A stretch of DNA of 64,000 nt. Origin: Variovorax sp. PAMC26660. Its GTDB lineage: Bacteria > Pseudomonadota > Gammaproteobacteria > Burkholderiales > Burkholderiaceae_C. The stretch spans positions 5,819,501 to 5,883,500 of the forward strand of contig NZ_CP060295.1 in the NCBI RefSeq assembly GCF_014302995.1. The letters are read 5' to 3'. Below are positions 1 to 64,000 of the stretch, piece by piece (within the stretch, counting starts at the first letter, position 1; the number at the start of each line of letters is the position of its first letter). Under the pieces are notes generated by a model. That model saw only the letters and a program-made list of their open reading frames with translations, made no database searches and was not told the DNA's origin. Position numbers and translations under genes: made by a program.

Positions 1-3
1 GTC

Positions 4-774
4 ATGAGCGGTCAAATTATAGGTTTGCAGGATTGGTTCGCGACCCCCCCCGGCCGCTACCTGCTGGCGTGGGAGCAGGCCCAGTTCGACCAGGCGGTGG
101 CCGATGTGTTCGGCTATCACGCGCTGCAGCTGGGCGCAGCCGAGGTCGATGGCCTGCGCGCCAACCGCATGCCGCACCGCTGGCTGGCGCTGGACGACCC
201 GGCCCGGGCCGGCAAGGCGACGCTCCTGACCGACTTCGCGGCACTCCCGTTCGCGGCCAACAGCCTCGACCTGGTGGTGATGCCGCATGCGCTGGAGCTG
301 AGCCCCGACCCGCATGCCACGCTGCGAGAGGTCGAGCGGGTGCTGGTGCCGGAAGGCCGCGTGGTGATTTGCGGGTTGAACCCGACCAGCCTCTGGGGCA
401 TGCGGCAGCGCCGCGCGCACCTCTACCGCAGGCTCGGCATTGGCGACCTGTTCCTGCCGGAAGGCGGGGAGTTCATCGGCTACTGGCGCATGCGCGACTG
501 GCTGCGGTTGCTGAGCTTCGAGGTGGAATCGGGCCGCTTCGGCATCTACCGGCCCTCCGTGCGCAGCGAAGCCTGGCTGGAGCGCTCGCGCTGGATGGAC
601 GCCGCCGGCGAGCGCTGGTGGCCGATCTTCGGCGCGGCGTACTTTCTGGTCGCGGTCAAGCGGGTGCGCGGTATGCGCCTGCTGAGTGCGGACTGGCGCC
701 GCGCCGGTGCGCGCGCCACGGCTCCCGTGCCCATCGCCGGCAAGGTGCATCGCCAAGAGGCCGGCAAGAATTGA
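4..774 (+). CDS. class I SAM-dependent methyltransferase
   Basis: A 256-residue soluble protein with a methyltransferase-11-like core. A segment around residues 75-125 (LPFAANSLDLVVMPHALE, then a REVERVLVPEGRVVICG stretch) matches motifs III to V of class I SAM methyltransferases, including the acidic turn before the helix and the post-motif arginine/leucine-rich loop ending in GLNP. The N-terminal glycine-rich SAM loop is weak (LQLGAAEVDG). The substrate cannot be read from sequence. It lies 48 bases upstream of the likely rnhA start and probably shares its transcript, an arrangement I associate with Burkholderiales. The ATG lies only three bases inside the window edge, so its ribosome binding site cannot be judged. 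Confidence 0.8.
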   Translation: MSGQIIGLQDWFATPPGRYLLAWEQAQFDQAVADVFGYHALQLGAAEVDGLRANRMPHRWLALDDPARAGKATLLTDFAALPFAANSLDLVVMPHALELSPDPHATLREVERVLVPEGRVVICGLNPTSLWGMRQRRAHLYRRLGIGDLFLPEGGEFIGYWRMRDWLRLLSFEVESGRFGIYRPSVRSEAWLERSRWMDAAGERWWPIFGAAYFLVAVKRVRGMRLLSADWRRAGARATAPVPIAGKVHRQEAGKN

Positions 775-822
775 AGACGAATGAATTGAATGATCGAATC
801 GAAAGCAGAAGGAAAAGTCAGT

Positions 823-1275
823 TTGAATGATGAAGTCGTGATCTACACCGATGGCGCGTGCAAAGGCAATCCGGGCCCGGGAGGCTGGGGTGCTTGGCTC
901 AAGTCAGGCGCTACCGAGAAAGACCTGTTCGGCGGTGAACTCAACACCACCAACAACCGGATGGAGCTGACCGCCGTCATCGAGGGCCTGGCCGCGCTCA
1001 AGCGGCCCTGCAAGGTGCTGCTGTACCTCGACAGCCAGTACGTGCGCAAGGGCATCACCGAATGGATCCGCGGCTGGAAGGCCAAGGGCTGGATGACTGC
1101 CAGCAAGCAGCCCGTGAAGAACGTCGAGCTCTGGCAGCGGCTCGACAAGCTGGTGGCCGAGGGCGGTCACCAGATCGAATGGCGCTGGGTCAAGGGCCAC
1201 TCGGGCGACCCGGGCAACGAACGCGCCGACATGCTGGCCAACAAGGGCGTCGACAAGGCGCTTGGCCGGATCTGA
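823..1275 (+). CDS. rnhA: ribonuclease HI
   Basis: Cleaves the RNA strand of RNA-DNA hybrids in the cytoplasm (R-loops, primers). The DEDD-type active site is visible: [18 protein letters not shown] holds the first Asp, NNRMEL the Glu, LYLDSQYV the second Asp, and [13 protein letters not shown] the His-loop and last Asp. I choose the TTG at 823 because it gives a 150-residue protein with the first catalytic Asp at position 10, as in Escherichia coli, and because AGAAGG lies at 807-812. An in-frame ATG at 790 would add eleven unconserved residues and has no ribosome binding site. It follows the methyltransferase gene and ends just before the convergent moeA. Confidence 0.95.
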
Positions 1276-1279
1276 CGGG

Positions 1280-2596
1280 TCAGATCACCCCGTCGAACAT
1301 CATCACGTCCACCTCGTCGCCTGCCGCGACGGGGCCCTGGTCGTGATGCAACACCACGAGCCCGTTGGCTTCGAGCATCGAACTCAGGACGCCCGAGCCC
1401 TGGTTGCCTGCAACGCACACTTCGGGCAGTGAACCCGCCACGGCCCTGACGAAGCCGCGCTGGTACTCGGTGCGGCCCGGCTTCTTGCGGATCGCCCCTG
1501 CGCTGCGTGCCCGCAGCAGCGGCGGCGGTGCGGAGGCGGCTTCGTGGCAACCCATCATGCGCAGCAGCGCCGGTCGCACGAAGGCGAGAAAAGTCACCAT
1601 CACCGCCACCGGATTGCCGGGCAGGCCGAACAGCACGGCCGGCTGCGGTGACGAGGCCTCTTCACGCGGAATCAGCCCCACGGCCAGCGGCCGCCCGGGG
1701 CGCATGGCCACGCGCCAGAAAGCCATGTCGCCCAGTTGCTGCATCACGTCGCGCGTGTGGTCGGCCGCGCCTGCGCTGACGCCGCCGCTGGTGACGATGG
1801 CATCGGCTTCGCGCGCGGCGCGTTGCAGCGTCGCGGCCAGCGTGGCGGGGTCGTCGCGCACGAGGCCGAGGTCGATCACTTCGCAGCCCAGCCGCGTGAG
1901 CAGGCCGAACACGGTATAGCGGTTGCTGTCGTATACGGCGCCTTCGCGCGGTGCGTCGCCCAGGCTCAGGATTTCGTCGCCGGTCGAGAAGTAGGCAACG
2001 CGCAGCCGGCGCAGCGCGGGCACGTTCGACAGGCCGAGGCTGGCGACCATGCCCAGCGCGGCGGGCGACAGCCGTTCGCCGCGTCGCAACGCAGGCTGTC
2101 CCTGCATCAGGTCTTCGCCGGCGAAGCGGCGGTTGTCGCCGCGGCGCAGCACCTTGGCCGGGAAGCTCACGCGGTCGCCGTTGATGTTGCAGAACTCCTG
2201 CGGGATCACGGTGTCGAGGCCGGCCGGCATCATCGCGCCGGTCATGATGCGGACCGCATCGTCGGCGCCGAGCGCGCCGCGCCAGGCCGAGCCGGCCAGC
2301 GCCGTGCCCACCACGCGCAGGCTGATGGAGGCGTCGATGGGCGCGTCCTGCGGCAGCACGGCGCCATCGAAGGCATAGCCGTCCATCGCCGAGTTGTCGT
2401 GCGGCGGCACGCTGATGGGCGAGACGATGTCTTCGGCCAGCACGCGGCCCAGGGCCTCGAACAGCGGAACGTTCTCGCGTTGCGTCACGACTGCCGATGC
2501 GGTCAGTTCCGAAAGAAAGGCGTGTACGGCGTCAACGCTCAGGTCGGCGGCGTCATAGCCCGAAAGGGCGGCGGCAATGTCTGCGATGCGGCTCAT
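1280..2596 (-). CDS. moeA: molybdopterin molybdenumtransferase MoeA
   Basis: Inserts molybdate into adenylylated molybdopterin, the last common step of molybdenum cofactor synthesis. The 438-residue protein has the expected domain order: an N-terminal region with [17 protein letters not shown] and the [12 protein letters not shown] signature, then the MogA-like core with [17 protein letters not shown], then [14 protein letters not shown], and a beta C-terminal domain. A longer open frame upstream is only read-through of the mobA region in another frame; [11 protein letters not shown] is the natural start. The start codon overlaps the mobA stop (ATGA), so translation is probably coupled. It is the last gene of moaA-mobA-moeA and converges on rnhA. 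Confidence 0.95.
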
Positions 2597-3252
2597 CGGT
2601 TTTCGAGTGCGTGCAGTTCGGCCAGGGTGTTGGCGTTGAAAAAGGCGTCGGGGGCGTCGCCGGGCCGGTCGAAAGGGACGGTCACGGTGCGGTGCTGCGC
2701 GATCCATGCGTGGACCTTGCGGCCGCCGGCTTCGGTGAAGTGGCGCAGGCTGTCGTGCAGGTCGGCGCGCAGGAGGCAGAAGACGGGCTGGGGGCGCAAG
2801 ACAGGTATCGTGGCGTCGTCGGCCGTGGCTTCCGGCGCGCTGACCATGGCGATCTCGGCATCGTCGGTGGCCATCGCTTCGGCGAGTCGAGCCGCCAGGT
2901 CGAGCGGGAACAGCGGCGTGTCGCAGGGCACGGTCAGCAGCCAGCGCGTGGTGCAGTGCGCAAGGCCCGTCAGGAAGCCCGCGAGCGGCCCCGGGTAGTC
3001 GGCCAGGCTGTCGGGCCACACAGGCACGCCGAAGGTCTCGTACTCGGGCCGGTTGCGGTTGGCATTGACCATCAATCGCCCGACCTGCGGGGCCAGCCTT
3101 CGCATCGCATGCAGTGCCAGAGGCTCGCCGTTGAAAAGCTGCAGCCCCTTGTCGACACCGCCCATGCGGGTGCCGCGTCCGCCAGCCAGCAGCAGGCCGG
3201 TGATGTCGGCGGGGGCGATGGCATGCGCAGGCATGGCGTTCGCCTGCGTCAT
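2593..3252 (-). CDS. mobA: molybdenum cofactor guanylyltransferase MobA
   Basis: Transfers GMP from GTP to Mo-molybdopterin to make the guanine dinucleotide form of the cofactor. A 219-residue protein with the nucleotidyltransferase signature [18 protein letters not shown] near residue 20, then [13 protein letters not shown] and a VPCDTPLFP metal-binding aspartate loop around residue 110. Its start overlaps the moaA stop by ATGA, and its stop overlaps the moeA start in the same way. Presence of MobA implies DMSO-reductase-family enzymes elsewhere in the genome, since the xanthine-oxidase-type protein in this window would need the cytosine form or the plain cofactor. Confidence 0.93.
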
Positions 3253-4412
3253 CCGCCGATGTAGCTCATCTCGACGCGGCGCGGTGCCTTGCCGCTGGCA
3301 TTGCTGTCGTTGTCGTTGCGGTGATCGTCCGGGCCGCGCAGTGCGCGCAGCTCGGAATAGCGGTCGGCGCGGCCCTGCCAGATGTGGCCGATGGCGGACG
3401 CAATCTCGTCGTCGCTGGCGGTGCCGCGCAGCAGGGGGCGCAGATCGTGGCCGGCGCTGGCGAAGAGGCACAGGTACAGCTTGCCTTCGGTCGACAGGCG
3501 CGCGCGGCTGCAGTCGTGGCAGAAGGCCTGGGTCACGCTGCTGATCACGCCGACTTCGCCGCCGCCGTCCGCGTAGGCCCAGCGCTGCGCGGTTTCGCCG
3601 GGCGTGCTGGCTTCGAGCGGCACCAGCGGGAATTCGGCGGCGATGCGCGCGATGACCTCGGCGGAGGGCAGCACCTCGTCCATGCGCCAGCCGTTGGTGG
3701 CGCCCACGTCCATGTATTCGATGAAGCGCAGCACCACGCTGGCGCCATGGTGCTCGCGGAAGTAGCGCGCCATCGGCAGAATTTCCTGCTCGTTGGCGCC
3801 GCGCTTGACCACCATGTTGACCTTGATCGGGCCCAGGCCGGCGGCCCGTGCGGCGTCGATGCCAGCGAGCACGTCGGCCACCGGAAAGTCGACATCGTTC
3901 ATGTGGCGGAACACGGCGTCGTCGAGGCTGTCCAGGCTCACCGTCACGCGCTGCAGGCCGGCGGCCTTCAGCGCGGCGGCCTTGCGCGCAAGCAGAGAGC
4001 CGTTGGTGGTGAGCGTGAGTTCGAGCGGTTCGCCGCCGGGCGTGCGGATCTCGGCAAGCTGTTCGATCAACCCCTCGATGTTCTTGCGCAGCAGCGGCTC
4101 GCCGCCGGTCAGGCGGATCTTGCGCACGCCGTGCGCCGCGAACAGGCGGGCCAGGCGCGTCATCTCCTCGAAGCTCAGCAGCGCGCTGTGCGGCAGGTAC
4201 TTGTAGTCCTTGTCGAACACGTCCTTCGGCATGCAGTAGCTGCAGCGGAAGTTGCAGCGGTCGGTCACGCTGATGCGCAGGTCGGTCAGGGGGCGGCCGA
4301 GGCGGTCGAGCAGCAGGCCGGTGGCGGGCACGGCCACTTCGGGCACCGCCACGGCGGGGCGCAAATGGCCGACCTCGGTGATCGGAATGACGGTGCTGCT
4401 GCTGTTCTTCAT
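3249..4412 (-). CDS. moaA: GTP 3',8-cyclase MoaA
   Basis: Radical SAM enzyme that rearranges GTP to (8S)-3',8-cyclo-GTP at the start of molybdenum cofactor synthesis. [16 protein letters not shown] carries the CxxxCxxC cluster ligands near residue 50, [14 protein letters not shown] is the GGEP SAM-binding motif, and a second cluster is indicated by [20 protein letters not shown]. The C-terminal GG needed by MoaA is present (SYIGG). I start at ATG 4412 (MKNSSST, 387 residues); a GTG at 4460 would add sixteen residues of poor quality and neither start has a strong ribosome binding site. First gene of the coupled moaA-mobA-moeA set. Confidence 0.95.
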
Positions 4413-4466
4413 GGTGGAGGCGAACGCCGATTTTGCGCCATCGACCAAGGGCCGGCGCACCGCAGG

Positions 4467-5744
4467 CTACTTGAGCATCGCCGCATAGACCATGTCGCGC
4501 GTGAGGCTGCGATAGTGGGTGCGGTACTTGGGCGACTGCAGCATGAGCACGACGAACATCTCGTTCTTCGGATCGACCCACATGTAGGTGCCACCGGCGC
4601 CGCCCCAGTTGTACTCGCCGCCGGCCGCCGGGTAAGGCGCCTCGCCGTCGTTGCGGCGCACGGCAAAGCCCAGGCCGAAGCCGTAGCCGGCGCCCGGCAG
4701 GTAGAGCGGGCCGGGCACGATGCCGGCACCGGCGTTGGAGTGGTCGGCCGTCATCAGCGCCAGCGTGCGCGGGCCCAGGTAGCGCTTGCCGTCCAGCGAG
4801 CCGCCATTGAGCAGCATCTGCAAAAAGCGCGCGTAGTCACCTGCCGTCGACACCAGCCCGCCGCCGCCCGATTCGAGCTTGCGCACCACGCGCGGATCGT
4901 TGAAGTCGGCCCCCACGCCGAAGCTGCGGTCATTGGACAACGGCTCGGCAATGCGCGGCTGGCGCGCCGGCTCGGGCACGTAGTAGCTGGTGTCCTTCAT
5001 GCCCAGCGGGTCGAGCAGGCGGCTTTTCTCGAACTGGTAGAGCGACTGGCCCGACACCACCTCGACCACGCGGCCGAGGATGTCGGTGGAGTGGCTGTAC
5101 TCCCAGGTCGTGCCCGGCTGGTAGGCCAGCGGCAGCTTGGCCAGCCGCTGCGAGAACTCGGCATTGGTCGGATCGTCGGCGCCCAGGTTGGCCGCGTTGT
5201 AGGCCTGCTTGACGAGGCCGGGGCCGAAGAAGCCGTAGGTCAGGCCCGAGGTGTGGCGCATCAGGTCCTGCACGGTGATCGGGCGGCGCGCTGGCACGGT
5301 GTCGAGCACCGGCTTGCCGTCTGGCCCCGGCTTCTCGACGCCGACGGTCATGCGGGTGAACTCGGGGAGGTACGTGGCGATCGGGTCGTCGAGCTTCAGG
5401 CGGCCGTCTTCCACCAGCATCATCGCGGCGACGGTGGTGATGGGCTTGCTCATCGAGTAGATGCGGAAGATGCCGTCGCTCGGCATGGCCACGCCGCTGG
5501 CGGGGTCGAGTTTGCCGACCGGCTCGAACCAGGCGACCTTGCCTTGGCGTGCCACCAGCAGCACCGCGCCGGGGATCTTGCCGGCCGCCACGTCGGCCTT
5601 GAGCACGTCGCTGAGCATCTGCAGGCGTGGGGTGGAAAGGCCGACCTGCTCGGGTTTTGCCGTTGGCAGCGACTGCGCCGCGGTGAGCAGGGGAAGGGCC
5701 AGGCCCAGCACGGCGGCGCAGAGGCTGCGCTTGAAGAACTTCAT
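4467..5744 (-). CDS. serine hydrolase of the beta-lactamase class C / EstB family, exported
   Basis: A 425-residue protein with a signal peptide ([20 protein letters not shown], cleavage near AQS) and a beta-lactamase fold. The nucleophile motif SxxK is IYSMSKPIT near residue 98, and the YxN-type tyrosine is WEYSHSTD. Family members act as D-aminopeptidases, carboxylesterases or low-activity beta-lactamases in the periplasm; the real substrate is unknown here. The start is fixed by a GGAG ribosome binding site about 7 bases upstream; a longer frame to 5810 lacks one. It lies 54 bases beyond moaA on the same strand but is functionally unrelated. I would not call it an AmpC resistance gene on this evidence. 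Confidence 0.85.
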
Positions 5745-5829
5745 GGTGTTGTCTCCGTCTTGTTGTGAAAGGAAATTCGGCACGGCGGTCTTGGGCGCCG
5801 CCTGTTGCACTGCGCGGGTGATCGGCGGG

Positions 5830-6561
5830 CTATCCGCGGCAGAGCTTCAGGTTCGTGCGCGTGGCGCGGACCACGGGCAGGAAAATTTCGGCATCGGCGG
5901 GCGGGTAGTTGTCCTTGATGCCGTCGTCGGTGCGGGCGGCATCCTCGGCCAGCGGTTGCAACGTCTTGAGGCAGCTCGTGCGGTCGTTGAGCTTGAACTG
6001 CGTCAGCGCGATGTCGTTGCGCATCCAGCCCTTGGTGATCCAGTCGAGGGTCTTGTCGCACTCCGAGAGCACGGGGGACAGGGTGGCCAGGGCGATGGCG
6101 TAGTCCTTGGCGTCGTACTGGCGCTTGAAGCTCTTGCGGGAGTTCGACACGGCCTTGTCGGTGCAGGCCGGGGTGGGCCGGGTGTAGGTGCCCTCGAAGC
6201 CGGCACGCATGCCGCAGTTTTCGCGGCACTGCTCCGCACCGTTGGTGCTGACCTGCACCTTGTCGGCGCTGGTCGCGAAGTTCACCACGCAGCCCGAGTC
6301 GCCGAGCTTGGCCTTGCCGCGCACGATGGCGCCGTCGAGGGCGCAGGTGTGGGCGTTGGCGCCGATGGTGGTGATGTCGAAACGTCCGTCGGGCTTGACG
6401 CGCAACGCGCCGCTGCCGCCTTCGTAGATGTACTCGCCGGCCGGTGGCGTGGCGGTCTGCGCGCCGGCAAGGCCGGTGCAGAGCAGCAGGGCAATAGGCA
6501 GGACGAAGTGCCGGGCGCTTTTCTTGAGCTTCATCGTGACGGAGGTGTCTGCGAGACGCAT
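5830..6561 (-). CDS. exported cysteine-rich hypothetical protein
   Basis: I do not recognise this family. The 243-residue product has a charged start, a hydrophobic segment ([17 protein letters not shown]) and a likely cleavage site, so it should be periplasmic. About ten cysteines follow, several in pairs typical of disulfides (HTC..SGC, EQCRENC, PAC, SEC, SC, LCRG). The first half looks beta-rich, the second half helical and reminiscent of lysozyme-inhibitor or tetratricopeptide-like modules ([21 protein letters not shown]). I chose the ATG at 6561 because GGGAG lies about nine bases upstream; the internal ATG at 6534 has no ribosome binding site. Confidence 0.7.
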
Positions 6562-6755
6562 GTTGTATCTCCCGGAAAGAGGTGCCGCGTGCAGTGTATC
6601 GACCGTCACAAGGCGCCTCTGGGCACTGGCTGGTTTGCGCCATCAGGCACTCGGATGTCTTGACGTCGCCAATGCGAATTACTATCATCTGGACGCCTGA
6701 GTACGCAGCACGTCGACAACGCAAAGGGCTCTTCCAACCAAGGAGCTTCCGAACC

Positions 6756-7391
6756 GTGCCATACACCCTCCCAGCCTTGCCCTATGCCTTCAATGCGCTC
6801 GAACCCCACATCGACGCGCAGACGATGGAAATCCATCACAGCAAGCACCACCAGACCTATGTGAACAACCTGAATGCGGCCCTGAAGGACACGCCGCACG
6901 AGGGCTTGCCGGTCGAGGAACTGATCGTCGGCGTCGAAAAGCTGCCCGAGGCGCTGCGCGCGCCAGTGCGCAACAACGGCGGCGGCCATGCCAACCACGG
7001 TCTGTTCTGGACCGTGATGGCACCTGCGGGCCAGGGCGGAGGCGGCGTTCCCATGGGCGCGCTCGCCAAGGCCATCGATGCCGACCTGGGCGGCTTCGAC
7101 GCTTTCAAGGACGCCTTCACCAAGGCCGCGCTCACCCGCTTCGGCAGCGGCTGGGCCTGGCTGTCGGTCGCCAAGGGCGGCAAGCTGGCCGTCGAAAGCA
7201 GCGGCAACCAGGACAGCCCGCTGATGCAGGGCATCGGCTCCGGCAACACGCCGATCCTGGGGCTGGACGTGTGGGAGCACGCGTACTACCTCAAGTACCA
7301 GAACCGCCGCCCCGAATACATCGCGGCCTTCTACAACGTAGTGAACTGGGCCGAGGTGGCCCGGCGCTACGCAGCAGCCATCGGCGGCTGA
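6756..7391 (+). CDS. sodA: superoxide dismutase, manganese-type
   Basis: Cytoplasmic enzyme that dismutates superoxide. The 211-residue protein has the four metal ligands: His in [13 protein letters not shown], His in [10 protein letters not shown], and Asp/His in [18 protein letters not shown]. The glutamine that tunes the metal is in NQDSPLM, as in manganese enzymes, while the position used by iron enzymes is a glycine (NNGGGHANH), so I favour the manganese type, though cambialistic use is possible. Translation starts at GTG 6756, supported by AAGGAG at 6740-6745; upstream in-frame sequence is non-coding. It is followed after 11 bases by the ZIP transporter, which may supply metal. Confidence 0.93.
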
Positions 7392-7402
7392 AGGACGGAC
7401 GC

Positions 7403-8332
7403 GTGAACGACGAGCCGCAACAGCGCCAGGTTCTTGCCGCGCCCCTCCGGTCAAGGCCGGCGTATTCGGTGCGCGAATGGATCGGGCTGGCCATCGTCGC
7501 TGCCGGCGTGCTGGTGCTCGTGTCGCAGTTCTGGCAATTCGTGCGCGCCGACCCGATCGTCTGGAACGCCTTGCTCGGGGGCTCGGTGGCTGCGCTGGCC
7601 ACTGCGCTCGGCACGCTGCCGGTGATGTTTTCGCAGAAGCTGCCCGAACGGCTGCAGGACACGCTGTTCGGCTTCGGTGCCGGCGTCATGCTGGCGGCCA
7701 GCGCCTTCTCGCTGATCATCCCCGGGCTGGAAGCGGCGAGGAGCGTGGGCGTCTTCGGCGGCGGCCCCTGGGCGGCGGGCGGCGTGATCGGCTCCGCCAT
7801 CCTGCTGGGCGGCCTCGTGCTCATGGTGATGGACCGCGTGCTGCCGCACGAGCACTTCATCAAGGGGCGCGAAGGGCAGTCGGCCAAGCAGTTGCGCCGC
7901 ACCTGGCTTTTCGTGTTCGCGATTGCGCTGCACAACGTGCCCGAGGGGCTGGCCATCGGCGTCGGCTATGCGGCCAACAACGGTTTGCGCGCTGATGCGC
8001 TGGCCACCGGCATCGCGATCCAGGACGTGCCCGAAGGATTGGTCGTGGCGGTGGCGTTGCTGGCGGCCGGCTACAGCCGGATGTTCGCGGTGCTGATCGG
8101 CATGGCGTCAGGGCTGGTGGAGCCGCTGGGCGCCGTGCTGGGTGCGGCCGTGGTCGGCCATTCGGTGATGCTGCTGCCCTGGGGCTTGGGCTTTGCGGCG
8201 GGCGCGATGCTGTTCGTGATCAGCCACGAGATCATTCCCGAATCGCACCGCAAGGGTCACGAAGCCTTTGCCACCAGCGGGCTGATGATCGGCTTCGTGC
8301 TGATGATGTTGCTCGATACCGCGCTGGGGTAA
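7403..8332 (+). CDS. ZIP-family divalent metal transporter
   Basis: A 309-residue inner-membrane protein with about eight predicted membrane segments. Diagnostic motifs are HNVPEGLAIG in the fourth segment and IQDVPEGLVVA in the fifth, which form the binuclear metal site of ZIP proteins, plus ISHEIIPESHRKGHE near the C-terminus. A histidine/charge loop (LPHEHFIKGREG) lies between segments three and four. Likely cargo is zinc, iron or manganese, and the position 11 bases after the sodA stop suggests a link with manganese or iron supply, which is inference. Start is GTG 7403 with AAGG at 7391-7394. Confidence 0.9.
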   Translation: MNDEPQQRQVLAAPLRSRPAYSVREWIGLAIVAAGVLVLVSQFWQFVRADPIVWNALLGGSVAALATALGTLPVMFSQKLPERLQDTLFGFGAGVMLAASAFSLIIPGLEAARSVGVFGGGPWAAGGVIGSAILLGGLVLMVMDRVLPHEHFIKGREGQSAKQLRRTWLFVFAIALHNVPEGLAIGVGYAANNGLRADALATGIAIQDVPEGLVVAVALLAAGYSRMFAVLIGMASGLVEPLGAVLGAAVVGHSVMLLPWGLGFAAGAMLFVISHEIIPESHRKGHEAFATSGLMIGFVLMMLLDTALG

Positions 8333-8333
8333 T

Positions 8334-8430
8334 GGCTCTCCCCCAGGCTTCGCGCACTTCGTGTCGCTTCTCCAACCCCCTCACCGGGGGCGGTACCTGC
8401 GGCCCGGCAAAGCCGGTTCCGCGGTACCCC
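8334..8430. repeat. structured intergenic repeat, copy A
   Basis: About 92 bases that recur almost unchanged at 60229-60325, 52 kb away. It begins with a block containing CGCGCACTTCGTGTCGCTTC, then a CCCCC/GGGGG hairpin (8376-8380 with 8386-8390), then a long hairpin at 8392-8428: GGTACC and GCGG and CCGGC arms closed by AAA. The outer six-base arm differs from the other copy but pairs in both. It fills the gap between the convergent ZIP gene and the aldehyde dehydrogenase gene, and could end transcription or be a REP-like element. No open frame across it looks real. Confidence 0.85.
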
Positions 8431-8447
8431 CGGAAGGACTCTTGCTT

Positions 8448-9881
8448 TCAGCCGTGCTTGACGGCCACGGTCTTCAGCGTGGTGAAGCCGTACAGCGCCT
8501 CGAAGCCCTTCTCGCGGCCGTAGCCTGAAGACTTCACGCCGCCGAAGGGCAGCTCGACGCCACCGCCCGCGCCGTAGTTGTTGATGAACACCTGGCCGCT
8601 GCGCACGCGCCTGGCCATGCGGAACTGGCGCGATCCATCGGCCGTCCACACGCCGGCCACAAGGCCGAATTGGGTGGCGTTGGCGAGCGCCACGGCTTCG
8701 TCTTCATCGGCGAACTGCATCGCAGCCAACACCGGGCCGAACACTTCTTCTTGTGCCAGCCGGTGGTTCACTGGCACGTCGCGCAGCAGCGTGGGGGCCT
8801 GGTAGAAGCCGGTTTCAGGCGCCTCTTCGACGACGACGCCCTGCGCCACCATCGGAATGCCGGCATGCTGCGCATCGCTCAGAAAGTCCCACACGCGCTG
8901 CTGCTGGGTCTGGCGGATCAGCGGACCGACATCGAGGTCCATCGCCGCGGGGCCCACGCGCAGGGCCTCGAAGGCATGGCCCAGGCGCTCGAGCAGCGGC
9001 TCGTAGATGTCGCGCTGGATCAGCACGCGCGAGCCGGCCGAGCAGGTCTGGCCAGCGTTCTGCACGATGGCGTTGATGACCACGGGAATCGCCGCGTTCA
9101 GGTCCGCATCCGCAAAGATGATCTGCGGGCTCTTGCCGCCCAGCTCCAGCGTGACCGGGCAATGCCGCTCGGCCGCCACCTGCTGGATCAGCGTGCCGAT
9201 CTTCGGGCTGCCGGTGAAGCTGATGTGGTCGATGCCTTCGTGCCGCGCGAGCGCGTCGCCCACTTCATGGCCGTAGCCCGTCACGATGTTGAGCGCGCCC
9301 GCCGGAAAGCCGACTTCGGCCGCCAGCTGCGCCACGCGGATCAGCGAAAGGCAGGCGTCTTCGGCCGGCTTCACCACGCACACGTTGCCCGCCGCCAGCG
9401 CGCCGCCCACGCTGCGCCCGAAGATCTGCATCGGGTAGTTCCACGGAATGATGTGGCCGGTGACGCCGTGCGGCTCGCGCCAGGTGAAGACGCTGTAGCC
9501 GTCCTGGTAGGGAATCGTCTCGCCGTGCAGCTTGTCGCAGGCACCGGCATAGAACTCGAAGTAACGCACCAACGCCACCGCGTCGGCGCGCGCCTGCTTC
9601 ACCGGCTTGCCGCAGTCGCGCTGCTCGATCAGCGCCAGTTCGTCGACGTGCTCGGCGATCTTTTGCGACAGCTTGTAGAGCAGGCGGCTGCGGTCGGCGG
9701 CGCTGACCTTGTGCCACACACCCTCGAAGCAGTCGCGCGCGGCGCGCACGGCCGAGTCGATGTCGGCGGCGTTGCTGCGCTGGATTTCGTCGAAAGGCTG
9801 ACCGTCGGAGGGATCGATGACCGGCAGGGTGCGGCCGGAGGAGGACGGAACGTCCGCGTTGGCGATGTAGTTGAGCTGCAT
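8448..9881 (-). CDS. NAD(P)-dependent aldehyde dehydrogenase
   Basis: A 477-residue member of the aldehyde dehydrogenase superfamily that oxidises an aldehyde to the acid. Catalytic Cys280 is in QNAGQTCSAGSR, the general base Glu246 in TLELGGKSPQI, the NAD-binding GSPKIG loop precedes it, and HIIPWNYPMQI gives the oxyanion asparagine region. It resembles betaine aldehyde/gamma-aminobutyraldehyde-type enzymes by length and the C-terminal ELPFGGVKSSGYGREKG signature, but substrate cannot be assigned. Start MQLNYIANAD is preferred to an extension to 9905. No partner gene is adjacent; the next gene on the strand is a peroxiredoxin 63 bases upstream. Confidence 0.92.
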   Translation of the reverse strand: MQLNYIANADVPSSSGRTLPVIDPSDGQPFDEIQRSNAADIDSAVRAARDCFEGVWHKVSAADRSRLLYKLSQKIAEHVDELALIEQRDCGKPVKQARADAVALVRYFEFYAGACDKLHGETIPYQDGYSVFTWREPHGVTGHIIPWNYPMQIFGRSVGGALAAGNVCVVKPAEDACLSLIRVAQLAAEVGFPAGALNIVTGYGHEVGDALARHEGIDHISFTGSPKIGTLIQQVAAERHCPVTLELGGKSPQIIFADADLNAAIPVVINAIVQNAGQTCSAGSRVLIQRDIYEPLLERLGHAFEALRVGPAAMDLDVGPLIRQTQQQRVWDFLSDAQHAGIPMVAQGVVVEEAPETGFYQAPTLLRDVPVNHRLAQEEVFGPVLAAMQFADEDEAVALANATQFGLVAGVWTADGSRQFRMARRVRSGQVFINNYGAGGGVELPFGGVKSSGYGREKGFEALYGFTTLKTVAVKHG

Positions 9882-9944
9882 GGGGCAGGATTTTGCGCGA
9901 AGCACGCAGAACCCGTGGCCGCGGGGCCGGCTGTCCTTCTGCCT

Positions 9945-10499
9945 TTATTTGGCTGCCGTGGCCTTTGGCAGAGCCCGCACCGCGTTCAGCATGCGTTCCA
10001 CATGTTTGTCGGGGTTCAGGTTCTGGTAGTAATAGGCGACCTTGCCGTCTGGTGCGATCACGTACGACAGTCGGTTGGCAAAGTCCGGCCGTGTCTGCAT
10101 CAAGGCATCGAAACCCTGGATCACGGCCTTGGATTCGTCCGACGCCACGGGAAAGCGGTTCTGGCAGGACTTGACCGAGAACTTCGCCAGCGTGCCGATG
10201 TCGTCCGCCGATACGCCGATCACGGTGGCGCCCAGTGCGGCGAACTGGTCGACGGCCTCGGCGAAGGCATGGGCTTCGATCGAGCAATCGTTGGAGTCGG
10301 CCGCCGGAAAAAAGTACACCACCACCGGCCCCTTGGAGAGCGCATCGGCCAGCGAATAGCGGAAGGTCTTGCCGCCCAGCGCGGCGTTGGCGGTAAAGCG
10401 GGGCACGGGGTCGCCGATGTCCAGGGCGGCCCAGGCGGGGTGGGCCAGGGCTGCAAAAACTGTCATCAAGGCGATGCGCGAGAAGGTCGATCGGGCCAT
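9945..10499 (-). CDS. periplasmic peroxiredoxin (BCP/PrxQ type)
   Basis: Thiol peroxidase of 184 residues that reduces hydroperoxides. It begins with a signal peptide (MARSTFSRIALMTVFAALAHPAWA) so it should act in the periplasm, unlike typical Bcp. The peroxidatic cysteine is in FFPAADSNDCSIEAHAF, which keeps the P-x3-S-x2-C pattern; a second cysteine in VKSCQNRFPV may resolve the disulfide. The N-terminal GDPVPRFT and C-terminal SYVIAPDGKVAYYYQNLNPDKHVE segments are standard. Start ATG 10499 is supported by GGAG about nine bases upstream. It is divergent from the phospholipase-D-like gene. Confidence 0.88.
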   Translation of the reverse strand: MARSTFSRIALMTVFAALAHPAWAALDIGDPVPRFTANAALGGKTFRYSLADALSKGPVVVYFFPAADSNDCSIEAHAFAEAVDQFAALGATVIGVSADDIGTLAKFSVKSCQNRFPVASDESKAVIQGFDALMQTRPDFANRLSYVIAPDGKVAYYYQNLNPDKHVERMLNAVRALPKATAAK

Positions 10500-10632
10500 G
10501 ATGTAACTCCGAAGCGGTGTGGGGCGAATTCTAGGCCTCGCATCCGCCGCAAGGGGCATGTGAAACCGGCAGCGCCCGGTGGGCGTACTCAAGGCAACGG
10601 CTGACAAAAACGAAGCACTGGAACCACCCCTC

Positions 10633-12207
10633 ATGAACGCCTGTATCTGTCTTCTGCGCATGGCGCTTGCGGGCGTGCTGATTGCGGCACTCGGCGCTTG
10701 CGGTTCCTTGCCCCCGGCGCGCGAGCGGCCCGCCGAGCAGGCGGCCTCGGCCGATCCGTCGACCCCGCTGGCGAAGATCGCCGCCGCCTCCACGCCGCCC
10801 GGCGAGCACTCGGGTTTTCGGCTGATGCCGCTGGGCGTGTATTCACTGGATGCGCGCATCCAGTTGGCCCAACGGGCCCAGCGCTCCCTGGTGGTGCAGT
10901 ACTACCAGCTTGAAAACGATGCCGTCGGCCGTCTGCTGCTGCGCACGCTGCGCGAGGCTGCGGCCCGGGGCGTGAAAGTGCGGGTGCTGGTCGATGACCT
11001 GTACACCGTCAACAGCCAGCAACTGCTGCTGGCGCTGTCCGAAACGCCCAATGTCGAGGTGCGGCTGTTCAACCCCTTCTGCTGCGGCCGCAACGGACTC
11101 CTCTCGCGCTTCGTGGCCTCGCCGTTCGAGATCAACCGGCTCAACCACCGCATGCACAACAAGCTCTTCATTGCCGACGGCGCGATGGCGGTGGTGGGCG
11201 GGCGCAACATCGCCGACGAATACTTCGTGCTGAGCGAGGCGCAGAACTTCATCGACATGGACGCGCTGGTGGTCGGCAAGGTCGTGCCGCAGCTCGAATC
11301 GATCTTCGATGCCTACTGGAACAGCGTGCAGGTCTGGCCCATTGCCGACATCGTGACGGGCGAGGGCGGCCGCAAGCCCGGTGTTGCCGATTTCGACAGC
11401 TGGGTCGGCATGGCCGCGCCGCCGCCGAAGATCGTGCTGCCGCCGTCCGACATCCTGGGTTACGGCCCCATCGGTGAAGAACTCGATGGCGGCCGCATGG
11501 GCCTGCTGTGGGGCGAGGCCCGCGCCATTGCCGATCCGCCCACCAAGCCTGCGACCATGACGGCCGACGAGGCCATCGCCACCAGCGTGACGATGAAGGT
11601 GTGGGCCTTGCTGCTCGATGCCAAGACCGAGGTCGACATGACCTCCCCGTACCTCGTGCCGGGCGAGCGCGGCATGGCGGCGTTCGAGGACCTGTCCAGG
11701 CGCAAGGTCAAGGTCACGCTGCTGACCAATTCGCTGGCCGCCAACGACGAGCCGCTGGTGCACACCGGTTACGCGCGCTACCGCGAGCGGCTGCTGCAAG
11801 GCGGCGCCGACCTGTACGAGCTGAGCCCGCAGCGCACCAGCGCGGGCGAGCGATTCGGCATGTTCGGCAAGTCGCTCGGCCGGCTGCACGCCAAGACCGC
11901 CGCCATCGACAAGGAGCGCATCTTCATCGGCTCGATGAACCTCGATCCGCGCTCGGCCAGCCAGAACACCGAGATGGGGCTGGTGGTCGACAGCCCGCAA
12001 CTGGCGCGCGAGATGCTGCGCGTCATCAACATCAGCAAGCTGCAGAACTCCTACCGGCTGCGGCTGGCCAAGGGCACCGGCACGCTGCAGTGGCTCACCA
12101 ACGACGGCGAAAAGGAAGTGATCCTGACCGCCGAACCCGAGTCGGGTTTCTTCAAGCGCTTCTACAACATGCTCATTGCGCCGATCGTTCCCGAGATGCT
12201 GTTGTAG
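10633..12207 (+). CDS. phospholipase D-like lipoprotein (cardiolipin synthase-like)
   Basis: A 524-residue protein with a lipobox ending LGAC (Cys23), so it is probably anchored in the envelope. Two HKD motifs are intact: HRMHNKLFIADGAMAVVGGRN near residue 174 and GRLHAKTAAIDKERIFIGSMN near residue 417. The two-HKD arrangement fits phosphatidyl transfer or phospholipid cleavage, as in cardiolipin synthase C-like proteins. Start at ATG 10633 gives a proper signal sequence; an earlier in-frame ATG at 10579 would bury it. It lies nine bases before the sterol-desaturase-family gene and may begin a lipid-related operon running to 16825. Confidence 0.88.
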   Translation: MNACICLLRMALAGVLIAALGACGSLPPARERPAEQAASADPSTPLAKIAAASTPPGEHSGFRLMPLGVYSLDARIQLAQRAQRSLVVQYYQLENDAVGRLLLRTLREAAARGVKVRVLVDDLYTVNSQQLLLALSETPNVEVRLFNPFCCGRNGLLSRFVASPFEINRLNHRMHNKLFIADGAMAVVGGRNIADEYFVLSEAQNFIDMDALVVGKVVPQLESIFDAYWNSVQVWPIADIVTGEGGRKPGVADFDSWVGMAAPPPKIVLPPSDILGYGPIGEELDGGRMGLLWGEARAIADPPTKPATMTADEAIATSVTMKVWALLLDAKTEVDMTSPYLVPGERGMAAFEDLSRRKVKVTLLTNSLAANDEPLVHTGYARYRERLLQGGADLYELSPQRTSAGERFGMFGKSLGRLHAKTAAIDKERIFIGSMNLDPRSASQNTEMGLVVDSPQLAREMLRVINISKLQNSYRLRLAKGTGTLQWLTNDGEKEVILTAEPESGFFKRFYNMLIAPIVPEMLL

Positions 12208-12216
12208 CCTCGGGGG

Positions 12217-13026
12217 ATGGCACAGACCTTCACTTCGCTGTCCGCCCTGCAGGTCATGCTGTGGGGCGTGCTTTTTTTCGGCGGCATCTACTTCGGTTTC
12301 GGCGGCCTCACCTGGCTGCTGACGAAACGGGTGTTGCCGGCGCTCGGCATCGGGCGCGCGCTCGATCCGCGCCCCCTGCAGCCGGGGCAGTTGCGGCGCG
12401 AAGTGGGGCAGTCGAGCATTTCGGTGCTGATCTTCGGGCTCGGCATGGTGTTTCCGTGGGGCTTGCTGCAATTGGGCTGGGCGCGGCTCGATCCCGATGC
12501 AGGCTGGCGGCAGATCGCGGTCGAGATCCTCGTGCTCGCGGTCTGGAACGACGTGCATTTCTGGATCAACCATCGCCTGCTGCACACACGCTTTCTGCGG
12601 CGCTTTCACGGGCCGCATCACCGTTCGTTCGTGACCACGCCGTGGGCCACCTACAGCTTTCATCCCATCGAAGCACTGATGCTGGGCAACGTGATCCTGC
12701 TGCCGATGGTGGTGCACGACTTCAGCTTCTGGTCGCTCGCGGCGGTGCCGGTGTTCAGCCTGTTCTTCAATTGCGTCGGGCACTCGAACTACGATTTCTT
12801 CACCGGGGTGTCGTACAGCCACTGGTTTGCCGCGAGCCGCCGGCATCACTTGCACCATGCCGTTCACAACGGCAACTACGGCTTTCAGTTCACTTTCATG
12901 GACCGGTTGTTCCGCACCCGTATCGCGGCCGATGCGGCCGAGCCACTTTTCCAGGCCTTCCGCGACAAGCAACTGCAAAGGCAACAACAGCAACCCCAAC
13001 CCGAACAGCATGGCGCGACCGCCTGA
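12217..13026 (+). CDS. sterol desaturase / fatty acid hydroxylase family membrane protein
   Basis: A 269-residue integral membrane protein of the fatty acid hydroxylase superfamily, which uses a histidine-bound diiron site to hydroxylate or desaturate lipids. The histidine clusters are clear: WNDVHFWINHRLLHT near residue 110, RFHGPHHRSF near 130, and RRHHLHHAVHNGNYG near 205. At least four membrane segments are predicted. The C-terminus is glutamine-rich (LQRQQQQPQPEQ). Its substrate is unknown. The stop overlaps the next gene, a second His-box desaturase, by 17 bases, which argues for co-expression. Confidence 0.88.
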   Translation: MAQTFTSLSALQVMLWGVLFFGGIYFGFGGLTWLLTKRVLPALGIGRALDPRPLQPGQLRREVGQSSISVLIFGLGMVFPWGLLQLGWARLDPDAGWRQIAVEILVLAVWNDVHFWINHRLLHTRFLRRFHGPHHRSFVTTPWATYSFHPIEALMLGNVILLPMVVHDFSFWSLAAVPVFSLFFNCVGHSNYDFFTGVSYSHWFAASRRHHLHHAVHNGNYGFQFTFMDRLFRTRIAADAAEPLFQAFRDKQLQRQQQQPQPEQHGATA

Positions 13027-13948
13027 CGCGCGCAGTCGCCTGCCGCGCCTGCGGCATTGGCGTGACTGGCAGAGCCTGGCCTACCTCGTGGCGCTGCCTG
13101 TGCTCGCGGCCTGGCAGTGGGTGCATGGCTTCAACGTGCTGCTGTATGCGTTGATGCTGTTCCTGACGCTCGGCATCGGCGTGATCCATCACAACCACGT
13201 GCACCTGCGCATGTGGCGCGGGCGGCGCATGAACCGGCTGACCGACTTCTGGATCACGCTGCTGCAAGGGCATCCGACCTTCGTGTTCTGGCCTGCGCAC
13301 GTGGCCAACCACCATCGCTACCGGCACGGGCCGAAGGATGTGGCGCGCACCTACCGTTTCGGCGGCGACACGAACCACCTGTGGGGTTATCTGCTGCACC
13401 CGTTCCAGGCGGTGTGGGTGCTGGTGCCGGTGTTCTTCGATTGGCTCGCGAGGTTACGCAGGCATCAACGCGGCGCCTGGCGTTACTGCATGGCGCAGTA
13501 CGCGCTGTGGTTGGCGAGCTGGGTCGTGCTGCTGGCGCTCGACTGGCGCAAGGCATTGCTGTTCGTGATCGTGCCGCAGTTGCATGGCCTGCACTGGCTG
13601 CTGGCGACCAACTACCTGCAGCACGCACACGCCGATGGCCGCAATACCCCGCGCAAAGAGGCGCTGGGCGATACCCCCGGGAGCGGACTGAACTACGCCC
13701 GCAATTTCGAGGGGCTGGTGAACCCCTTGCTGTTCAACATCGGCCTGCACACCGCACATCACGAGAACCCGCATGCCCATTGGTCCGAGCTCACGCACCT
13801 GCATCACACGCGCTACCGCGCGCAGGTTGCCCCTGTGCTCAACGAGGGCGGGCTGGTGCCGTACATGGTGCGGGTGTTCGTGCTGGGGGCCGTGTGGCCG
13901 CGCTTTCGCAGCCGCTCGCTGATGCCTCCCGATTCTTCAATCACCTGA
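13010..13948 (+). CDS. fatty acid desaturase family protein
   Basis: A 312-residue membrane protein with three histidine boxes of acyl desaturases: IHHNHVHLRMW near residue 60, HVANHHRYRHG near 97 and GLHTAHHENPHAHW near 265. Such enzymes introduce double bonds or hydroxyls in acyl chains with a diiron site and an electron donor; no ferredoxin or reductase gene is nearby. Four to five hydrophobic segments are seen (LAYLVALPVLAAW, VLLYALMLFLTLGIGV, AVWVLVPVFF, LWLASWVVLLAL). It overlaps the previous gene and ends four bases before the ketoacyl synthase fusion. Confidence 0.87.
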   Translation: MARPPDARSRLPRLRHWRDWQSLAYLVALPVLAAWQWVHGFNVLLYALMLFLTLGIGVIHHNHVHLRMWRGRRMNRLTDFWITLLQGHPTFVFWPAHVANHHRYRHGPKDVARTYRFGGDTNHLWGYLLHPFQAVWVLVPVFFDWLARLRRHQRGAWRYCMAQYALWLASWVVLLALDWRKALLFVIVPQLHGLHWLLATNYLQHAHADGRNTPRKEALGDTPGSGLNYARNFEGLVNPLLFNIGLHTAHHENPHAHWSELTHLHHTRYRAQVAPVLNEGGLVPYMVRVFVLGAVWPRFRSRSLMPPDSSIT

Positions 13949-13952
13949 ACCC

Positions 13953-15917
13953 ATGCCCGTTCCATTCCAACGCGTCTACCTTGAAAGCGCCGGCTATTTC
14001 ATGCCGGGCGAACCCATTCCCAACGAGCGCATGGACGCGTACATCGCACCGCTCAACCGCATGTCGGAGCGCATCAAGCGGCGCATTCTGGCGGAGAACG
14101 GCATCCTCACGCGGCACTACGCCATTGACGCCGAAGGCGTGACGCAGCACACCAACGCGCAACTGGCCGCCGGCGCGATCCGCGATTGCCTGCGGCGCGG
14201 CGGGGCCGATCTGTCGCGCGTGTCGTTGCTGGCCAGCGGATCGTCGGGGGGCGACACGTTGATGCCCGGCTTCGCGAACATGATCCAGGGCGAGCTTGCG
14301 GCGCAGCCGATGGAAACGCATTCGGTGCACGGCATCTGCGCCGCGGGCGTCTCGGCGATCCAGACGGCCGCGCAGGGCATCGAGCTGGGCGCGCACCGTA
14401 CGGCGATGGCGGTGGCGAGCGAGATGCCGTCGCGGCTGTTCAAGCGCTCGCGTTTTGCAGCACGTGGTTACGAGACCGACTTCGACTCGCACTTCCTGCG
14501 TTGGATGCTGTCCGATGGCGCAGGCGCCTTGCTGCTGTCCGATGGTTCGCCTGCGCTGGCGGGTGTGCCGGGGTTGCGCCTGAAGCTGAAGTGGGTGCAT
14601 CAGCGTGCCTTCTCGGGTGACTACCCGGTCTGCATGCAGCTCGGCTTGACCGAAGACCGCGCGCGCGGCCACCTCGATTTCGGCTCATGGGCTGAAGCGG
14701 AAGCCGCCGGCGCGCTGTCGCTGCGGCAGGACATCCGCCTGCTGCCGCACCTGTTCGACATCGGCATTCACGAGTACGCGGGGCTGGTGCGCGATGGCTG
14801 GGTCGATCCGAAGCGCATCGATCACTTCCTGTGCCACTACTCGTCGGAAAAATTCATTCCGGTGGTGGAAGACCTGATGGCGAAGGCCGACCTGTCGATT
14901 CCGCGCGAGCGCTGGTGGAGCAACCTGGCGTGGCGCGGCAACACGGGCGCGGCGTCGATCCTCGTGATGCTGGCTGAATTCCTGCACACCAAGACGCTGA
15001 AGCCCGGCGAGCAGATATTCTGCTATGTGCCGGAGTCGGGCCGGTTCATGGCGGCGTACATGCTGCTTGAGGTCGAGGCGGTCGATGCGGCAGCAGTTGC
15101 CGTGGCAACCCGTGCGGCAGCTCCGGCGGTGCCCGATGACGATTTCGTCATCGCGCCGCCGCACGATCCGGCCGCCGCGCCCGAAGGCCTTGGCGCCTTG
15201 CTGACGGAACTGGCCGCCATCTGGCACGACTACCGCTCGCGCGTCTGGCGCACGCCGCTGATCCGCCAGATCCGCGAGCGCCGCTTCGCCTTGCCCGACT
15301 ACCTGAACTGGATGGAGCAGTGGGTGCCCCAGGTGCGCGAAGGCAGCCTGTGGATGCGCGAAGGCGCGGCCTCGCTGAGCGAGCCGTACCAGATGCTGGC
15401 CTCGCTGATCGACGTGCATGCGGGCGAAGAGCAGAACGACTTCAACATCCTGTTCGACGACTACAAGAAGGCCGGTGGCACGGTCCAGCAGATCGGCGAG
15501 CTGCGCCGCAACCCCGGTGGCGAGGCGCTCAACGCCTACCTGCACGGGTTGGCCGCCACGCGCGACCCGATCGGCCTGCTGGGCGCCATCTACATCATCG
15601 AAGGCACGGGCCAGCGCATCGTGCCGGCGCTGCTGCCGCTCATCAAGGCGGGCCTGAAGCTGCCGCCCGATGCCTTCCGCTTTCTCGAATACCACGGCCA
15701 CAACGACGAAAACCACCTGAGCCGCTGGCTCGTGGCGGTCGAGATGGTGATGGCCGTGGAAGGCCAGGCCCGCGCCGCCCGCCAGATCATCGACACGGCG
15801 CGCCACACGGCCGCGCTGTACCTGATGCAGTTCCAGCACATCACGGAGCGAATGAGACATGAGCCGCCGGGCCGCCCCAAGGCGAATACCGCAGCCGCAG
15901 GCGGAGGTTTCCAGTGA
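13953..15917 (+). CDS. fusion of ketoacyl-ACP synthase III-like and heme-oxygenase-like diiron oxidase domains
   Basis: A 654-residue two-domain protein. Residues 1-375 are a KASIII/thiolase fold with nucleophile Cys129 (VHGICAAGV), His295 (FLCHYSSEKF) and Asn330 (WRGNTGAAS), so the Cys-His-Asn triad for decarboxylative condensation is intact. After an Ala/Pro-rich linker (about 376-410), residues 411-640 form a helical heme-oxygenase-like domain with candidate iron ligands His489, Glu492/493, Glu550 and the HxxxDxxH motif His581, Asp585, His588 known from CADD and SznF-type oxidases. The pairing suggests building a beta-keto acyl product and oxidising or cleaving it. The stop overlaps the next gene by GTGA. 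Product unknown. Confidence 0.85.
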   Translation: MPVPFQRVYLESAGYFMPGEPIPNERMDAYIAPLNRMSERIKRRILAENGILTRHYAIDAEGVTQHTNAQLAAGAIRDCLRRGGADLSRVSLLASGSSGGDTLMPGFANMIQGELAAQPMETHSVHGICAAGVSAIQTAAQGIELGAHRTAMAVASEMPSRLFKRSRFAARGYETDFDSHFLRWMLSDGAGALLLSDGSPALAGVPGLRLKLKWVHQRAFSGDYPVCMQLGLTEDRARGHLDFGSWAEAEAAGALSLRQDIRLLPHLFDIGIHEYAGLVRDGWVDPKRIDHFLCHYSSEKFIPVVEDLMAKADLSIPRERWWSNLAWRGNTGAASILVMLAEFLHTKTLKPGEQIFCYVPESGRFMAAYMLLEVEAVDAAAVAVATRAAAPAVPDDDFVIAPPHDPAAAPEGLGALLTELAAIWHDYRSRVWRTPLIRQIRERRFALPDYLNWMEQWVPQVREGSLWMREGAASLSEPYQMLASLIDVHAGEEQNDFNILFDDYKKAGGTVQQIGELRRNPGGEALNAYLHGLAATRDPIGLLGAIYIIEGTGQRIVPALLPLIKAGLKLPPDAFRFLEYHGHNDENHLSRWLVAVEMVMAVEGQARAARQIIDTARHTAALYLMQFQHITERMRHEPPGRPKANTAAAGGGFQ

Positions 15918-16825
15918 ATCGAACGCCTGAATTTCTGACCCAGGCACACGACGAGCGCGACCCCAGTCCGTGGCTCGCGCTCTACCTCGACCAGAGCACG
16001 CCGCTGCCGGACAACGTCAAGTCGGCGTGGCTGGCCGATTCGAGCTCGGGTTCGCGGCAGTACCTGCTGCCTTTCTTGCGGCCGTTGGCGCGGCTGACGA
16101 TCATCCTGATCCAGATCGTCAAGGTGTTCGTGCCGCGCAACTGGTCGCACTCGAAGCTGCTGCACCGGTTCCTGGCCTGGGGCCTGACGCGTTTTGTGTC
16201 ACCGGAGGCCAACTGGCTGATCCTGCGGCACTTTCACCTGGGCTCGCAGGTGCTGGCCTTCATCGGGCGCAATTCACCGGCGCCTGTCGCCACGAACCCG
16301 CTGGAGCCGGCCGACATCGACGCGCTGAAGGACGAGATGTTCCTCAAGCACGACCTGAACCTCTTCAACTTCGTGATTCGCCTGAACACGGCGCTGCGCG
16401 AGAAGGGGCTGGCGCTGTGCAAGGCCGAGAAGGTCGATTTCTCGATGATCAAGGAGCCGGGCCTGCGGCTGGAAGACATGCCGCACGGCAAGCTCAACTT
16501 TCTCGATCTTCAGAGCGCGATCGAGCTTTTCACGCCGCTCTACCAGTTGATGCTGACCGACAACGATTTCTGGCGAGCGGCCAACTCCTTGCAACTGGAC
16601 GAAACCATCGGCATCTACACGGCGACCCTGCTGAATGCGCCCGAACACCTGATCCTGGTCAACAACAAGCACCCGCTGGTGCCGCTGTCCACCCTGCGCG
16701 CGGGGCACCGGCTGGTGATCCACGGGTTGTCGACCGAGATGCTCCACAGCCTGCTCCAGCGGATGCAGGCAGCCCAGAAAGCGGGGGAGGCCGAGACGAC
16801 CCTGTACGAGCAGCCACTTGCATAG
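15914..16825 (+). CDS. unrecognised protein coupled to the KASIII/diiron fusion
   Basis: I do not recognise this 303-residue protein. It starts at GTG 15914, which overlaps the stop of the fusion gene (GTGA), so translation is very likely coupled and the two products may form a complex. One hydrophobic stretch, FLRPLARLTIILIQIVKVFVP around residue 55, could be a membrane anchor or an amphipathic helix; the rest looks soluble and helical (SHSKLLHRFLAWGL, LKHDLNLFNFVIRLNTAL, FTPLYQLMLTDNDFWRAANSLQLDETIGIYTATLLNAPEHLILVNN in separate parts). No catalytic signature or cysteine cluster is evident. Context alone ties it to acyl-chain metabolism. Confidence 0.75.
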   Translation: MNRTPEFLTQAHDERDPSPWLALYLDQSTPLPDNVKSAWLADSSSGSRQYLLPFLRPLARLTIILIQIVKVFVPRNWSHSKLLHRFLAWGLTRFVSPEANWLILRHFHLGSQVLAFIGRNSPAPVATNPLEPADIDALKDEMFLKHDLNLFNFVIRLNTALREKGLALCKAEKVDFSMIKEPGLRLEDMPHGKLNFLDLQSAIELFTPLYQLMLTDNDFWRAANSLQLDETIGIYTATLLNAPEHLILVNNKHPLVPLSTLRAGHRLVIHGLSTEMLHSLLQRMQAAQKAGEAETTLYEQPLA

Positions 16826-16851
16826 GCGTATGCTGCCCCCAGATGCAAACC

Positions 16852-17214
16852 ATGAACACGACCCGAAATCCGTCGCCCAAGACCGATCTGGCAGTGACCC
16901 ACGTGCTGGCTCAACTGCTGGAAAAGCTCGAGCACAGTCCCGTGCCCGTCGGCGCCGAGCAGTACCGCTCGGTGGTCGAGCACCTCGTCCACGAGTTCGA
17001 AGATGTCGAACAGGGCGCCGATCTGGGCCGCCTGCTCGATGCCTATCCGGCCGCGTCCGAGGTCTACGAAAATCTGAACTATCAACACGCCGGGCTTTGC
17101 CGCTCGGCGCTCGACGCTTCTCTTGCGGCTGAAGTCAGCGCCAGGGAAACCATTGCACGCGCGATGCGCAGTGCCGAACCAAACAACAAGGACAAGACGC
17201 ATGGCGAAGGGTGA
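16852..17214 (+). CDS. small hypothetical protein (about 120 residues)
   Basis: A soluble acidic helical protein with no signal peptide and no recognised domain. The middle reads VTHVLAQLLEKLEHSPVPVGAEQYRSVV in two parts, followed by VYENLNYQHAGL and an alanine-rich helix. Either ATG 16852 or ATG 16843 could start it; neither has a convincing ribosome binding site. It begins 26 bases after the preceding gene and its stop overlaps the next small gene by 14 bases, which makes it likely to be expressed. Codon use matches neighbours. Function unknown. Confidence 0.6.
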   Translation: MNTTRNPSPKTDLAVTHVLAQLLEKLEHSPVPVGAEQYRSVVEHLVHEFEDVEQGADLGRLLDAYPAASEVYENLNYQHAGLCRSALDASLAAEVSARETIARAMRSAEPNNKDKTHGEG

Positions 17215-17437
17215 AGTGAAGACGGCAGTGGTGGCGGACGGCCTGCGCTACAAGACCAAGACGCCGGGTTCGCCATTTCGCGCCTCGGCGTCGTTCAGCG
17301 GCGCGACCATGTCCTGCTTCATGTGCGGCAAGCACCGCATTCGCTCGCAACTGCGCACGCGCCAGGTGCTCGGAAAATCCCAGACGGTTTGCGCGCCTTC
17401 GTGCAAGGCGCTCGACGAGGCATTGGCAGCGGAATAA
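17201..17437 (+). CDS. small zinc-ribbon-like protein
   Basis: A 78-residue basic protein with two cysteine pairs, SCFMCGKHR near residue 40 and TVCAPSCKA near residue 67, spaced as in small zinc ribbons or treble clefs. The N-terminal half is rich in Lys, Ser and Thr. Such proteins often bind nucleic acid, but nothing specific can be said. It overlaps the preceding small gene by 14 bases and an AAGG-like element lies upstream in that gene. It ends the plus-strand run that begins at 10633. Confidence 0.65.
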   Translation: MAKGEVKTAVVADGLRYKTKTPGSPFRASASFSGATMSCFMCGKHRIRSQLRTRQVLGKSQTVCAPSCKALDEALAAE

Positions 17438-17672
17438 ACAACGGTCTTCCTGCTATCACAGCAGGGAGACGTTTTGGCGACATTTCCGCGCGAGCTTGTC
17501 GCTGATTGGCTTCCACATCGGGGCCAATCGATATACAGTTGGAAACAAATGATGCATCAATTTGCATTTATTCAAAAGTTCTAATCTGTAGTCGATTTCC
17601 AATGAATTTGCAGCAAAGCCATTGGCGCCCCGCATCGGGCGCGGATCACAACGCTCGCAAAGGGGTTCAGCC
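17438..17672. other. AT-rich intergenic region
   Basis: This gap is clearly richer in A and T than its surroundings, especially 17520-17620. It contains a perfect ten-base palindrome TGATGCATCA at 17550-17559 and a run of TTTGCATTTATTC. It probably holds the promoter and operator of the gene starting at 17673, but I see no convincing -35/-10 pair with standard spacing. No open frame in it looks coding. Confidence 0.4.
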
Positions 17673-18260
17673 ATGAGCAAGCCGCGCCATGTCGTCATGC
17701 AGGTGGTCAAGCGCTCATCCGGCAGCGCGACCCATCACGTCGAATTCCTGATGGACGACAACTTCGCAGAGCGATTGCGACAGTTGCGTTCGCTCGTCCC
17801 GCCCCTGGGCAGTCTCAACAAGCAACGCGACCTTGTGATCGACAAGGTCCGGGTGCGCCTGCCCAACGCCATCTGGCGTTCCGGCAACGAGATCGACGTG
17901 GACGGGGGCGTGGACGGCTCCTGCATCGTCATCGCCGCTGAAGGCTCCTTCAATTGCGGTGGCAAGGACCGAAAGACGCGCGAGAAGCTGGTGACGTACA
18001 ACTTCTCGATCGCGCGCCTGATCGAGCTTCATGGCGAGCGTCCCGAAGGCGAAACCCTCTACATCCGTGATGGCGTGTTCGCCAACGACGAGCCGGCCGA
18101 ATCGCCGGCTGGCCGTTGGGTGACGTCGATGCACGAGCTGGAAGTGGTGATGCGCGTGCCCGACGCCCCGTCGGACTTCGACACCCTGCACGACCTGAAC
18201 CTGCGCCCCGACCATCCGCAGGCCGGCCGCGGCGACACGCACCGCGCTACCTTTTTCTGA
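17673..18260 (+). CDS. hypothetical protein
   Basis: A 195-residue soluble protein I do not recognise. It begins with a basic segment (MSKPRHVVMQVVKRSSG), contains a glycine-rich acidic stretch (EIDVDGGVDGSCIVIAAEGSF) and looks mostly beta-stranded, then ends in a charged tail. No signal peptide or membrane segment is present. Start ATG 17673 is backed by AAAGGGG at about 17659-17665. Its expression unit appears separate, preceded by an AT-rich region, and it converges on the metal-hydrolase gene with stops only two bases apart. Confidence 0.7.
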   Translation: MSKPRHVVMQVVKRSSGSATHHVEFLMDDNFAERLRQLRSLVPPLGSLNKQRDLVIDKVRVRLPNAIWRSGNEIDVDGGVDGSCIVIAAEGSFNCGGKDRKTREKLVTYNFSIARLIELHGERPEGETLYIRDGVFANDEPAESPAGRWVTSMHELEVVMRVPDAPSDFDTLHDLNLRPDHPQAGRGDTHRATFF

Positions 18261-18261
18261 T

Positions 18262-19104
18262 TTATCGAGCGGTGGCCGCCTCGGGTGCGGCGCCCACCGG
18301 CGCGTACTGCGCGCGGTTGTCCGCCAGCCAGCGCGTCGACAGGCTGCTGTCTTGCTGTGCCGGGTGGAAATCCGCACGCAGGTAGCTGCGCCAGCCGCGC
18401 AGGTTGCCGCGCAGCAGGCCATTGCGGCTCAACAGGATGCGCGCGGCGCTCGTCCAGGTCGACCACTTCCACAGCTGCTTTTCGTGGCGCAGGTTGTCGA
18501 CGGTCTGGTGCATCAGGTCGCTGAGAAACATGATCGTCACGCGGCGGAACCAGCGCTTGCGCCATGCCTCGGAACCATCTGCAGCCTTGTAGATGTCGAA
18601 GGCGACGCTCTTGTGCTCCAGCTCTTCGGCGCTGTGCCACAGCCACATAGTGCGCAGGCGCGGTTCGGCGCCGTCGAGCACTTCGGGGCGCGCGAGCAGC
18701 CATTCGGCAAACATCGCTGTGAAGTGCTCGGTGGCGGCGGTGACAGCCAGCGCATGGCGCGGGTCGGCGCCTTCCATCAAGGTCATGCGCTTGCCGGCGC
18801 GCGCGGTCCAGCCGTCCACCAGACCCTGGCTTTCGAGATGGGTGTTGAACAGCGAGTGAATGCGGCGGTGCGTGGCCTCTTGGCCGATGAAGCCGCGCAC
18901 ATCGGCGCGGTACTTTTCCTGCACCTCGGGCGGCAGGGTGGCCACCGCGTCGCGCACGGCGTCGATGAAGAACTGCTCGCCGAATGGAAAACTCATCGAC
19001 AGGGCGTTGAAGAAAGCGGTCGAGAATGCATCGCCGCCGCACCAGTCGCGGGAAAACGGCGATTGCAGATCGATCAGAAGGCGGCGGACAACGAGTTCAG
19101 TCAT
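18262..19104 (-). CDS. predicted metal-dependent hydrolase, ferritin-like (PF10118 type)
   Basis: A 280-residue helical protein of the family annotated as predicted metal-dependent hydrolases. It shows a repeated carboxylate/histidine pattern typical of a diiron four-helix bundle: FIGQEATHRRIH near residue 73, AATEHFTAMFAE near 125 and HSAEELEHKSVAFD near 157. Biochemical role is unknown; the pattern allows an oxygenase role as well as hydrolysis. It is transcribed divergently from a TetR regulator, and the 129-base gap holds two copies of an inverted repeat, so it is probably the repressor target. Confidence 0.82.
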   Translation of the reverse strand: MTELVVRRLLIDLQSPFSRDWCGGDAFSTAFFNALSMSFPFGEQFFIDAVRDAVATLPPEVQEKYRADVRGFIGQEATHRRIHSLFNTHLESQGLVDGWTARAGKRMTLMEGADPRHALAVTAATEHFTAMFAEWLLARPEVLDGAEPRLRTMWLWHSAEELEHKSVAFDIYKAADGSEAWRKRWFRRVTIMFLSDLMHQTVDNLRHEKQLWKWSTWTSAARILLSRNGLLRGNLRGWRSYLRADFHPAQQDSSLSTRWLADNRAQYAPVGAAPEAATAR

Positions 19105-19149
19105 GAAAACAATCCTCGAAAAAGCACGGGCTGTGTGGGGTGGAAGGTT

Positions 19150-19165
19150 GGTACAACTTCGTACC
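19150..19165. promoter_or_regulatory. candidate TetR operator 1
   Basis: Inverted repeat GGTAC-N6-GTACC between the divergent hydrolase and TetR genes. The same 5-6-5 design recurs at 19194-19209, with centres 44 bases apart, about four helical turns. The arrangement suits a dimeric TetR repressor controlling both promoters. Sequence shows the repeats; binding is inference. Confidence 0.65.
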
Positions 19166-19193
19166 GAATGCCTCCATGGTGCAATCGCGAGTT

Positions 19194-19209
19194 GGTACTG
19201 TCAAGTACC
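19194..19209. promoter_or_regulatory. candidate TetR operator 2
   Basis: Second GGTAC-N6-GTACC inverted repeat, in both copies preceded by TT. It lies 24 bases before the chosen TetR start, a position that would allow autorepression. The spacer differs (TGTCAA against AACTTC), so conservation is limited to the arms, as expected for an operator. Confidence 0.65.
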
Positions 19210-19233
19210 TAGACGTAGGAAAATGTGCCATTC

Positions 19234-19863
19234 ATGAGCGCAACCATCGAAAAAACAGCCGTCGCCAAGCCTGCTGAAGGCCCGGCCAACGAACATTACG
19301 CCCGTCTGCTCCAGGGCATGGCGCAGGCGGTGGCGGCCAAGGGCTATGCCGAAACCACCATTGCCGACATCGTGCGCGAGGCGGCCGTCTCGCGCCGCAC
19401 GTTCTACGAGCACTTCAGCACCAAGACCGAGTGCCTGATCGCGCTCTACGAAACCGCGAGCCGGCTGGCCCTGCAGGCGGTGAGCGAGGCCTTCGACCCG
19501 GTGCAGCCCTGGCATGCGCAAGTCGAGCAGGCGATGACCGCGTACTTCGACTATCTGGCGCAAGACCCGGTGCTGCTGCGCACGCTCTTCGTCGAGATCC
19601 TGGGGCTGGGCATGCCGGGCCTGGTGGTGCGGCGCCGGGTGAACGACGAGATCGCCAACTTCATCCAGATCGCGATCAACAGCAGCGGCAGCGCGGAGGG
19701 CCCTGCAGCGCACCTGACGAACGAGATGGCGATGACCGTGGTCGGCGGCATCAACGAACTGGTGTTGCAGTCCATCGAGCAGGATCGCGCGGGCGACCTG
19801 CGTGAACTGGTCGGGCCGGCCACGCGGCTGGTGCGCGCGGTGGCGGCCGAGAGCCAGCGCTAA
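19234..19863 (+). CDS. TetR family transcriptional regulator
   Basis: A 209-residue regulator. The N-terminal helix-turn-helix is ETTIADIVREAAVSRRTFYEHFSTKTECLIALY, residues about 42-75, followed by a helical ligand-binding domain. ATG 19234 gives MSATIEK; a GTG at 19225 is an alternative that sits closer to AGGA at 19217-19220. It is divergent from the predicted metal-dependent hydrolase and overlaps the stop of the export permease on the other strand by four bases. The likely target is the divergent promoter, where two matching inverted repeats occur; the ligand may be a hydrophobic compound. Confidence 0.9.
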   Translation: MSATIEKTAVAKPAEGPANEHYARLLQGMAQAVAAKGYAETTIADIVREAAVSRRTFYEHFSTKTECLIALYETASRLALQAVSEAFDPVQPWHAQVEQAMTAYFDYLAQDPVLLRTLFVEILGLGMPGLVVRRRVNDEIANFIQIAINSSGSAEGPAAHLTNEMAMTVVGGINELVLQSIEQDRAGDLRELVGPATRLVRAVAAESQR

Positions 19864-21011
19864 GGGTGTTTGTCGGCGGCGCGCGGCGTGGCAGCGAGCC
19901 ACAGCGTCAGCAGCCCTGCGAGCGTCAGCGACAGCAGCACGCCCAGGTAGGGCAGCACATCATGCAGCGGCGCACCCATCTGGTTGAGGCGCAAGGAGGC
20001 CTGAATGCCGGCCGTGCTCGGGAAAATCCACCGCAGCACCTGCAACGGTCCGGGCAAGGCCTCGACGGGCCATGAGAAGCCCGACAGAAAAGCCATCGGC
20101 AAGGCCGTGAAGAGCAGCACCTGCAAGGCCCGCTCGCGATCGCGGAACCAGCAGCCCAGCAGCAGGCCCAGTGTGCAGATCGCGGGCACATAGAACGCGA
20201 GCAGTACCAGCGCACCCCACGGATTGCCGCCGCGCGGGTAGTCCTGCAGGAAGAACACCCAGCCGAAGTAGAAGAGCCCGCTCAGGAAGCCGAACACCGA
20301 GAGCGCGCCCAGGCGCCCCAGCCATGCGCTCACGGGAGCGCGCAGCCGCCCGGCTTCGGCCCAGGTGCCGGCCAGCATCGCAGCCCCCATCAGCAGCGTC
20401 TGCTGCAGGATCAGCAGCGCCACCGCCGGCACCACGTAGCTGCCATAGCCTTCGGTCGGGTTGAACAGCGCGACGAGCTGCGTGTTGAGCGGGCTGCGGC
20501 TGCGTGCCGCCTGAATGGCGCTTTGGCCGCCGGCCTGCAGCTTGCGGATCTCGACACCCGCCGAGACCGTGCCGACCGCCTCCGAGAAGCCGTACAGCAC
20601 CGCCTTGTTCAGCAGCGCATAGGCGCCGTTGCCCTCGATGGTGACCACCGCCGACGTGCCGCGCAGCACATTGCGCTTCAGGTCGGCCGGCAGCAGCGCA
20701 TAGCCCTCGATCTCGCCACGCCAGAGCGCCTGCTGCGCCTCGTGCACGTCGGCCGTGACCATTCGCACGTCCAGGCGCGGATTGGCCATGGCAAAGCGCG
20801 CGATCTGTCGCGACAGCCCGCTGTGGTCATGGTCGACCACGGCCACCGGCACGCGCGTCACCGCCTGCGTACCGTAAGGCCACGGATAGAAGAAGCCGTA
20901 GATGATGGGCGCGAGCAGCATGATCAGCAGCACGCCCTTGTCGCGCAGCACCGCGAGCGCGGTATCGCGCCAGGCAGCGCCGAGGCGGGTGCGGCTCGCA
21001 TCGTTCGTCAT
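19860..21011 (-). CDS. ABC-2 type transporter permease (second)
   Basis: A 383-residue inner-membrane protein of the ABC-2 permease family (YhhJ/YbhR-like). One N-terminal membrane segment (GVLLIMLLAPIIYGFFYP) is followed by a large periplasmic domain containing VPVAVVDHDHSGLSRQI, then five C-terminal segments. The start overlaps the stop of the preceding permease by one base (TGATG), so the two are probably made as a pair. No ATP-binding subunit is encoded anywhere in the operon. Substrate unknown; with HlyD and TolC it should move hydrophobic compounds out of the cell. Confidence 0.87.
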   Translation of the reverse strand: MTNDASRTRLGAAWRDTALAVLRDKGVLLIMLLAPIIYGFFYPWPYGTQAVTRVPVAVVDHDHSGLSRQIARFAMANPRLDVRMVTADVHEAQQALWRGEIEGYALLPADLKRNVLRGTSAVVTIEGNGAYALLNKAVLYGFSEAVGTVSAGVEIRKLQAGGQSAIQAARSRSPLNTQLVALFNPTEGYGSYVVPAVALLILQQTLLMGAAMLAGTWAEAGRLRAPVSAWLGRLGALSVFGFLSGLFYFGWVFFLQDYPRGGNPWGALVLLAFYVPAICTLGLLLGCWFRDRERALQVLLFTALPMAFLSGFSWPVEALPGPLQVLRWIFPSTAGIQASLRLNQMGAPLHDVLPYLGVLLSLTLAGLLTLWLAATPRAADKHP

Positions 21012-22195
21012 CAGCGGCCACCCCAGGTGTCGGGAGCCCCGGCGGCACGCACCAGTGCACCGGCCGACGCGGCAAGCAGTACGGCCGTGGCCAGCACCAT
21101 CCACAGCGGCGTGGCCACCGAATAGGCAAGCGGTGCGCCCATCTGCAACTGCTCCATCTGCACGCGGATGTAGTGCGTGTAGGGCAGCAGGTTGGCCCAG
21201 GCCTGCGCGAAGAAGGGCATCGCGACCAGCGGGAAGCCCACGCCACCGAATGCGAAGGCCGGTGCCGTGATGAAGCCCGTGGCCGACAGCGCAGTGCGCA
21301 ACGACCGCGTGAGGCTGGAGACAAAAGCACCAAGCGCAATCGACAGCGCAAGGAATACCACCAGCGCAAAAAGCGTCCACCCCACAGACCCCACCGGATG
21401 CCACCCGCGCCCCACCGTGATCCACAGCATCGCCGCGATCCCCACCGCGGAAAGACTGGCGAACGGCAGCGCCAGCTTTCCCGCCAGTGCAGCCAACGCT
21501 TCGTGCCAGCGCGGCGCAGTGCCCAGCCACTGCGCGATGCTGCGGTCGTGCAGTTCGCGGCCCACGGCCCAGGCGCCGGCTGTCATCGCCAGGATGTGCA
21601 GCAGCGCCGGAATGAGCGCGGCGCCGAGAAACTGCTCGTAGTCGGTCGAGGTGTTGAACAGCGCCACCATGCTCGCCTTGATCGGCTCCATGCTTACGCG
21701 CGCCGACGTCATCGATTCGCCGCGCTTGTTGCGCACCATGAGCTCGACGCCAGCCGACACGGTGGCGACGGCGGTGCGTACGTCGCGCTGGATCAGGCTC
21801 GAATGCGTGCCCAGCTGCGCGTTGTGCAACAGCACGACCTGGCCGACACGGCCCTGCTTGACGTCGCGGCTCAGGTCGCGCGGCAACTGCACGGCGGCAT
21901 CGACGTCGCCGCTGGTGAGCGCGCGCGCCATCGCGCCTTCGTCGTCGTACTGCTGCACGACGCGCAAGCCGGGCGTGGCGTCGAGAAAGCGCACCAGTTG
22001 GCGCGAGAGGGCCGAGTGGTCCTGATCGAGCACGCCGATCGGCAAGCGCTCGGGCAGGCCCGCCGAGAAGATCCACCAGATCAGCCAGACCGCGAGCAGC
22101 GGCACCCACGAGATCATGGCCAGGTCCCAGGGGCGGGTGCGCAGCAGCGCGAACTCGCGCCGGGCACTGGCTGCGGAAAAGCCTCGCAGGCTCAT
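21011..22195 (-). CDS. ABC-2 type transporter permease (first)
   Basis: A 394-residue protein with the same architecture as its downstream partner: N-terminal membrane segment (LAMISWVPLLAVWLIWWIF), a periplasmic domain with LPIGVLDQDHSALSRQLVRFLDATPGL, and five C-terminal membrane segments. The two permeases are diverged paralogues and may form a heterodimer. It starts 19 bases after the HlyD gene. Family members normally pair with an ATPase such as YbhF/RbbA; none is present here. Confidence 0.87.
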   Translation of the reverse strand: MSLRGFSAASARREFALLRTRPWDLAMISWVPLLAVWLIWWIFSAGLPERLPIGVLDQDHSALSRQLVRFLDATPGLRVVQQYDDEGAMARALTSGDVDAAVQLPRDLSRDVKQGRVGQVVLLHNAQLGTHSSLIQRDVRTAVATVSAGVELMVRNKRGESMTSARVSMEPIKASMVALFNTSTDYEQFLGAALIPALLHILAMTAGAWAVGRELHDRSIAQWLGTAPRWHEALAALAGKLALPFASLSAVGIAAMLWITVGRGWHPVGSVGWTLFALVVFLALSIALGAFVSSLTRSLRTALSATGFITAPAFAFGGVGFPLVAMPFFAQAWANLLPYTHYIRVQMEQLQMGAPLAYSVATPLWMVLATAVLLAASAGALVRAAGAPDTWGGR

Positions 22196-22214
22196 CGGGC
22201 GGCGCCGTATGGGC

Positions 22215-23207
22215 TCAGTCGACCAGCACGCTCATGCCGGGCCGCGCGCCTTCGATGGGCTTGAGCGGCCGTGCGCGAACTTCGAAGGTGCGCACGTCAA
22301 AGCCGGCACCACCGCGCGTTGCGCGCCAGGTGGCGAAGTCGGGCATGACGGCGCTGTAGTAGACCTTGAAGCGGGCCTCGCGCTTGTTGCCGTCGCTCGC
22401 CAGCGCGGGCAGGCGGGCATCGAACTCGTTGCCGAGCGCGAAGCGGGCGAGCCGGTCTTCGCGCACATTGAGCACCACCCACTGGTCGCTCAGATCGACC
22501 ACGGTGACCACCGCCACGCCTTGGGGCGACAGCTCGCCGACCTTCGCCAGCACCTTGGCAACTTCGCCGCCGACGGGGCTGCGCAACTCAGTCTCGGCCT
22601 TGGCGGCTTCCGCTTCGGCCACCACGCCGGCGACCTGGCGCGCCTGTGCGCTGGCTGCGGCCTTGTCCTCGGGGCGGGCACCGCTGCGCGCCATGTCGTA
22701 CTGCGCCCTGGCCGCGATGGCGGCGTCGCGCGAGGCTTTCCAGTTGGCTTCGGCTTCGTCGCGTTTCTGATCAGCCACCAAGCCTTCGCGGGCCAGTCCG
22801 TCGACGCGGCGGAATGAGGTTTGCGCCAATTGGGCTGCGGTTTCCGCGCGCTGCCACTGCATGCGCGCCATCTCGACCTCCTGCGGGCGGGCGCCGTTCT
22901 GCGCCTTTTCGGCCACGGCCTGTGCGGCCTGCTCGGCGGCGGTGGCCTGCGCGAGCTTGGCCCGCACTTCGGGGCTGTCCATGCGCACCAGCACGGCGCC
23001 GGCGGGGATGCGATCGCCTTCCTTCACCAGCACTTCGGCCACGCGCGCCGTCACCTTGCCGGCCACGTCGGTCTCGCGCGCTTCCATCTGGCCCTGGAAC
23101 ACCTCGGGCGCGGGCTGCGACGCGCGCCAAAAGCCCCAGATGAGCAGCGCCAGCACCAGCAGGGCGGCGAGGATCGCGATCAGTTTTCGGGTCTTGGCAC
23201 TCATCAT
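22215..23207 (-). CDS. HlyD-family periplasmic adaptor (membrane fusion protein)
   Basis: Links an inner-membrane transporter to an outer-membrane channel. The 330-residue product has one N-terminal membrane anchor (LIAILAALLVLALLIWGFW), the biotinyl-lipoyl half motif GQMEARETDVAGKVTARV, a long alanine/glutamine-rich coiled-coil hairpin (residues about 80-190), and the second lipoyl half ELRSPVGGEVAKV. It resembles YbhG/YhiI. The ATG at 23207 overlaps the tolC-like stop by one base; a TTG further upstream is less likely. Confidence 0.9.
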   Translation of the reverse strand: MMSAKTRKLIAILAALLVLALLIWGFWRASQPAPEVFQGQMEARETDVAGKVTARVAEVLVKEGDRIPAGAVLVRMDSPEVRAKLAQATAAEQAAQAVAEKAQNGARPQEVEMARMQWQRAETAAQLAQTSFRRVDGLAREGLVADQKRDEAEANWKASRDAAIAARAQYDMARSGARPEDKAAASAQARQVAGVVAEAEAAKAETELRSPVGGEVAKVLAKVGELSPQGVAVVTVVDLSDQWVVLNVREDRLARFALGNEFDARLPALASDGNKREARFKVYYSAVMPDFATWRATRGGAGFDVRTFEVRARPLKPIEGARPGMSVLVD

Positions 23208-24628
23208 CAATTCACCCTCACGTCGGCGCGCGCGATGTAGTCGGAAAACTTGTCGGAAAGGCCAGCGCTTTCGAGCAGTTGCGCAAGCGCCTGCACGTAG
23301 TCGTTGGCGGCTTGCGCACGCTCGGTCAGCACCTTGGCTTGATTGGTTTCGGCGTCGATCAGGTCGAGCGTGGTGCTCGTGCCTTCGCGCAGGCCCGAGG
23401 TGCGCAGCTTGACGACTTCCTGCGCCAGCTCGACCGAGGCCTTCATTTCCAGGTACTGGCGCCGCGCGTTTTCAAGGGCGCGCCAGTTGCGCTCGACCAG
23501 CAGCGAGATGTCGCTACGCGCCTGCGCGTCGGTGCGTTCGGCCTGCTCGACCTGCTTGAGCGAAGAGGCCGAAAGCGCGTTGCGGTCGATGGAGTCGTAG
23601 AGCGTCCAGCGCACGCCCAGGCCGGCTACCCAGTCGGCGTTGCTGCCCTTGATCTGGCGCGTGCCGAAGGCGATGACCTGCGGGCGGCGCAAGGCTTCTT
23701 CGCCTTCATGCAGTTGCTCGGCCTGCGACTTCTTGGCCGCGACCTTGTCCAGCCCGGGGTGGCGCGTGAGCGCCGAATCGATGAAGTAGCCCAGCGGCTC
23801 GATGGGCGTGCTAATGAGGAAGAGCGGCGTTTGCGGCGCCACGCTGCCATCGGCGCGCACCGTGCGAGCGAGCGCCACGGCAGCCAGTGCGGCGTCGTCC
23901 TCCGCCTTGCGTGCGTTGCGCCGGGCTTCTTCATAGGCGGCGCTGGCCTGCAGGCGCTCCACACGCGAGATCACGCCGGCCGCAAGCATCTTCTGCGCCG
24001 CCGAGTCATGCTGCGCGATGGCGCGCTCGGCCTGCGCGCGCAGCGTGGCCGCGCGCTGGGCGAGCTGGGCGCCGAAGTAGCGCTGCACCAGCAGCGTGTC
24101 GACCTCATGGCCGGCCTGATCGGCATCGGCCTGTGCTTCACGCGTTTGCGCCGACACGAAGCCGCGCACCGCGTCGGTCGCGCCACCGACGTAGATCGGC
24201 CAGACCGCCGAGATCGACGCGTTGGAGCCGGTGTCGTGCCGGTTGAGCGTGTAGCTGTTGGGCAATTGCGGAATCGGCACCTGCGAGATGAGGCCCTGGA
24301 TCGACGACGGCAGCGCTTGGCCGATCTGGCCGAGCTTCTGGTTGAGCGGATCGAGGTCCAGGTTCAGGTTGGCGTTGTAGGCATAGGCCAGGCCCGAGAC
24401 GCTGACCACCGGTCCGCCCAGGCCCTTGAGGCCCTGGCTCTGCAGTTCCTTGGATTCGACCGCCGCGCGCGCGGCCGCCAGCTTGTCGGAGCGATCGACC
24501 ATGCGGGCGCGTGCTGCGTCGAAACTCAATGCCAGGGTGTCGCTGCGGGCCTGCGCGGAGGCGGCGGTGCCGATCATCGCCGGCAACAGCAGCAGGGCGT
24601 GGAAGAGTGCGTGGCGAGGTCTTGTCAT
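23207..24628 (-). CDS. TolC-family outer membrane efflux protein
   Basis: A 473-residue protein with signal peptide (cleavage near AASAQA) and two repeats of the outer-membrane efflux domain. Features include LALSFDAARARMVDRSDKLAAARAAVE at the start of the first helical repeat and a C-terminal LRTSGLREGTSTTLDLIDAETNQAKV segment typical of TolC/NodT proteins. It should form the trimeric exit duct of the export system encoded by the following three genes. It starts five bases after the MerR gene. Confidence 0.9.
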   Translation of the reverse strand: MTRPRHALFHALLLLPAMIGTAASAQARSDTLALSFDAARARMVDRSDKLAAARAAVESKELQSQGLKGLGGPVVSVSGLAYAYNANLNLDLDPLNQKLGQIGQALPSSIQGLISQVPIPQLPNSYTLNRHDTGSNASISAVWPIYVGGATDAVRGFVSAQTREAQADADQAGHEVDTLLVQRYFGAQLAQRAATLRAQAERAIAQHDSAAQKMLAAGVISRVERLQASAAYEEARRNARKAEDDAALAAVALARTVRADGSVAPQTPLFLISTPIEPLGYFIDSALTRHPGLDKVAAKKSQAEQLHEGEEALRRPQVIAFGTRQIKGSNADWVAGLGVRWTLYDSIDRNALSASSLKQVEQAERTDAQARSDISLLVERNWRALENARRQYLEMKASVELAQEVVKLRTSGLREGTSTTLDLIDAETNQAKVLTERAQAANDYVQALAQLLESAGLSDKFSDYIARADVRVN

Positions 24629-24633
24629 CGGGG

Positions 24634-25365
24634 TCAGGCCGCAGCCTTGCGCAGCAGGGCGTCCAGCTCCTGCTGCAGGATCACGGGAAACGCGGCCTGC
24701 ACCGCGCCGGTGGCCAGCGGCCGCGCCTTTTCAAGTAATTGGGCGGTGCGCTCGGCATCGATCGCATCACCCGACAAAAGGCTGTCGGCCAGCGTGCGCA
24801 GCCAATGGCGTGCCGTGGTGCGCAGCGTGCGGGCCATGGTTTCCTGCATGCCGATCACTTCTTCGAGCGGCAGGCCGAGTGCCGCCAGTTGCTCTGCGAT
24901 CTGGCCGAGCGCGGGGCTCAGCATCTGCACCTGGCCGTCGGGCAGTTCGCGCATGAGGCCGGCCTTGGCGGCACGCACGAGCAGGGCCGGCGTCATCTGG
25001 CCTTTCCACTTGACGGCGAGCGCCTTGGCCGACACCACGACTGGCGTTTCCGATGCAAACAGGCTGCCCGACACGGAGCGCGCCACGGCGACAAGGTCGC
25101 CCCAGGCCGAGGCCGGGGCACGCCCGAAGATGCGGCGGATTGCCTCGATGCCGAAGCCCTGTTCGCGCAGCTCGCGAATCAGCACCAGCCGCTGTGCATG
25201 GTCGTCCCCGTACAGCCCGAGGCGGCCTCGCAGGCTGGGCGGTGGCAGCAGCCCTGCCGTGGTGTAGGCGCGGATGTTGCGCACCGTGACGCCCGTGCGC
25301 GCTGCCAAGGCCTCGATGGAGAGATCCTGGGCAGCATCGGCGGTGGGCTTGGCGGGTGCGGTCAT
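24634..25365 (-). CDS. MerR family transcriptional regulator
   Basis: A 243-residue regulator with an N-terminal winged helix: LSIEALAARTGVTVRNIRAYTTAGLLPPP, then LGLYGDDHAQRLVLIRELREQGFGIEAIRRIFG, residues about 14-80. The long C-terminal region lacks the cysteines of metal sensors, so it may sense an organic compound. It is embedded in the export operon, 48 bases after the YhgE-like gene and five bases before the TolC gene, so it probably controls this operon. The start MTAPAKP is preferred to an ATG at 25386. Confidence 0.87.
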   Translation of the reverse strand: MTAPAKPTADAAQDLSIEALAARTGVTVRNIRAYTTAGLLPPPSLRGRLGLYGDDHAQRLVLIRELREQGFGIEAIRRIFGRAPASAWGDLVAVARSVSGSLFASETPVVVSAKALAVKWKGQMTPALLVRAAKAGLMRELPDGQVQMLSPALGQIAEQLAALGLPLEEVIGMQETMARTLRTTARHWLRTLADSLLSGDAIDAERTAQLLEKARPLATGAVQAAFPVILQQELDALLRKAAA

Positions 25366-25413
25366 TCGACAAATTCTATGTGACATCGAAAATGTTGCAT
25401 AAGCCGGACGCGC

Positions 25414-27318
25414 TCAGACCTGAATCGTGGGCTTGTAGTCCGACAGCAGCACGTCCTTCCACTTGCCGAAGATCGCCATCAGGCCGACGGCCACCGCACC
25501 CGACAGCACCACCACGCCACAGGCATGCGCCCAGCCGTCATCGAAGGCGCCGAACATCACGGCACGGAAGGCCTGCACCACCCAGCTGAACGGCAGCCAG
25601 CTATGGACGGTGCGAAAGAAGCCGGCCGACAGCTCCACGGGCAGCACGCCGCCGCCGGCGGACAACTGCAGCGTGAGCAGCAGCACGGTCAGGATGCGGC
25701 CGAAATCGCCGAAGACGTGCAGGATCGCGAACAGCACCACCAGAAAGACCAGCGAGGCCAGCGCCATCGTGAGCGCCAGTGCCGCCACCCGCGGCGCCTG
25801 CACCTCCAGCACACCCAGCAGCGTGGCCAGCACCAGCGCCACCTGCAGCAGCACGATGAGCGCCGGCATGGTGATCTTGCCCAGCGTCTTCGCAAGCTTC
25901 GGATAGTGGCTGTGGTCCGCGAGCACGATGCGGATGTTGAACAGGTAGCCGGCCATCACGGCGCCGATCCACAGTGCGACCGACACCATGTTCGGCACGA
26001 AGGCGCTGCCGTTGTTCGCCACCGGCGCCACCACCTCGACCTTGGGCTCGACCGAATCGGCCAGCCCCGAGGCGCTGCCCTGGATGCGGGTGATGGAAGC
26101 GGGCAGGGCGGCCTCGATGGTGCTCACGCCGGTCAGCAGCCGCTGCGCGCCCTGTGCCAACTGCGTGCCGCCCTGCATGAACTCGTCGAGCTTGCGGTCT
26201 TCGGGCAGCTTGCCGGCCATGGTGCGGATGCCGGCGGACAGCGCGCCCATGCCGTCGGTGAGTTTGCCAACGCCGCCTTCCAGGGCCGAAGCGCCGGTGG
26301 CGAGTTTCTGGTTGCCTTCTTCCGCCTTGCCCAGTGCGGCCTGCGCTTGCCCGAGGCCGCCGTGCAGCTTGTCCGCGCCAGCGGCAAGTTCTCCGGCGCC
26401 TTTGGCGATGCGGTCGCCGACGAAGGGGATATCGGCCGATTCCTTCTGCAGCCGACGTGCGCCATCGCCCAACTGGCCGGCGCCGCCGTTGAGCAGCTCG
26501 AGCCCGTCGCCGATCTGCGCGAGACCGCTGCCCAGTTCGTGCTGACCGGCGGTGAGTTGCTGCGCGCCGCTCTTGAGTGCGTGCAGGTCCGCATCAGCCG
26601 GCAGCTTCGACTGGATGGTTCTTATGCCGCCATTGACCTGCTTGAACCCACCGCCGACCTGCTGCGCCGCGGCGCTGTATTGGATGGCGCCGGTGGCCAA
26701 TGCCTGGCTGCCGTCGCGCAGCTCCAGCAGCGCCTGCTTGAGCTTGTCGAGCCGCTGCTGCGAGCCGGATGCCGCATTCAGCACCAGGCCCCAGCGCTGC
26801 TCGTTGAGCATCTCGTTGACCTGGTGGCCCAACTCGCCCGCGAAGCGGCGGGCCAACCCGGCCGAGCTGTAATTGTTGCCTTCCGAGGTGTAGACCACCA
26901 GTTGCCCGGCGCCGCGCTGGATGCCCGGTACCGCGTTGGCGCTGAAGTCGGCAGGAATGAACAGCGCGAAGGCGAGCGTGCCGCGTCGCACCTCGGCGTG
27001 CGCGGCCTCGGCATCGGTCATCACACGAAAACCGAAGGCGCGCTTGGCGAGCAGGGTGCGCGTCAGTTCGTCGCCGACATTGACCGAGTGCGCCATGTAG
27101 GTGACGCCGCGGTCCTCGTTCACGATGGCCGCGGGCAGGTCGGCCGTATGGCCGGCCGGGTCCCAGACGCTCGTGAGATAGATCAGCGCGTAGATGGCCG
27201 GCACCACGCCCACGGCCACCACGGCCAGCAGGATGCGCGGAAAACGCCGAACGATCGCCAGTTCGGCGCGCGCGATGGCCAGCGTGCCGGCGATCAGTGC
27301 TTGGAGGTATCGCAGCAT
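25414..27318 (-). CDS. YhgE/Pip family membrane protein
   Basis: A 634-residue protein of the YhgE/Pip (phage infection protein) family. One membrane segment near residue 30 (ILLAVVAVGVVPAIYALIYL) is followed by a large extracytoplasmic region and five C-terminal segments, an ABC-2-like layout. Between residues about 190 and 390 runs a repeating pattern of glycine-alanine-x-x-leucine units (for example LATGAIQY, LTAGQHELGSG, LLNGGAGQLGDGARRL), which should give a long helical rod. Such proteins act in export of lipids or proteins in several bacteria. It seems to begin the operon with MerR, TolC, HlyD and two permeases. Confidence 0.85.
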   Translation of the reverse strand: MLRYLQALIAGTLAIARAELAIVRRFPRILLAVVAVGVVPAIYALIYLTSVWDPAGHTADLPAAIVNEDRGVTYMAHSVNVGDELTRTLLAKRAFGFRVMTDAEAAHAEVRRGTLAFALFIPADFSANAVPGIQRGAGQLVVYTSEGNNYSSAGLARRFAGELGHQVNEMLNEQRWGLVLNAASGSQQRLDKLKQALLELRDGSQALATGAIQYSAAAQQVGGGFKQVNGGIRTIQSKLPADADLHALKSGAQQLTAGQHELGSGLAQIGDGLELLNGGAGQLGDGARRLQKESADIPFVGDRIAKGAGELAAGADKLHGGLGQAQAALGKAEEGNQKLATGASALEGGVGKLTDGMGALSAGIRTMAGKLPEDRKLDEFMQGGTQLAQGAQRLLTGVSTIEAALPASITRIQGSASGLADSVEPKVEVVAPVANNGSAFVPNMVSVALWIGAVMAGYLFNIRIVLADHSHYPKLAKTLGKITMPALIVLLQVALVLATLLGVLEVQAPRVAALALTMALASLVFLVVLFAILHVFGDFGRILTVLLLTLQLSAGGGVLPVELSAGFFRTVHSWLPFSWVVQAFRAVMFGAFDDGWAHACGVVVLSGAVAVGLMAIFGKWKDVLLSDYKPTIQV

Positions 27319-27369
27319 GGGGCTAGGAGACGGTCTTCAGCGCCATGACGATGGGTGCGTGAAAAGTCT

Positions 27370-27738
27370 TCAGCCCGGCTTTCGTTGCGCCGGGTCGTAG
27401 AAGAACTGCTCTTCGGCGATGCGCTCGCCTTCCCAGCGCTGCCACGCGATCTCTTCCATGCGCATCGCGCCGCCGCCCTTGAAGCTGAACTCGAAGACCC
27501 AGTGAATCGCCACATGGTCGCCGTTCACCAGCACCGGCCGCACGCAGGTGCTGGTGACCGACTCGGTGCGCGCGAGCACGGCGGTTTCCTGCGCCACCAG
27601 CGTGCTGCGGCCGCGCCGGGGCTCGGCCTGGTTCTCTCGCATGGTGGCGTCTTCGGTGTAGTAGTCCTCGATGGCTTTGGCATGCGCGCCGCCTTCGACA
27701 GCGGCGATGAAGGATTCGAGTCGAGCGGCAGTGGGCAT
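27370..27738 (-). CDS. NTF2/SnoaL-like domain protein
   Basis: A 122-residue single-domain protein of the SnoaL/nuclear transport factor 2 fold. Typical features are the N-terminal helix (RLESFIAAVEGGAHAKAIEDYYTEDATM) and later strands with VAIHWVFEFSF and MEEIAWQRWEGERIAEEQFFYDP. Family members are small-molecule isomerases, cyclases or binding proteins; no specific role can be assigned. It starts one base after the pyrophosphatase stop and is on the same strand, so it may be co-transcribed. Confidence 0.8.
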   Translation of the reverse strand: MPTAARLESFIAAVEGGAHAKAIEDYYTEDATMRENQAEPRRGRSTLVAQETAVLARTESVTSTCVRPVLVNGDHVAIHWVFEFSFKGGGAMRMEEIAWQRWEGERIAEEQFFYDPAQRKPG

Positions 27739-27739
27739 C

Positions 27740-30253
27740 TCAGGACTTTACTTTGACTTCCACGCGGCGGGCTTCGGAAGGCGGCCCGTCGGCCTGCGAC
27801 TGCTCGGGCTTGGCAAGCTCGATCTTGTCTTCGGGCGCGCCGGCCGCCTTGAGCGCGTCGCTCACGGCCATTGCGCGTTGCTTGGCCAGTTCGGCGTTCT
27901 TCGCCGGATCGCCGCTGGCATCGTGGAAACCGCTCACGAGCACGGTGCTGCCGCTTTGCACGGCCTTGATGACGTCGGCCAATGCTTCTTTGGCATTGGG
28001 CGCGACCTCGGCGCTGGCGCTGGCGAAGTAGAACTTCACCACGCCGTTCTCGACCTTCACCGCGGCGGCTTCGGTGGCCGTCACGGCTGCCGAGGCGATG
28101 GCTGCGGCCGGCGTGGCCGGTGCCATGGCGGCGGGCGCGGTCACGGCCGGGGGCATTTCCACCTTGACAGGCACGGCAGCCGCCGCATCGCCGGCGTGGA
28201 ATTTCACGACCAGCGGCACGATCAGCAGCGCCACGATGTTGATGATCTTGATCAGCGGGTTCACAGCCGGGCCGGCCGTGTCCTTGTAGGGGTCGCCCAC
28301 GGTGTCGCCGGTGACGGCCGCCTTGTGCGCCTCGGAGCCCTTGCCGCCGTGGTGACCGTCTTCGATGTACTTCTTGGCGTTGTCCCAGGCACCGCCGCCG
28401 GTGCACATCGAGATGGCGACGAACAGCCCGGTGACGATGGTGCCCATCAGCAGGCCGCCCAGCGCCTTTGGCCCGAGCAGCAGGCCGACCAAAATCGGCA
28501 CCACCACCGGCAGCAGCGACGGAATCATCATTTCCTTGATGGCTGCGCCGGTCAGCATGCTCACGGCCTTGCCGTACTCGGGCTTGCCGGTGCCTTCCAT
28601 GATGCCGGGGATCTCGCGGAACTGGCGGCGCACTTCCTCGACCACCGCACCGGCTGCACGGCCCACGGCTTCCATCGCCATCGCGCCGAACAGGTAGGGG
28701 ATCAGGCCGCCGATGAAGAGGCCGACGATCACCATCGGGTCGCTCAGGTTGAAGCTGATGTTCAGGCCGAAGCTCTCGAGCTTGTGGGTGTAGTCGGCGA
28801 ACAGCACCAGCGAGGCGAGGCCGGCCGAGCCGATGGCGTAGCCCTTGGTCACGGCCTTGGTCGTGTTGCCGACTGCGTCGAGCGGGTCGGTCACGGCGCG
28901 CACGCTGGCGGGCAGGTCGCTCATTTCGGCAATGCCGCCGGCGTTGTCGGTGATGGGACCATAGGCGTCGAGCGCGACCACGATGCCGGCCATGCTCAGC
29001 ATCGACGTGGCGGCGACCGCAATGCCGAACAGGCCTGCGAGCGAGTACGAAGCGAGGATCGCGATGCACACGAAGATCACCGGCCATGCCGTCGAACGCA
29101 TCGACACGCCCAGGCCCGCGATGATGTTGGTGCCGTGGCCCGTGGTCGAGGCCTGTGCGATGTGCTGCACGGGCTTGTACTGCGTGCCGGTGTAGTACTC
29201 GGTGACCCACACCAGCGCGGCGGTGAGCGCGAGGCCCACGAAGCAGGCGCCGAACAGCTTGAGCTGGCTGCCGCTCGCGGCGATCGCGTTGTCGGGAATG
29301 ATCCAGCTCGTGACGAACCAGAATGCGATCAGCGACAGGATGCCCGCCACCGCCAGGCCCTTGTAGAGTGCCGGCATCACGTTGACCATGCCCGGCGAAG
29401 CCTTCACGAAGAAGCAGCCGATGATCGACGCGATGATCGACACGCCGCCCAGCGCCAACGGGTACAGCACCGCGCGGTCCGGCGCCGCCGTGACCATCAG
29501 CGCGCCCAGCACCATGGTGGCGATCAGCGTGACCGCGTAGGTCTCGAACAGGTCGGCTGCCATGCCGGCGCAGTCGCCGACGTTGTCACCCACGTTGTCG
29601 GCGATCACGGCCGGGTTGCGAGGGTCGTCTTCCGGAATGCCGGCCTCGACCTTGCCCACCAGGTCGGCGCCGACGTCGGCGCCCTTGGTGAAGATGCCGC
29701 CGCCCAGCCGCGCGAAGATCGAGATCAGCGAGGAGCCGAAGGCAAAGCCGATCAGCGGATTGAGGATGGCCGCGAGGCTGTGGTCCGCCGTTGGCGTGCT
29801 GCCGGCCAGGAACCAGTAGAAGCCCGTCACGCCCAGCAGGCCGAGCCCGACCACCAGCATGCCGGTGATGGCGCCGCCGCGGAACGCCACGTCAAGTGCC
29901 GGGCCGATGCCGTGGGTGGCCGCCTGTGCGGTGCGCACATTGGCGCGCACCGACACATTCATGCCGATGAAGCCGCAGGCGCCCGAAAGCACGGCGCCGA
30001 CGATGAAGCCCACGGCCGTGGTCAGGTCCAGGAACAGGCCGATGAGGATGGCCAGGATGATGCCGACGACCGCGATGGTCGTGTACTGCTTTGCGAGGTA
30101 GGCCGAGGCGCCGGCCTGGATGGCAGCGGCGATTTCCTGCATTCGCGCGTTGCCGGGGTCCTTGGCCAGAATCCAACTTCGGGCCCAGAAACCATAGCCC
30201 ACGGCCACGAGGCCGCAGACGATTGCCAGTATCAGGGGGGTGTTGCCGATCAT
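27740..30253 (-). CDS. hppA: membrane-bound H+-translocating pyrophosphatase with C-terminal OmpA-like domain
   Basis: Couples pyrophosphate hydrolysis to ion pumping across the inner membrane. The 837-residue protein has the catalytic segment [44 protein letters not shown] (in parts, residues about 185-230) and about sixteen membrane helices. [15 protein letters not shown] carries the lysine typical of K+-independent proton pumps. Unusually, an Ala/Pro linker (about 683-731) leads to an OmpA-like domain (732-837) with the conserved Asp and Arg in GFHDASG and LAKQRAMAV. The termini of this family face the periplasm, so that domain could bind peptidoglycan. ATG 30253 has GGAG nearby; ATG 30268 is the alternative. 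Confidence 0.93.
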
Positions 30254-30507
30254 GCTTTGCTTCTCCATTCGTTCGTTGTGACTTGTGGAGACGGACAGCA
30301 TGGATCCTGCGCGCAACGCGTACGGGACCCAGGTTTTCCGTCGCGTTGCTTCCTCGAAGCTCGCTGCACCGAGGTGCGGAGCCGATTGGCCAACGGTTGC
30401 AATTTACAGGCAAAAACGCGGGCGTGTGCGACCGTGCCATGACACGGAAAGTAAACTCAGGGTTTGTCCCCGTCCCTCTCATACTTTTCAACTACTCGAA
30501 AAACGTC

Positions 30508-31035
30508 ATGTCCTTCGACAAAGTCTCCCCCGGCAAGAACGTTCCCGACGCCTTCAATGTCGTGATCGAAATCCCGATGAACGCCGATCCGATCAAGTAC
30601 GAAGTGGACAAGGAGTCCGGCGCGATCTTCGTCGACCGCTTCATGACGACCGCGATGTACTACCCCGCCAACTACGGCTACGTGCCGCAGACGCTGTCGG
30701 GCGACGGCGACCCGGTCGACGTGCTGGTGATCGCCCCGTACCCGCTGTTGCCCGGCGTGGTGGTGCCTTGCCGTCCGCTCGGCATCCTGATGATGGAAGA
30801 CGAAGCCGGCGTCGACGGCAAGGTGCTGGCCGTGCCCACCGACAAGGTGCTGCCGATCTACAGCCACTGGAAGTCGGTCGACGACGTGAACCCGATGCGC
30901 CTGAAGGCCATCAGCCACTTCTTCGAGCACTACAAGGACCTGGAAGCCGGCAAGTGGGTCAAGGTGTTGGGCTGGGAAGGCATTGACGCCGCCAAGAAGG
31001 AAATCCTGGACGGCATCGCCGCGTACACGAAGTAA
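30508..31035 (+). CDS. ppa: soluble inorganic pyrophosphatase
   Basis: Cytoplasmic family I pyrophosphatase of 175 residues, which removes the pyrophosphate released by biosynthesis. The signature [10 protein letters not shown] with its metal-binding aspartates is near residue 66, the active-site [15 protein letters not shown] near 31, and [11 protein letters not shown] near 51. It is transcribed divergently from hppA across 254 bases, so the cell's soluble and ion-pumping pyrophosphatases sit head to head and may share control. Confidence 0.96.
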
Positions 31036-31065
31036 TTTCTCTCGTTCGCGGCGCCTGGGGCGAGC

Positions 31066-32241
31066 CTACGTTCTGAACGGACTGCGCTCGCCCAGGTGAT
31101 CCATGTAGTTTTCGATGCCCGCGCCCTCGCGTTCGAGAAAGCGCTCGACGGCATCTGAAAACGCCGGATGCGCCAGCCAATGCGCGCTGGTGGTCTTCAC
31201 CGGCATCAACGCCCGAGCCATCTTGTGCTCGCCCTGGGCGCCACCCTCGAAGCGCTTGGCGCCATGCGCGATGCACCAGGCCAGCGGCTGGTAGTAACAG
31301 GCCTCGAAGTGCAGGCAATCGACCCGCTCCAGCGCCCCCCAGTAGCGGCCGTAGGCGACCAGACCCTCGTCTTCCTGCGTCGAGAGGGCGATCAGGCTGG
31401 CGGCCATGGGCTTGCCGTTGCGCTCGGCAATGAACAGGAGCCAGGCCTCGGGCATGATGTCGGCCATGCGCTGGAAGAAGTCGCGCGTGAGGTAGGGCGG
31501 ATTGCCGTGCTCTCGGTAGGTGCGCTCGTAGCAGCGGTAGAAAAAATCCCAGTCGGCTGCGGAAATGTCGGCGCCACGCGACCAGCGAAAACTCACGCCG
31601 GCATCGGCCACCTTGCGGCGCTCCTGACGGATCTTCTTGCGCTTGTCATGGGCCAGGCTCGCAAGGAAGGCGTCGAAGTCGGAGTAGGCCGTTTCGCCGC
31701 CGGGCGTGGGGGCCGCATTCGTCCAGTGGAACTGGACCGTGTTGCGCAGCATCAGCCCCGCTTCGGTGCAGGCGGCGATGTCTGCGTCGGCGCCGAACAG
31801 CAGGTGCAGCGACGACAGCTCTTCCTGCTTGCACAGCGCGACCAGCGCCTGCACCAGCAGCGTGCGGCTCTGCGCGTCGCGCGCCAGCAGCCGCGTGCCG
31901 GGCACCGGGGTGAAGGGCACCGCGACCACAGCCTTGGGGTAGTAGGTCAGGCCGTGTTGCTCGTAGGCATTGGCCCAGGCCCAGTCGAAGACGTACTCGC
32001 CGTAGGAATGGTCCTTGATGTAGAACGGGCACGCGGCCTCCAGCCGCTTGCCGCGCCACAGCGTCACGAACTGCGGCGTCCATCCGCTCGCGGGCGAGGC
32101 GCTGCCGCTTTCATGCAGCGCCGACAGGTACTCGTGGCGCATGAATGGCGAGGGTTCGGCCTCGGCGGCAAGCAGCGCATTCCAGGCTTGCGGGCTCACG
32201 TCCGACGGCGACGCCAGAACCCGAATGACATAATCGTTCAA
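31066..32241 (-). CDS. GNAT/FemAB-like acyltransferase (PF04339 type)
   Basis: A 391-residue protein of the family once called peptidogalycan biosynthesis/recognition, with two GNAT-like halves. Recognisable segments are SPFMRHEYLSALHESGSA, CPFYIKDHSYGEYVFDWAWANAYE, LLFGADADIAACTEAGL, HDKRKKIRQERRKVADAG and RFEGGAQGEHKMARALMP. Substrate unknown. I place the start at TTG 32241 (MNDYVIRV), which has AAGGAAG upstream; an ATG at 32280 would overlap the divergent nadE start by 20 bases. The two genes are therefore head to head with almost no free DNA. Confidence 0.85.
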   Translation of the reverse strand: MNDYVIRVLASPSDVSPQAWNALLAAEAEPSPFMRHEYLSALHESGSASPASGWTPQFVTLWRGKRLEAACPFYIKDHSYGEYVFDWAWANAYEQHGLTYYPKAVVAVPFTPVPGTRLLARDAQSRTLLVQALVALCKQEELSSLHLLFGADADIAACTEAGLMLRNTVQFHWTNAAPTPGGETAYSDFDAFLASLAHDKRKKIRQERRKVADAGVSFRWSRGADISAADWDFFYRCYERTYREHGNPPYLTRDFFQRMADIMPEAWLLFIAERNGKPMAASLIALSTQEDEGLVAYGRYWGALERVDCLHFEACYYQPLAWCIAHGAKRFEGGAQGEHKMARALMPVKTTSAHWLAHPAFSDAVERFLEREGAGIENYMDHLGERSPFRT

Positions 32242-32260
32242 GCCTTTTTCTTCCTTCTGT

Positions 32261-34293
<2,033 letters not shown>

Positions 34294-34301
34294 CAAGGCA
34301 C

Positions 34302-34323
34302 AAAGCCCCCTCGCGGGGGCTTT
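34302..34323 (+). terminator. intrinsic terminator after glnB
   Basis: Perfect nine-base stem AAAGCCCCC/GGGGGCTTT with a TCGC loop, placed eight bases after the glnB stop. The U-rich part is inside the stem and short beyond it. It also lies just past the end of the convergent LOG-family gene, so it may work both ways. Confidence 0.75.
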
Positions 34324-34340
34324 GCCGTTGAAGACTGGCG

Positions 34341-34931
34341 TCAAAGGTTTTCCGACAGCCTGTCTTCTCGCGGATGCAGCGGCACTTCAGCACGCAATGC
34401 CGTCAGCAGTTCGGTGGCGTTGGTGCCTGTGCGGATCAGGTCCATCTGCCATTCGCCCATGAAGCCCTCGCGCACGCTGTGCGCCAGGAAGCCCAGCAGT
34501 CCGTCGTAGTAGCCGGCGGTGTTGAGGATGCCGGTCGGCTTGTCGTGATAGCCGAGCTGGCGCCAGGTCCAGATCTCGAACAATTCCTCGAAGGTGCCGA
34601 TGCCGCCCGGCAGCGCCACGAAGGCATCGGCGCGCTCGCCCATCATGGCCTTGCGCTCGTGCATGGTGTCGACCACATGCAACTCGTCGCACAGCGGATT
34701 GGCCAGTTCCTTGTCGACCAGCGCCTTGGGAATGATGCCAACCACACGGCCACCGGCGAGGCGGGTGGCTTCGGCCACCGTGCCCATCAGGCCGGTGCGA
34801 CCGCCGCCGTAGACCAGTTGGCCGCCGTGCTGGCCGATCCATTGGCCAACCGCTTGCGCAGCCTGGGAAAACTCGGGGCGCTCGCCGGGACGAGAGCCGC
34901 AATACACACAGATCGAAAATTCAGGATTCAT
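34341..34931 (-). CDS. LOG family protein (TIGR00730), cytokinin-type phosphoribohydrolase
   Basis: A 196-residue Rossmann-fold protein. The nucleotide-binding GGGRTGLMG (residues about 43-51) and the hallmark PGGIGTFEELFE (about 109-120) identify the LOG family, which hydrolyses nucleoside monophosphates such as AMP or isopentenyl-AMP to the free base. Length is normal. The start MNPEFSICVYCGSR is standard. It converges on glnB and is followed by no other gene on its strand; dgkA lies 31 bases upstream. Confidence 0.9.
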   Translation of the reverse strand: MNPEFSICVYCGSRPGERPEFSQAAQAVGQWIGQHGGQLVYGGGRTGLMGTVAEATRLAGGRVVGIIPKALVDKELANPLCDELHVVDTMHERKAMMGERADAFVALPGGIGTFEELFEIWTWRQLGYHDKPTGILNTAGYYDGLLGFLAHSVREGFMGEWQMDLIRTGTNATELLTALRAEVPLHPREDRLSENL

Positions 34932-34962
34932 CCCGCCATCATGCCGCAGCCGGCAGGCCTTC

Positions 34963-35370
34963 TCATGACATGAAGCGCTGCCACAACGCTGCAATCCAGA
35001 TGCCCCCGCACAGCGTGAGAGACAGCAGCACTGCGGCGCTGCCCATGTCCTTGGCGCGCTTGGAGAGGTCGTGCCATTCGGGGCCGATACGGTCGATGGC
35101 GGCTTCCACGGCGGTGTTGAGCAGCTCCACGATCATCACCAGCATCGCGCTGCCGGCAAGCAACGCCACCTCGACCCAACTGCGCCCCAGCCAGAAAGAG
35201 ATCGGGATCATCACGATCGACAGAACGGCTTCCTGGCGGAAGGCGGGCTCGCTCCAGCCGGCGCGCAGACCGTGCAGCGAGATCAGCGTGGCGTGCCAGA
35301 CGCGCTCGAAACCCTTGCGGGCCTTCTGCGGGTTGACGGCGGGATCGGGAAGATTGGGCAAGGCACTCAT
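34963..35370 (-). CDS. dgkA: diacylglycerol kinase
   Basis: Small inner-membrane kinase of 135 residues that recycles diacylglycerol, for example from osmoregulated glucan synthesis, to phosphatidic acid. The family signature ELLNTAVEAAIDRI with its catalytic glutamate lies near residue 84, EAVLSI gives the second acidic residue, and three membrane segments are predicted. Its start overlaps the stop of the RDD protein gene (ATGA), and the pair is probably co-translated. Confidence 0.92.
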   Translation of the reverse strand: MSALPNLPDPAVNPQKARKGFERVWHATLISLHGLRAGWSEPAFRQEAVLSIVMIPISFWLGRSWVEVALLAGSAMLVMIVELLNTAVEAAIDRIGPEWHDLSKRAKDMGSAAVLLSLTLCGGIWIAALWQRFMS

Positions 35371-35933
35371 CGGCGGCTCATCGGTTGGGAGGTGACAAGC
35401 CGTGTACCGGCCCAGGCGTCGTGCCAAAACTGGCGGTCGGGATGAAAGCGGGAAAGCAGGGCCCAGACGGCGACCCAGCCGAAGATCAGGAGCGTCGATT
35501 TGCCGCCCGACAGCTTGAAGGGGGCGATGGCAGCCAGCGGCGGCAGGAACCAGACCCAGCTCAGCAGGTAGCGCGCCAGGGCGCGGCGCTGGCTGACAGG
35601 GTGGCTGTGGACATCGACGATGCGGATGTTCCAGGTTTTCATCGCGAGTGTCTGGCCCTTGGCCCAGAACCAGACGAAGTACACGCCGAACACCACGAAC
35701 AGGAAGGCCTGGAACAGGTGCCGGCGCGAGTCCATGGCGTCACGCATCTGGCCCAGCGTACTGAACAGCCAGCCCGAAACGAACACCACCGCAAAGAGCA
35801 GCATGCCTTCATAAAGCCAGCAGGCCATACGGCGCCACAGGCTGGGCACTATCGAAACAGGAGCGCTGGTTGAAGGAGAGGCGGGCGAAACGGGCTGATT
35901 GGATCCCGAAGCCTCGGGCGTATTGGAAACCAT
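35367..35933 (-). CDS. RDD family membrane protein
   Basis: A 188-residue inner-membrane protein of the RDD family with three or four membrane segments. The N-terminal 30 residues are Ser/Pro-rich and cytoplasmic. The family arginine/aspartate signature is partly seen in WRRMACWLYEGMLL and near KTWNIRIVDVHS; the final segment has FHPDRQFWHDAWAGTRLV. Function is poorly defined; some members are ion antiporters. The stop overlaps the dgkA start, and the gene sits 12 bases after the DUF3106 gene. Confidence 0.85.
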   Translation of the reverse strand: MVSNTPEASGSNQPVSPASPSTSAPVSIVPSLWRRMACWLYEGMLLFAVVFVSGWLFSTLGQMRDAMDSRRHLFQAFLFVVFGVYFVWFWAKGQTLAMKTWNIRIVDVHSHPVSQRRALARYLLSWVWFLPPLAAIAPFKLSGGKSTLLIFGWVAVWALLSRFHPDRQFWHDAWAGTRLVTSQPMSRR

Positions 35934-35945
35934 CGAAGCCTTGGG

Positions 35946-36791
35946 TCAGGGAGCGGAAGAAGGCGGCTCGATCGCCGAGGAGGGCGCTGGCACCTGGGCT
36001 TCGGCCGGGACCGGTGGGGACGTGATGTTGGCGGGTGCCGGCGCTGCGGGCACGATGGCGACTGCGGGCGAAGTCGTCGCTGGCGTGCGTTCCGGCGGGG
36101 TTGCAACCATGATCGTCGACGGGGCGGGCGGCGGCGGCGGTGCCAGCAGGATTCTTGGCGTGTGTTGGCCGCCAGGCGTGACGGCCGGCACGGGCACGAG
36201 CTTCTGCGAGGAAACCGGTCGCACCGGAATGGCCGCACCGCGTGGCTTGGCCGGTGCGCGCTCCGCGAGCTTGCGCTTTTCTTCTTCACTCAAGGCCTGG
36301 TACTGCTCCCATTTGGCCTTGCGCTCATCGGCCGGGATGCGTTTGACCTCGGCGAAATTCAGGCGCGCCTGCGTGCGCTGCTGGTTGCTCAGGGCGGCCC
36401 ATTCGATCATGCGGCTGTGCAGCGTGACCTGGTCATCGGCCGACATGCTGGCGTAGTTGCGCGACAGCGCCAGCCACTTGCGCTTTTGCCCCGCATTCAG
36501 CGTGTTCCAGTGAGGAACCAGCGGCTTCAGGGCTTGTTGCTGTTCTGCGGTGAGCTCGCTCCAGAGCGGCTTGGTGGGCGAGATGGCCTTGGGGCTGGTG
36601 GCTGCCGCGGAAGAGGCGGCCGATGCCGGGCTGCCCATGGCCTTGACCGCCGCCTCGGGGCGGGGCTGGGCGCTGGCAAGCGTCAGGCCGAAGGCCGCGA
36701 CTGCAAGCGCACCCGCCCAAACGACTGCGCCCGCCGGGAGCGGGCGCAACGGGCGAGGGGTGTTCGCGCTGGGGGAAGGGCGGCGTCGCAT
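35946..36791 (-). CDS. DUF3106 domain protein, exported or membrane-anchored
   Basis: A 281-residue protein with an N-terminal hydrophobic segment (GAVVWAGALAVAAFGLTLASA). The central domain, residues about 65-165, repeats motifs rich in Trp, Leu and charged residues (PLWSELTAEQQQALKPL, NTLNAGQKRKWLALSRNY, EVKRIPADERKAKWEQY), which match DUF3106. The C-terminal third is a Pro/Ala-rich low-complexity tail. It follows the sigma factor and DUF3619 genes in the same direction, so it may belong to the sigma-controlled envelope unit. Confidence 0.83.
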   Translation of the reverse strand: MRRRPSPSANTPRPLRPLPAGAVVWAGALAVAAFGLTLASAQPRPEAAVKAMGSPASAASSAAATSPKAISPTKPLWSELTAEQQQALKPLVPHWNTLNAGQKRKWLALSRNYASMSADDQVTLHSRMIEWAALSNQQRTQARLNFAEVKRIPADERKAKWEQYQALSEEEKRKLAERAPAKPRGAAIPVRPVSSQKLVPVPAVTPGGQHTPRILLAPPPPPAPSTIMVATPPERTPATTSPAVAIVPAAPAPANITSPPVPAEAQVPAPSSAIEPPSSAP

Positions 36792-36806
36792 TCGTTCGGT
36801 GAAAGT

Positions 36807-37229
36807 TCAGTCGGAGGCGCTGTCGGCCTTCAGGAATTGGGCAAAACCGGGGTCGGTGTAGGCGGCAGGAGGCAGATCGCCGGTCAGGAGCGCGGAATCC
36901 ACTTCGGCCAGCTCGGTGGCGCGGTCATCGTCTTGCATCACGCTGATGGTGATGAGCCCGGCCACGAGCGCGATCAGCGGCACCACAGAGCCGATGCGCG
37001 TCCACCAGCTGCCACCCAGCGTGAGCGTGCGGCCCGACTGCACCACGACAGGCGCAGTTCGCAACTGCGGAGGCAGCTTGCGCGAGGCCACGGCCTGCGC
37101 ACGGGCCACACGCAGGCGTTCGCCGATGTCGTGCGACAACTCGCGGTTGCCGGTCGACAGGCGGGCAGCCAGGCGCTGACCGAACTGGTCTTCGGCGGCG
37201 GATGAAGAGGTTGGAACCTTAGTGTTCAT
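36807..37229 (-). CDS. DUF3619 family single-pass membrane protein, candidate anti-sigma factor
   Basis: A 140-residue protein with a cytoplasmic N-terminal domain of about 80 residues (FGQRLAARLSTGNRELSHDIGERLRVARAQAV in parts), one membrane segment (IGSVVPLIALVAGLITISVM) and a short periplasmic tail. Its ATG overlaps the stop of the ECF sigma gene (ATGA), the usual position and topology of an anti-sigma factor, although the HxxxCxxC zinc motif is absent. I therefore propose, without proof, that it restrains the sigma factor. Confidence 0.82.
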   Translation of the reverse strand: MNTKVPTSSSAAEDQFGQRLAARLSTGNRELSHDIGERLRVARAQAVASRKLPPQLRTAPVVVQSGRTLTLGGSWWTRIGSVVPLIALVAGLITISVMQDDDRATELAEVDSALLTGDLPPAAYTDPGFAQFLKADSASD

Positions 37230-37792
37230 AGCGATATTCCCTTGGCCTTGAGCGCCTTGCTGAGAGCGTGAACGGCTCGCGAACAATGGGTTTTGACACT
37301 GCCTTCGGAGCAACCCATCGCTGCGGCCGTCTCGGCGACGTCCATTTCCTCCCAGTAACGCATCAGGAAAGCCTCGCGTTGACGGCCCGGCAGCGCCGCG
37401 ATCTGTTCCTCGATCTCGTGGAAGACCTGGGCGCGGCGGGTCGTGTCTTCGGCACTCTCCGTTTCCCTAGAGTCGGTGGGCGAGACGAAGTTCTCCAGCA
37501 GGTCGAAATCGCCGTCGTCGTCGACCGATTCGAAGTCGCTGAGGTTCGAGAAGAGGGCGCGGCGGGTTTTCTGGCGGCGGAACCAATCGAGCGTGCAGTT
37601 CGACAGGATGCGCTGGAACAGCATCGGCAGCTCGTTGATCGGCTTGTCGCCGTAGTGCTGCGCCAGCTTCATCATGCTGTCCTGCACGATATCGAGCGCC
37701 GCTTCTTCGTCCCGCACGTGATAGACCGAGCGCTTGAAAGCGCGTCGTTCGACGCTTTTCAGGAAGTCGGAGAGTTCTTGTTCAGTGGCCAA
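37226..37792 (-). CDS. RNA polymerase sigma factor, ECF (RpoE-like)
   Basis: A 188-residue sigma factor with regions 2 and 4 only. Region 2 is seen in RRAFKRSVYHVRDEEAALDIVQDSMMKLAQHY and LPMLFQRILSNCTLDWFRRQ; region 4 in LPGRQREAFLMRYWEEMDVAETAAAMGCSEGSVKTHCSRAVHAL, whose helix-turn-helix reads the -35 element. A long acidic linker (ESVDDDGDFDLLENF) separates them. It is followed by overlapping DUF3619 and then DUF3106 genes and is divergent from ilvB. The set looks like an envelope or membrane stress unit. Confidence 0.9.
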   Translation of the reverse strand: MATEQELSDFLKSVERRAFKRSVYHVRDEEAALDIVQDSMMKLAQHYGDKPINELPMLFQRILSNCTLDWFRRQKTRRALFSNLSDFESVDDDGDFDLLENFVSPTDSRETESAEDTTRRAQVFHEIEEQIAALPGRQREAFLMRYWEEMDVAETAAAMGCSEGSVKTHCSRAVHALSKALKAKGISL

Positions 37793-37916
37793 GCGAGAGA
37801 GGGCGCAGGGCGCGCCGCGTGGGGAGGAGGTGTCTAGCGATCGCGTATGTTTACCGCCGACGATTATGCCTTTGTGTCTTTACACGACAGCTGAAGCGAA
37901 GCTGAACGCCCGGAAA

Positions 37917-37925
37917 TGTCATAAT
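37917..37925 (+). promoter_or_regulatory. candidate extended -10 promoter for ilvB
   Basis: TGTCATAAT gives an extended -10 (TG-N-CATAAT) about 150 bases upstream of the ilvB start, in the gap shared with the divergent sigma gene. No good -35 box lies at 17 bases, which is tolerable for extended -10 promoters. The placement would give a long untranslated leader. Confidence 0.35.
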
Positions 37926-38040
37926 CCGCGCTGCAAGTCAAAAGGCAAACGGGTCAAGGTCCGGCGGAACATCAGTCCGCTCATGGCTATGGCCTCAAGT
38001 CCTGGCGCGACCTCACAAGGGTTGGCAAGGGGCACCCAAG

Positions 38041-38060
38041 GTTTTTCGTTCCCGAAAAAA
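38041..38060 (+). other. A/U-rich hairpin upstream of ilvB ribosome binding site
   Basis: GTTTTTCG and CGAAAAAAC form an eight-base inverted repeat with a TTCC loop, ending a few bases before the AAGG ribosome binding site of ilvB. With a weak A-U stem and no U tract it does not look like a terminator. It could affect translation or RNA stability. Confidence 0.4.
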
Positions 38061-38075
38061 CTCCAAAGGTTGATC

Positions 38076-39860
38076 ATGGAAATCTCTAAGGCGGAAATCA
38101 TTTCCGCAGCAGCCGCGTCCTCTGGCGCCGGCAATCCCACGCAAGAACTCATGGGCGCTGAAGTGCTGATCAAGGCACTGCAGGCCGAAGGCGTTCAGTA
38201 CGTCTGGGGCTATCCCGGCGGCGCGGTTCTCTACATCTACGACGCGTTCTATAAGCAGGACACCATCCAGCATGTGCTGGTACGCCACGAACAGGCGGCA
38301 GTCCATGCGGCCGACGGCTATGCCCGCGCCACTGGTGAAGTCGGCGTGGCACTGGTCACCTCCGGCCCTGGCCTGACCAATGCCGTCACCGGCATCGCCA
38401 CCGCGTACATGGACTCGATCCCGATGGTGATCATCTCGGGCCAGGTGCCAACGGCTGCCATCGGCCTCGATGCTTTCCAGGAATGCGACACGGTCGGCAT
38501 CACCCGCCCCATCGTCAAGCACAACTTCCTCGTCAAGGATCCGAAGGATCTGGCCATGACGATGAAGAAGGCCTTCCACATCGCACGCAGCGGCCGTCCG
38601 GGCCCGGTGGTGGTGGACGTGCCCAAGGACGTTTCCTTCAAGAAGACGCCTTACGCCGGCTATCCCGACAAGGTCGAGATGCGCTCGTACAACCCGGTGC
38701 GCAAGGGCCACGGCGGCCAGATCCGCAAGGCGCTGCAACTGCTGCTGGCTGCCAAGCGTCCGTACATCTACACCGGCGGCGGCGTGCTGCTGGGCAACGC
38801 CTGCAACGAACTGCGCACGCTGGTCGACATGCTCGGCTACCCGGTCACGAACACGCTGATGGGCCTGGGCGCCTATCCGGCGAGCGACCGCAAGTTCCTC
38901 GGCATGCTGGGCATGCACGGCACCATCGAAGCCAACAACGCGATGCAGAACTGCGACGTGCTGCTCGCCGTGGGCGCGCGCTTCGACGACCGCGTGATCG
39001 GCAACCCCAAGCACTTCGCGCAGAACGAACGCAAGATCATCCACATCGACATTGACCCGTCGAGCATTTCCAAGCGCGTGAAGGTCGACATTCCGATCGT
39101 CGGCGACGTGAAGGACGTGCTCACCGAGTTGATCTCGATGATCCGCGAAAGCACGACCAAGCCCGATGCTGGCGCATTGGCCGACTGGTGGAAGACCATC
39201 GAGGCCTGGCGCTCGCGCGACTGCCTCAAGTACGACCGTGGCAACAACGACGTGATCAAGCCACAGTACGTGGTCGAGACGCTCTGGAACATGACCAAGG
39301 ACGCCGACGTGTACATCACGTCCGACGTGGGCCAGCACCAGATGTGGGCCGCGCAGTACTACCGCTTCGACGAGCCGCGTCGCTGGATCAACTCGGGCGG
39401 CCTGGGCACCATGGGCGTCGGCATTCCGTACGCCATGGGCATCAAGCTCGCCAAGCCCGATTCGGAGGTGTTCACCATCACCGGCGAAGGCTCTGTGCAG
39501 ATGTGCATCCAGGAACTTTCCACCTGCCTGCAATACAACACGCCGATCAAGATCTGCTCGCTGAACAACCGCTACCTGGGCATGGTGCGCCAGTGGCAGG
39601 AGATCGAATACTCCGGCCGCTACAGCCACAGCTACATGGATGCACTGCCCAACTTCGTGAAGCTCGCCGAGGCCTATGGCCACGTCGGCATGCTGATCGA
39701 GCGTCCACAAGACGTGGAGCCCGCGCTGCGCGAAGCACGCAAGCTCAAGGACCGCACGGTGTTCATGGATTTCCGTACCGACCCCACCGAGAACGTGTTC
39801 CCGATGGTGAAGGCCGGCATGGGCATCACCGAGATGCTCCTGGGTTCCGAGGATCTCTGA
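38076..39860 (+). CDS. ilvB: acetolactate synthase large subunit
   Basis: Thiamine-diphosphate enzyme for the first common step of valine, leucine and isoleucine synthesis. The 594-residue protein shows the ThDP glutamate in VLVRHEQAAVHAADGYARATG, the FAD/ThDP middle domain, and the GDG-type metal motif as TGEGSVQMCIQELSTCLQYN with CSLNNRYLGMVRQWQ. Start MEISKAEI has AAGG six bases upstream; an open frame continues upstream to 37734 but is not conserved-looking. It is followed by ilvH, a DUF4282 gene and ilvC. Confidence 0.96.
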   Translation: MEISKAEIISAAAASSGAGNPTQELMGAEVLIKALQAEGVQYVWGYPGGAVLYIYDAFYKQDTIQHVLVRHEQAAVHAADGYARATGEVGVALVTSGPGLTNAVTGIATAYMDSIPMVIISGQVPTAAIGLDAFQECDTVGITRPIVKHNFLVKDPKDLAMTMKKAFHIARSGRPGPVVVDVPKDVSFKKTPYAGYPDKVEMRSYNPVRKGHGGQIRKALQLLLAAKRPYIYTGGGVLLGNACNELRTLVDMLGYPVTNTLMGLGAYPASDRKFLGMLGMHGTIEANNAMQNCDVLLAVGARFDDRVIGNPKHFAQNERKIIHIDIDPSSISKRVKVDIPIVGDVKDVLTELISMIRESTTKPDAGALADWWKTIEAWRSRDCLKYDRGNNDVIKPQYVVETLWNMTKDADVYITSDVGQHQMWAAQYYRFDEPRRWINSGGLGTMGVGIPYAMGIKLAKPDSEVFTITGEGSVQMCIQELSTCLQYNTPIKICSLNNRYLGMVRQWQEIEYSGRYSHSYMDALPNFVKLAEAYGHVGMLIERPQDVEPALREARKLKDRTVFMDFRTDPTENVFPMVKAGMGITEMLLGSEDL

Positions 39861-39924
39861 TCCCGGTTTCCCGTTCGTTCGCTAGTCCGTTCAACTCTTA
39901 CTGACGAATCTATTGCCCGCCAAG

Positions 39925-39946
39925 CCCGCGCATTACCGTGCGCGGG
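39925..39946 (+). other. intercistronic hairpin between ilvB and ilvH
   Basis: CCCGCGCA and TGCGCGGG form a perfect eight-base stem with a TTACCG loop, ending 20 bases before the ilvH ribosome binding site (GAGGAG). No U tract follows. It may be an RNA processing or stability element between the two subunit genes. Confidence 0.5.
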
Positions 39947-39977
39947 GGAGGGCGGCGAAAAGAGGAGTCGCGCAAAC

Positions 39978-40469
39978 ATGAAACACATCATTGCAGTGCT
40001 GCTGGAAAACGAGCCGGGGGCTCTTTCCCGCGTGGTGGGCCTTTTCTCGGCCCGTGGCTACAACATCGAATCGCTGACCGTTGCGCCGACCGAGGACCCG
40101 AGCCTCTCGCGCATGACGATCGTCACTGCCGGTTCCGACGACGTGATCGAGCAGATCACCAAGCACCTGAACCGCCTCATCGAAGTCGTGAAGGTTGTCG
40201 ACCTGACCGAAGGCGCCTACACCGAGCGAGAGCTCATGATGGTGAAGGTGCGTGCGGTGGGCAAGGAGCGCGAAGAAATGATGCGCATGGCCGAGATTTT
40301 TCGAGGCCGGATCATCGACGTGACCGACAAGAGCTACACCATCGAACTCACCGGCGACCACGGCAAGAACGACGCTTTTCTGGAAGCGATCGACCGTAGC
40401 GCTATCCTCGAGACTGTCCGCACCGGTGCCAGCGGCATCGGGCGCGGCGAGCGCATCCTGCGCGTGTAG
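39978..40469 (+). CDS. ilvH: acetolactate synthase small (regulatory) subunit
   Basis: A 163-residue ACT-domain subunit that activates IlvB and gives valine feedback inhibition. The N-terminal ACT domain reads HIIAVLLENEPGALSRVVGLFSARGYNIESLTV, with the ligand-site ENEPGALSR motif; the C-terminal ALS_ss_C domain follows (ERELMMVKVRAVGKEREEMMRMAEIFRGRIIDV). A GAGGAG site lies upstream. Length is typical. Confidence 0.96.
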   Translation: MKHIIAVLLENEPGALSRVVGLFSARGYNIESLTVAPTEDPSLSRMTIVTAGSDDVIEQITKHLNRLIEVVKVVDLTEGAYTERELMMVKVRAVGKEREEMMRMAEIFRGRIIDVTDKSYTIELTGDHGKNDAFLEAIDRSAILETVRTGASGIGRGERILRV

Positions 40470-40524
40470 GGGGTGAAGATCCCCTCAGTTTCATCGTTTA
40501 TCAACACGACATGAGGAGAAGGTA

Positions 40525-40797
40525 ATGCAAGACTTGCTGGGCTTCGACAAGATGGTGACCCCTATCGTCATCCGGGTACTGTATTTCCTGGGATTGATCG
40601 GGGTATTGATTACTGGGGTCGGCGCGCTTTTCAGCGGCGGCCTGAGAGGGGTTCTTACCGGCCTCGCCATTTTGGTTTTCGGCGCGATCATGGTTCGCGT
40701 CTACAGCGAATTGCTGATCCTGCTGTTCCGCATTCACGACAACCTCGTGTCCATCAACCAGCAAATGAAGGACCGGAATTCTTCCGGCCAACTGTGA
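40525..40797 (+). CDS. DUF4282 small membrane protein
   Basis: A 90-residue inner-membrane protein with two membrane helices (IRVLYFLGLIGVLITGVGALF and GVLTGLAILVFGAIMVRVY) and the N-terminal FDKMVTP motif of DUF4282 proteins. A strong ribosome binding site (GAGGAGAAGG) precedes it. It is inserted between ilvH and ilvC, on the same strand with a 55-base gap on the left and 50 on the right. There is no known link of this family to amino acid synthesis. Confidence 0.8.
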   Translation: MQDLLGFDKMVTPIVIRVLYFLGLIGVLITGVGALFSGGLRGVLTGLAILVFGAIMVRVYSELLILLFRIHDNLVSINQQMKDRNSSGQL

Positions 40798-40803
40798 GTG
40801 AAC

Positions 40804-40823
40804 GGCACCCCCCAGGGGGTGCC
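40804..40823 (+). other. intercistronic hairpin before ilvC
   Basis: GGCACCCCC and GGGGGTGCC form a perfect nine-base stem about 24 bases upstream of the ilvC start. No U tract follows (AGAGATTAAATAGG), so full termination is unlikely. It could partly end transcription, protect the ilvC message from decay, or separate ilvC expression from the upstream genes. Confidence 0.55.
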
Positions 40824-40832
40824 AGAGATTAA

Positions 40833-41864
<1,032 letters not shown>

Positions 41865-41902
41865 TCTTGCTGGCAAAGGGTGCTTCGGCACCCGTTTCCC
41901 AA

Positions 41903-41932
41903 GGGCCACCCGTCGCGGTGGCCCTTTTGTTT
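41903..41932 (+). terminator. intrinsic terminator after ilvC
   Basis: Stem GGGCCACC/GGTGGCCC with a CGTCGC loop followed by TTTTGTTT, 38 bases after the ilvC stop. A smaller GGGTGC/GCACCC hairpin precedes it at 41879-41893. It should end the ilv transcript. Confidence 0.85.
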
Positions 41933-41970
41933 GACGGGGGCAAAGCATCCCCTGAACTACACTGCGAACC

Positions 41971-42054
41971 ATGCGACTCACAGATCAAGATGCTATCGAA
42001 TGGATAGCTGACCGCGCAGTGCCCATGAGGGACGGAGGCAAATTCAATGCATGA
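41971..42054 (+). CDS. possible 27-residue upstream ORF of pssA
   Basis: A short frame (MRLTDQDAIEWIADRAVPMR and seven more residues) whose stop overlaps the pssA start region by eight bases. GGACGGAGG inside it is the ribosome binding site of pssA. Codon use includes an ATA, unlike neighbours, and no ribosome binding site precedes it. It may be a regulatory upstream ORF coupled to pssA or simply chance. Confidence 0.2.
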   Translation: MRLTDQDAIEWIADRAVPMRDGGKFNA

Positions 42055-42871
42055 CGATACGGTTCCCGACGTGGTGCAGCCGCGCAAACGCCGCAAGGGC
42101 ATCTACATCCTGCCGAACCTGTTCACGCTGGCGGCGTTGTTCGGCGGTTTCTACTCGGTCGTGATGGCCATGAACGCGCGCTTCGATCTCGCAGCGCTCG
42201 GCGTGTTCGCCGCGATGATTCTCGACAGCCTCGATGGCCGCGTCGCACGCATGACCAACACGCAAAGCGCGTTCGGCGAGCAGATGGATTCGCTGTCCGA
42301 CATGGTGTCGTTCGGCGCCGCGCCTGCGCTGATCGCCTACGAGTGGTCGCTCAAGGGCCTCGGCCGCTGGGGCTGGATTGCGGCCTTCGTGTACTGCGCC
42401 TGCGCAGCACTGCGGCTGGCGCGTTTCAACGTCAACACCAGCGTGGTCGACAAGCGCTGGTTCCAGGGCTTGCCGTCGCCTGCGGCTGCGGCGCTGGTGG
42501 CCGGGTTCATCTGGCTGGTGGACGAGTGGGGCAAGCGTGGCGGCGAGGTGCTGTATCTCTCGTGGACGCAGATCACCTGGGTCACATTCGGATTCACGCT
42601 CTATGCGGGCCTGACGATGGTGACCAATGCGCCGTTCTACAGCTTCAAGGACATCCAGATGAAGAAGAGCGTGCCCTTTGCGGCGATCGTGCTGATCGCG
42701 CTCGGCATCGCTGTCATCAACATCCATCCGCCGACGGTGCTGTTCAGCCTCTTCGTGATCTATGGCCTGAGCGGCTATGTGGTCTATGGTTGGCGCAAGG
42801 CCAAGGGCCAGCCAGCCAGCGTGATCAGCACATCGACCGAAGAGCCCGACGAGCGCGGCCTGCACAACTGA
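42047..42871 (+). CDS. pssA: CDP-diacylglycerol-serine O-phosphatidyltransferase
   Basis: Inner-membrane enzyme that makes phosphatidylserine, the precursor of phosphatidylethanolamine. The CDP-alcohol phosphotransferase motif is DSLDGRVARMTNTQSAFGEQMDSLSD (in parts, residues 60-85), with all acidic residues of D-G-x2-A-R-x8-G-x3-D-x3-D. About seven membrane helices are predicted in 274 residues. GGACGGAGG precedes the ATG. It stands between ilvC and the leucine leader. Confidence 0.95.
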   Translation: MHDDTVPDVVQPRKRRKGIYILPNLFTLAALFGGFYSVVMAMNARFDLAALGVFAAMILDSLDGRVARMTNTQSAFGEQMDSLSDMVSFGAAPALIAYEWSLKGLGRWGWIAAFVYCACAALRLARFNVNTSVVDKRWFQGLPSPAAAALVAGFIWLVDEWGKRGGEVLYLSWTQITWVTFGFTLYAGLTMVTNAPFYSFKDIQMKKSVPFAAIVLIALGIAVINIHPPTVLFSLFVIYGLSGYVVYGWRKAKGQPASVISTSTEEPDERGLHN

Positions 42872-42926
42872 CCAAGCCGATGGGCCTTCCCAGGCCCGCA
42901 AAGGCTGTGCTACATTCGCAACCCTC

Positions 42927-42983
42927 ATGACCAAGATTTCGCTGCTGGCCCTACTAGCCCTCCCTCACGGGCGGAGACGGTAG
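42927..42983 (+). CDS. leuL: leucine operon leader peptide
   Basis: An 18-residue frame, MTKISLLALLALPHGRRR, whose codons include CTG CTG, CTA CTA and CTC within eight positions. CTA is rare in this high-GC genome, as in the Escherichia coli leu leader. It is followed 22 bases later by an intrinsic terminator and then by leuA. Ribosome stalling here would signal low leucyl-tRNA. The gene symbol is used by analogy. Confidence 0.75.
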   Translation: MTKISLLALLALPHGRRR

Positions 42984-43041
42984 CGCACGCGCAAATCCCT
43001 CACCACGGCCCGTTCGCACCAGCAACGGGCCGTTTGTTTTT
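42967..43041 (+). promoter_or_regulatory. leucine attenuator with terminator and competing antiterminator
   Basis: The terminator is a perfect ten-base stem ACGGCCCGTT (43005-43014)/AACGGGCCGT (43024-43033) followed by TTGTTTTT. Upstream ACGGGC at 42967-42972, inside the leader peptide frame, can pair with GCCCGT at 43008-43013 and so disrupt the terminator. A ribosome stalled on the Leu codons leaves ACGGGC free; one reaching the stop covers it. This is the logic of classical attenuation; the pairing is read from sequence, the regulation is inference. Confidence 0.75.
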
Positions 43042-43082
43042 GGGGTTGCTGGTTGATTACCAACCATCACAGAGAAATCGAC

Positions 43083-44786
43083 ATGCTCAAGCAACCTCAA
43101 GCCAAATACCGCGCATTCGCCCCGATCGGCCTCAAGGACCGCACCTGGCCCGATGCCGTGCTGACCAAGGCCCCGATCTGGCTGTCGACCGACCTGCGTG
43201 ATGGCAACCAGGCCCTGGTCGAGCCGATGGACATCGCTCGCAAGATGCGGATGTTTGAAACCTTGGTGGCCATCGGCTTCAAGGAAATCGAAGTCGGCTT
43301 TCCTTCCGCTTCCCAGGTTGAATTCGACTTCGTGCGCAAGCTCATCGAAGAAGATCGCATTCCCGACGACGTGACGATCCAGGTGTTGACGCAGGCGCGC
43401 GACCACCTCATTGCCCGCACCTTCGAGGCACTGCAAGGCGCCCCACGCGCCATCGTTCACCTCTACAACGCGGTGGCCCCCGTGATGCGCCGCGTGGTGC
43501 TCGGCATGAACGAAGACCAGATCGTCGAACTCGCCAGCAGCCATGCGCGCATGTTCAACGACTTCGCCGCGAAGCAGCCGGGCACGCAGTGGACCTTCCA
43601 GTATTCGCCTGAAATGTTCTCGGGCACCGACGTCGTGTTTTCCAAGCGCGTGGTCGACGCGGTCACCGAAGTCTGGGCGCCGACGCCGCAGCGCAAGTGC
43701 ATCGTCAATTTGCCCACGACGGTCGAGCATTCCACGCCGAATATCTTTGCCGACATGATCGAGTGGATGCATCGCAACCTCGCGCGCCGCGATTCGATCA
43801 TTCTGTGCGTGCACCCGCACAACGACCGCGGCACCGGCACTGCTGCCGGCGAGCTGGCGTTGATGGCCGGTGCAGAGCGTATCGAAGGCTGCCTCTTCGG
43901 CAACGGTGAGCGCACCGGCAACCTCGACCTCGTGAACGTCGCGCTCAATCTCTACACGCAAGGCGTGTCGCCGGAACTCGATTTCTCGAACATCGACGAG
44001 ATCCGCGCCACGGTCGAGCACTGCAACCAGATCCCGGTGCATCCGCGCCATCCGTACGTGGGGGACCTTGTCTACACCTCGTTCTCGGGTTCGCACCAGG
44101 ACGCGATCAAGAAGGCCTTTGCAGCACGCAAGGAAGGCGACATCTGGGACATGCCCTATCTCCCGATCGACCCGAAGGACGTGGGGCGCAGCTACGAAGC
44201 CGTGATTCGCGTCAACAGCCAGTCGGGCAAGGGCGGCATGGCTTACCTGCTCGAGAGCGAATACGGCATCGAGATGCCGCGCCGCCTGCAGATGGAATTC
44301 ATGCAGACCGTGCAGCGCGTGATGGACGTGGCCGGCAAGGAGCTCACGGCAGCAGACCTTTGGGATCTCTTCGTGCGCGAATACGGCATCGACTCGGCCC
44401 ACTCGCTGCAGCATCGCGTGATCGAGGAAGAGGGCGAGGGCGCCAATGCCTCCGTGGTTCTGCGTGGCGACCTGCCCTGGGATGGCGAAATCCGCGCCGT
44501 CGAAGGCCGTGGCAACGGGCCGATCGATGCCTTCACGCAGGCGTTGAGCAAGGCCACGGGCCACACGGTGCGCGTGATGGACTATCACCAGCACGCCATC
44601 GGCGCCGGTGCCGACGCGAAATCGGTGGCGTACCTCGAACTGCGGATCGATGAAACGCAGACCCTGTTCGGTGTGGGCATTGACGCGAATGTGATCTCGG
44701 CATCGCTCAAGGCCATCCTCTCGGGTGTGGAGCGGGCACGGAGCCGGGGCGCGCACAGCGCACAATCGACGGCTGAAGTCGCCTGA
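43083..44786 (+). CDS. leuA: 2-isopropylmalate synthase, type II (long form)
   Basis: Condenses 2-ketoisovalerate and acetyl-CoA, the first step of leucine synthesis. The 567-residue protein belongs to the long subfamily found in actinobacteria and fungi, shown by the N-terminal [40 protein letters not shown] (in parts). Metal ligands are in STDLRDGNQ and [11 protein letters not shown]; a C-terminal regulatory LeuA dimer domain follows residue 440. ATG 43083 is preferred to a TTG at 43053. It lies behind a leucine attenuator and 51 bases before a second, type I enzyme. Confidence 0.94.
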
Positions 44787-44837
44787 CGCGGCCCTTCGCC
44801 GGGTGCGCAAGGTGGGAACGAACAAAGGAAATTCACG

Positions 44838-46376
44838 ATGACTGACCAACTCATAATTTTCGACACCACCTTGCGCGACGGCGAGCAATCGCCTGGCGCC
44901 TCGATGACGCGCGACGAGAAGATGCGCATTGCCAAGCAGCTGGAACGGCTCAAGGTCGATGTCATCGAAGCCGGCTTCCCGGCCAGCTCGAACGGCGATT
45001 TCGAGGCCGTCAAGGCGATTGCCAATGCGATCAAGGACGCCACCGTGTGCGGCCTTTCGCGCGCCAACGACCGCGACATCTCGCGCGCGGCGGAGGCCTT
45101 GAAGGGCGCGGCGCGCGGCCGCATCCACACTTTCATCGCGACTTCACCGTTGCACATGGAAAAGAAGCTGCGCATGTCGCCCGACGAAGTGCATGAGCAG
45201 GCCAAGCTGGCCGTGCGTTTTGCGCGCAACCTGGTGGCCGACGTGGAGTTCAGCCCCGAAGACGGCTATCGCAGCGACCCGGACTTTCTCTGCCGCGTGA
45301 TCGAAACCGTGATCAACGAAGGCGCCACCACCATCAACGTGCCCGACACCGTCGGCTACGCGATTCCCGAGCTCTACGGCAACTTCATCAAGATGCTGCG
45401 CGAGCGCGTGCCCAACAGCGACAAGGCGATCTGGTCGGTGCATTGCCACAACGACCTGGGCATGGCGGTGGCGAACTCGCTGGCCGGCGTGAAGATCGGC
45501 GGCGCGCGGCAGGTGGAATGCACCATCAATGGCCTGGGTGAACGCGCGGGCAACTGCTCGCTCGAAGAAGTCGTCATGGCCGTCAAGACCCGCAGGGACT
45601 ATTTCGAGCTCGACCTCAACATCGATACCCAGCACATCGTGGCCGCGAGCCGCATGGTGAGCCAGACCACCGGCTTCGTCGTGCAGCCCAACAAGGCAGT
45701 CGTGGGGGCCAACGCCTTCGCGCATGCCTCTGGCATCCACCAGGATGGCGTGCTCAAGGCGCGCGACACCTACGAGATCATGCGGGCCGAAGACGTGGGC
45801 TGGGCCGCCAACAAGATCGTGCTGGGCAAGCTCAGTGGCCGCAACGCCTTCAAGCAGCGCCTGAACGAGCTGGGCGTGACCATGGGCAGCGAGGCCGACA
45901 TCAATGCAGCGTTTTCGCGCTTCAAGGAGTTGGCCGACCGAAAATCCGAAATTTTTGACGAAGACATCCTCGCGCTCGTCAGCGCGGAAGAGCTGTCGAA
46001 CGTTGGTGAGCAGTTTGCTTTTGTCTCTCTTTCCCAGCACAGCGAAACCGGCGAGCGCCCCCAGGCGAAGGTCGTTTTCACCGTCCAGGGCAAGGAAGTG
46101 ACCGGCGAGTCCGACGGGAATGGCCCGGTTGATGCTTCCCTCAAGGCGATCGAGTCGCACGTCAAAAGCGGCGCCGAGATGGTTCTTTACTCTGTAAACG
46201 CCATCAGTGGCTCGACGGAAAGCCAGGGAGAAGTTACAGTCCGGTTACAAAACGCAGGGCGGGTGGTCAACGGTGTGGGTGCAGACCCAGACATCGTGGT
46301 CGCTTCGGCAAAGGCTTATTTGAGTGCGCTCAACAAGTTACAGAGCCAAGCTGAGAGAGTTGCAGCGCAAGGTTAG
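44838..46376 (+). CDS. leuA: 2-isopropylmalate synthase, type I
   Basis: A 512-residue enzyme of the Escherichia coli-like subfamily, distinct from the upstream long form. [18 protein letters not shown] gives the catalytic arginine and metal Asp, [17 protein letters not shown] the HxH metal ligands, and [17 protein letters not shown] the acetyl-CoA loop. The C-terminal allosteric domain with [14 protein letters not shown] and a [20 protein letters not shown] tail binds leucine in relatives. AAAGGAA precedes the ATG. Citramalate synthase activity cannot be excluded by sequence alone. Confidence 0.94.
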
Positions 46377-46430
46377 GTTTTCAGGCGTTCCTTGGTATTC
46401 GATTGAAGAAGAGGATGCAAGTAACTGATA

Positions 46431-46459
46431 TTGCGTGTCTTTTTTGATTTCGATACACT
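46431..46459 (+). promoter_or_regulatory. sigma-70-type promoter of the PBP7-like gene
   Basis: TTGCGT and TACACT separated by exactly 17 bases, about 35 bases upstream of the ATG at 46494. The boxes match three and four of six consensus positions. The surrounding gap is AT-rich, as expected for a promoter. Confidence 0.5.
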
Positions 46460-46493
46460 GCGGTTCTCGTTTGTCGCCGCTGGAGATTTATTA

Positions 46494-47714
46494 ATGCCTG
46501 AAGCCCGTCTCCGCCGAGTTTCCAGCCAGCGGTTTCTACCCGCGTTCAAATTCATCGCCGTCGCGCTCTGCGCCACGGCGTTTTTGCTGCCTGGCGCCCA
46601 GGCTGCGAAGAAAGAAAAACCCGTCGCCGCCAAGACTGCCGTCGCCAAGAAGGCGAAGGGTCCGGTGCCGGTCGAAGTCAAGCGCACTGCGTCGTCCAAG
46701 GCTGCGCGTGGCGCTACGGCCGTCGTCGCCAAGCGCGGTGGCCGCGCCGAGAAGGCCGAAAGAGCAGAAAAAGTCGTTCGTGGTGGCCGCAATGTGGTCG
46801 CCACCATCCACAAGAAGAACGGCAAGACCGTGGTGGCCGTGCAGCGCCGCTCGGTCGTTCGCGTCGAGGCGCCTCCCCGTCAGTCTTTCGGCCAGATGGC
46901 CGGCTTGCATGGCACCGATGATGTGCTCGACCTGAAGTCGAGCGTCGCGCTGGTGATCGACCAGGACACGCACGAAGTGCTGTTCAGCAAGAACGACCAC
47001 GCCGTGCTGCCGATTGCATCGCTCACCAAGCTGATGACCGGCCTGCTCATCAGCGAAGCCCATCTGCCGAACGAAGAGCTGATCACCATCACCCAGGACG
47101 ACGTCGATACCGAAAAGCGCAGCAGCTCGCGCCTGACGGTCGGCACCACGTTGTCGCGCGGCGAACTGCTGCATCTGGCGCTGATGTCGAGCGAAAACCG
47201 TGCTGCGCACGCGCTGGGCCGTACCTACCCGGGCGGCCTGGCGACCTTCGTGAGCATCATGAATGCCAAGGCCAAGATGCTCGGCATGAAGGACACGCGC
47301 TACGTGGAACCCACTGGCCTGTCGAGCCGTAACCAGTCGAGCGCGCAAGACCTGGCGCTGCTGGTCAATGCCGCTTACTCCGATGCCACGGTGCGTTCGC
47401 TTTCCACGTCGCCTGAGTACCAGGTCGAGGTCGGCAACCGCGTGCTGCAGTTCAACACCACCAACCGCCTCGTGAAGAGCCCGGATTGGGAAATCGGCGT
47501 GCAGAAGACGGGCTACATCTCCGAAGCCGGCCAATGCCTCGTGATGCAGGCCAAGGTCGCCGGGCGCAAGCTGATCATGGTGTTCCTCGATTCGGCCGGC
47601 AAGTTCAGCCGAATTGCCGATGCGGAGCGTGTGCGCCGCTGGGTCGAGGCCACGCATGGCGTGGGTTCGCCGGCGGTTTCCTCCCGCAACGCCAGCTTCC
47701 AGGTTGCTGGTTGA
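46494..47714 (+). CDS. pbpG: D-alanyl-D-alanine endopeptidase/carboxypeptidase (PBP7-like)
   Basis: Penicillin-binding peptidase that trims or cleaves peptidoglycan crosslinks in the periplasm. After a signal peptide (residues 1-37) comes an unusually long Lys/Ala/Arg-rich region to about residue 125, which may bind the cell wall or nucleic acid by charge. The peptidase domain has SLTK at 176-179, SEN at 233-235 and KTG in GVQKTGYISEAG near 340, the three motifs of the class. GGAG precedes ATG 46494. A strong terminator follows the gene. Confidence 0.92.
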   Translation: MPEARLRRVSSQRFLPAFKFIAVALCATAFLLPGAQAAKKEKPVAAKTAVAKKAKGPVPVEVKRTASSKAARGATAVVAKRGGRAEKAERAEKVVRGGRNVVATIHKKNGKTVVAVQRRSVVRVEAPPRQSFGQMAGLHGTDDVLDLKSSVALVIDQDTHEVLFSKNDHAVLPIASLTKLMTGLLISEAHLPNEELITITQDDVDTEKRSSSRLTVGTTLSRGELLHLALMSSENRAAHALGRTYPGGLATFVSIMNAKAKMLGMKDTRYVEPTGLSSRNQSSAQDLALLVNAAYSDATVRSLSTSPEYQVEVGNRVLQFNTTNRLVKSPDWEIGVQKTGYISEAGQCLVMQAKVAGRKLIMVFLDSAGKFSRIADAERVRRWVEATHGVGSPAVSSRNASFQVAG

Positions 47715-47732
47715 GAGACGTTCGGAAGAAAT

Positions 47733-47759
47733 AAAAAGGCCCGCGATGCGGGCCTTTTT
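47733..47759. terminator. bidirectional intrinsic terminator
   Basis: Perfect twelve-base stem AAAAAGGCCCGC/GCGGGCCTTTTT with a GAT loop, between the convergent pbpG and IclR genes. The A and T runs make it able to stop transcription on either strand. Confidence 0.92.
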
Positions 47760-47796
47760 ATTTGCTTGACCGGATGGCCCTTGTCGAAGGGGTCGA

Positions 47797-48639
47797 TCAG
47801 GTGCTCGTGCCTGTCGTCACCGAAGAGCTGTTGCTCGCAGGGGCTGGCGTGGCAGCAGACACCCCATCCTTGAACCCGAGTGCTCCCGAGATCTCATTGG
47901 CCGTCGCCTGAAGCTTGGGCAACCAGCCTTCGTCCAATCGGTCGGCCGGGGCGGAAATCGACAAGCCCGCCACCAGCTTGCCCTGGTCGTCGTAGATGCC
48001 GGCGGCCATGCAGCGCACGCCCAGTTCGAGTTCTTCGTTGTCGCGGGCAATGCCGTACTGGCGTGCCTTCGACAGCTCTCGTTCGAGCGCCGGCAGTTGC
48101 GTGATGCTGTTGCGCGTGTGGCCAGCGAGACCCGTGCGCGTTGCGTAGCTGCGCACCCGTTGCGGATCGTCGGCTGCGAGGAACAGCTTGCCGGTCGAGG
48201 TGAGGTGCAGGGCAGCCCGCCCGCCAATGGCGCGCACCACCTGCATGCCCGAACGCTCGCTGTAGGAACGCTCGATGTACACGATCTCGTCGCCCTGGCG
48301 CATGCTCAGGTTGACGGGCTGCTGCGTGAGCTTGTGCAGCTCGCGCATCGGGCCCAGCGCGGCGTCGCGCACGTTGAGCCGGCCCTTTACCAGGTTGCCC
48401 AATTCCAGCAGGCGCATGCCGAGCCGGTAGCTGCCGGCCTCGGGTCGGTCGACAAAGCGGCCGACCGCCAGGTCGTTGAGGATGCGGTGCGTGGTGGAAG
48501 GATGGAGCCCGGTCTTTTCGCTGATCTCCTTCAGCGACATGGCCTCCTCGCGCGATGCCAGGACATCGATCAGCGAGAACATCCGCTCGATCACCTGGAT
48601 CACGGGAACGGCGGGAACGTCGGATTGGTTTTTTCTCAT
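47797..48639 (-). CDS. IclR family transcriptional regulator
   Basis: A 280-residue regulator. The N-terminal winged helix spans IERMFSLIDVLASREEAMSLKEISEKTGLHPSTTHRILNDL, residues about 15-60, followed by the IclR ligand domain with GLHLTST-like segment ALHLTSTGKLFLA and ELELGVRCMAAGIYDDQGKLVAGLSISAP. A Ser/Thr/Ala-rich tail ends the protein. Neighbours on both sides are unrelated (pbpG, bpt), so its regulon cannot be inferred from position. Confidence 0.9.
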   Translation of the reverse strand: MRKNQSDVPAVPVIQVIERMFSLIDVLASREEAMSLKEISEKTGLHPSTTHRILNDLAVGRFVDRPEAGSYRLGMRLLELGNLVKGRLNVRDAALGPMRELHKLTQQPVNLSMRQGDEIVYIERSYSERSGMQVVRAIGGRAALHLTSTGKLFLAADDPQRVRSYATRTGLAGHTRNSITQLPALERELSKARQYGIARDNEELELGVRCMAAGIYDDQGKLVAGLSISAPADRLDEGWLPKLQATANEISGALGFKDGVSAATPAPASNSSSVTTGTST

Positions 48640-48669
48640 GGCGCTGTGCGGTGATGACCGGGCGCCATT

Positions 48670-49503
48670 TTACCTTGTGAAATCGCCCGATGCCTGCCAG
48701 TGTCCATCCACCAACACTTCGTGGGGGGAAAAGCGCGCCTTGTAGTTCATCTTCGAGCTCTGCTCGATCCAGTAGCCGAGGTAGACGTGCGGCAGGCCAA
48801 GCTTGCGCGCCTGCTCGATCTGCCAGAGCACGCTGTAGGTGCCGTAGCCCGTGGACGAGGCCCCCACGCTCGGCACTGTGTGCTCTCGCTGCCCCCCGAG
48901 GGGGCCGTCCGCTTGCTTGGGGCGGCCCGGCGCCGCGCGGGTATCCGGCTCATAGAAGGTGTAGACGGCCGAGATGCCATCGTTCAGCACGTCGAGGATG
49001 GAGACCATCCGAAGCGCGCCAGCACTGCCGTCGGGCAGCGTTTCGCGAAACTCCACCAGCCGTGAATTGACCCGGCTTTGCAACAGGAACTGGGTGTACT
49101 GGTCGATGCTGTCGTGGTCCATGCCGCCGCCTGCGTGGCGGCCGTTCTGGTAGCGCAGGTAGAGCTGGTAGTGCTCGGGCATGAAGCAGAGCTTGAGCAC
49201 GCGCGCCTGCAGGTCGGAATGTTGTTTCACCGCACGCCGCTGGCTGCGCGTGGGACGGAATTCGTTGGCCAGCACCCGCAAGGGAATGCACGCGCGGCAG
49301 CCGTCGCAGTAAGGGCGGTAGGTGAACATGCCACTGCGCCGGAAACCGCTGAGTACGAGGTCGGAATACGCGTCGTTGTGGATCAGGTGGCTGGGCGTGG
49401 CCACCTGCGAGCGGGCCTGGCGATCCGGCAGATAGCTGCAAGGATAGGGCGCCGTCGCATAGAACTGCAGCGTGTGAAGCGGGAGATCCTTGAGGTGCGT
49501 CAC
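48670..49503 (-). CDS. bpt: aspartate/glutamate leucyltransferase with in-frame repeat insertion
   Basis: Adds leucine to proteins with N-terminal Asp or Glu, marking them for ClpS/ClpAP. The 277-residue protein has [15 protein letters not shown] with its cysteine, [16 protein letters not shown] with the CxxC, and [26 protein letters not shown]. Between VYTFYEPD and YGTYSVLW the family has only a few residues; here about 32 extra residues ([20 protein letters not shown] and on) are encoded by a palindromic repeat at 48847-48942. The frame is kept. GTG 49503 overlaps the aat stop (GTGA), which fixes the start. Confidence 0.9.
48847..48942. repeat. palindromic repeat element inserted in bpt
   Basis: A 96-base in-frame segment absent from the conserved plan of Bpt. 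Read on the plus strand it carries CCCCCC-GA-GGGGGC and then GGGGCGGCCCGGCGCCGC. The CCCCC/GGGGG hairpin followed by GCGGCCCGGC is shared with the intergenic repeats at 8334-8430 and 60229-60325, so it seems to be a diverged member of the same family. Confidence 0.7.
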
Positions 49504-50255
49504 GTCGAAAGAGGAGGTCGCGCGGACAGGAGTTCGTTCCAGTATACGGGGTCGAATCGCCACCGTGGGGCCTCTTGCTGTCGCGCAGTGGCCACATGCG
49601 CGACGAAGCGCTTGCGTGCCATCTCGTGGGCGCCAAGGCTCGCCAGATGGGCGGTGTTCTGCTGGCAATCGATCATCTGGACGCCGAAGTGCCGGCACAG
49701 CGACACCAGCGCGGCCAGCGCGATCTTCGAGGCATCGGGTTGGCGGGTGAACATCGATTCGCCGAACACCGCACGGCCCAGCGCCACGCAATACAGGCCA
49801 CCCGCGAGCTTGCCGTCGATCCAGGTCTCGACGCTGTGGGCATGCCCGGCTTTGTGCAAATTCGTATAGGCCTTCACCATGTCCGGCACGATCCAGGTGC
49901 CCGACTGGCCCACGCGCGGCGAGTGCGAACAGGCCTCGATGACCGAGGCGAAGTCATGGTCGATGCGCACCTCGCAGCCGGGTGTTTCCGCAAATCGGGT
50001 CAGGGTCTTGCGTAGCGAGCGGTGCAGCTTGAACTGCGCCACTTGCAGCACCATGCGCGGGTCCGGGCTCCACCAGAGGATGGGCTGGTCTTCGCTGAAC
50101 CACGGAAAGACGCAGTGGCTGTAGGCCTGCATCAAAGTATCGACGTCCAGCGCGCCTCCGGCCGCGAGAAGGCCGGGCACAGGGTCGGCCACGCCCCACG
50201 CCGAGGCGGGGTCTGGCAGGGCATCTCCGGGTTCGAGCCAGGGCAGTTGTTGCAT
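49500..50255 (-). CDS. aat: leucyl/phenylalanyl-tRNA-protein transferase
   Basis: Adds Leu or Phe to N-terminal Lys or Arg of proteins, feeding the N-degron pathway. The 251-residue protein has the family blocks [102 protein letters not shown] and [18 protein letters not shown] (given in parts). The stop overlaps the GTG start of bpt, so the two transferases are translationally coupled. Confidence 0.95.
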
Positions 50256-50480
50256 GGGCCTAGGTATACACGGCTTCGCGAAAAGCTGAATCCAGTTGAG
50301 GGAAAATTGCGTACGCCATGGGTCTGTCCAGCAGACTGTGGCTCGGGCGTTGCAACCGTTGGCACGACACACCCACAAGACCCGTCGAAGACCATATAGT
50401 GCACAGCTTGCATTCGCAGCACCCAAAGCGGATCCGGCAGGCATGTGTTTCGCGCCGGGGACCAGCACAAGAGGACCACG
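50256..50480. other. intergenic region between aat and the CoxL-like gene
   Basis: A 225-base divergent gap that must hold promoters for both directions. I see an imperfect inverted repeat GTCTG-N5-CAGAC at 50322-50336 and GAGGACC just before the TTG start at 50481 as ribosome binding site. No promoter boxes with good spacing stood out and no small gene is evident. Confidence 0.3.
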
Positions 50481-52811
50481 TTGACCACTGAACCCAACCC
50501 CACGCGCTTCGGCAGCGGCCAGGCGGTGCGCCGCCTCGAAGACGAAAGCCTGCTGGCAGGTGCCGGACACTACACAGACGACGTCACGCTTCCCGACCAG
50601 GCGCATCTCGTTTTCCTTCGCTCCGCCTACCCGCACGCACGCATCCTCTCGATCGACACCAGCGCGGCCGCAGCCATGCCCGGCGTGTTGTGCGTGATCA
50701 CCGGTGCCGACCTGGCCACAGCTGGCGTGAAGCCCATGCCGGGTGCCGCTGGCTTCAAGCGTGCGGACGGCACCGACAGCGCCAGCCCGCCACGCCATGC
50801 CATCGCCCACGAGCGCACGCGCTTCGTCGGTGAAGCCGTGGCGGCAGTCGTTGCCGACACGATCCAGCAGGCGCGCGATGCGACCGAAGCCATCCTGATC
50901 GACTACGAAGACCTGCCCATGGTGGTCGACCTCGCAAGCGCCACCGCCGAAGGTGCGCCGCAGTTGTGCGAAGAGGCCTCCGGCAACATCGCAGCAGAGA
51001 TGCGGCACGGCAGCAGCGAAGCCGCAACCGCCGCCTTTGCCAAGGCTAGCCATGTGGTCGCGCTCGACGTGAACAACCAGCGCGTGGTTGCGCTGACCAT
51101 CGAGCCGCGTTCCGTGCTCGCGGCGCACGACGCCGAGACCGATCGCCTCACGATCCGCATGAGCACGCAGATGCCTTCGGGCGTGCGCGATTCCGTGTGT
51201 GCGGCCATCGGCCTTGCCAAGGAAAAAGTGCGCGTGGTGGTGGGCGACGTGGGCGGCGGTTTCGGCATGAAGACCGGCGCCTACCCCGAAGACATCGCGG
51301 TTGCCTTCGCAGCCCTGCAGGTCAAGCGACCGGTCAAGTGGGTGGCCGACCGCAGCGAAGAATTCCTGTCGAGCGCGCACGGCCGCGACATCGAGGCGCG
51401 TGCCGAAATGGCGCTCGACGCCAACGGCAGGATCCTGGCGCTGCGCATCAAGACGCTGGCCAACGTGGGCGCCTACGCCACCGGCACCGGCGTCGCGATC
51501 CAGTTGCTGATCGGCCCCTGGGTGCAGACCAGCGTCTACGACATCCAGACCATCGACTTCCACTTCAAGGCCGTGCTCACCAACACGGCCCCCACGGGTG
51601 CCTACCGCGGTGCGGGCCGGCCCGAAGCCATCTTCACCATCGAGCGCTTGATGGACGAAGCCGCACGCCAGACCGGCATCGACCGCATTCTGCTGCGCCG
51701 GCGCAACTTCATCCGCCCCGAGCAGATGCCGTACAAGAACCCGATGGCGCAGACCTACGACACCGGCAATTTCGAGTCGGTGATGGACCAGGCGCTGGCA
51801 CTCGCCGACTGGGAGGGCTTCGAGGCCCGCGCGGCCGAATCGGCCAGCCATGGCAAGCATCGCGGCCTGGGCATTGCCACCTTTCTTGAATGGACGGGCG
51901 GCAATGTGTTCGAGGAGCGCGTCACCGTCTCGGTGCAGGCCGACGGCGTGATCGAGGTGTTTTCCGCCGTCAATGCCATGGGGCAGGGCATTGCCACGTC
52001 GCTCGCGCAACTGGCGGTCGATGCCTTCGGCGTGCCGATCGACAAGGTGCGCGTGGTGCTCGGCGACACCGACCGCGGCGACGGCTTCGGCAGCGCCGGC
52101 TCGCGCTCGCTCTTCACCGGCGGCTCGGCCGTGCGCATCGGCGCCGAGCGCACCATCGACAAGGCACGCGAACTCGCAGCGCAGGAATTCGAAGCCGCCC
52201 TCGACGACATCACCTACAGCCGCGGCGTCTTCACCGTGGCCGGCACCGACCTCGAACTCGACCTCTTCACGCTGGCCGGCAAGCAGCCCGAGCGCGAGAT
52301 CTTCATCGACTCCACCAGCACCGTGGCGGGCCCGACCTGGCCCAACGGCTGCCACATCTGCGAGATCGAGATCGACCCGCCCACCGGCGAGATCAGCGTG
52401 GTGGCCTACAGCTCCGTCAACGACGTGGGCCGCGTCATCAATCCGATGATCGTGCGCGGCCAGCTCGAAGGCGGCGCGGTGCAGGGCATCGGGCAGGCGC
52501 TGTACGAGCAGGTGGTGTACGACCACGAAACCGGCCAGCCCGTCACCGGCAGCCTGATGGACTACGCCGCCCCGCGGGCCGACATCGTCAGCACCATGTT
52601 CAACATGGAAATGGACGAATCGACGCCGTGCACCAACAACCCGTTGGGCGTGAAGGGCGTGGGCGAGCTTGGCACCATCGGCGCGACGCCGGCCATCGTC
52701 AATGCGGTGGCCGATGCCTTCGCCCGCAACGGACTGGCAACGCGCGCACCGCGCCTGCACATGCCATTGAGCCCGTCGCGTGTCTGGCAGGCCATGCAGA
52801 CCGTCGACTAG
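50481..52811 (+). CDS. xanthine dehydrogenase family molybdopterin-binding subunit (CoxL-like, form II)
   Basis: A 776-residue large subunit of the molybdenum hydroxylase family. The active-site loop is AYRGAGR near residue 374, as in form II CoxL-like proteins and not AYxCSFR of true CO dehydrogenase. VGGGFGMKTGAYPEDI and the catalytic Glu in KGVGELGTIGATP near residue 731 are present. Start is TTG 50481, with GAGG at 50471-50474. No FAD or 2Fe-2S subunit gene lies next to it, so partners must be elsewhere. An AraC regulator follows 29 bases later. Substrate unknown, probably an aldehyde or N-heterocycle. Confidence 0.9.
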   Translation: MTTEPNPTRFGSGQAVRRLEDESLLAGAGHYTDDVTLPDQAHLVFLRSAYPHARILSIDTSAAAAMPGVLCVITGADLATAGVKPMPGAAGFKRADGTDSASPPRHAIAHERTRFVGEAVAAVVADTIQQARDATEAILIDYEDLPMVVDLASATAEGAPQLCEEASGNIAAEMRHGSSEAATAAFAKASHVVALDVNNQRVVALTIEPRSVLAAHDAETDRLTIRMSTQMPSGVRDSVCAAIGLAKEKVRVVVGDVGGGFGMKTGAYPEDIAVAFAALQVKRPVKWVADRSEEFLSSAHGRDIEARAEMALDANGRILALRIKTLANVGAYATGTGVAIQLLIGPWVQTSVYDIQTIDFHFKAVLTNTAPTGAYRGAGRPEAIFTIERLMDEAARQTGIDRILLRRRNFIRPEQMPYKNPMAQTYDTGNFESVMDQALALADWEGFEARAAESASHGKHRGLGIATFLEWTGGNVFEERVTVSVQADGVIEVFSAVNAMGQGIATSLAQLAVDAFGVPIDKVRVVLGDTDRGDGFGSAGSRSLFTGGSAVRIGAERTIDKARELAAQEFEAALDDITYSRGVFTVAGTDLELDLFTLAGKQPEREIFIDSTSTVAGPTWPNGCHICEIEIDPPTGEISVVAYSSVNDVGRVINPMIVRGQLEGGAVQGIGQALYEQVVYDHETGQPVTGSLMDYAAPRADIVSTMFNMEMDESTPCTNNPLGVKGVGELGTIGATPAIVNAVADAFARNGLATRAPRLHMPLSPSRVWQAMQTVD

Positions 52812-52840
52812 AAAGAACGCTCGCCGCAGGGTGAAACGCG

Positions 52841-53752
52841 ATGCTCGTCACCACCGAACTGCAGACCGACCCGATCCGCGTATCGAGCTACCGCTGCGAC
52901 GCGGGCCCCGATGCGCAGCCGTTCACCGAGGTGCACACCGACTATTCGGTCTCGTACGTGCGCAAGGGCAGCTTCGGCTACCGCACGCGCGGCAACGCCT
53001 ATGAACTGGTCGCCGGCTCGGTGCTGGTGGGCTGTCCGGGCGACGAATACATCTGCACGCACGACCATCACATCTGCGGCGACGAATGCCTGGCCTTTCA
53101 CCTGTCGCCGGGTTTCGTCGACCTGATCGGCGGTGACCAGCGCACCTGGCGCACGGCGGGTCTGCCGCCACTGCCTGAACTCATGGTGCTGGGCGAACTC
53201 GCCCAGGTTGCGGCCGAGGGCCAGAGCGATGTCGGGCTGGACGAACTGGGCATGTGGTTCGCCAGCCGTTTTGTCGAAGTGGTGGGCGGGCGCGGCAAGC
53301 CGCCGTCGCTGCAATCCGCTGGCGCGCGCGACCGTCGCCGTGCGGTGGATGCGGCCATGTGGATCGACGCCAACTCCCACGACAACATCGGCCTCGACGG
53401 CGCCGCGTCCGAAGCAGGCCTGAGTTCGTTTCACTTCCTTCGCCTGTTCTCGCAGGTGCTCGGCGTCACGCCGCACCAGTACCTCGTGCGTTCCCGGCTG
53501 CGCCATGCCGCACGCCTGCTCGCGGACGACGACCGCCCCGTGACCGACGTGGCCCTCGACGTGGGCTTTGCCGACCTCAGCAATTTCGTTCGCACCTTCC
53601 ATCGTGCGGCCGGTGTGTCGCCGCGTGGCTTTCGGCAGGCCGCCAAGGGCGACCGCAAGATTTTCCAAGACCGCATTGCCGCGCTCTTCCATGATGACCG
53701 CCTGATTCACACATCGAGCAGGAAGCCATCATGTACGACCACATCGGATTGA
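52841..53752 (+). CDS. AraC family transcriptional regulator
   Basis: A 303-residue activator-type protein. The N-terminal half is cupin-like ([38 protein letters not shown]) and contains a cluster of His and Cys ([12 protein letters not shown]) that could bind metal or sense redox. The C-terminal half has two helix-turn-helix units: [38 protein letters not shown] and [32 protein letters not shown]. It sits between the CoxL-like gene and overlaps the VOC gene by 22 bases, so it probably controls this cluster. Confidence 0.9.
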
Positions 53753-54090
53753 AAGTCGCGGACCTCGCCGCGAGCCGCCATTTCTACGAAGCTGCACTGG
53801 CGCCACTCGGCCATGTGCTGGGTTCGCACGACGACAGCTATGCCGGCATCGGCCCGGCTGAAGCGCCTGCGCTGTGGCTTTATGCAGCCAAGGGCGCGAA
53901 GGGGCCGGGCACCCACATTGCGTTCCGTGCGACCGATCACAAGGCCGTCGCGGCCTTTCACAAAGCGGGCCTGAAGGCAGGCGGCACCGACAACGGCGGC
54001 GCCGGTCCGCGCACCGACTACAGCCCGACCTACTACGCGGCCTTCCTGATCGATCCCGACGGCAACAACATCGAGGCCGTTTGCCCCTGA
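53731..54090 (+). CDS. VOC (glyoxalase/dioxygenase fold) family protein
   Basis: A 119-residue vicinal oxygen chelate protein. The metal ligand histidine is MYDHIGLKV, a second candidate is THIAFRA, and the C-terminal [15 protein letters not shown] carries the glutamate. The single-domain size fits a dimer. Specific activity is unknown. AGGAAG precedes the ATG. It is 15 bases before an SRPBCC gene, and the two may handle one substrate. Confidence 0.87.
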
Positions 54091-54105
54091 GGCGCGCGCA
54101 AGACC

Positions 54106-56607
<2,502 letters not shown>

Positions 56608-56657
56608 CTGAACTTCGCCGCAACCTCTGCCTCGAAGCCTGAAACCGGAACACAACC

Positions 56658-57317
56658 ATGCGACTCCTGCTTCTCGAAGACGACGTGATGATCGGCGAGG
56701 CCGTGCTCGACCTGCTGCGCGCCGAGCAATACGCGGTGGACTGGGTGAAAGACGGCGAGGCTGCCGAGTCGGCGCTGCGCACTCAGCAATACGACCTCGT
56801 GATGCTCGACCTGGGCGTGCCCCGGCGTGATGGCCTCGAGGTGCTGCGCAACCTGCGCGCGCGCAAGCAGCGCATGCCAGTGCTGATCGCCACCGCGCGC
56901 GACTCGGTTCAGCAGCGCATCGAAGGGCTCGATGCCGGTGCCGACGACTACGTGCTCAAGCCCTACGACCTCGATGAACTGCTGGCCCGCATCCGTGCCT
57001 TGTTGCGCCGCGCCGCGGGCCGCGCGGAGCCGGTCTACGAGCACATGGGCGTGAGCATCAACCCGGCCACGCGCGAGGTCACGGTCAACGGGCAGCCGGT
57101 GGTGCTCTCGGCACGCGAATGGGCTGTGCTGGAGCCGTTGCTCGCGCGGCCCGGCATGGTGCTCTCCCGTGCCCAGCTCGAAGAAAAACTCTACAGCTGG
57201 AAAGACGAGATCAGCAGCAACGCCGTCGAGGTGTACGTGCACGGCCTGCGCAAGAAGCTCGGCGCGGAACTGATCCGCAACGTGCGCGGTGTCGGCTACA
57301 TGGTGCCGAAGGTATGA
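56658..57317 (+). CDS. OmpR-family response regulator (QseB/PmrA-like)
   Basis: A 219-residue regulator with receiver domain (acidic EDD at 7-9, phospho-acceptor Asp51 in VMLDLGVP, Thr/Ala switch IATA, Lys101 in VLKPYD) and a C-terminal winged helix (LSAREWAVLEPLLARPGMVLSRAQLEEKLY and EVYVHGLRKKLGAELIRNVRGVGYM). It overlaps the sensor kinase gene by ATGA. A box of the PmrA/QseB type lies upstream of the next gene, degP, suggesting control of envelope proteolysis. Confidence 0.92.
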   Translation: MRLLLLEDDVMIGEAVLDLLRAEQYAVDWVKDGEAAESALRTQQYDLVMLDLGVPRRDGLEVLRNLRARKQRMPVLIATARDSVQQRIEGLDAGADDYVLKPYDLDELLARIRALLRRAAGRAEPVYEHMGVSINPATREVTVNGQPVVLSAREWAVLEPLLARPGMVLSRAQLEEKLYSWKDEISSNAVEVYVHGLRKKLGAELIRNVRGVGYMVPKV

Positions 57318-58642
57318 GGCGCAGCCTGACGGGATCGCTGCGCGCGCGGTTGCTGTGGTTCCTGCTCGCGGCCATCGTGCTGGCGGCTGGCGCGCAGGCG
57401 CTCGTGGCCTACCGCACGGTGCTGAGCGAAGCCGACGACATCTTCGACTATCACATGCAGCAGATGGCGATGTCGCTGCGCGCAGGCCTGCCGCCGAGTG
57501 CGGCGGTCGGCGGCATCGGCAGCGGCGAACAGAACTTCGATTTCGTCGTGCAGGTGTGGACCGCCGATGGCGTGCGCATCTTCGAGTCGGCCGAGCAGGC
57601 CGCGTTGCCGCAGCTCGCGGTGCTGGGTTTTGCCGACGTGCATGCGCGTGGCACCACCTACCGCGTGTTCTCGATGCAGACGCGCGGGCTGGTGATCCAG
57701 GTGGCGCAGGACATGGCCGCGCGGCGGCACATGGCCGGCACGCTGGCGCTGCGAACCATCGCGCCGGTGGCGCTGATGGCGCCGCTGCTGATGCTGGTCG
57801 TGTGGTGGGTCGTGAGCCGATCCCTGGCGCCGGTGGCGCGTGTGCGCAAGCAGGTGGCGTCGCGGCAGGCCGACGATCTGTCGCCGGTCAGCGAGGAGGG
57901 CCTGCCGGAAGAGGTGCGTCCGCTGGTGCAGGAGCTGAACCTGCTGTTCGACCGGGTGCGCCATGCCTTCGATGCGCAGAAGCATTTCGTCGCCGATGCG
58001 GCGCATGAGTTGCGCTCGCCGTTGGCGGCGTTGAAGCTGCAGGTGCAGGGCCTGCAGCGCGCGCCGGATGGCGCATCGAGGGACTTGGCCGTGAGCCGGC
58101 TGGTCGCAGGCATCGACCGCGCCACGCGACTTGTCGAGCAGATGCTTGCACTGGCCCGCCACGAGGCCAGCATGGCGGCCGGTGCCAAGCCCGAGCCGGT
58201 CGATCTGTCCGAGGTCGCGCGCCTGGCGGTGTCCGATGCCGTGGCCGCTGCGCAGGCACGCGGCATCGACATCGGCATCACCCATGCCGATGCGGCCGTG
58301 GTCAGCGGCCAGTCGGAAGCCCTGCGCATGCTGCTGCGCAACCTGCTCGAAAACGCGGTCAAGTACACGCCCATCGAGGGCCGTGTCGACATCGGCATCG
58401 CCCGGCTCGACGACGCAGTCGAACTCAGCGTCGACGACAGCGGCCCGGGACTGCCCGAAGCCGAGCGCGAGCGCGTGCTCGACCGCTTCTACCGTTCGGG
58501 CGAAACACAGGCGCCGGGCAGCGGCCTGGGCCTTGCCATCGTCAAGTCGATTGCCGAACTGCACGGCGCCACGGTGGCGCTCGACGCCTCGCCGAGCCTG
58601 GGCGGCCTGCGCGTGCGGGTGCGCTTTCCGGTGCACGCCTGA
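57314..58642 (+). CDS. sensor histidine kinase (QseC/TctE-like)
   Basis: A 442-residue inner-membrane kinase. Membrane helices near residues 13-33 and 148-168 flank a periplasmic sensor of about 115 residues. A HAMP-like linker follows, then DAAHELRSPLAALKLQ with phospho-acceptor His231, the N box LLRNLLENAVKYTP, G1 VDDSGPGLPEAE and G2 GSGLGLAIVKSI. It is translated in coupling with the upstream response regulator. The signal is unknown. Confidence 0.92.
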   Translation: MRRSLTGSLRARLLWFLLAAIVLAAGAQALVAYRTVLSEADDIFDYHMQQMAMSLRAGLPPSAAVGGIGSGEQNFDFVVQVWTADGVRIFESAEQAALPQLAVLGFADVHARGTTYRVFSMQTRGLVIQVAQDMAARRHMAGTLALRTIAPVALMAPLLMLVVWWVVSRSLAPVARVRKQVASRQADDLSPVSEEGLPEEVRPLVQELNLLFDRVRHAFDAQKHFVADAAHELRSPLAALKLQVQGLQRAPDGASRDLAVSRLVAGIDRATRLVEQMLALARHEASMAAGAKPEPVDLSEVARLAVSDAVAAAQARGIDIGITHADAAVVSGQSEALRMLLRNLLENAVKYTPIEGRVDIGIARLDDAVELSVDDSGPGLPEAERERVLDRFYRSGETQAPGSGLGLAIVKSIAELHGATVALDASPSLGGLRVRVRFPVHA

Positions 58643-58665
58643 GGCTTTTTGCGAAGGGCGCGCCG

Positions 58666-58682
58666 TTTAAGCGGTGCTTAAG
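58666..58682 (+). promoter_or_regulatory. PmrA/QseB-type response regulator box upstream of degP
   Basis: TTTAAG-N5-CTTAAG, two half sites in tandem with eleven-base periodicity, matches the CTTAAT/G-N5-CTTAAT/G consensus of PmrA-like regulators. It lies 61 bases before the degP ATG, right after the two-component pair. The match is direct; regulation is inferred. Confidence 0.6.
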
Positions 58683-58743
58683 TCAGCGCAACGACATTCC
58701 TTTCATCGTGTTTGCGTTCATACGCATTGAAAGGAACCGACAA

Positions 58744-60228
58744 ATGAACACCCGTCTGACTTCGCCCCGCGCCCTGGTGATTGCACTGGCGAGCGCAGGT
58801 GTGATCGGCGCCGTCAGTGCCGGTGCCTACACCAGCGCCCGTGCCGTGAACGCGTCGACACCCACCGCCACAGTGGCGGCGCCCGCGGCCATGGTCACGC
58901 TGCCCGACTTCTCGACCATCACCTCGCGCGACGGCCCGGCCGTGGTTAACATCAGCGTGACCGGCACCATGAAGGCCTCGGATGACCAGGCCGCTGCCGA
59001 GATCCAGGGCATGGACCCGGACGATCCGATGTTCCAGTTCTTCCGCCGCTTCCAGGGCCAGATGAATCCGCGCGGCCAGCAGCAGCAACGCGACGTGCCG
59101 GTGCGCGCCGAAGGCTCGGGCTTCATCGTGGACCCGAACGGCATCATCATCACCAATGCCCACGTCGTGAAGGACGCGAAGGAGGTCACCGTCAAGCTGA
59201 CCGACCGCCGCGAGTTCCGCGCCAAGGTGCTCGGTGCGGACGCCAAGACCGACATCGCCGTGCTCAAGATCGACGCGAAGAACCTGCCGGTGCTTGCGAT
59301 GGGCAACACCAAGGACCTGAAGGTCGGCGAATGGGTGCTGGCCATCGGCTCGCCCTTCGGCTTCGAGAACACCGTAACGGCCGGCGTGGTCAGCGCCAAG
59401 GGCCGTTCGCTGCCCGACGACAGCTACGTGCCCTTCATCCAGACCGACGTGGCCGTGAACCCCGGCAACTCCGGTGGCCCGCTGCTCAACACGCGCGGCG
59501 AGGTGGTGGGCATCAACTCGCAGATCTACAGCCGCAGCGGTGGCTACCAGGGCCTGTCGTTCGCGATCCCGATCGACGTGGCGATCCAGGTGAAAGACCA
59601 GATCGTCGCCACCGGCAAGGCCACGCACGGCCGGCTCGGCGTGGCGGTGCAGGAAGTGAACCAGGCCTTTGCCGATTCGTTCAAGCTCGACAAGCCCGAG
59701 GGCGCACTGGTCTCGAACATCGAGAAGGGCGGCCCCGGCGACAAGGCGGGCCTGAAGGCGGGCGACGTGATCCGCAAGGTCGACGGCCAGGCCATCGTGT
59801 CGTCGGGCGATTTGCCCGCGGTGATCGGGCAGCAGGCGCCCGGCAAGAAGGTCACGCTCGAAGTGTGGCGCCAGGGCGAGCGCCAGGAGCTGCAGGCGAA
59901 GCTTGGCGACGCCAGCGACAAGCCGGCGCAGGTCGCGAAGGCCGACACCGCCACGGGCCAGGGCAAGCTGGGTCTGGCGCTGCGCCCCCTGCAGCCGCAG
60001 GAAAAGCGCCAGGCCGGCGTTGAAAGCGGTCTGTTGATCGAAGACGCGGCGGGCCCCTCGGCGCAGGCCGGTGTGCAGGCAGGCGACGTGCTGCTGGCCA
60101 TCAACGGCACGCCGGCGCAGAGCCTGGAGCAGGTGCGCGAGGTGGTGGCGAAGTCCACCAACAAGTCGGTGGCGCTGCTGATCCAGCGCGGCGAAGACAA
60201 GATCTTCGTGCCGGTCCGCATTGGATAA
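58744..60228 (+). CDS. degP: Do-type periplasmic serine protease with two PDZ domains
   Basis: Envelope quality-control protease/chaperone of 494 residues. A signal or anchor segment (ALVIALASAGVIGAVSAGAYTSA) precedes the trypsin-like domain with catalytic His in TNAHVVKDA, Asp in KTDIAVLKI and Ser in NPGNSGGPLLN. Two PDZ domains follow (LGVAVQEVNQAFADSF about 300-385; LGLALRPLQPQEKRQ about 410-490). It is close to MucD/DegQ as well as DegP. The position after a two-component system and a PmrA-like box suggests stress-induced expression. Confidence 0.93.
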   Translation: MNTRLTSPRALVIALASAGVIGAVSAGAYTSARAVNASTPTATVAAPAAMVTLPDFSTITSRDGPAVVNISVTGTMKASDDQAAAEIQGMDPDDPMFQFFRRFQGQMNPRGQQQQRDVPVRAEGSGFIVDPNGIIITNAHVVKDAKEVTVKLTDRREFRAKVLGADAKTDIAVLKIDAKNLPVLAMGNTKDLKVGEWVLAIGSPFGFENTVTAGVVSAKGRSLPDDSYVPFIQTDVAVNPGNSGGPLLNTRGEVVGINSQIYSRSGGYQGLSFAIPIDVAIQVKDQIVATGKATHGRLGVAVQEVNQAFADSFKLDKPEGALVSNIEKGGPGDKAGLKAGDVIRKVDGQAIVSSGDLPAVIGQQAPGKKVTLEVWRQGERQELQAKLGDASDKPAQVAKADTATGQGKLGLALRPLQPQEKRQAGVESGLLIEDAAGPSAQAGVQAGDVLLAINGTPAQSLEQVREVVAKSTNKSVALLIQRGEDKIFVPVRIG

Positions 60229-60325
60229 GGCTCGCCCCCAGGCTTCGCGCACTTCGTGTCGCTTCTCCAACCCCCTACCGGGGGCAACACCGGCGGCCCG
60301 GCAAAGCCGGTTCCGCGGTGTTCCT
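60229..60325. repeat. structured intergenic repeat, copy B
   Basis: Nearly identical to 8334-8430. The CCCCC/GGGGG hairpin is at 60271-60284 and the long hairpin at 60286-60322: outer arm AACACC/GGTGTT, then GCGG/CCGC and CCGGC-AAA-GCCGG. Copy A has GGTACC/GGTACC in the outer arm, so three base pairs changed on both sides and pairing is kept. It begins at the end of degP and may act as its transcript end. Confidence 0.85.
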
Positions 60326-60348
60326 TGAAAAGACGGGAAGAAAAAAGC

Positions 60349-60651
60349 ATGACGTCATCTGCCGGCGGCCTCTCGGCGCACATCCTGCCCACGTCGGCCA
60401 CGATGATCGGCGTGTGCATGACCGTGATGTCGATCGGGCATCTCGGGCCGCGCGATGACATGCGGCTGCTGATCGATCGTTTGCTGGCTGTCGACGCGCT
60501 GGTCTTCCTGGCCAGTGCGTTGTTGTCTTTCATCTCCATGCGCACGCGCATATCGGGTGCACGGCTGGAGGCCTGGGGCGAGATGGTCTTCATCGCCGGA
60601 CTGGCGCTGCTCGCGCTGGGTGCGGTCACGCTGGCGTTTGCGCTGCGCTGA
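60349..60651 (+). CDS. small integral membrane protein, unknown
   Basis: A 100-residue protein with three predicted membrane helices (ILPTSATMIGVCMTVMSIGHL, LAVDALVFLASALLSFISM, MVFIAGLALLALGAVTLAFAL). Between the helices are short charged loops. I do not recognise the family. ATG 60349 follows a GGGAAG element. It is 120 bases after degP with the repeat in between, and it converges on the sensor kinase gene with a 12-base gap. Confidence 0.7.
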   Translation: MTSSAGGLSAHILPTSATMIGVCMTVMSIGHLGPRDDMRLLIDRLLAVDALVFLASALLSFISMRTRISGARLEAWGEMVFIAGLALLALGAVTLAFALR

Positions 60652-60663
60652 CGCCGCGGCCTG

Positions 60664-62529
60664 TCAGGGCAGGACGCAGGGCCAGTCGAGCAGCACGCGC
60701 GTTCCGCCCGTTCGCTCGTCGGCCGTTTCGATGTGCAGCCGCGCGCCGATGGACTGGGCGCGCGCCCGCATGTTGGTGATGCCGTGCCCCCTCGACCGGC
60801 CACCGGCGGGCGCTGCCAGCAGGCCACGGCCGTTGTCCGTGAGCACGATGCGCACCAGCGGCGGCGTTTCGTCGCCATGCCAGCTCGCATGCATCACGAT
60901 GCGCGTGGCCGACGCATGCTTGAGCACATTGGTGAAGGCTTCCAGCAGGATGCGCTGCAGTTGCAGGGCAGCCTGCGCGGCGAAGGGCGCGACCGTGGGA
61001 ATCACAGCGACGTCCCACACCAGTTCGATGCCGGCGGCGTCCAGGCGCGGTTGCAGGCGGTAGCGCAGCGTGGCCAGCACGGTGGGCAGGTCGTCGTGCG
61101 TGGGCTGCAGCGAATCGACGGCCATGCGCATTTCGTCCAGCGCGAGCTTCACGTGCTCTTCGACCACGCCTCGGTCGGGCACGGCCTGGGTCACCACGTT
61201 GAGCAGGCCCACCAGTTGCGAGCCCACGCCATCGTGGATCTCCCGCATGATGCGCTGGCGCTCCAGCAGAACGGCCTGCTCCTGCTGTTGCTGGCGCACG
61301 GTTTCGAAGGCGCCGCGCAACTGTTCTTCGCGCTCCGCGACGCGGGCTGCGAGGTTGGCGTTGAGCGCACCGTAGTCGGCCACCGTGCGGCTGTAGCGCT
61401 CGACCACCAGGCCGGCCAGGATCATCACGAAGAAGAACATCGCGTGCGGCGTGAGCGTGTAGTAGGCACCGCCGAACAGGCCCATGCGCACCAGCAGCAG
61501 GTCGTGCGCGCCGGCCAGGATGGCGAGCGTGCCGGCCGCCATCAGCACGCCCGCAATGCGCCGGCGTGCCACCAGCGCACCGTGGATCACGTAGGGCAGG
61601 CAGACGATGCTGATCATTTGCAGGACGACGAGGCCGCCAGTCCACAGCGTCGGCAGTGCGAATGCGAAGGAGGCACAGGCCAGCGTCACGGACAACGCGA
61701 GGGCAATGTAGATCGACCGCACCAGCCAGGGCGGATTGCGGTCCAGCACCAGCAGCACGAAGCGCGCGATCAGCCCGATGTGCATCGCGTAGCAAACCGC
61801 CACCACCGCGCCCCAGAGCGGCCACGGCACCGGCACCTCGGTCCACACGCGGTCGAGGTTGCGCGTCACGCCCGAGAGCGCGGCCAGCGCGAAGCAACCG
61901 TAGAGCGCATCGCGCTGGCGCAGCCAGAGGCCGCCGGCCATGCCGCCCATCAGCAGCAGGCTGACCGCATAGACGATGGCCGAGGTGTTGCGCCAGTTCT
62001 GCTGCTCGCGGTAGAGCGATGCGAGCGAGGCCTCGGTGCCGTAGCGGATGCTGGCCAGCCCCGCGCCGCGCTGGCGCTGGATGGTGGTGCGGATGACGAG
62101 TGCCTGCGCCTGGCCCTCGCGGTGCAGGGCGGCCGCCACGGGAACCAGTTGGTTGCCCTTGGCCGCGTCGTATTCGGGATCGCCCAGCGTGCCGAAGCTG
62201 GCGACGAGGGCAGCGTTGAACAGCACCGCCACCTGGTTGCCCACGCCTGAAAGCAGCAGCGCCGAAGGCTCGCCGGCCGGCACTGCCGCTGCGGGCAGGT
62301 CGATGCGGTAGCTGGCCTTGCCGCCGAGGCCCGGGAACTCGTGGTCCCAGCGGAATGGCAGTTGCACCCGGCGCACCTGGGCGGGAAGGCCATCGGGTTC
62401 GAGGGTGGCCTCGGCGGAGGTCACGTCCATCGCTTCGGCTGCTTTGGCTGCGTGCGTGGAATGACCCGTCAACGCTGCCATCAGCAGCAGCGCCGTGAGC
62501 AGCAGGCGATGGAGTCCCCCGGGTGTCAC
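60664..62529 (-). CDS. sensor histidine kinase, NarL type, with 7TM-like sensor
   Basis: A 621-residue kinase. After a signal segment (LLLTALLLMAALTGHSTHAA) comes a beta-rich periplasmic domain of about 150 residues, then about seven membrane helices (7TMR-DISM-like), a coiled coil (LNANLAARVAEREEQLRGAFETVRQQQQEQ), and HisKA_3 with the phospho-acceptor in MREIHDGVGSQLVGLL. The ATPase has LTDNGRGLLAAPAGGRSRGHGITNMRARA. GTG 62529 lies five bases after the response regulator stop, so the pair is co-expressed. Signal unknown. Confidence 0.88.
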   Translation of the reverse strand: MTPGGLHRLLLTALLLMAALTGHSTHAAKAAEAMDVTSAEATLEPDGLPAQVRRVQLPFRWDHEFPGLGGKASYRIDLPAAAVPAGEPSALLLSGVGNQVAVLFNAALVASFGTLGDPEYDAAKGNQLVPVAAALHREGQAQALVIRTTIQRQRGAGLASIRYGTEASLASLYREQQNWRNTSAIVYAVSLLLMGGMAGGLWLRQRDALYGCFALAALSGVTRNLDRVWTEVPVPWPLWGAVVAVCYAMHIGLIARFVLLVLDRNPPWLVRSIYIALALSVTLACASFAFALPTLWTGGLVVLQMISIVCLPYVIHGALVARRRIAGVLMAAGTLAILAGAHDLLLVRMGLFGGAYYTLTPHAMFFFVMILAGLVVERYSRTVADYGALNANLAARVAEREEQLRGAFETVRQQQQEQAVLLERQRIMREIHDGVGSQLVGLLNVVTQAVPDRGVVEEHVKLALDEMRMAVDSLQPTHDDLPTVLATLRYRLQPRLDAAGIELVWDVAVIPTVAPFAAQAALQLQRILLEAFTNVLKHASATRIVMHASWHGDETPPLVRIVLTDNGRGLLAAPAGGRSRGHGITNMRARAQSIGARLHIETADERTGGTRVLLDWPCVLP

Positions 62530-62533
62530 GCGA

Positions 62534-63229
62534 CTAGGGAAGCCAGCCGAGATTGCGGGCCTCGAACACGGCTTCCGATTTGTTGTGCACATCCAGCTTG
62601 CCGTAGATATTGCGGATGTGAGTTTGGACTGTCGACGCCGAGACTCCCATCTGCACGCCGACTTCGACATAGGTGAAACCACGAGACACGAGGTCGAGCA
62701 CCTCGAACTCGCGCGGCGACAGGCGCTCGGACGCCGTGCTGGCGCCATAGGCCGTGGCGCTGGGCGGGCGGACACCGGTGGGCTCGGGTGGCGTGCCGGC
62801 GCGGGTCTGCCAGCGGCGCAGCAACTGCCGTGCGATCACCGGCGACATGGGTGAGCCACCCGCGCGCAGGTGACGGATGTGGGTGGCCAGGTCGGCCTCG
62901 GTGCCGTCCTTCAGCAGGTAGCCGCTGGCGCCGGCCTCGAAGGCCTGGACCATGTTGGCCTCGTCGCCGAAGATGGACAGCACCATCACCGCGCAGGCCG
63001 GTTGCATGTGGCGGCACTGGCTGATGACCTGCAGGCCGGGGTGATCGGGCAGGCCGAGGTCGACCAGCAGCACGTCCACCGGGTTGTGGACCAGCCACCC
63101 GAGGATGTCGAGGGCGTTGGAGGCGCTGTAGGCCAAGGTCAGCGACGGGTCTGCATCGACGACCCGCGCGATGCGCTCGCGCATGCCGGTGTCGTCCTCG
63201 ACCAGCGCGACCTGTGTCGCCGCCGTCAT
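62534..63229 (-). CDS. LuxR/NarL-family response regulator
   Basis: A 231-residue regulator with receiver domain (EDD at 11-13, phospho-acceptor Asp57 in VLLVDLGLP, LSIFGD and YLLKDG with the lysine) and a C-terminal LuxR helix-turn-helix LSPREFEVLDLVSRGFTYVEVGVQMGVSASTVQTHIRNIYGKL. A Pro/Thr-rich linker joins them. It is encoded just upstream of its partner kinase, and no candidate target gene is adjacent. Confidence 0.92.
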   Translation of the reverse strand: MTAATQVALVEDDTGMRERIARVVDADPSLTLAYSASNALDILGWLVHNPVDVLLVDLGLPDHPGLQVISQCRHMQPACAVMVLSIFGDEANMVQAFEAGASGYLLKDGTEADLATHIRHLRAGGSPMSPVIARQLLRRWQTRAGTPPEPTGVRPPSATAYGASTASERLSPREFEVLDLVSRGFTYVEVGVQMGVSASTVQTHIRNIYGKLDVHNKSEAVFEARNLGWLP

Positions 63230-63277
63230 GCGCCTGCCCGGTGCGGATCAAGCCTGCCCTGGAAGGCGCTGAAGGAG

Positions 63278-63361
63278 ATGCCCGATGCGGGAAAGCTGTA
63301 TGCGCTCATACAGGACGGGGAGGTGAGGCGCATGAAGATTCCCTGGCGGGTGTTTGGCTGA
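63278..63361 (+). other. short fragment resembling an excisionase-like helix-turn-helix tail
   Basis: In the 172-base gap between the two minus-strand regulators, the plus strand encodes MPDAGKLYALIQDGEVRRMK and seven more residues. The ALIQDGEV-RRMKIPWRVF pattern is like MerR/excisionase-type DNA-binding modules. It is too short for a gene and has only a weak ribosome binding site, so it may be a remnant or chance. Confidence 0.2.
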
Positions 63362-63401
63362 ATGACGCCGAGGGTAGGGTCCGGTCGAACCCCTGCACAT
63401 C

Positions 63402-64000
63402 CTATAGATGGGGGAGGCGGAGCGCGGCTTTTCCGGGCTGGCGCGCCGCCGCCTTGCCGAGTCGTTCGGCGACGCGCGCCAGGTGCTCGACCAGCTCCGG
63501 AGGCGACTCCACCTCGAAGTCGTGTCCCAGGCAACCGAGCCAGACGGCCAGCCCGTCGAGCGAATTGGCGCCGGTGGCGATGCGCGTGGACCCTTCATCG
63601 ATGGCTTGCGGCACACCACCCACCCAGCCCATCCGGGCTTCGATTGCCTTGAGCGGTGCATGCACCACGACGCTGGCGTGATGCAGGTAGGGCGATACGT
63701 CGAGCGCGTGCGCCATATAGGTCGCCACATCGCCGTGCGGCAGCCTGCGAGGCGTGAAGCGGTCGCCCGTGGGTTCGGGCTCGACGATGCGGTCGAGGCG
63801 AAAGGTGCGCCAGTCCTCGCGCACCGTGTCCCAGGCCAGCAAGTACCAGCGCTGTCCGGTCTGCACCACGCGATGCGGCTCTGCCGTGCGGGCGGTGGCG
63901 GCGTCGTTGTGGTCGCGGTAGCCGAAGCGCAGCACGAGCCGTTCGGTGCAGGCTTCAGCAAGGAAGGCGACTGCTTTCAGGCGCACGGATGATTTGCCCC
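63402..64000 (-). CDS. WYL-domain transcriptional regulator (partial, N-terminus outside window)
   Basis: The reading frame is open to the window edge, so the N-terminal helix-turn-helix is missing. The visible 199 or so residues contain the WYL domain: RLVLRFGYRDHNDAATARTAEPHRVVQTGQRWYLLAWDTVREDWRTFRLDRIVEPEP, in which WYL and the RLDRI arginines are conserved, and a C-terminal WCX-like part (VVVHAPLKAIEARMG, LARVAERLGKA). YafY-type members are repressors or DNA-damage and nucleotide-responsive regulators. Nothing shows the target. Confidence 0.88.
   Translation of the reverse strand, partial: GKSSVRLKAVAFLAEACTERLVLRFGYRDHNDAATARTAEPHRVVQTGQRWYLLAWDTVREDWRTFRLDRIVEPEPTGDRFTPRRLPHGDVATYMAHALDVSPYLHHASVVVHAPLKAIEARMGWVGGVPQAIDEGSTRIATGANSLDGLAVWLGCLGHDFEVESPPELVEHLARVAERLGKAAARQPGKAALRLPHL

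Follow-up and report, generated by a model that had tools for sequence, protein, structure and literature searches.

DarB is described as joining an enoyl chain with a beta-ketoacyl chain to form a 4-carboxy-2,5-dialkylcyclohexane-1,3-dione, a finding credited to Fuchs 2013 and Mori 2016 (PMC5515871), and in Azoarcus the gene darA, annotated as DAR-aromatase, adjoins darB (PMC3949708). Among heme-oxygenase-like oxidases (HDO), UndA converts fatty acids to 1-alkenes and CO2 by a mechanism that is presented as unsettled, involving either attack at C3-H or oxidation of the carboxylate, in a review which also lists 3H/3C and 3H/4C ligand sets together with a mononuclear variant, and which does not contain the word ketosynthase (PMC13108848). 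The published HDO motif is E-H-E-H-(D/E)-H, and approximately 85% of 150 HDO network groups carry E-H-X-H-D-H or E-H-X-H-E-H, with approximately 9% having no strong prediction (PMC11363339).

The window analyzed in the present work is a stretch of 64,000 nucleotides from Variovorax sp. PAMC26660, the genome of which is 7.39 Mb and a single contig. It contains a block of four genes in which a ketosynthase (KS) and an HDO domain are joined in one protein, encoded between two membrane enzymes and a member of the curated family DUF6999 (Table 1). No described product for a KS-HDO-DUF6999 unit was found among the open-access literature matches listed, in agreement with the initial annotation, which knew of no characterized pathway with this gene set.

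Organization of the four-gene block

The four genes follow each other nearly without gaps, as had been proposed, and all four open reading frames were confirmed. When ATG 13010 is taken as the desaturase start (the mechanically defined open reading frame begins earlier, at TTG 12827), the hydroxylase and desaturase genes overlap by 17 nt, 4 nt separate the desaturase gene from the fusion, and the DUF6999 gene starts with a GTG and overlaps the fusion by 4 nt.

Table 1 Features of the block and the adjoining gene, in window positions
Feature	Position	Strand	Basis
PLD/cardiolipin-synthase-like gene	10627..12207	+	PF13091; outside conserved core
Membrane hydroxylase, fatty-acid hydroxylase/sterol desaturase superfamily, 269 aa	12217..13026	+	PF04116, His boxes
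Membrane fatty-acid desaturase-family protein, 312 aa	13010..13948	+	PF00487, three His boxes
KS-HDO fusion protein, 654 aa	13953..15917	+	PF08541 and PF14518 above cut-off; AlphaFold2
Ketosynthase domain, residues 7-375, nearest StlD, C129/H295/N330	13971..15077	+	
Ala/Pro-rich linker, about residues 376-404	15078..15164	+	low pLDDT; borders estimated
Heme-oxygenase-like (HDO) domain, about residues 405-632	15165..15848	+	PF14518; profile match to 3dde; ligand invariance
DUF6999 protein, 303 aa, modelled helical	15914..16825	+	PF22523

Both membrane enzymes exceed their Pfam gathering scores and carry the expected His boxes (hydroxylase, 77.7 bits against a cut-off of 31 for PF04116, with HxxxxH, HxxHH and HHxHH; desaturase, 73.6 bits against 29.7 for PF00487), and neither retrieved an NCBIfam match or, by phmmer, a solved relative. 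The fusion scores 34.4 bits both against PF08541 (cut-off 26.6) and against PF14518 (gathering score 28.9), which places its C-terminal part in the HDO family and upholds the earlier reading of the protein as a condensing enzyme joined to such a domain. Its AlphaFold2 model has a mean pLDDT of 81.2, with values below 50 in the linker (residues 382-398), and a pTM of 0.57, so that each domain is modelled but their placement relative to each other is not fixed. The last gene had been called an unknown partner; its function is indeed still without description, and no open-access paper naming DUF6999 was found, but it does belong to a family, being a full-length member of PF22523/DUF6999 (436.6 bits against a gathering score of 27). 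Its model (pLDDT 86.4, pTM 0.86) returned no Foldseek match in the PDB at E<=0.001.

The hydroxylase gene begins 9 nt downstream of the PLD-like gene, which is possibly co-transcribed with the block in the window; the PLD-like gene lies immediately 5' of the block in most Variovorax loci, and no close relative of it adjoins the block in the Achromobacter and Bordetella loci. Further downstream (18262-19863), a PF10118 metal-dependent hydrolase gene is found with a divergent TetR regulator gene, the latter with weak scores to fatty-acid regulators; this pair adjoins the operon in many Variovorax loci and not elsewhere.

Recurrence of the block and separate-gene versions of its core

Of 212 relatives that were confirmed by scanning genomes, the best 80 were analyzed. 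The fusion is a single open frame of 600-663 aa at all 80 loci, and it is adjoined by the desaturase at 79, by the DUF6999 gene at 78, by the hydroxylase at 76, and by all three at 76. A block that is whole at 76 of 80 loci, with a fusion frame open at every one, is not a chance arrangement, and the gene order, which the initial annotation had proposed to check, is conserved at these loci. The lone locus without an adjoining desaturase (L068) is cut by the end of its contig. The genome of locus L041 has no close hydroxylase (31%). The enzyme is not strictly required: in G883 the match reaches only 31%, and G316 yields none. In the latter genome, of 2.2 Mb, the desaturase beside the fusion is divergent (approximately 40%) and occurs in two pieces with a stop (L097, 11479-12317), and it is perhaps decaying.

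Two Variovorax genomes (loci L037 and L066) have the desaturase-fusion pair alone, far from the hydroxylase and DUF6999 genes, which are found elsewhere together with the PLD-like gene and the downstream genes in the usual Variovorax order. Both genomes retain all four genes, the fusion and this type of desaturase being present as single copies, and we infer that the pair has moved. Beside the relocated pair of L037 lies a gene for a further PF00487 membrane enzyme (9953-11167), which may be AlkB/XylM-like.

The flanks of the block differ from genus to genus. One long open reading frame, chosen by length within 2.5 kb, was considered on the 5' side of the block at ten loci and on the 3' side at nine; three of the ten and four of the nine have no Pfam match and may not be genes. 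Apart from TctC, shared by two sister loci, and AraC, encountered once on either side, the families recognized are mutually unrelated (DHDPS, AraC, aminotransferase, PLD, ABC, HipA, TonB receptor, UbiA and GGDEF).

Beyond the close relatives, DUF6999 is present in 9 of 398 genomes representing the phylum, 13 of 250 representing the order and 6 of 289 representing the class of G223, corresponding to 21 different genomes, among them that of the window. KS and HDO sequences lie immediately 5' of the DUF6999 gene in all 21, the KS being seen only in part in four (G494, G524, G611 and G734). The two are in one frame in 14 genomes, all of the window's order, and are separate neighbors in the other seven, namely G368, of the window's class, and six of the class of G223, which is taken to be Alphaproteobacteria on the names of the HDO relatives (Maricaulaceae, Parvularcula, Rhodospirillaceae) and on a match in Caulobacter; the control genome of Caulobacter vibrioides has matches to both DUF6999 and PF14518. 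A pathway built around the fusion had been suggested: the pairing of KS and HDO holds in every one of these genomes, but the fusion itself is not essential to it, as the seven with separate genes indicate.

On a Pseudoalteromonas plasmid the KS, HDO and DUF6999 genes are likewise separate and successive, and the 185-aa protein encoded ahead of them is common to G368. Proteins of this kind, 185-188 aa long (L128, 6436-6993; L099, 11441-12007), are encoded ahead of the separate KS, HDO and DUF6999 genes of two gammaproteobacteria; the two are 64% alike and, as judged by eye, hydrophobic, and contain several His/Glu motifs without matching a Pfam family. In G223, a protein combining MFS, acyltransferase and AMP-ligase parts is encoded 3' of DUF6999 (L098, 4697-8098); its architecture is presumably Aas-like, and a link to phospholipid is possible.

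No membrane desaturase match was obtained in any of six separate-gene genomes, comprising alpha and gamma versions (G734 being outside this set), and hydroxylase matches are distant in four of them (26-35%) and absent in two; both membrane enzymes were seen adjoining the core only in the window's order. It therefore seems that the core comprised three genes, that the fusion arose later by a single joining event, and that the two membrane enzymes were added in the window's order. In protein searches at least 3229 sequences, among up to 7996 candidates scored, match the fusion query at E<=0.001, the 120 listed all having both domains, and 3883 match DUF6999.

Ketosynthase and heme-oxygenase-like domains

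The proposed catalytic triad Cys129/His295/Asn330 proved correct: in a 108-row alignment the three positions read C in 92, H in 105 and N in 105 rows, the remaining 16, 3 and 3 rows having gaps and no other letter, and each is retained in all 120 relatives listed. The domain is 34-35% identical to StlD, which is also its best structural match (5gk0, 5gk2). Based on its thiolase fold, its triad and this closeness, it is assigned as a putative StlD/DarB-type ketosynthase; it is a condensing enzyme, as the KASIII label had implied, but a plain KASIII it is not, its nearest relatives being the ring-closing StlD/DarB enzymes. It shares fold and triad with these but differs in being fused or adjacent to HDO and DUF6999, and in scoring 314.2 bits against NF005293 (StlD/DarB beta-ketosynthase; curated NCBIfam cut-off 450) and 254.2 bits against NF053539 (DarB; cut-off 550), so that its substrates may differ.

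OleA was considered as an identity for the KS and set aside, since OleA entries rank behind StlD both by sequence and by structure. A linear, OleA-like head-to-head Claisen condensation by the KS, with the HDO decarboxylating or cleaving the resulting beta-keto acid to a long-chain ketone, alkene or alcohol and the membrane enzymes tailoring it, is a rather unlikely course.

The window's genome also encodes a DarB-like paralog (L145, 7559-10070, from genome position 5129558), followed by genes for a DarH acyltransferase and an ABC transporter. It scores 590 bits against NF005293, above the cut-off, and 468.8 against NF053539, below it, and no DarA was recognized beside it. This paralog, together with the closeness of the operon KS to StlD, could be read in favor of dialkylresorcinol synthesis of the DarB-like type, with the HDO contributing oxygen by ring hydroxylation or quinone formation and aromatization being spontaneous or due to a distant DarA. 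Such a course is nevertheless unlikely, because the operon KS, besides falling below the DarB cut-offs, is placed outside the group holding the paralog (support 82/79); a common origin of the three KS groups is weakly supported in the tree. In contrast to dialkylresorcinol clusters, the block has no aromatase, ACP or DarH gene recognized by Pfam or NCBIfam, a comparison in which the aromatase search had no confirmed DarA model as positive control.

In the HDO domain, the HxxxDxxH motif noted at residues 581-588 is present, and seven residues of metal-ligand type (H489, E493, D496, E550, H581, D585 and H588) show no variation across 104 rows, i.e. the 108-row alignment minus four KS-only rows. 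The same seven are invariant in all 120 listed fusions and in all 120 listed relatives of the separate HDO, sets which consist in part of the same proteins as the alignment. Position 494 is Gln in 24 fused domains and His in 7 separate ones of the 31 compared, and His in all 120 listed separate relatives. A profile of the 31 domains aligns to the solved protein 3dde (E 4.5e-12), placing H489 opposite a His, E493 opposite a Glu and D496 opposite a His. The domain resembles UndA, SznF, BesC, CADD and 3dde in its PF14518-type likeness and in having E...E...HxxxDxxH in the same order; it differs from 3dde and the published motif in that Asp496 occupies the position of the first-helix His and that the invariant His489 precedes it on that helix, and from all of these proteins in being joined to a condensing enzyme.

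The canonical diiron motif E-H-E-H-(D/E)-H was tried and does not fit: the fusion reads E493-D496-E550-H581-D585-H588, and considering the invariant Asp in the first-His position its HDO was not filed as a canonical diiron enzyme. The predicted set is E-D-E-H-D-H plus the extra His489, being either 2His/4carboxylate or, with a displaced His, 3His/4carboxylate; a similar set may already exist among the approximately 9% of network groups with no strong prediction.

Because of the same substitution, the metal site could be altered or inactive; the substitution would also suit an HDO-like domain that no longer performs O2 chemistry but has a structural, lipid-binding or metal-sensing role, with oxidation left to the membrane enzymes. 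This is very unlikely given that all seven ligand-type residues are invariant in each of the three sets, separate genes included, and that the separate-gene versions tested lack the desaturase. Two more PF14518 proteins are encoded in the genome (717424-717936 and 4739544-4740074), and separate HDO proteins of approximately 230 aa (P0250, P0252, P0296 and others) bear the name '3-oxoacyl-ACP synthase' in their source, which was probably transferred from the fusion.

Proposed pathway

The conserved pairing supports the initial proposal of an acyl-derived pathway with a KS and an HDO at its center, in which, we infer, a carbon chain is made and then oxidized on the same protein. That the HDO, the only soluble oxidase of the core, oxidizes the KS product within one pathway is probable. 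It is conceivable, and put forward tentatively, that the unit is a self-contained biosynthesis of an acyl-derived, probably ring-bearing lipid, with ring closure by the KS and oxidative decarboxylation by the HDO.

The specific ring chemistry, with KS and HDO acting on a cyclohexanedione, is modelled on described enzymes and is proposed with somewhat greater reserve. Fatty-acid metabolism would supply the KS with a beta-ketoacyl and an enoyl thioester, from which it would close a 4-carboxy-2,5-dialkylcyclohexane-1,3-dione in the manner of DarB. The HDO, using O2, would then strip the carboxylate oxidatively by UndA-type chemistry, with loss of CO2 and formation of a C=C bond, to give a 2,5-dialkylresorcinol after tautomerization or a more oxidized ring, and would thereby take over the function of DarA, a separate aromatase. 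The desaturase and hydroxylase would tailor the chains, and DUF6999, the steady partner, would perhaps be an electron-transfer, metal-loading, transfer or second catalytic subunit. In favor of this model are the position of StlD as nearest relative by sequence and by structure, the oxidase domain fused on, and the lack of an aromatase-family match among the four block genes in Pfam and NCBIfam. Against it stand the KS scores below the StlD/DarB and DarB cut-offs, the Asp in the first-His position of the HDO, the placement of the two domains, which the structure model does not fix, and the lack of desaturase matches in the six alpha and gamma genomes; in addition, Pfam and NCBIfam revealed no ACP, ligase, thioesterase or transporter gene in the block. 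The step in which DarA is replaced is without a control, as no DarA was recognized beside the DarB-like paralog either.

The HDO might instead act on a nitrogen-bearing or other partner substrate, by N-oxygenation or in making an amine-lipid, with the KS yielding an acyl-amine-derived product. This is quite unlikely, as none of the four block genes is recognized by Pfam or NCBIfam as encoding an aminotransferase, a PLP enzyme or another amine-handling protein, and a single aminotransferase was seen, upstream in one other locus (L043).

In its fullest form, which is doubtful, the ring-closing proposal describes a new enzyme architecture, a one-protein oxidative cyclase: an StlD/DarB-like KS would condense two fatty chains into a carboxylated cyclohexanedione, and a dimetal HDO, with a ligand set that was not found described, would strip off its carboxylate oxidatively and so aromatize the ring with the help of DUF6999, giving a new lipid class spread over alpha-, beta- and gammaproteobacteria.

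The core is common in proteobacteria, yet no described product was found for it. The system would provide an HDO wired to a condensing enzyme, an altered HDO metal site to compare with those of UndA and SznF, and a role for DUF6999, a curated family without described function. It would also represent a candidate new lipid in Variovorax, Achromobacter and Bordetella and, via the separate genes, in alpha- and gammaproteobacteria, for which the matches in Caulobacter vibrioides mean that a tractable organism may be at hand.
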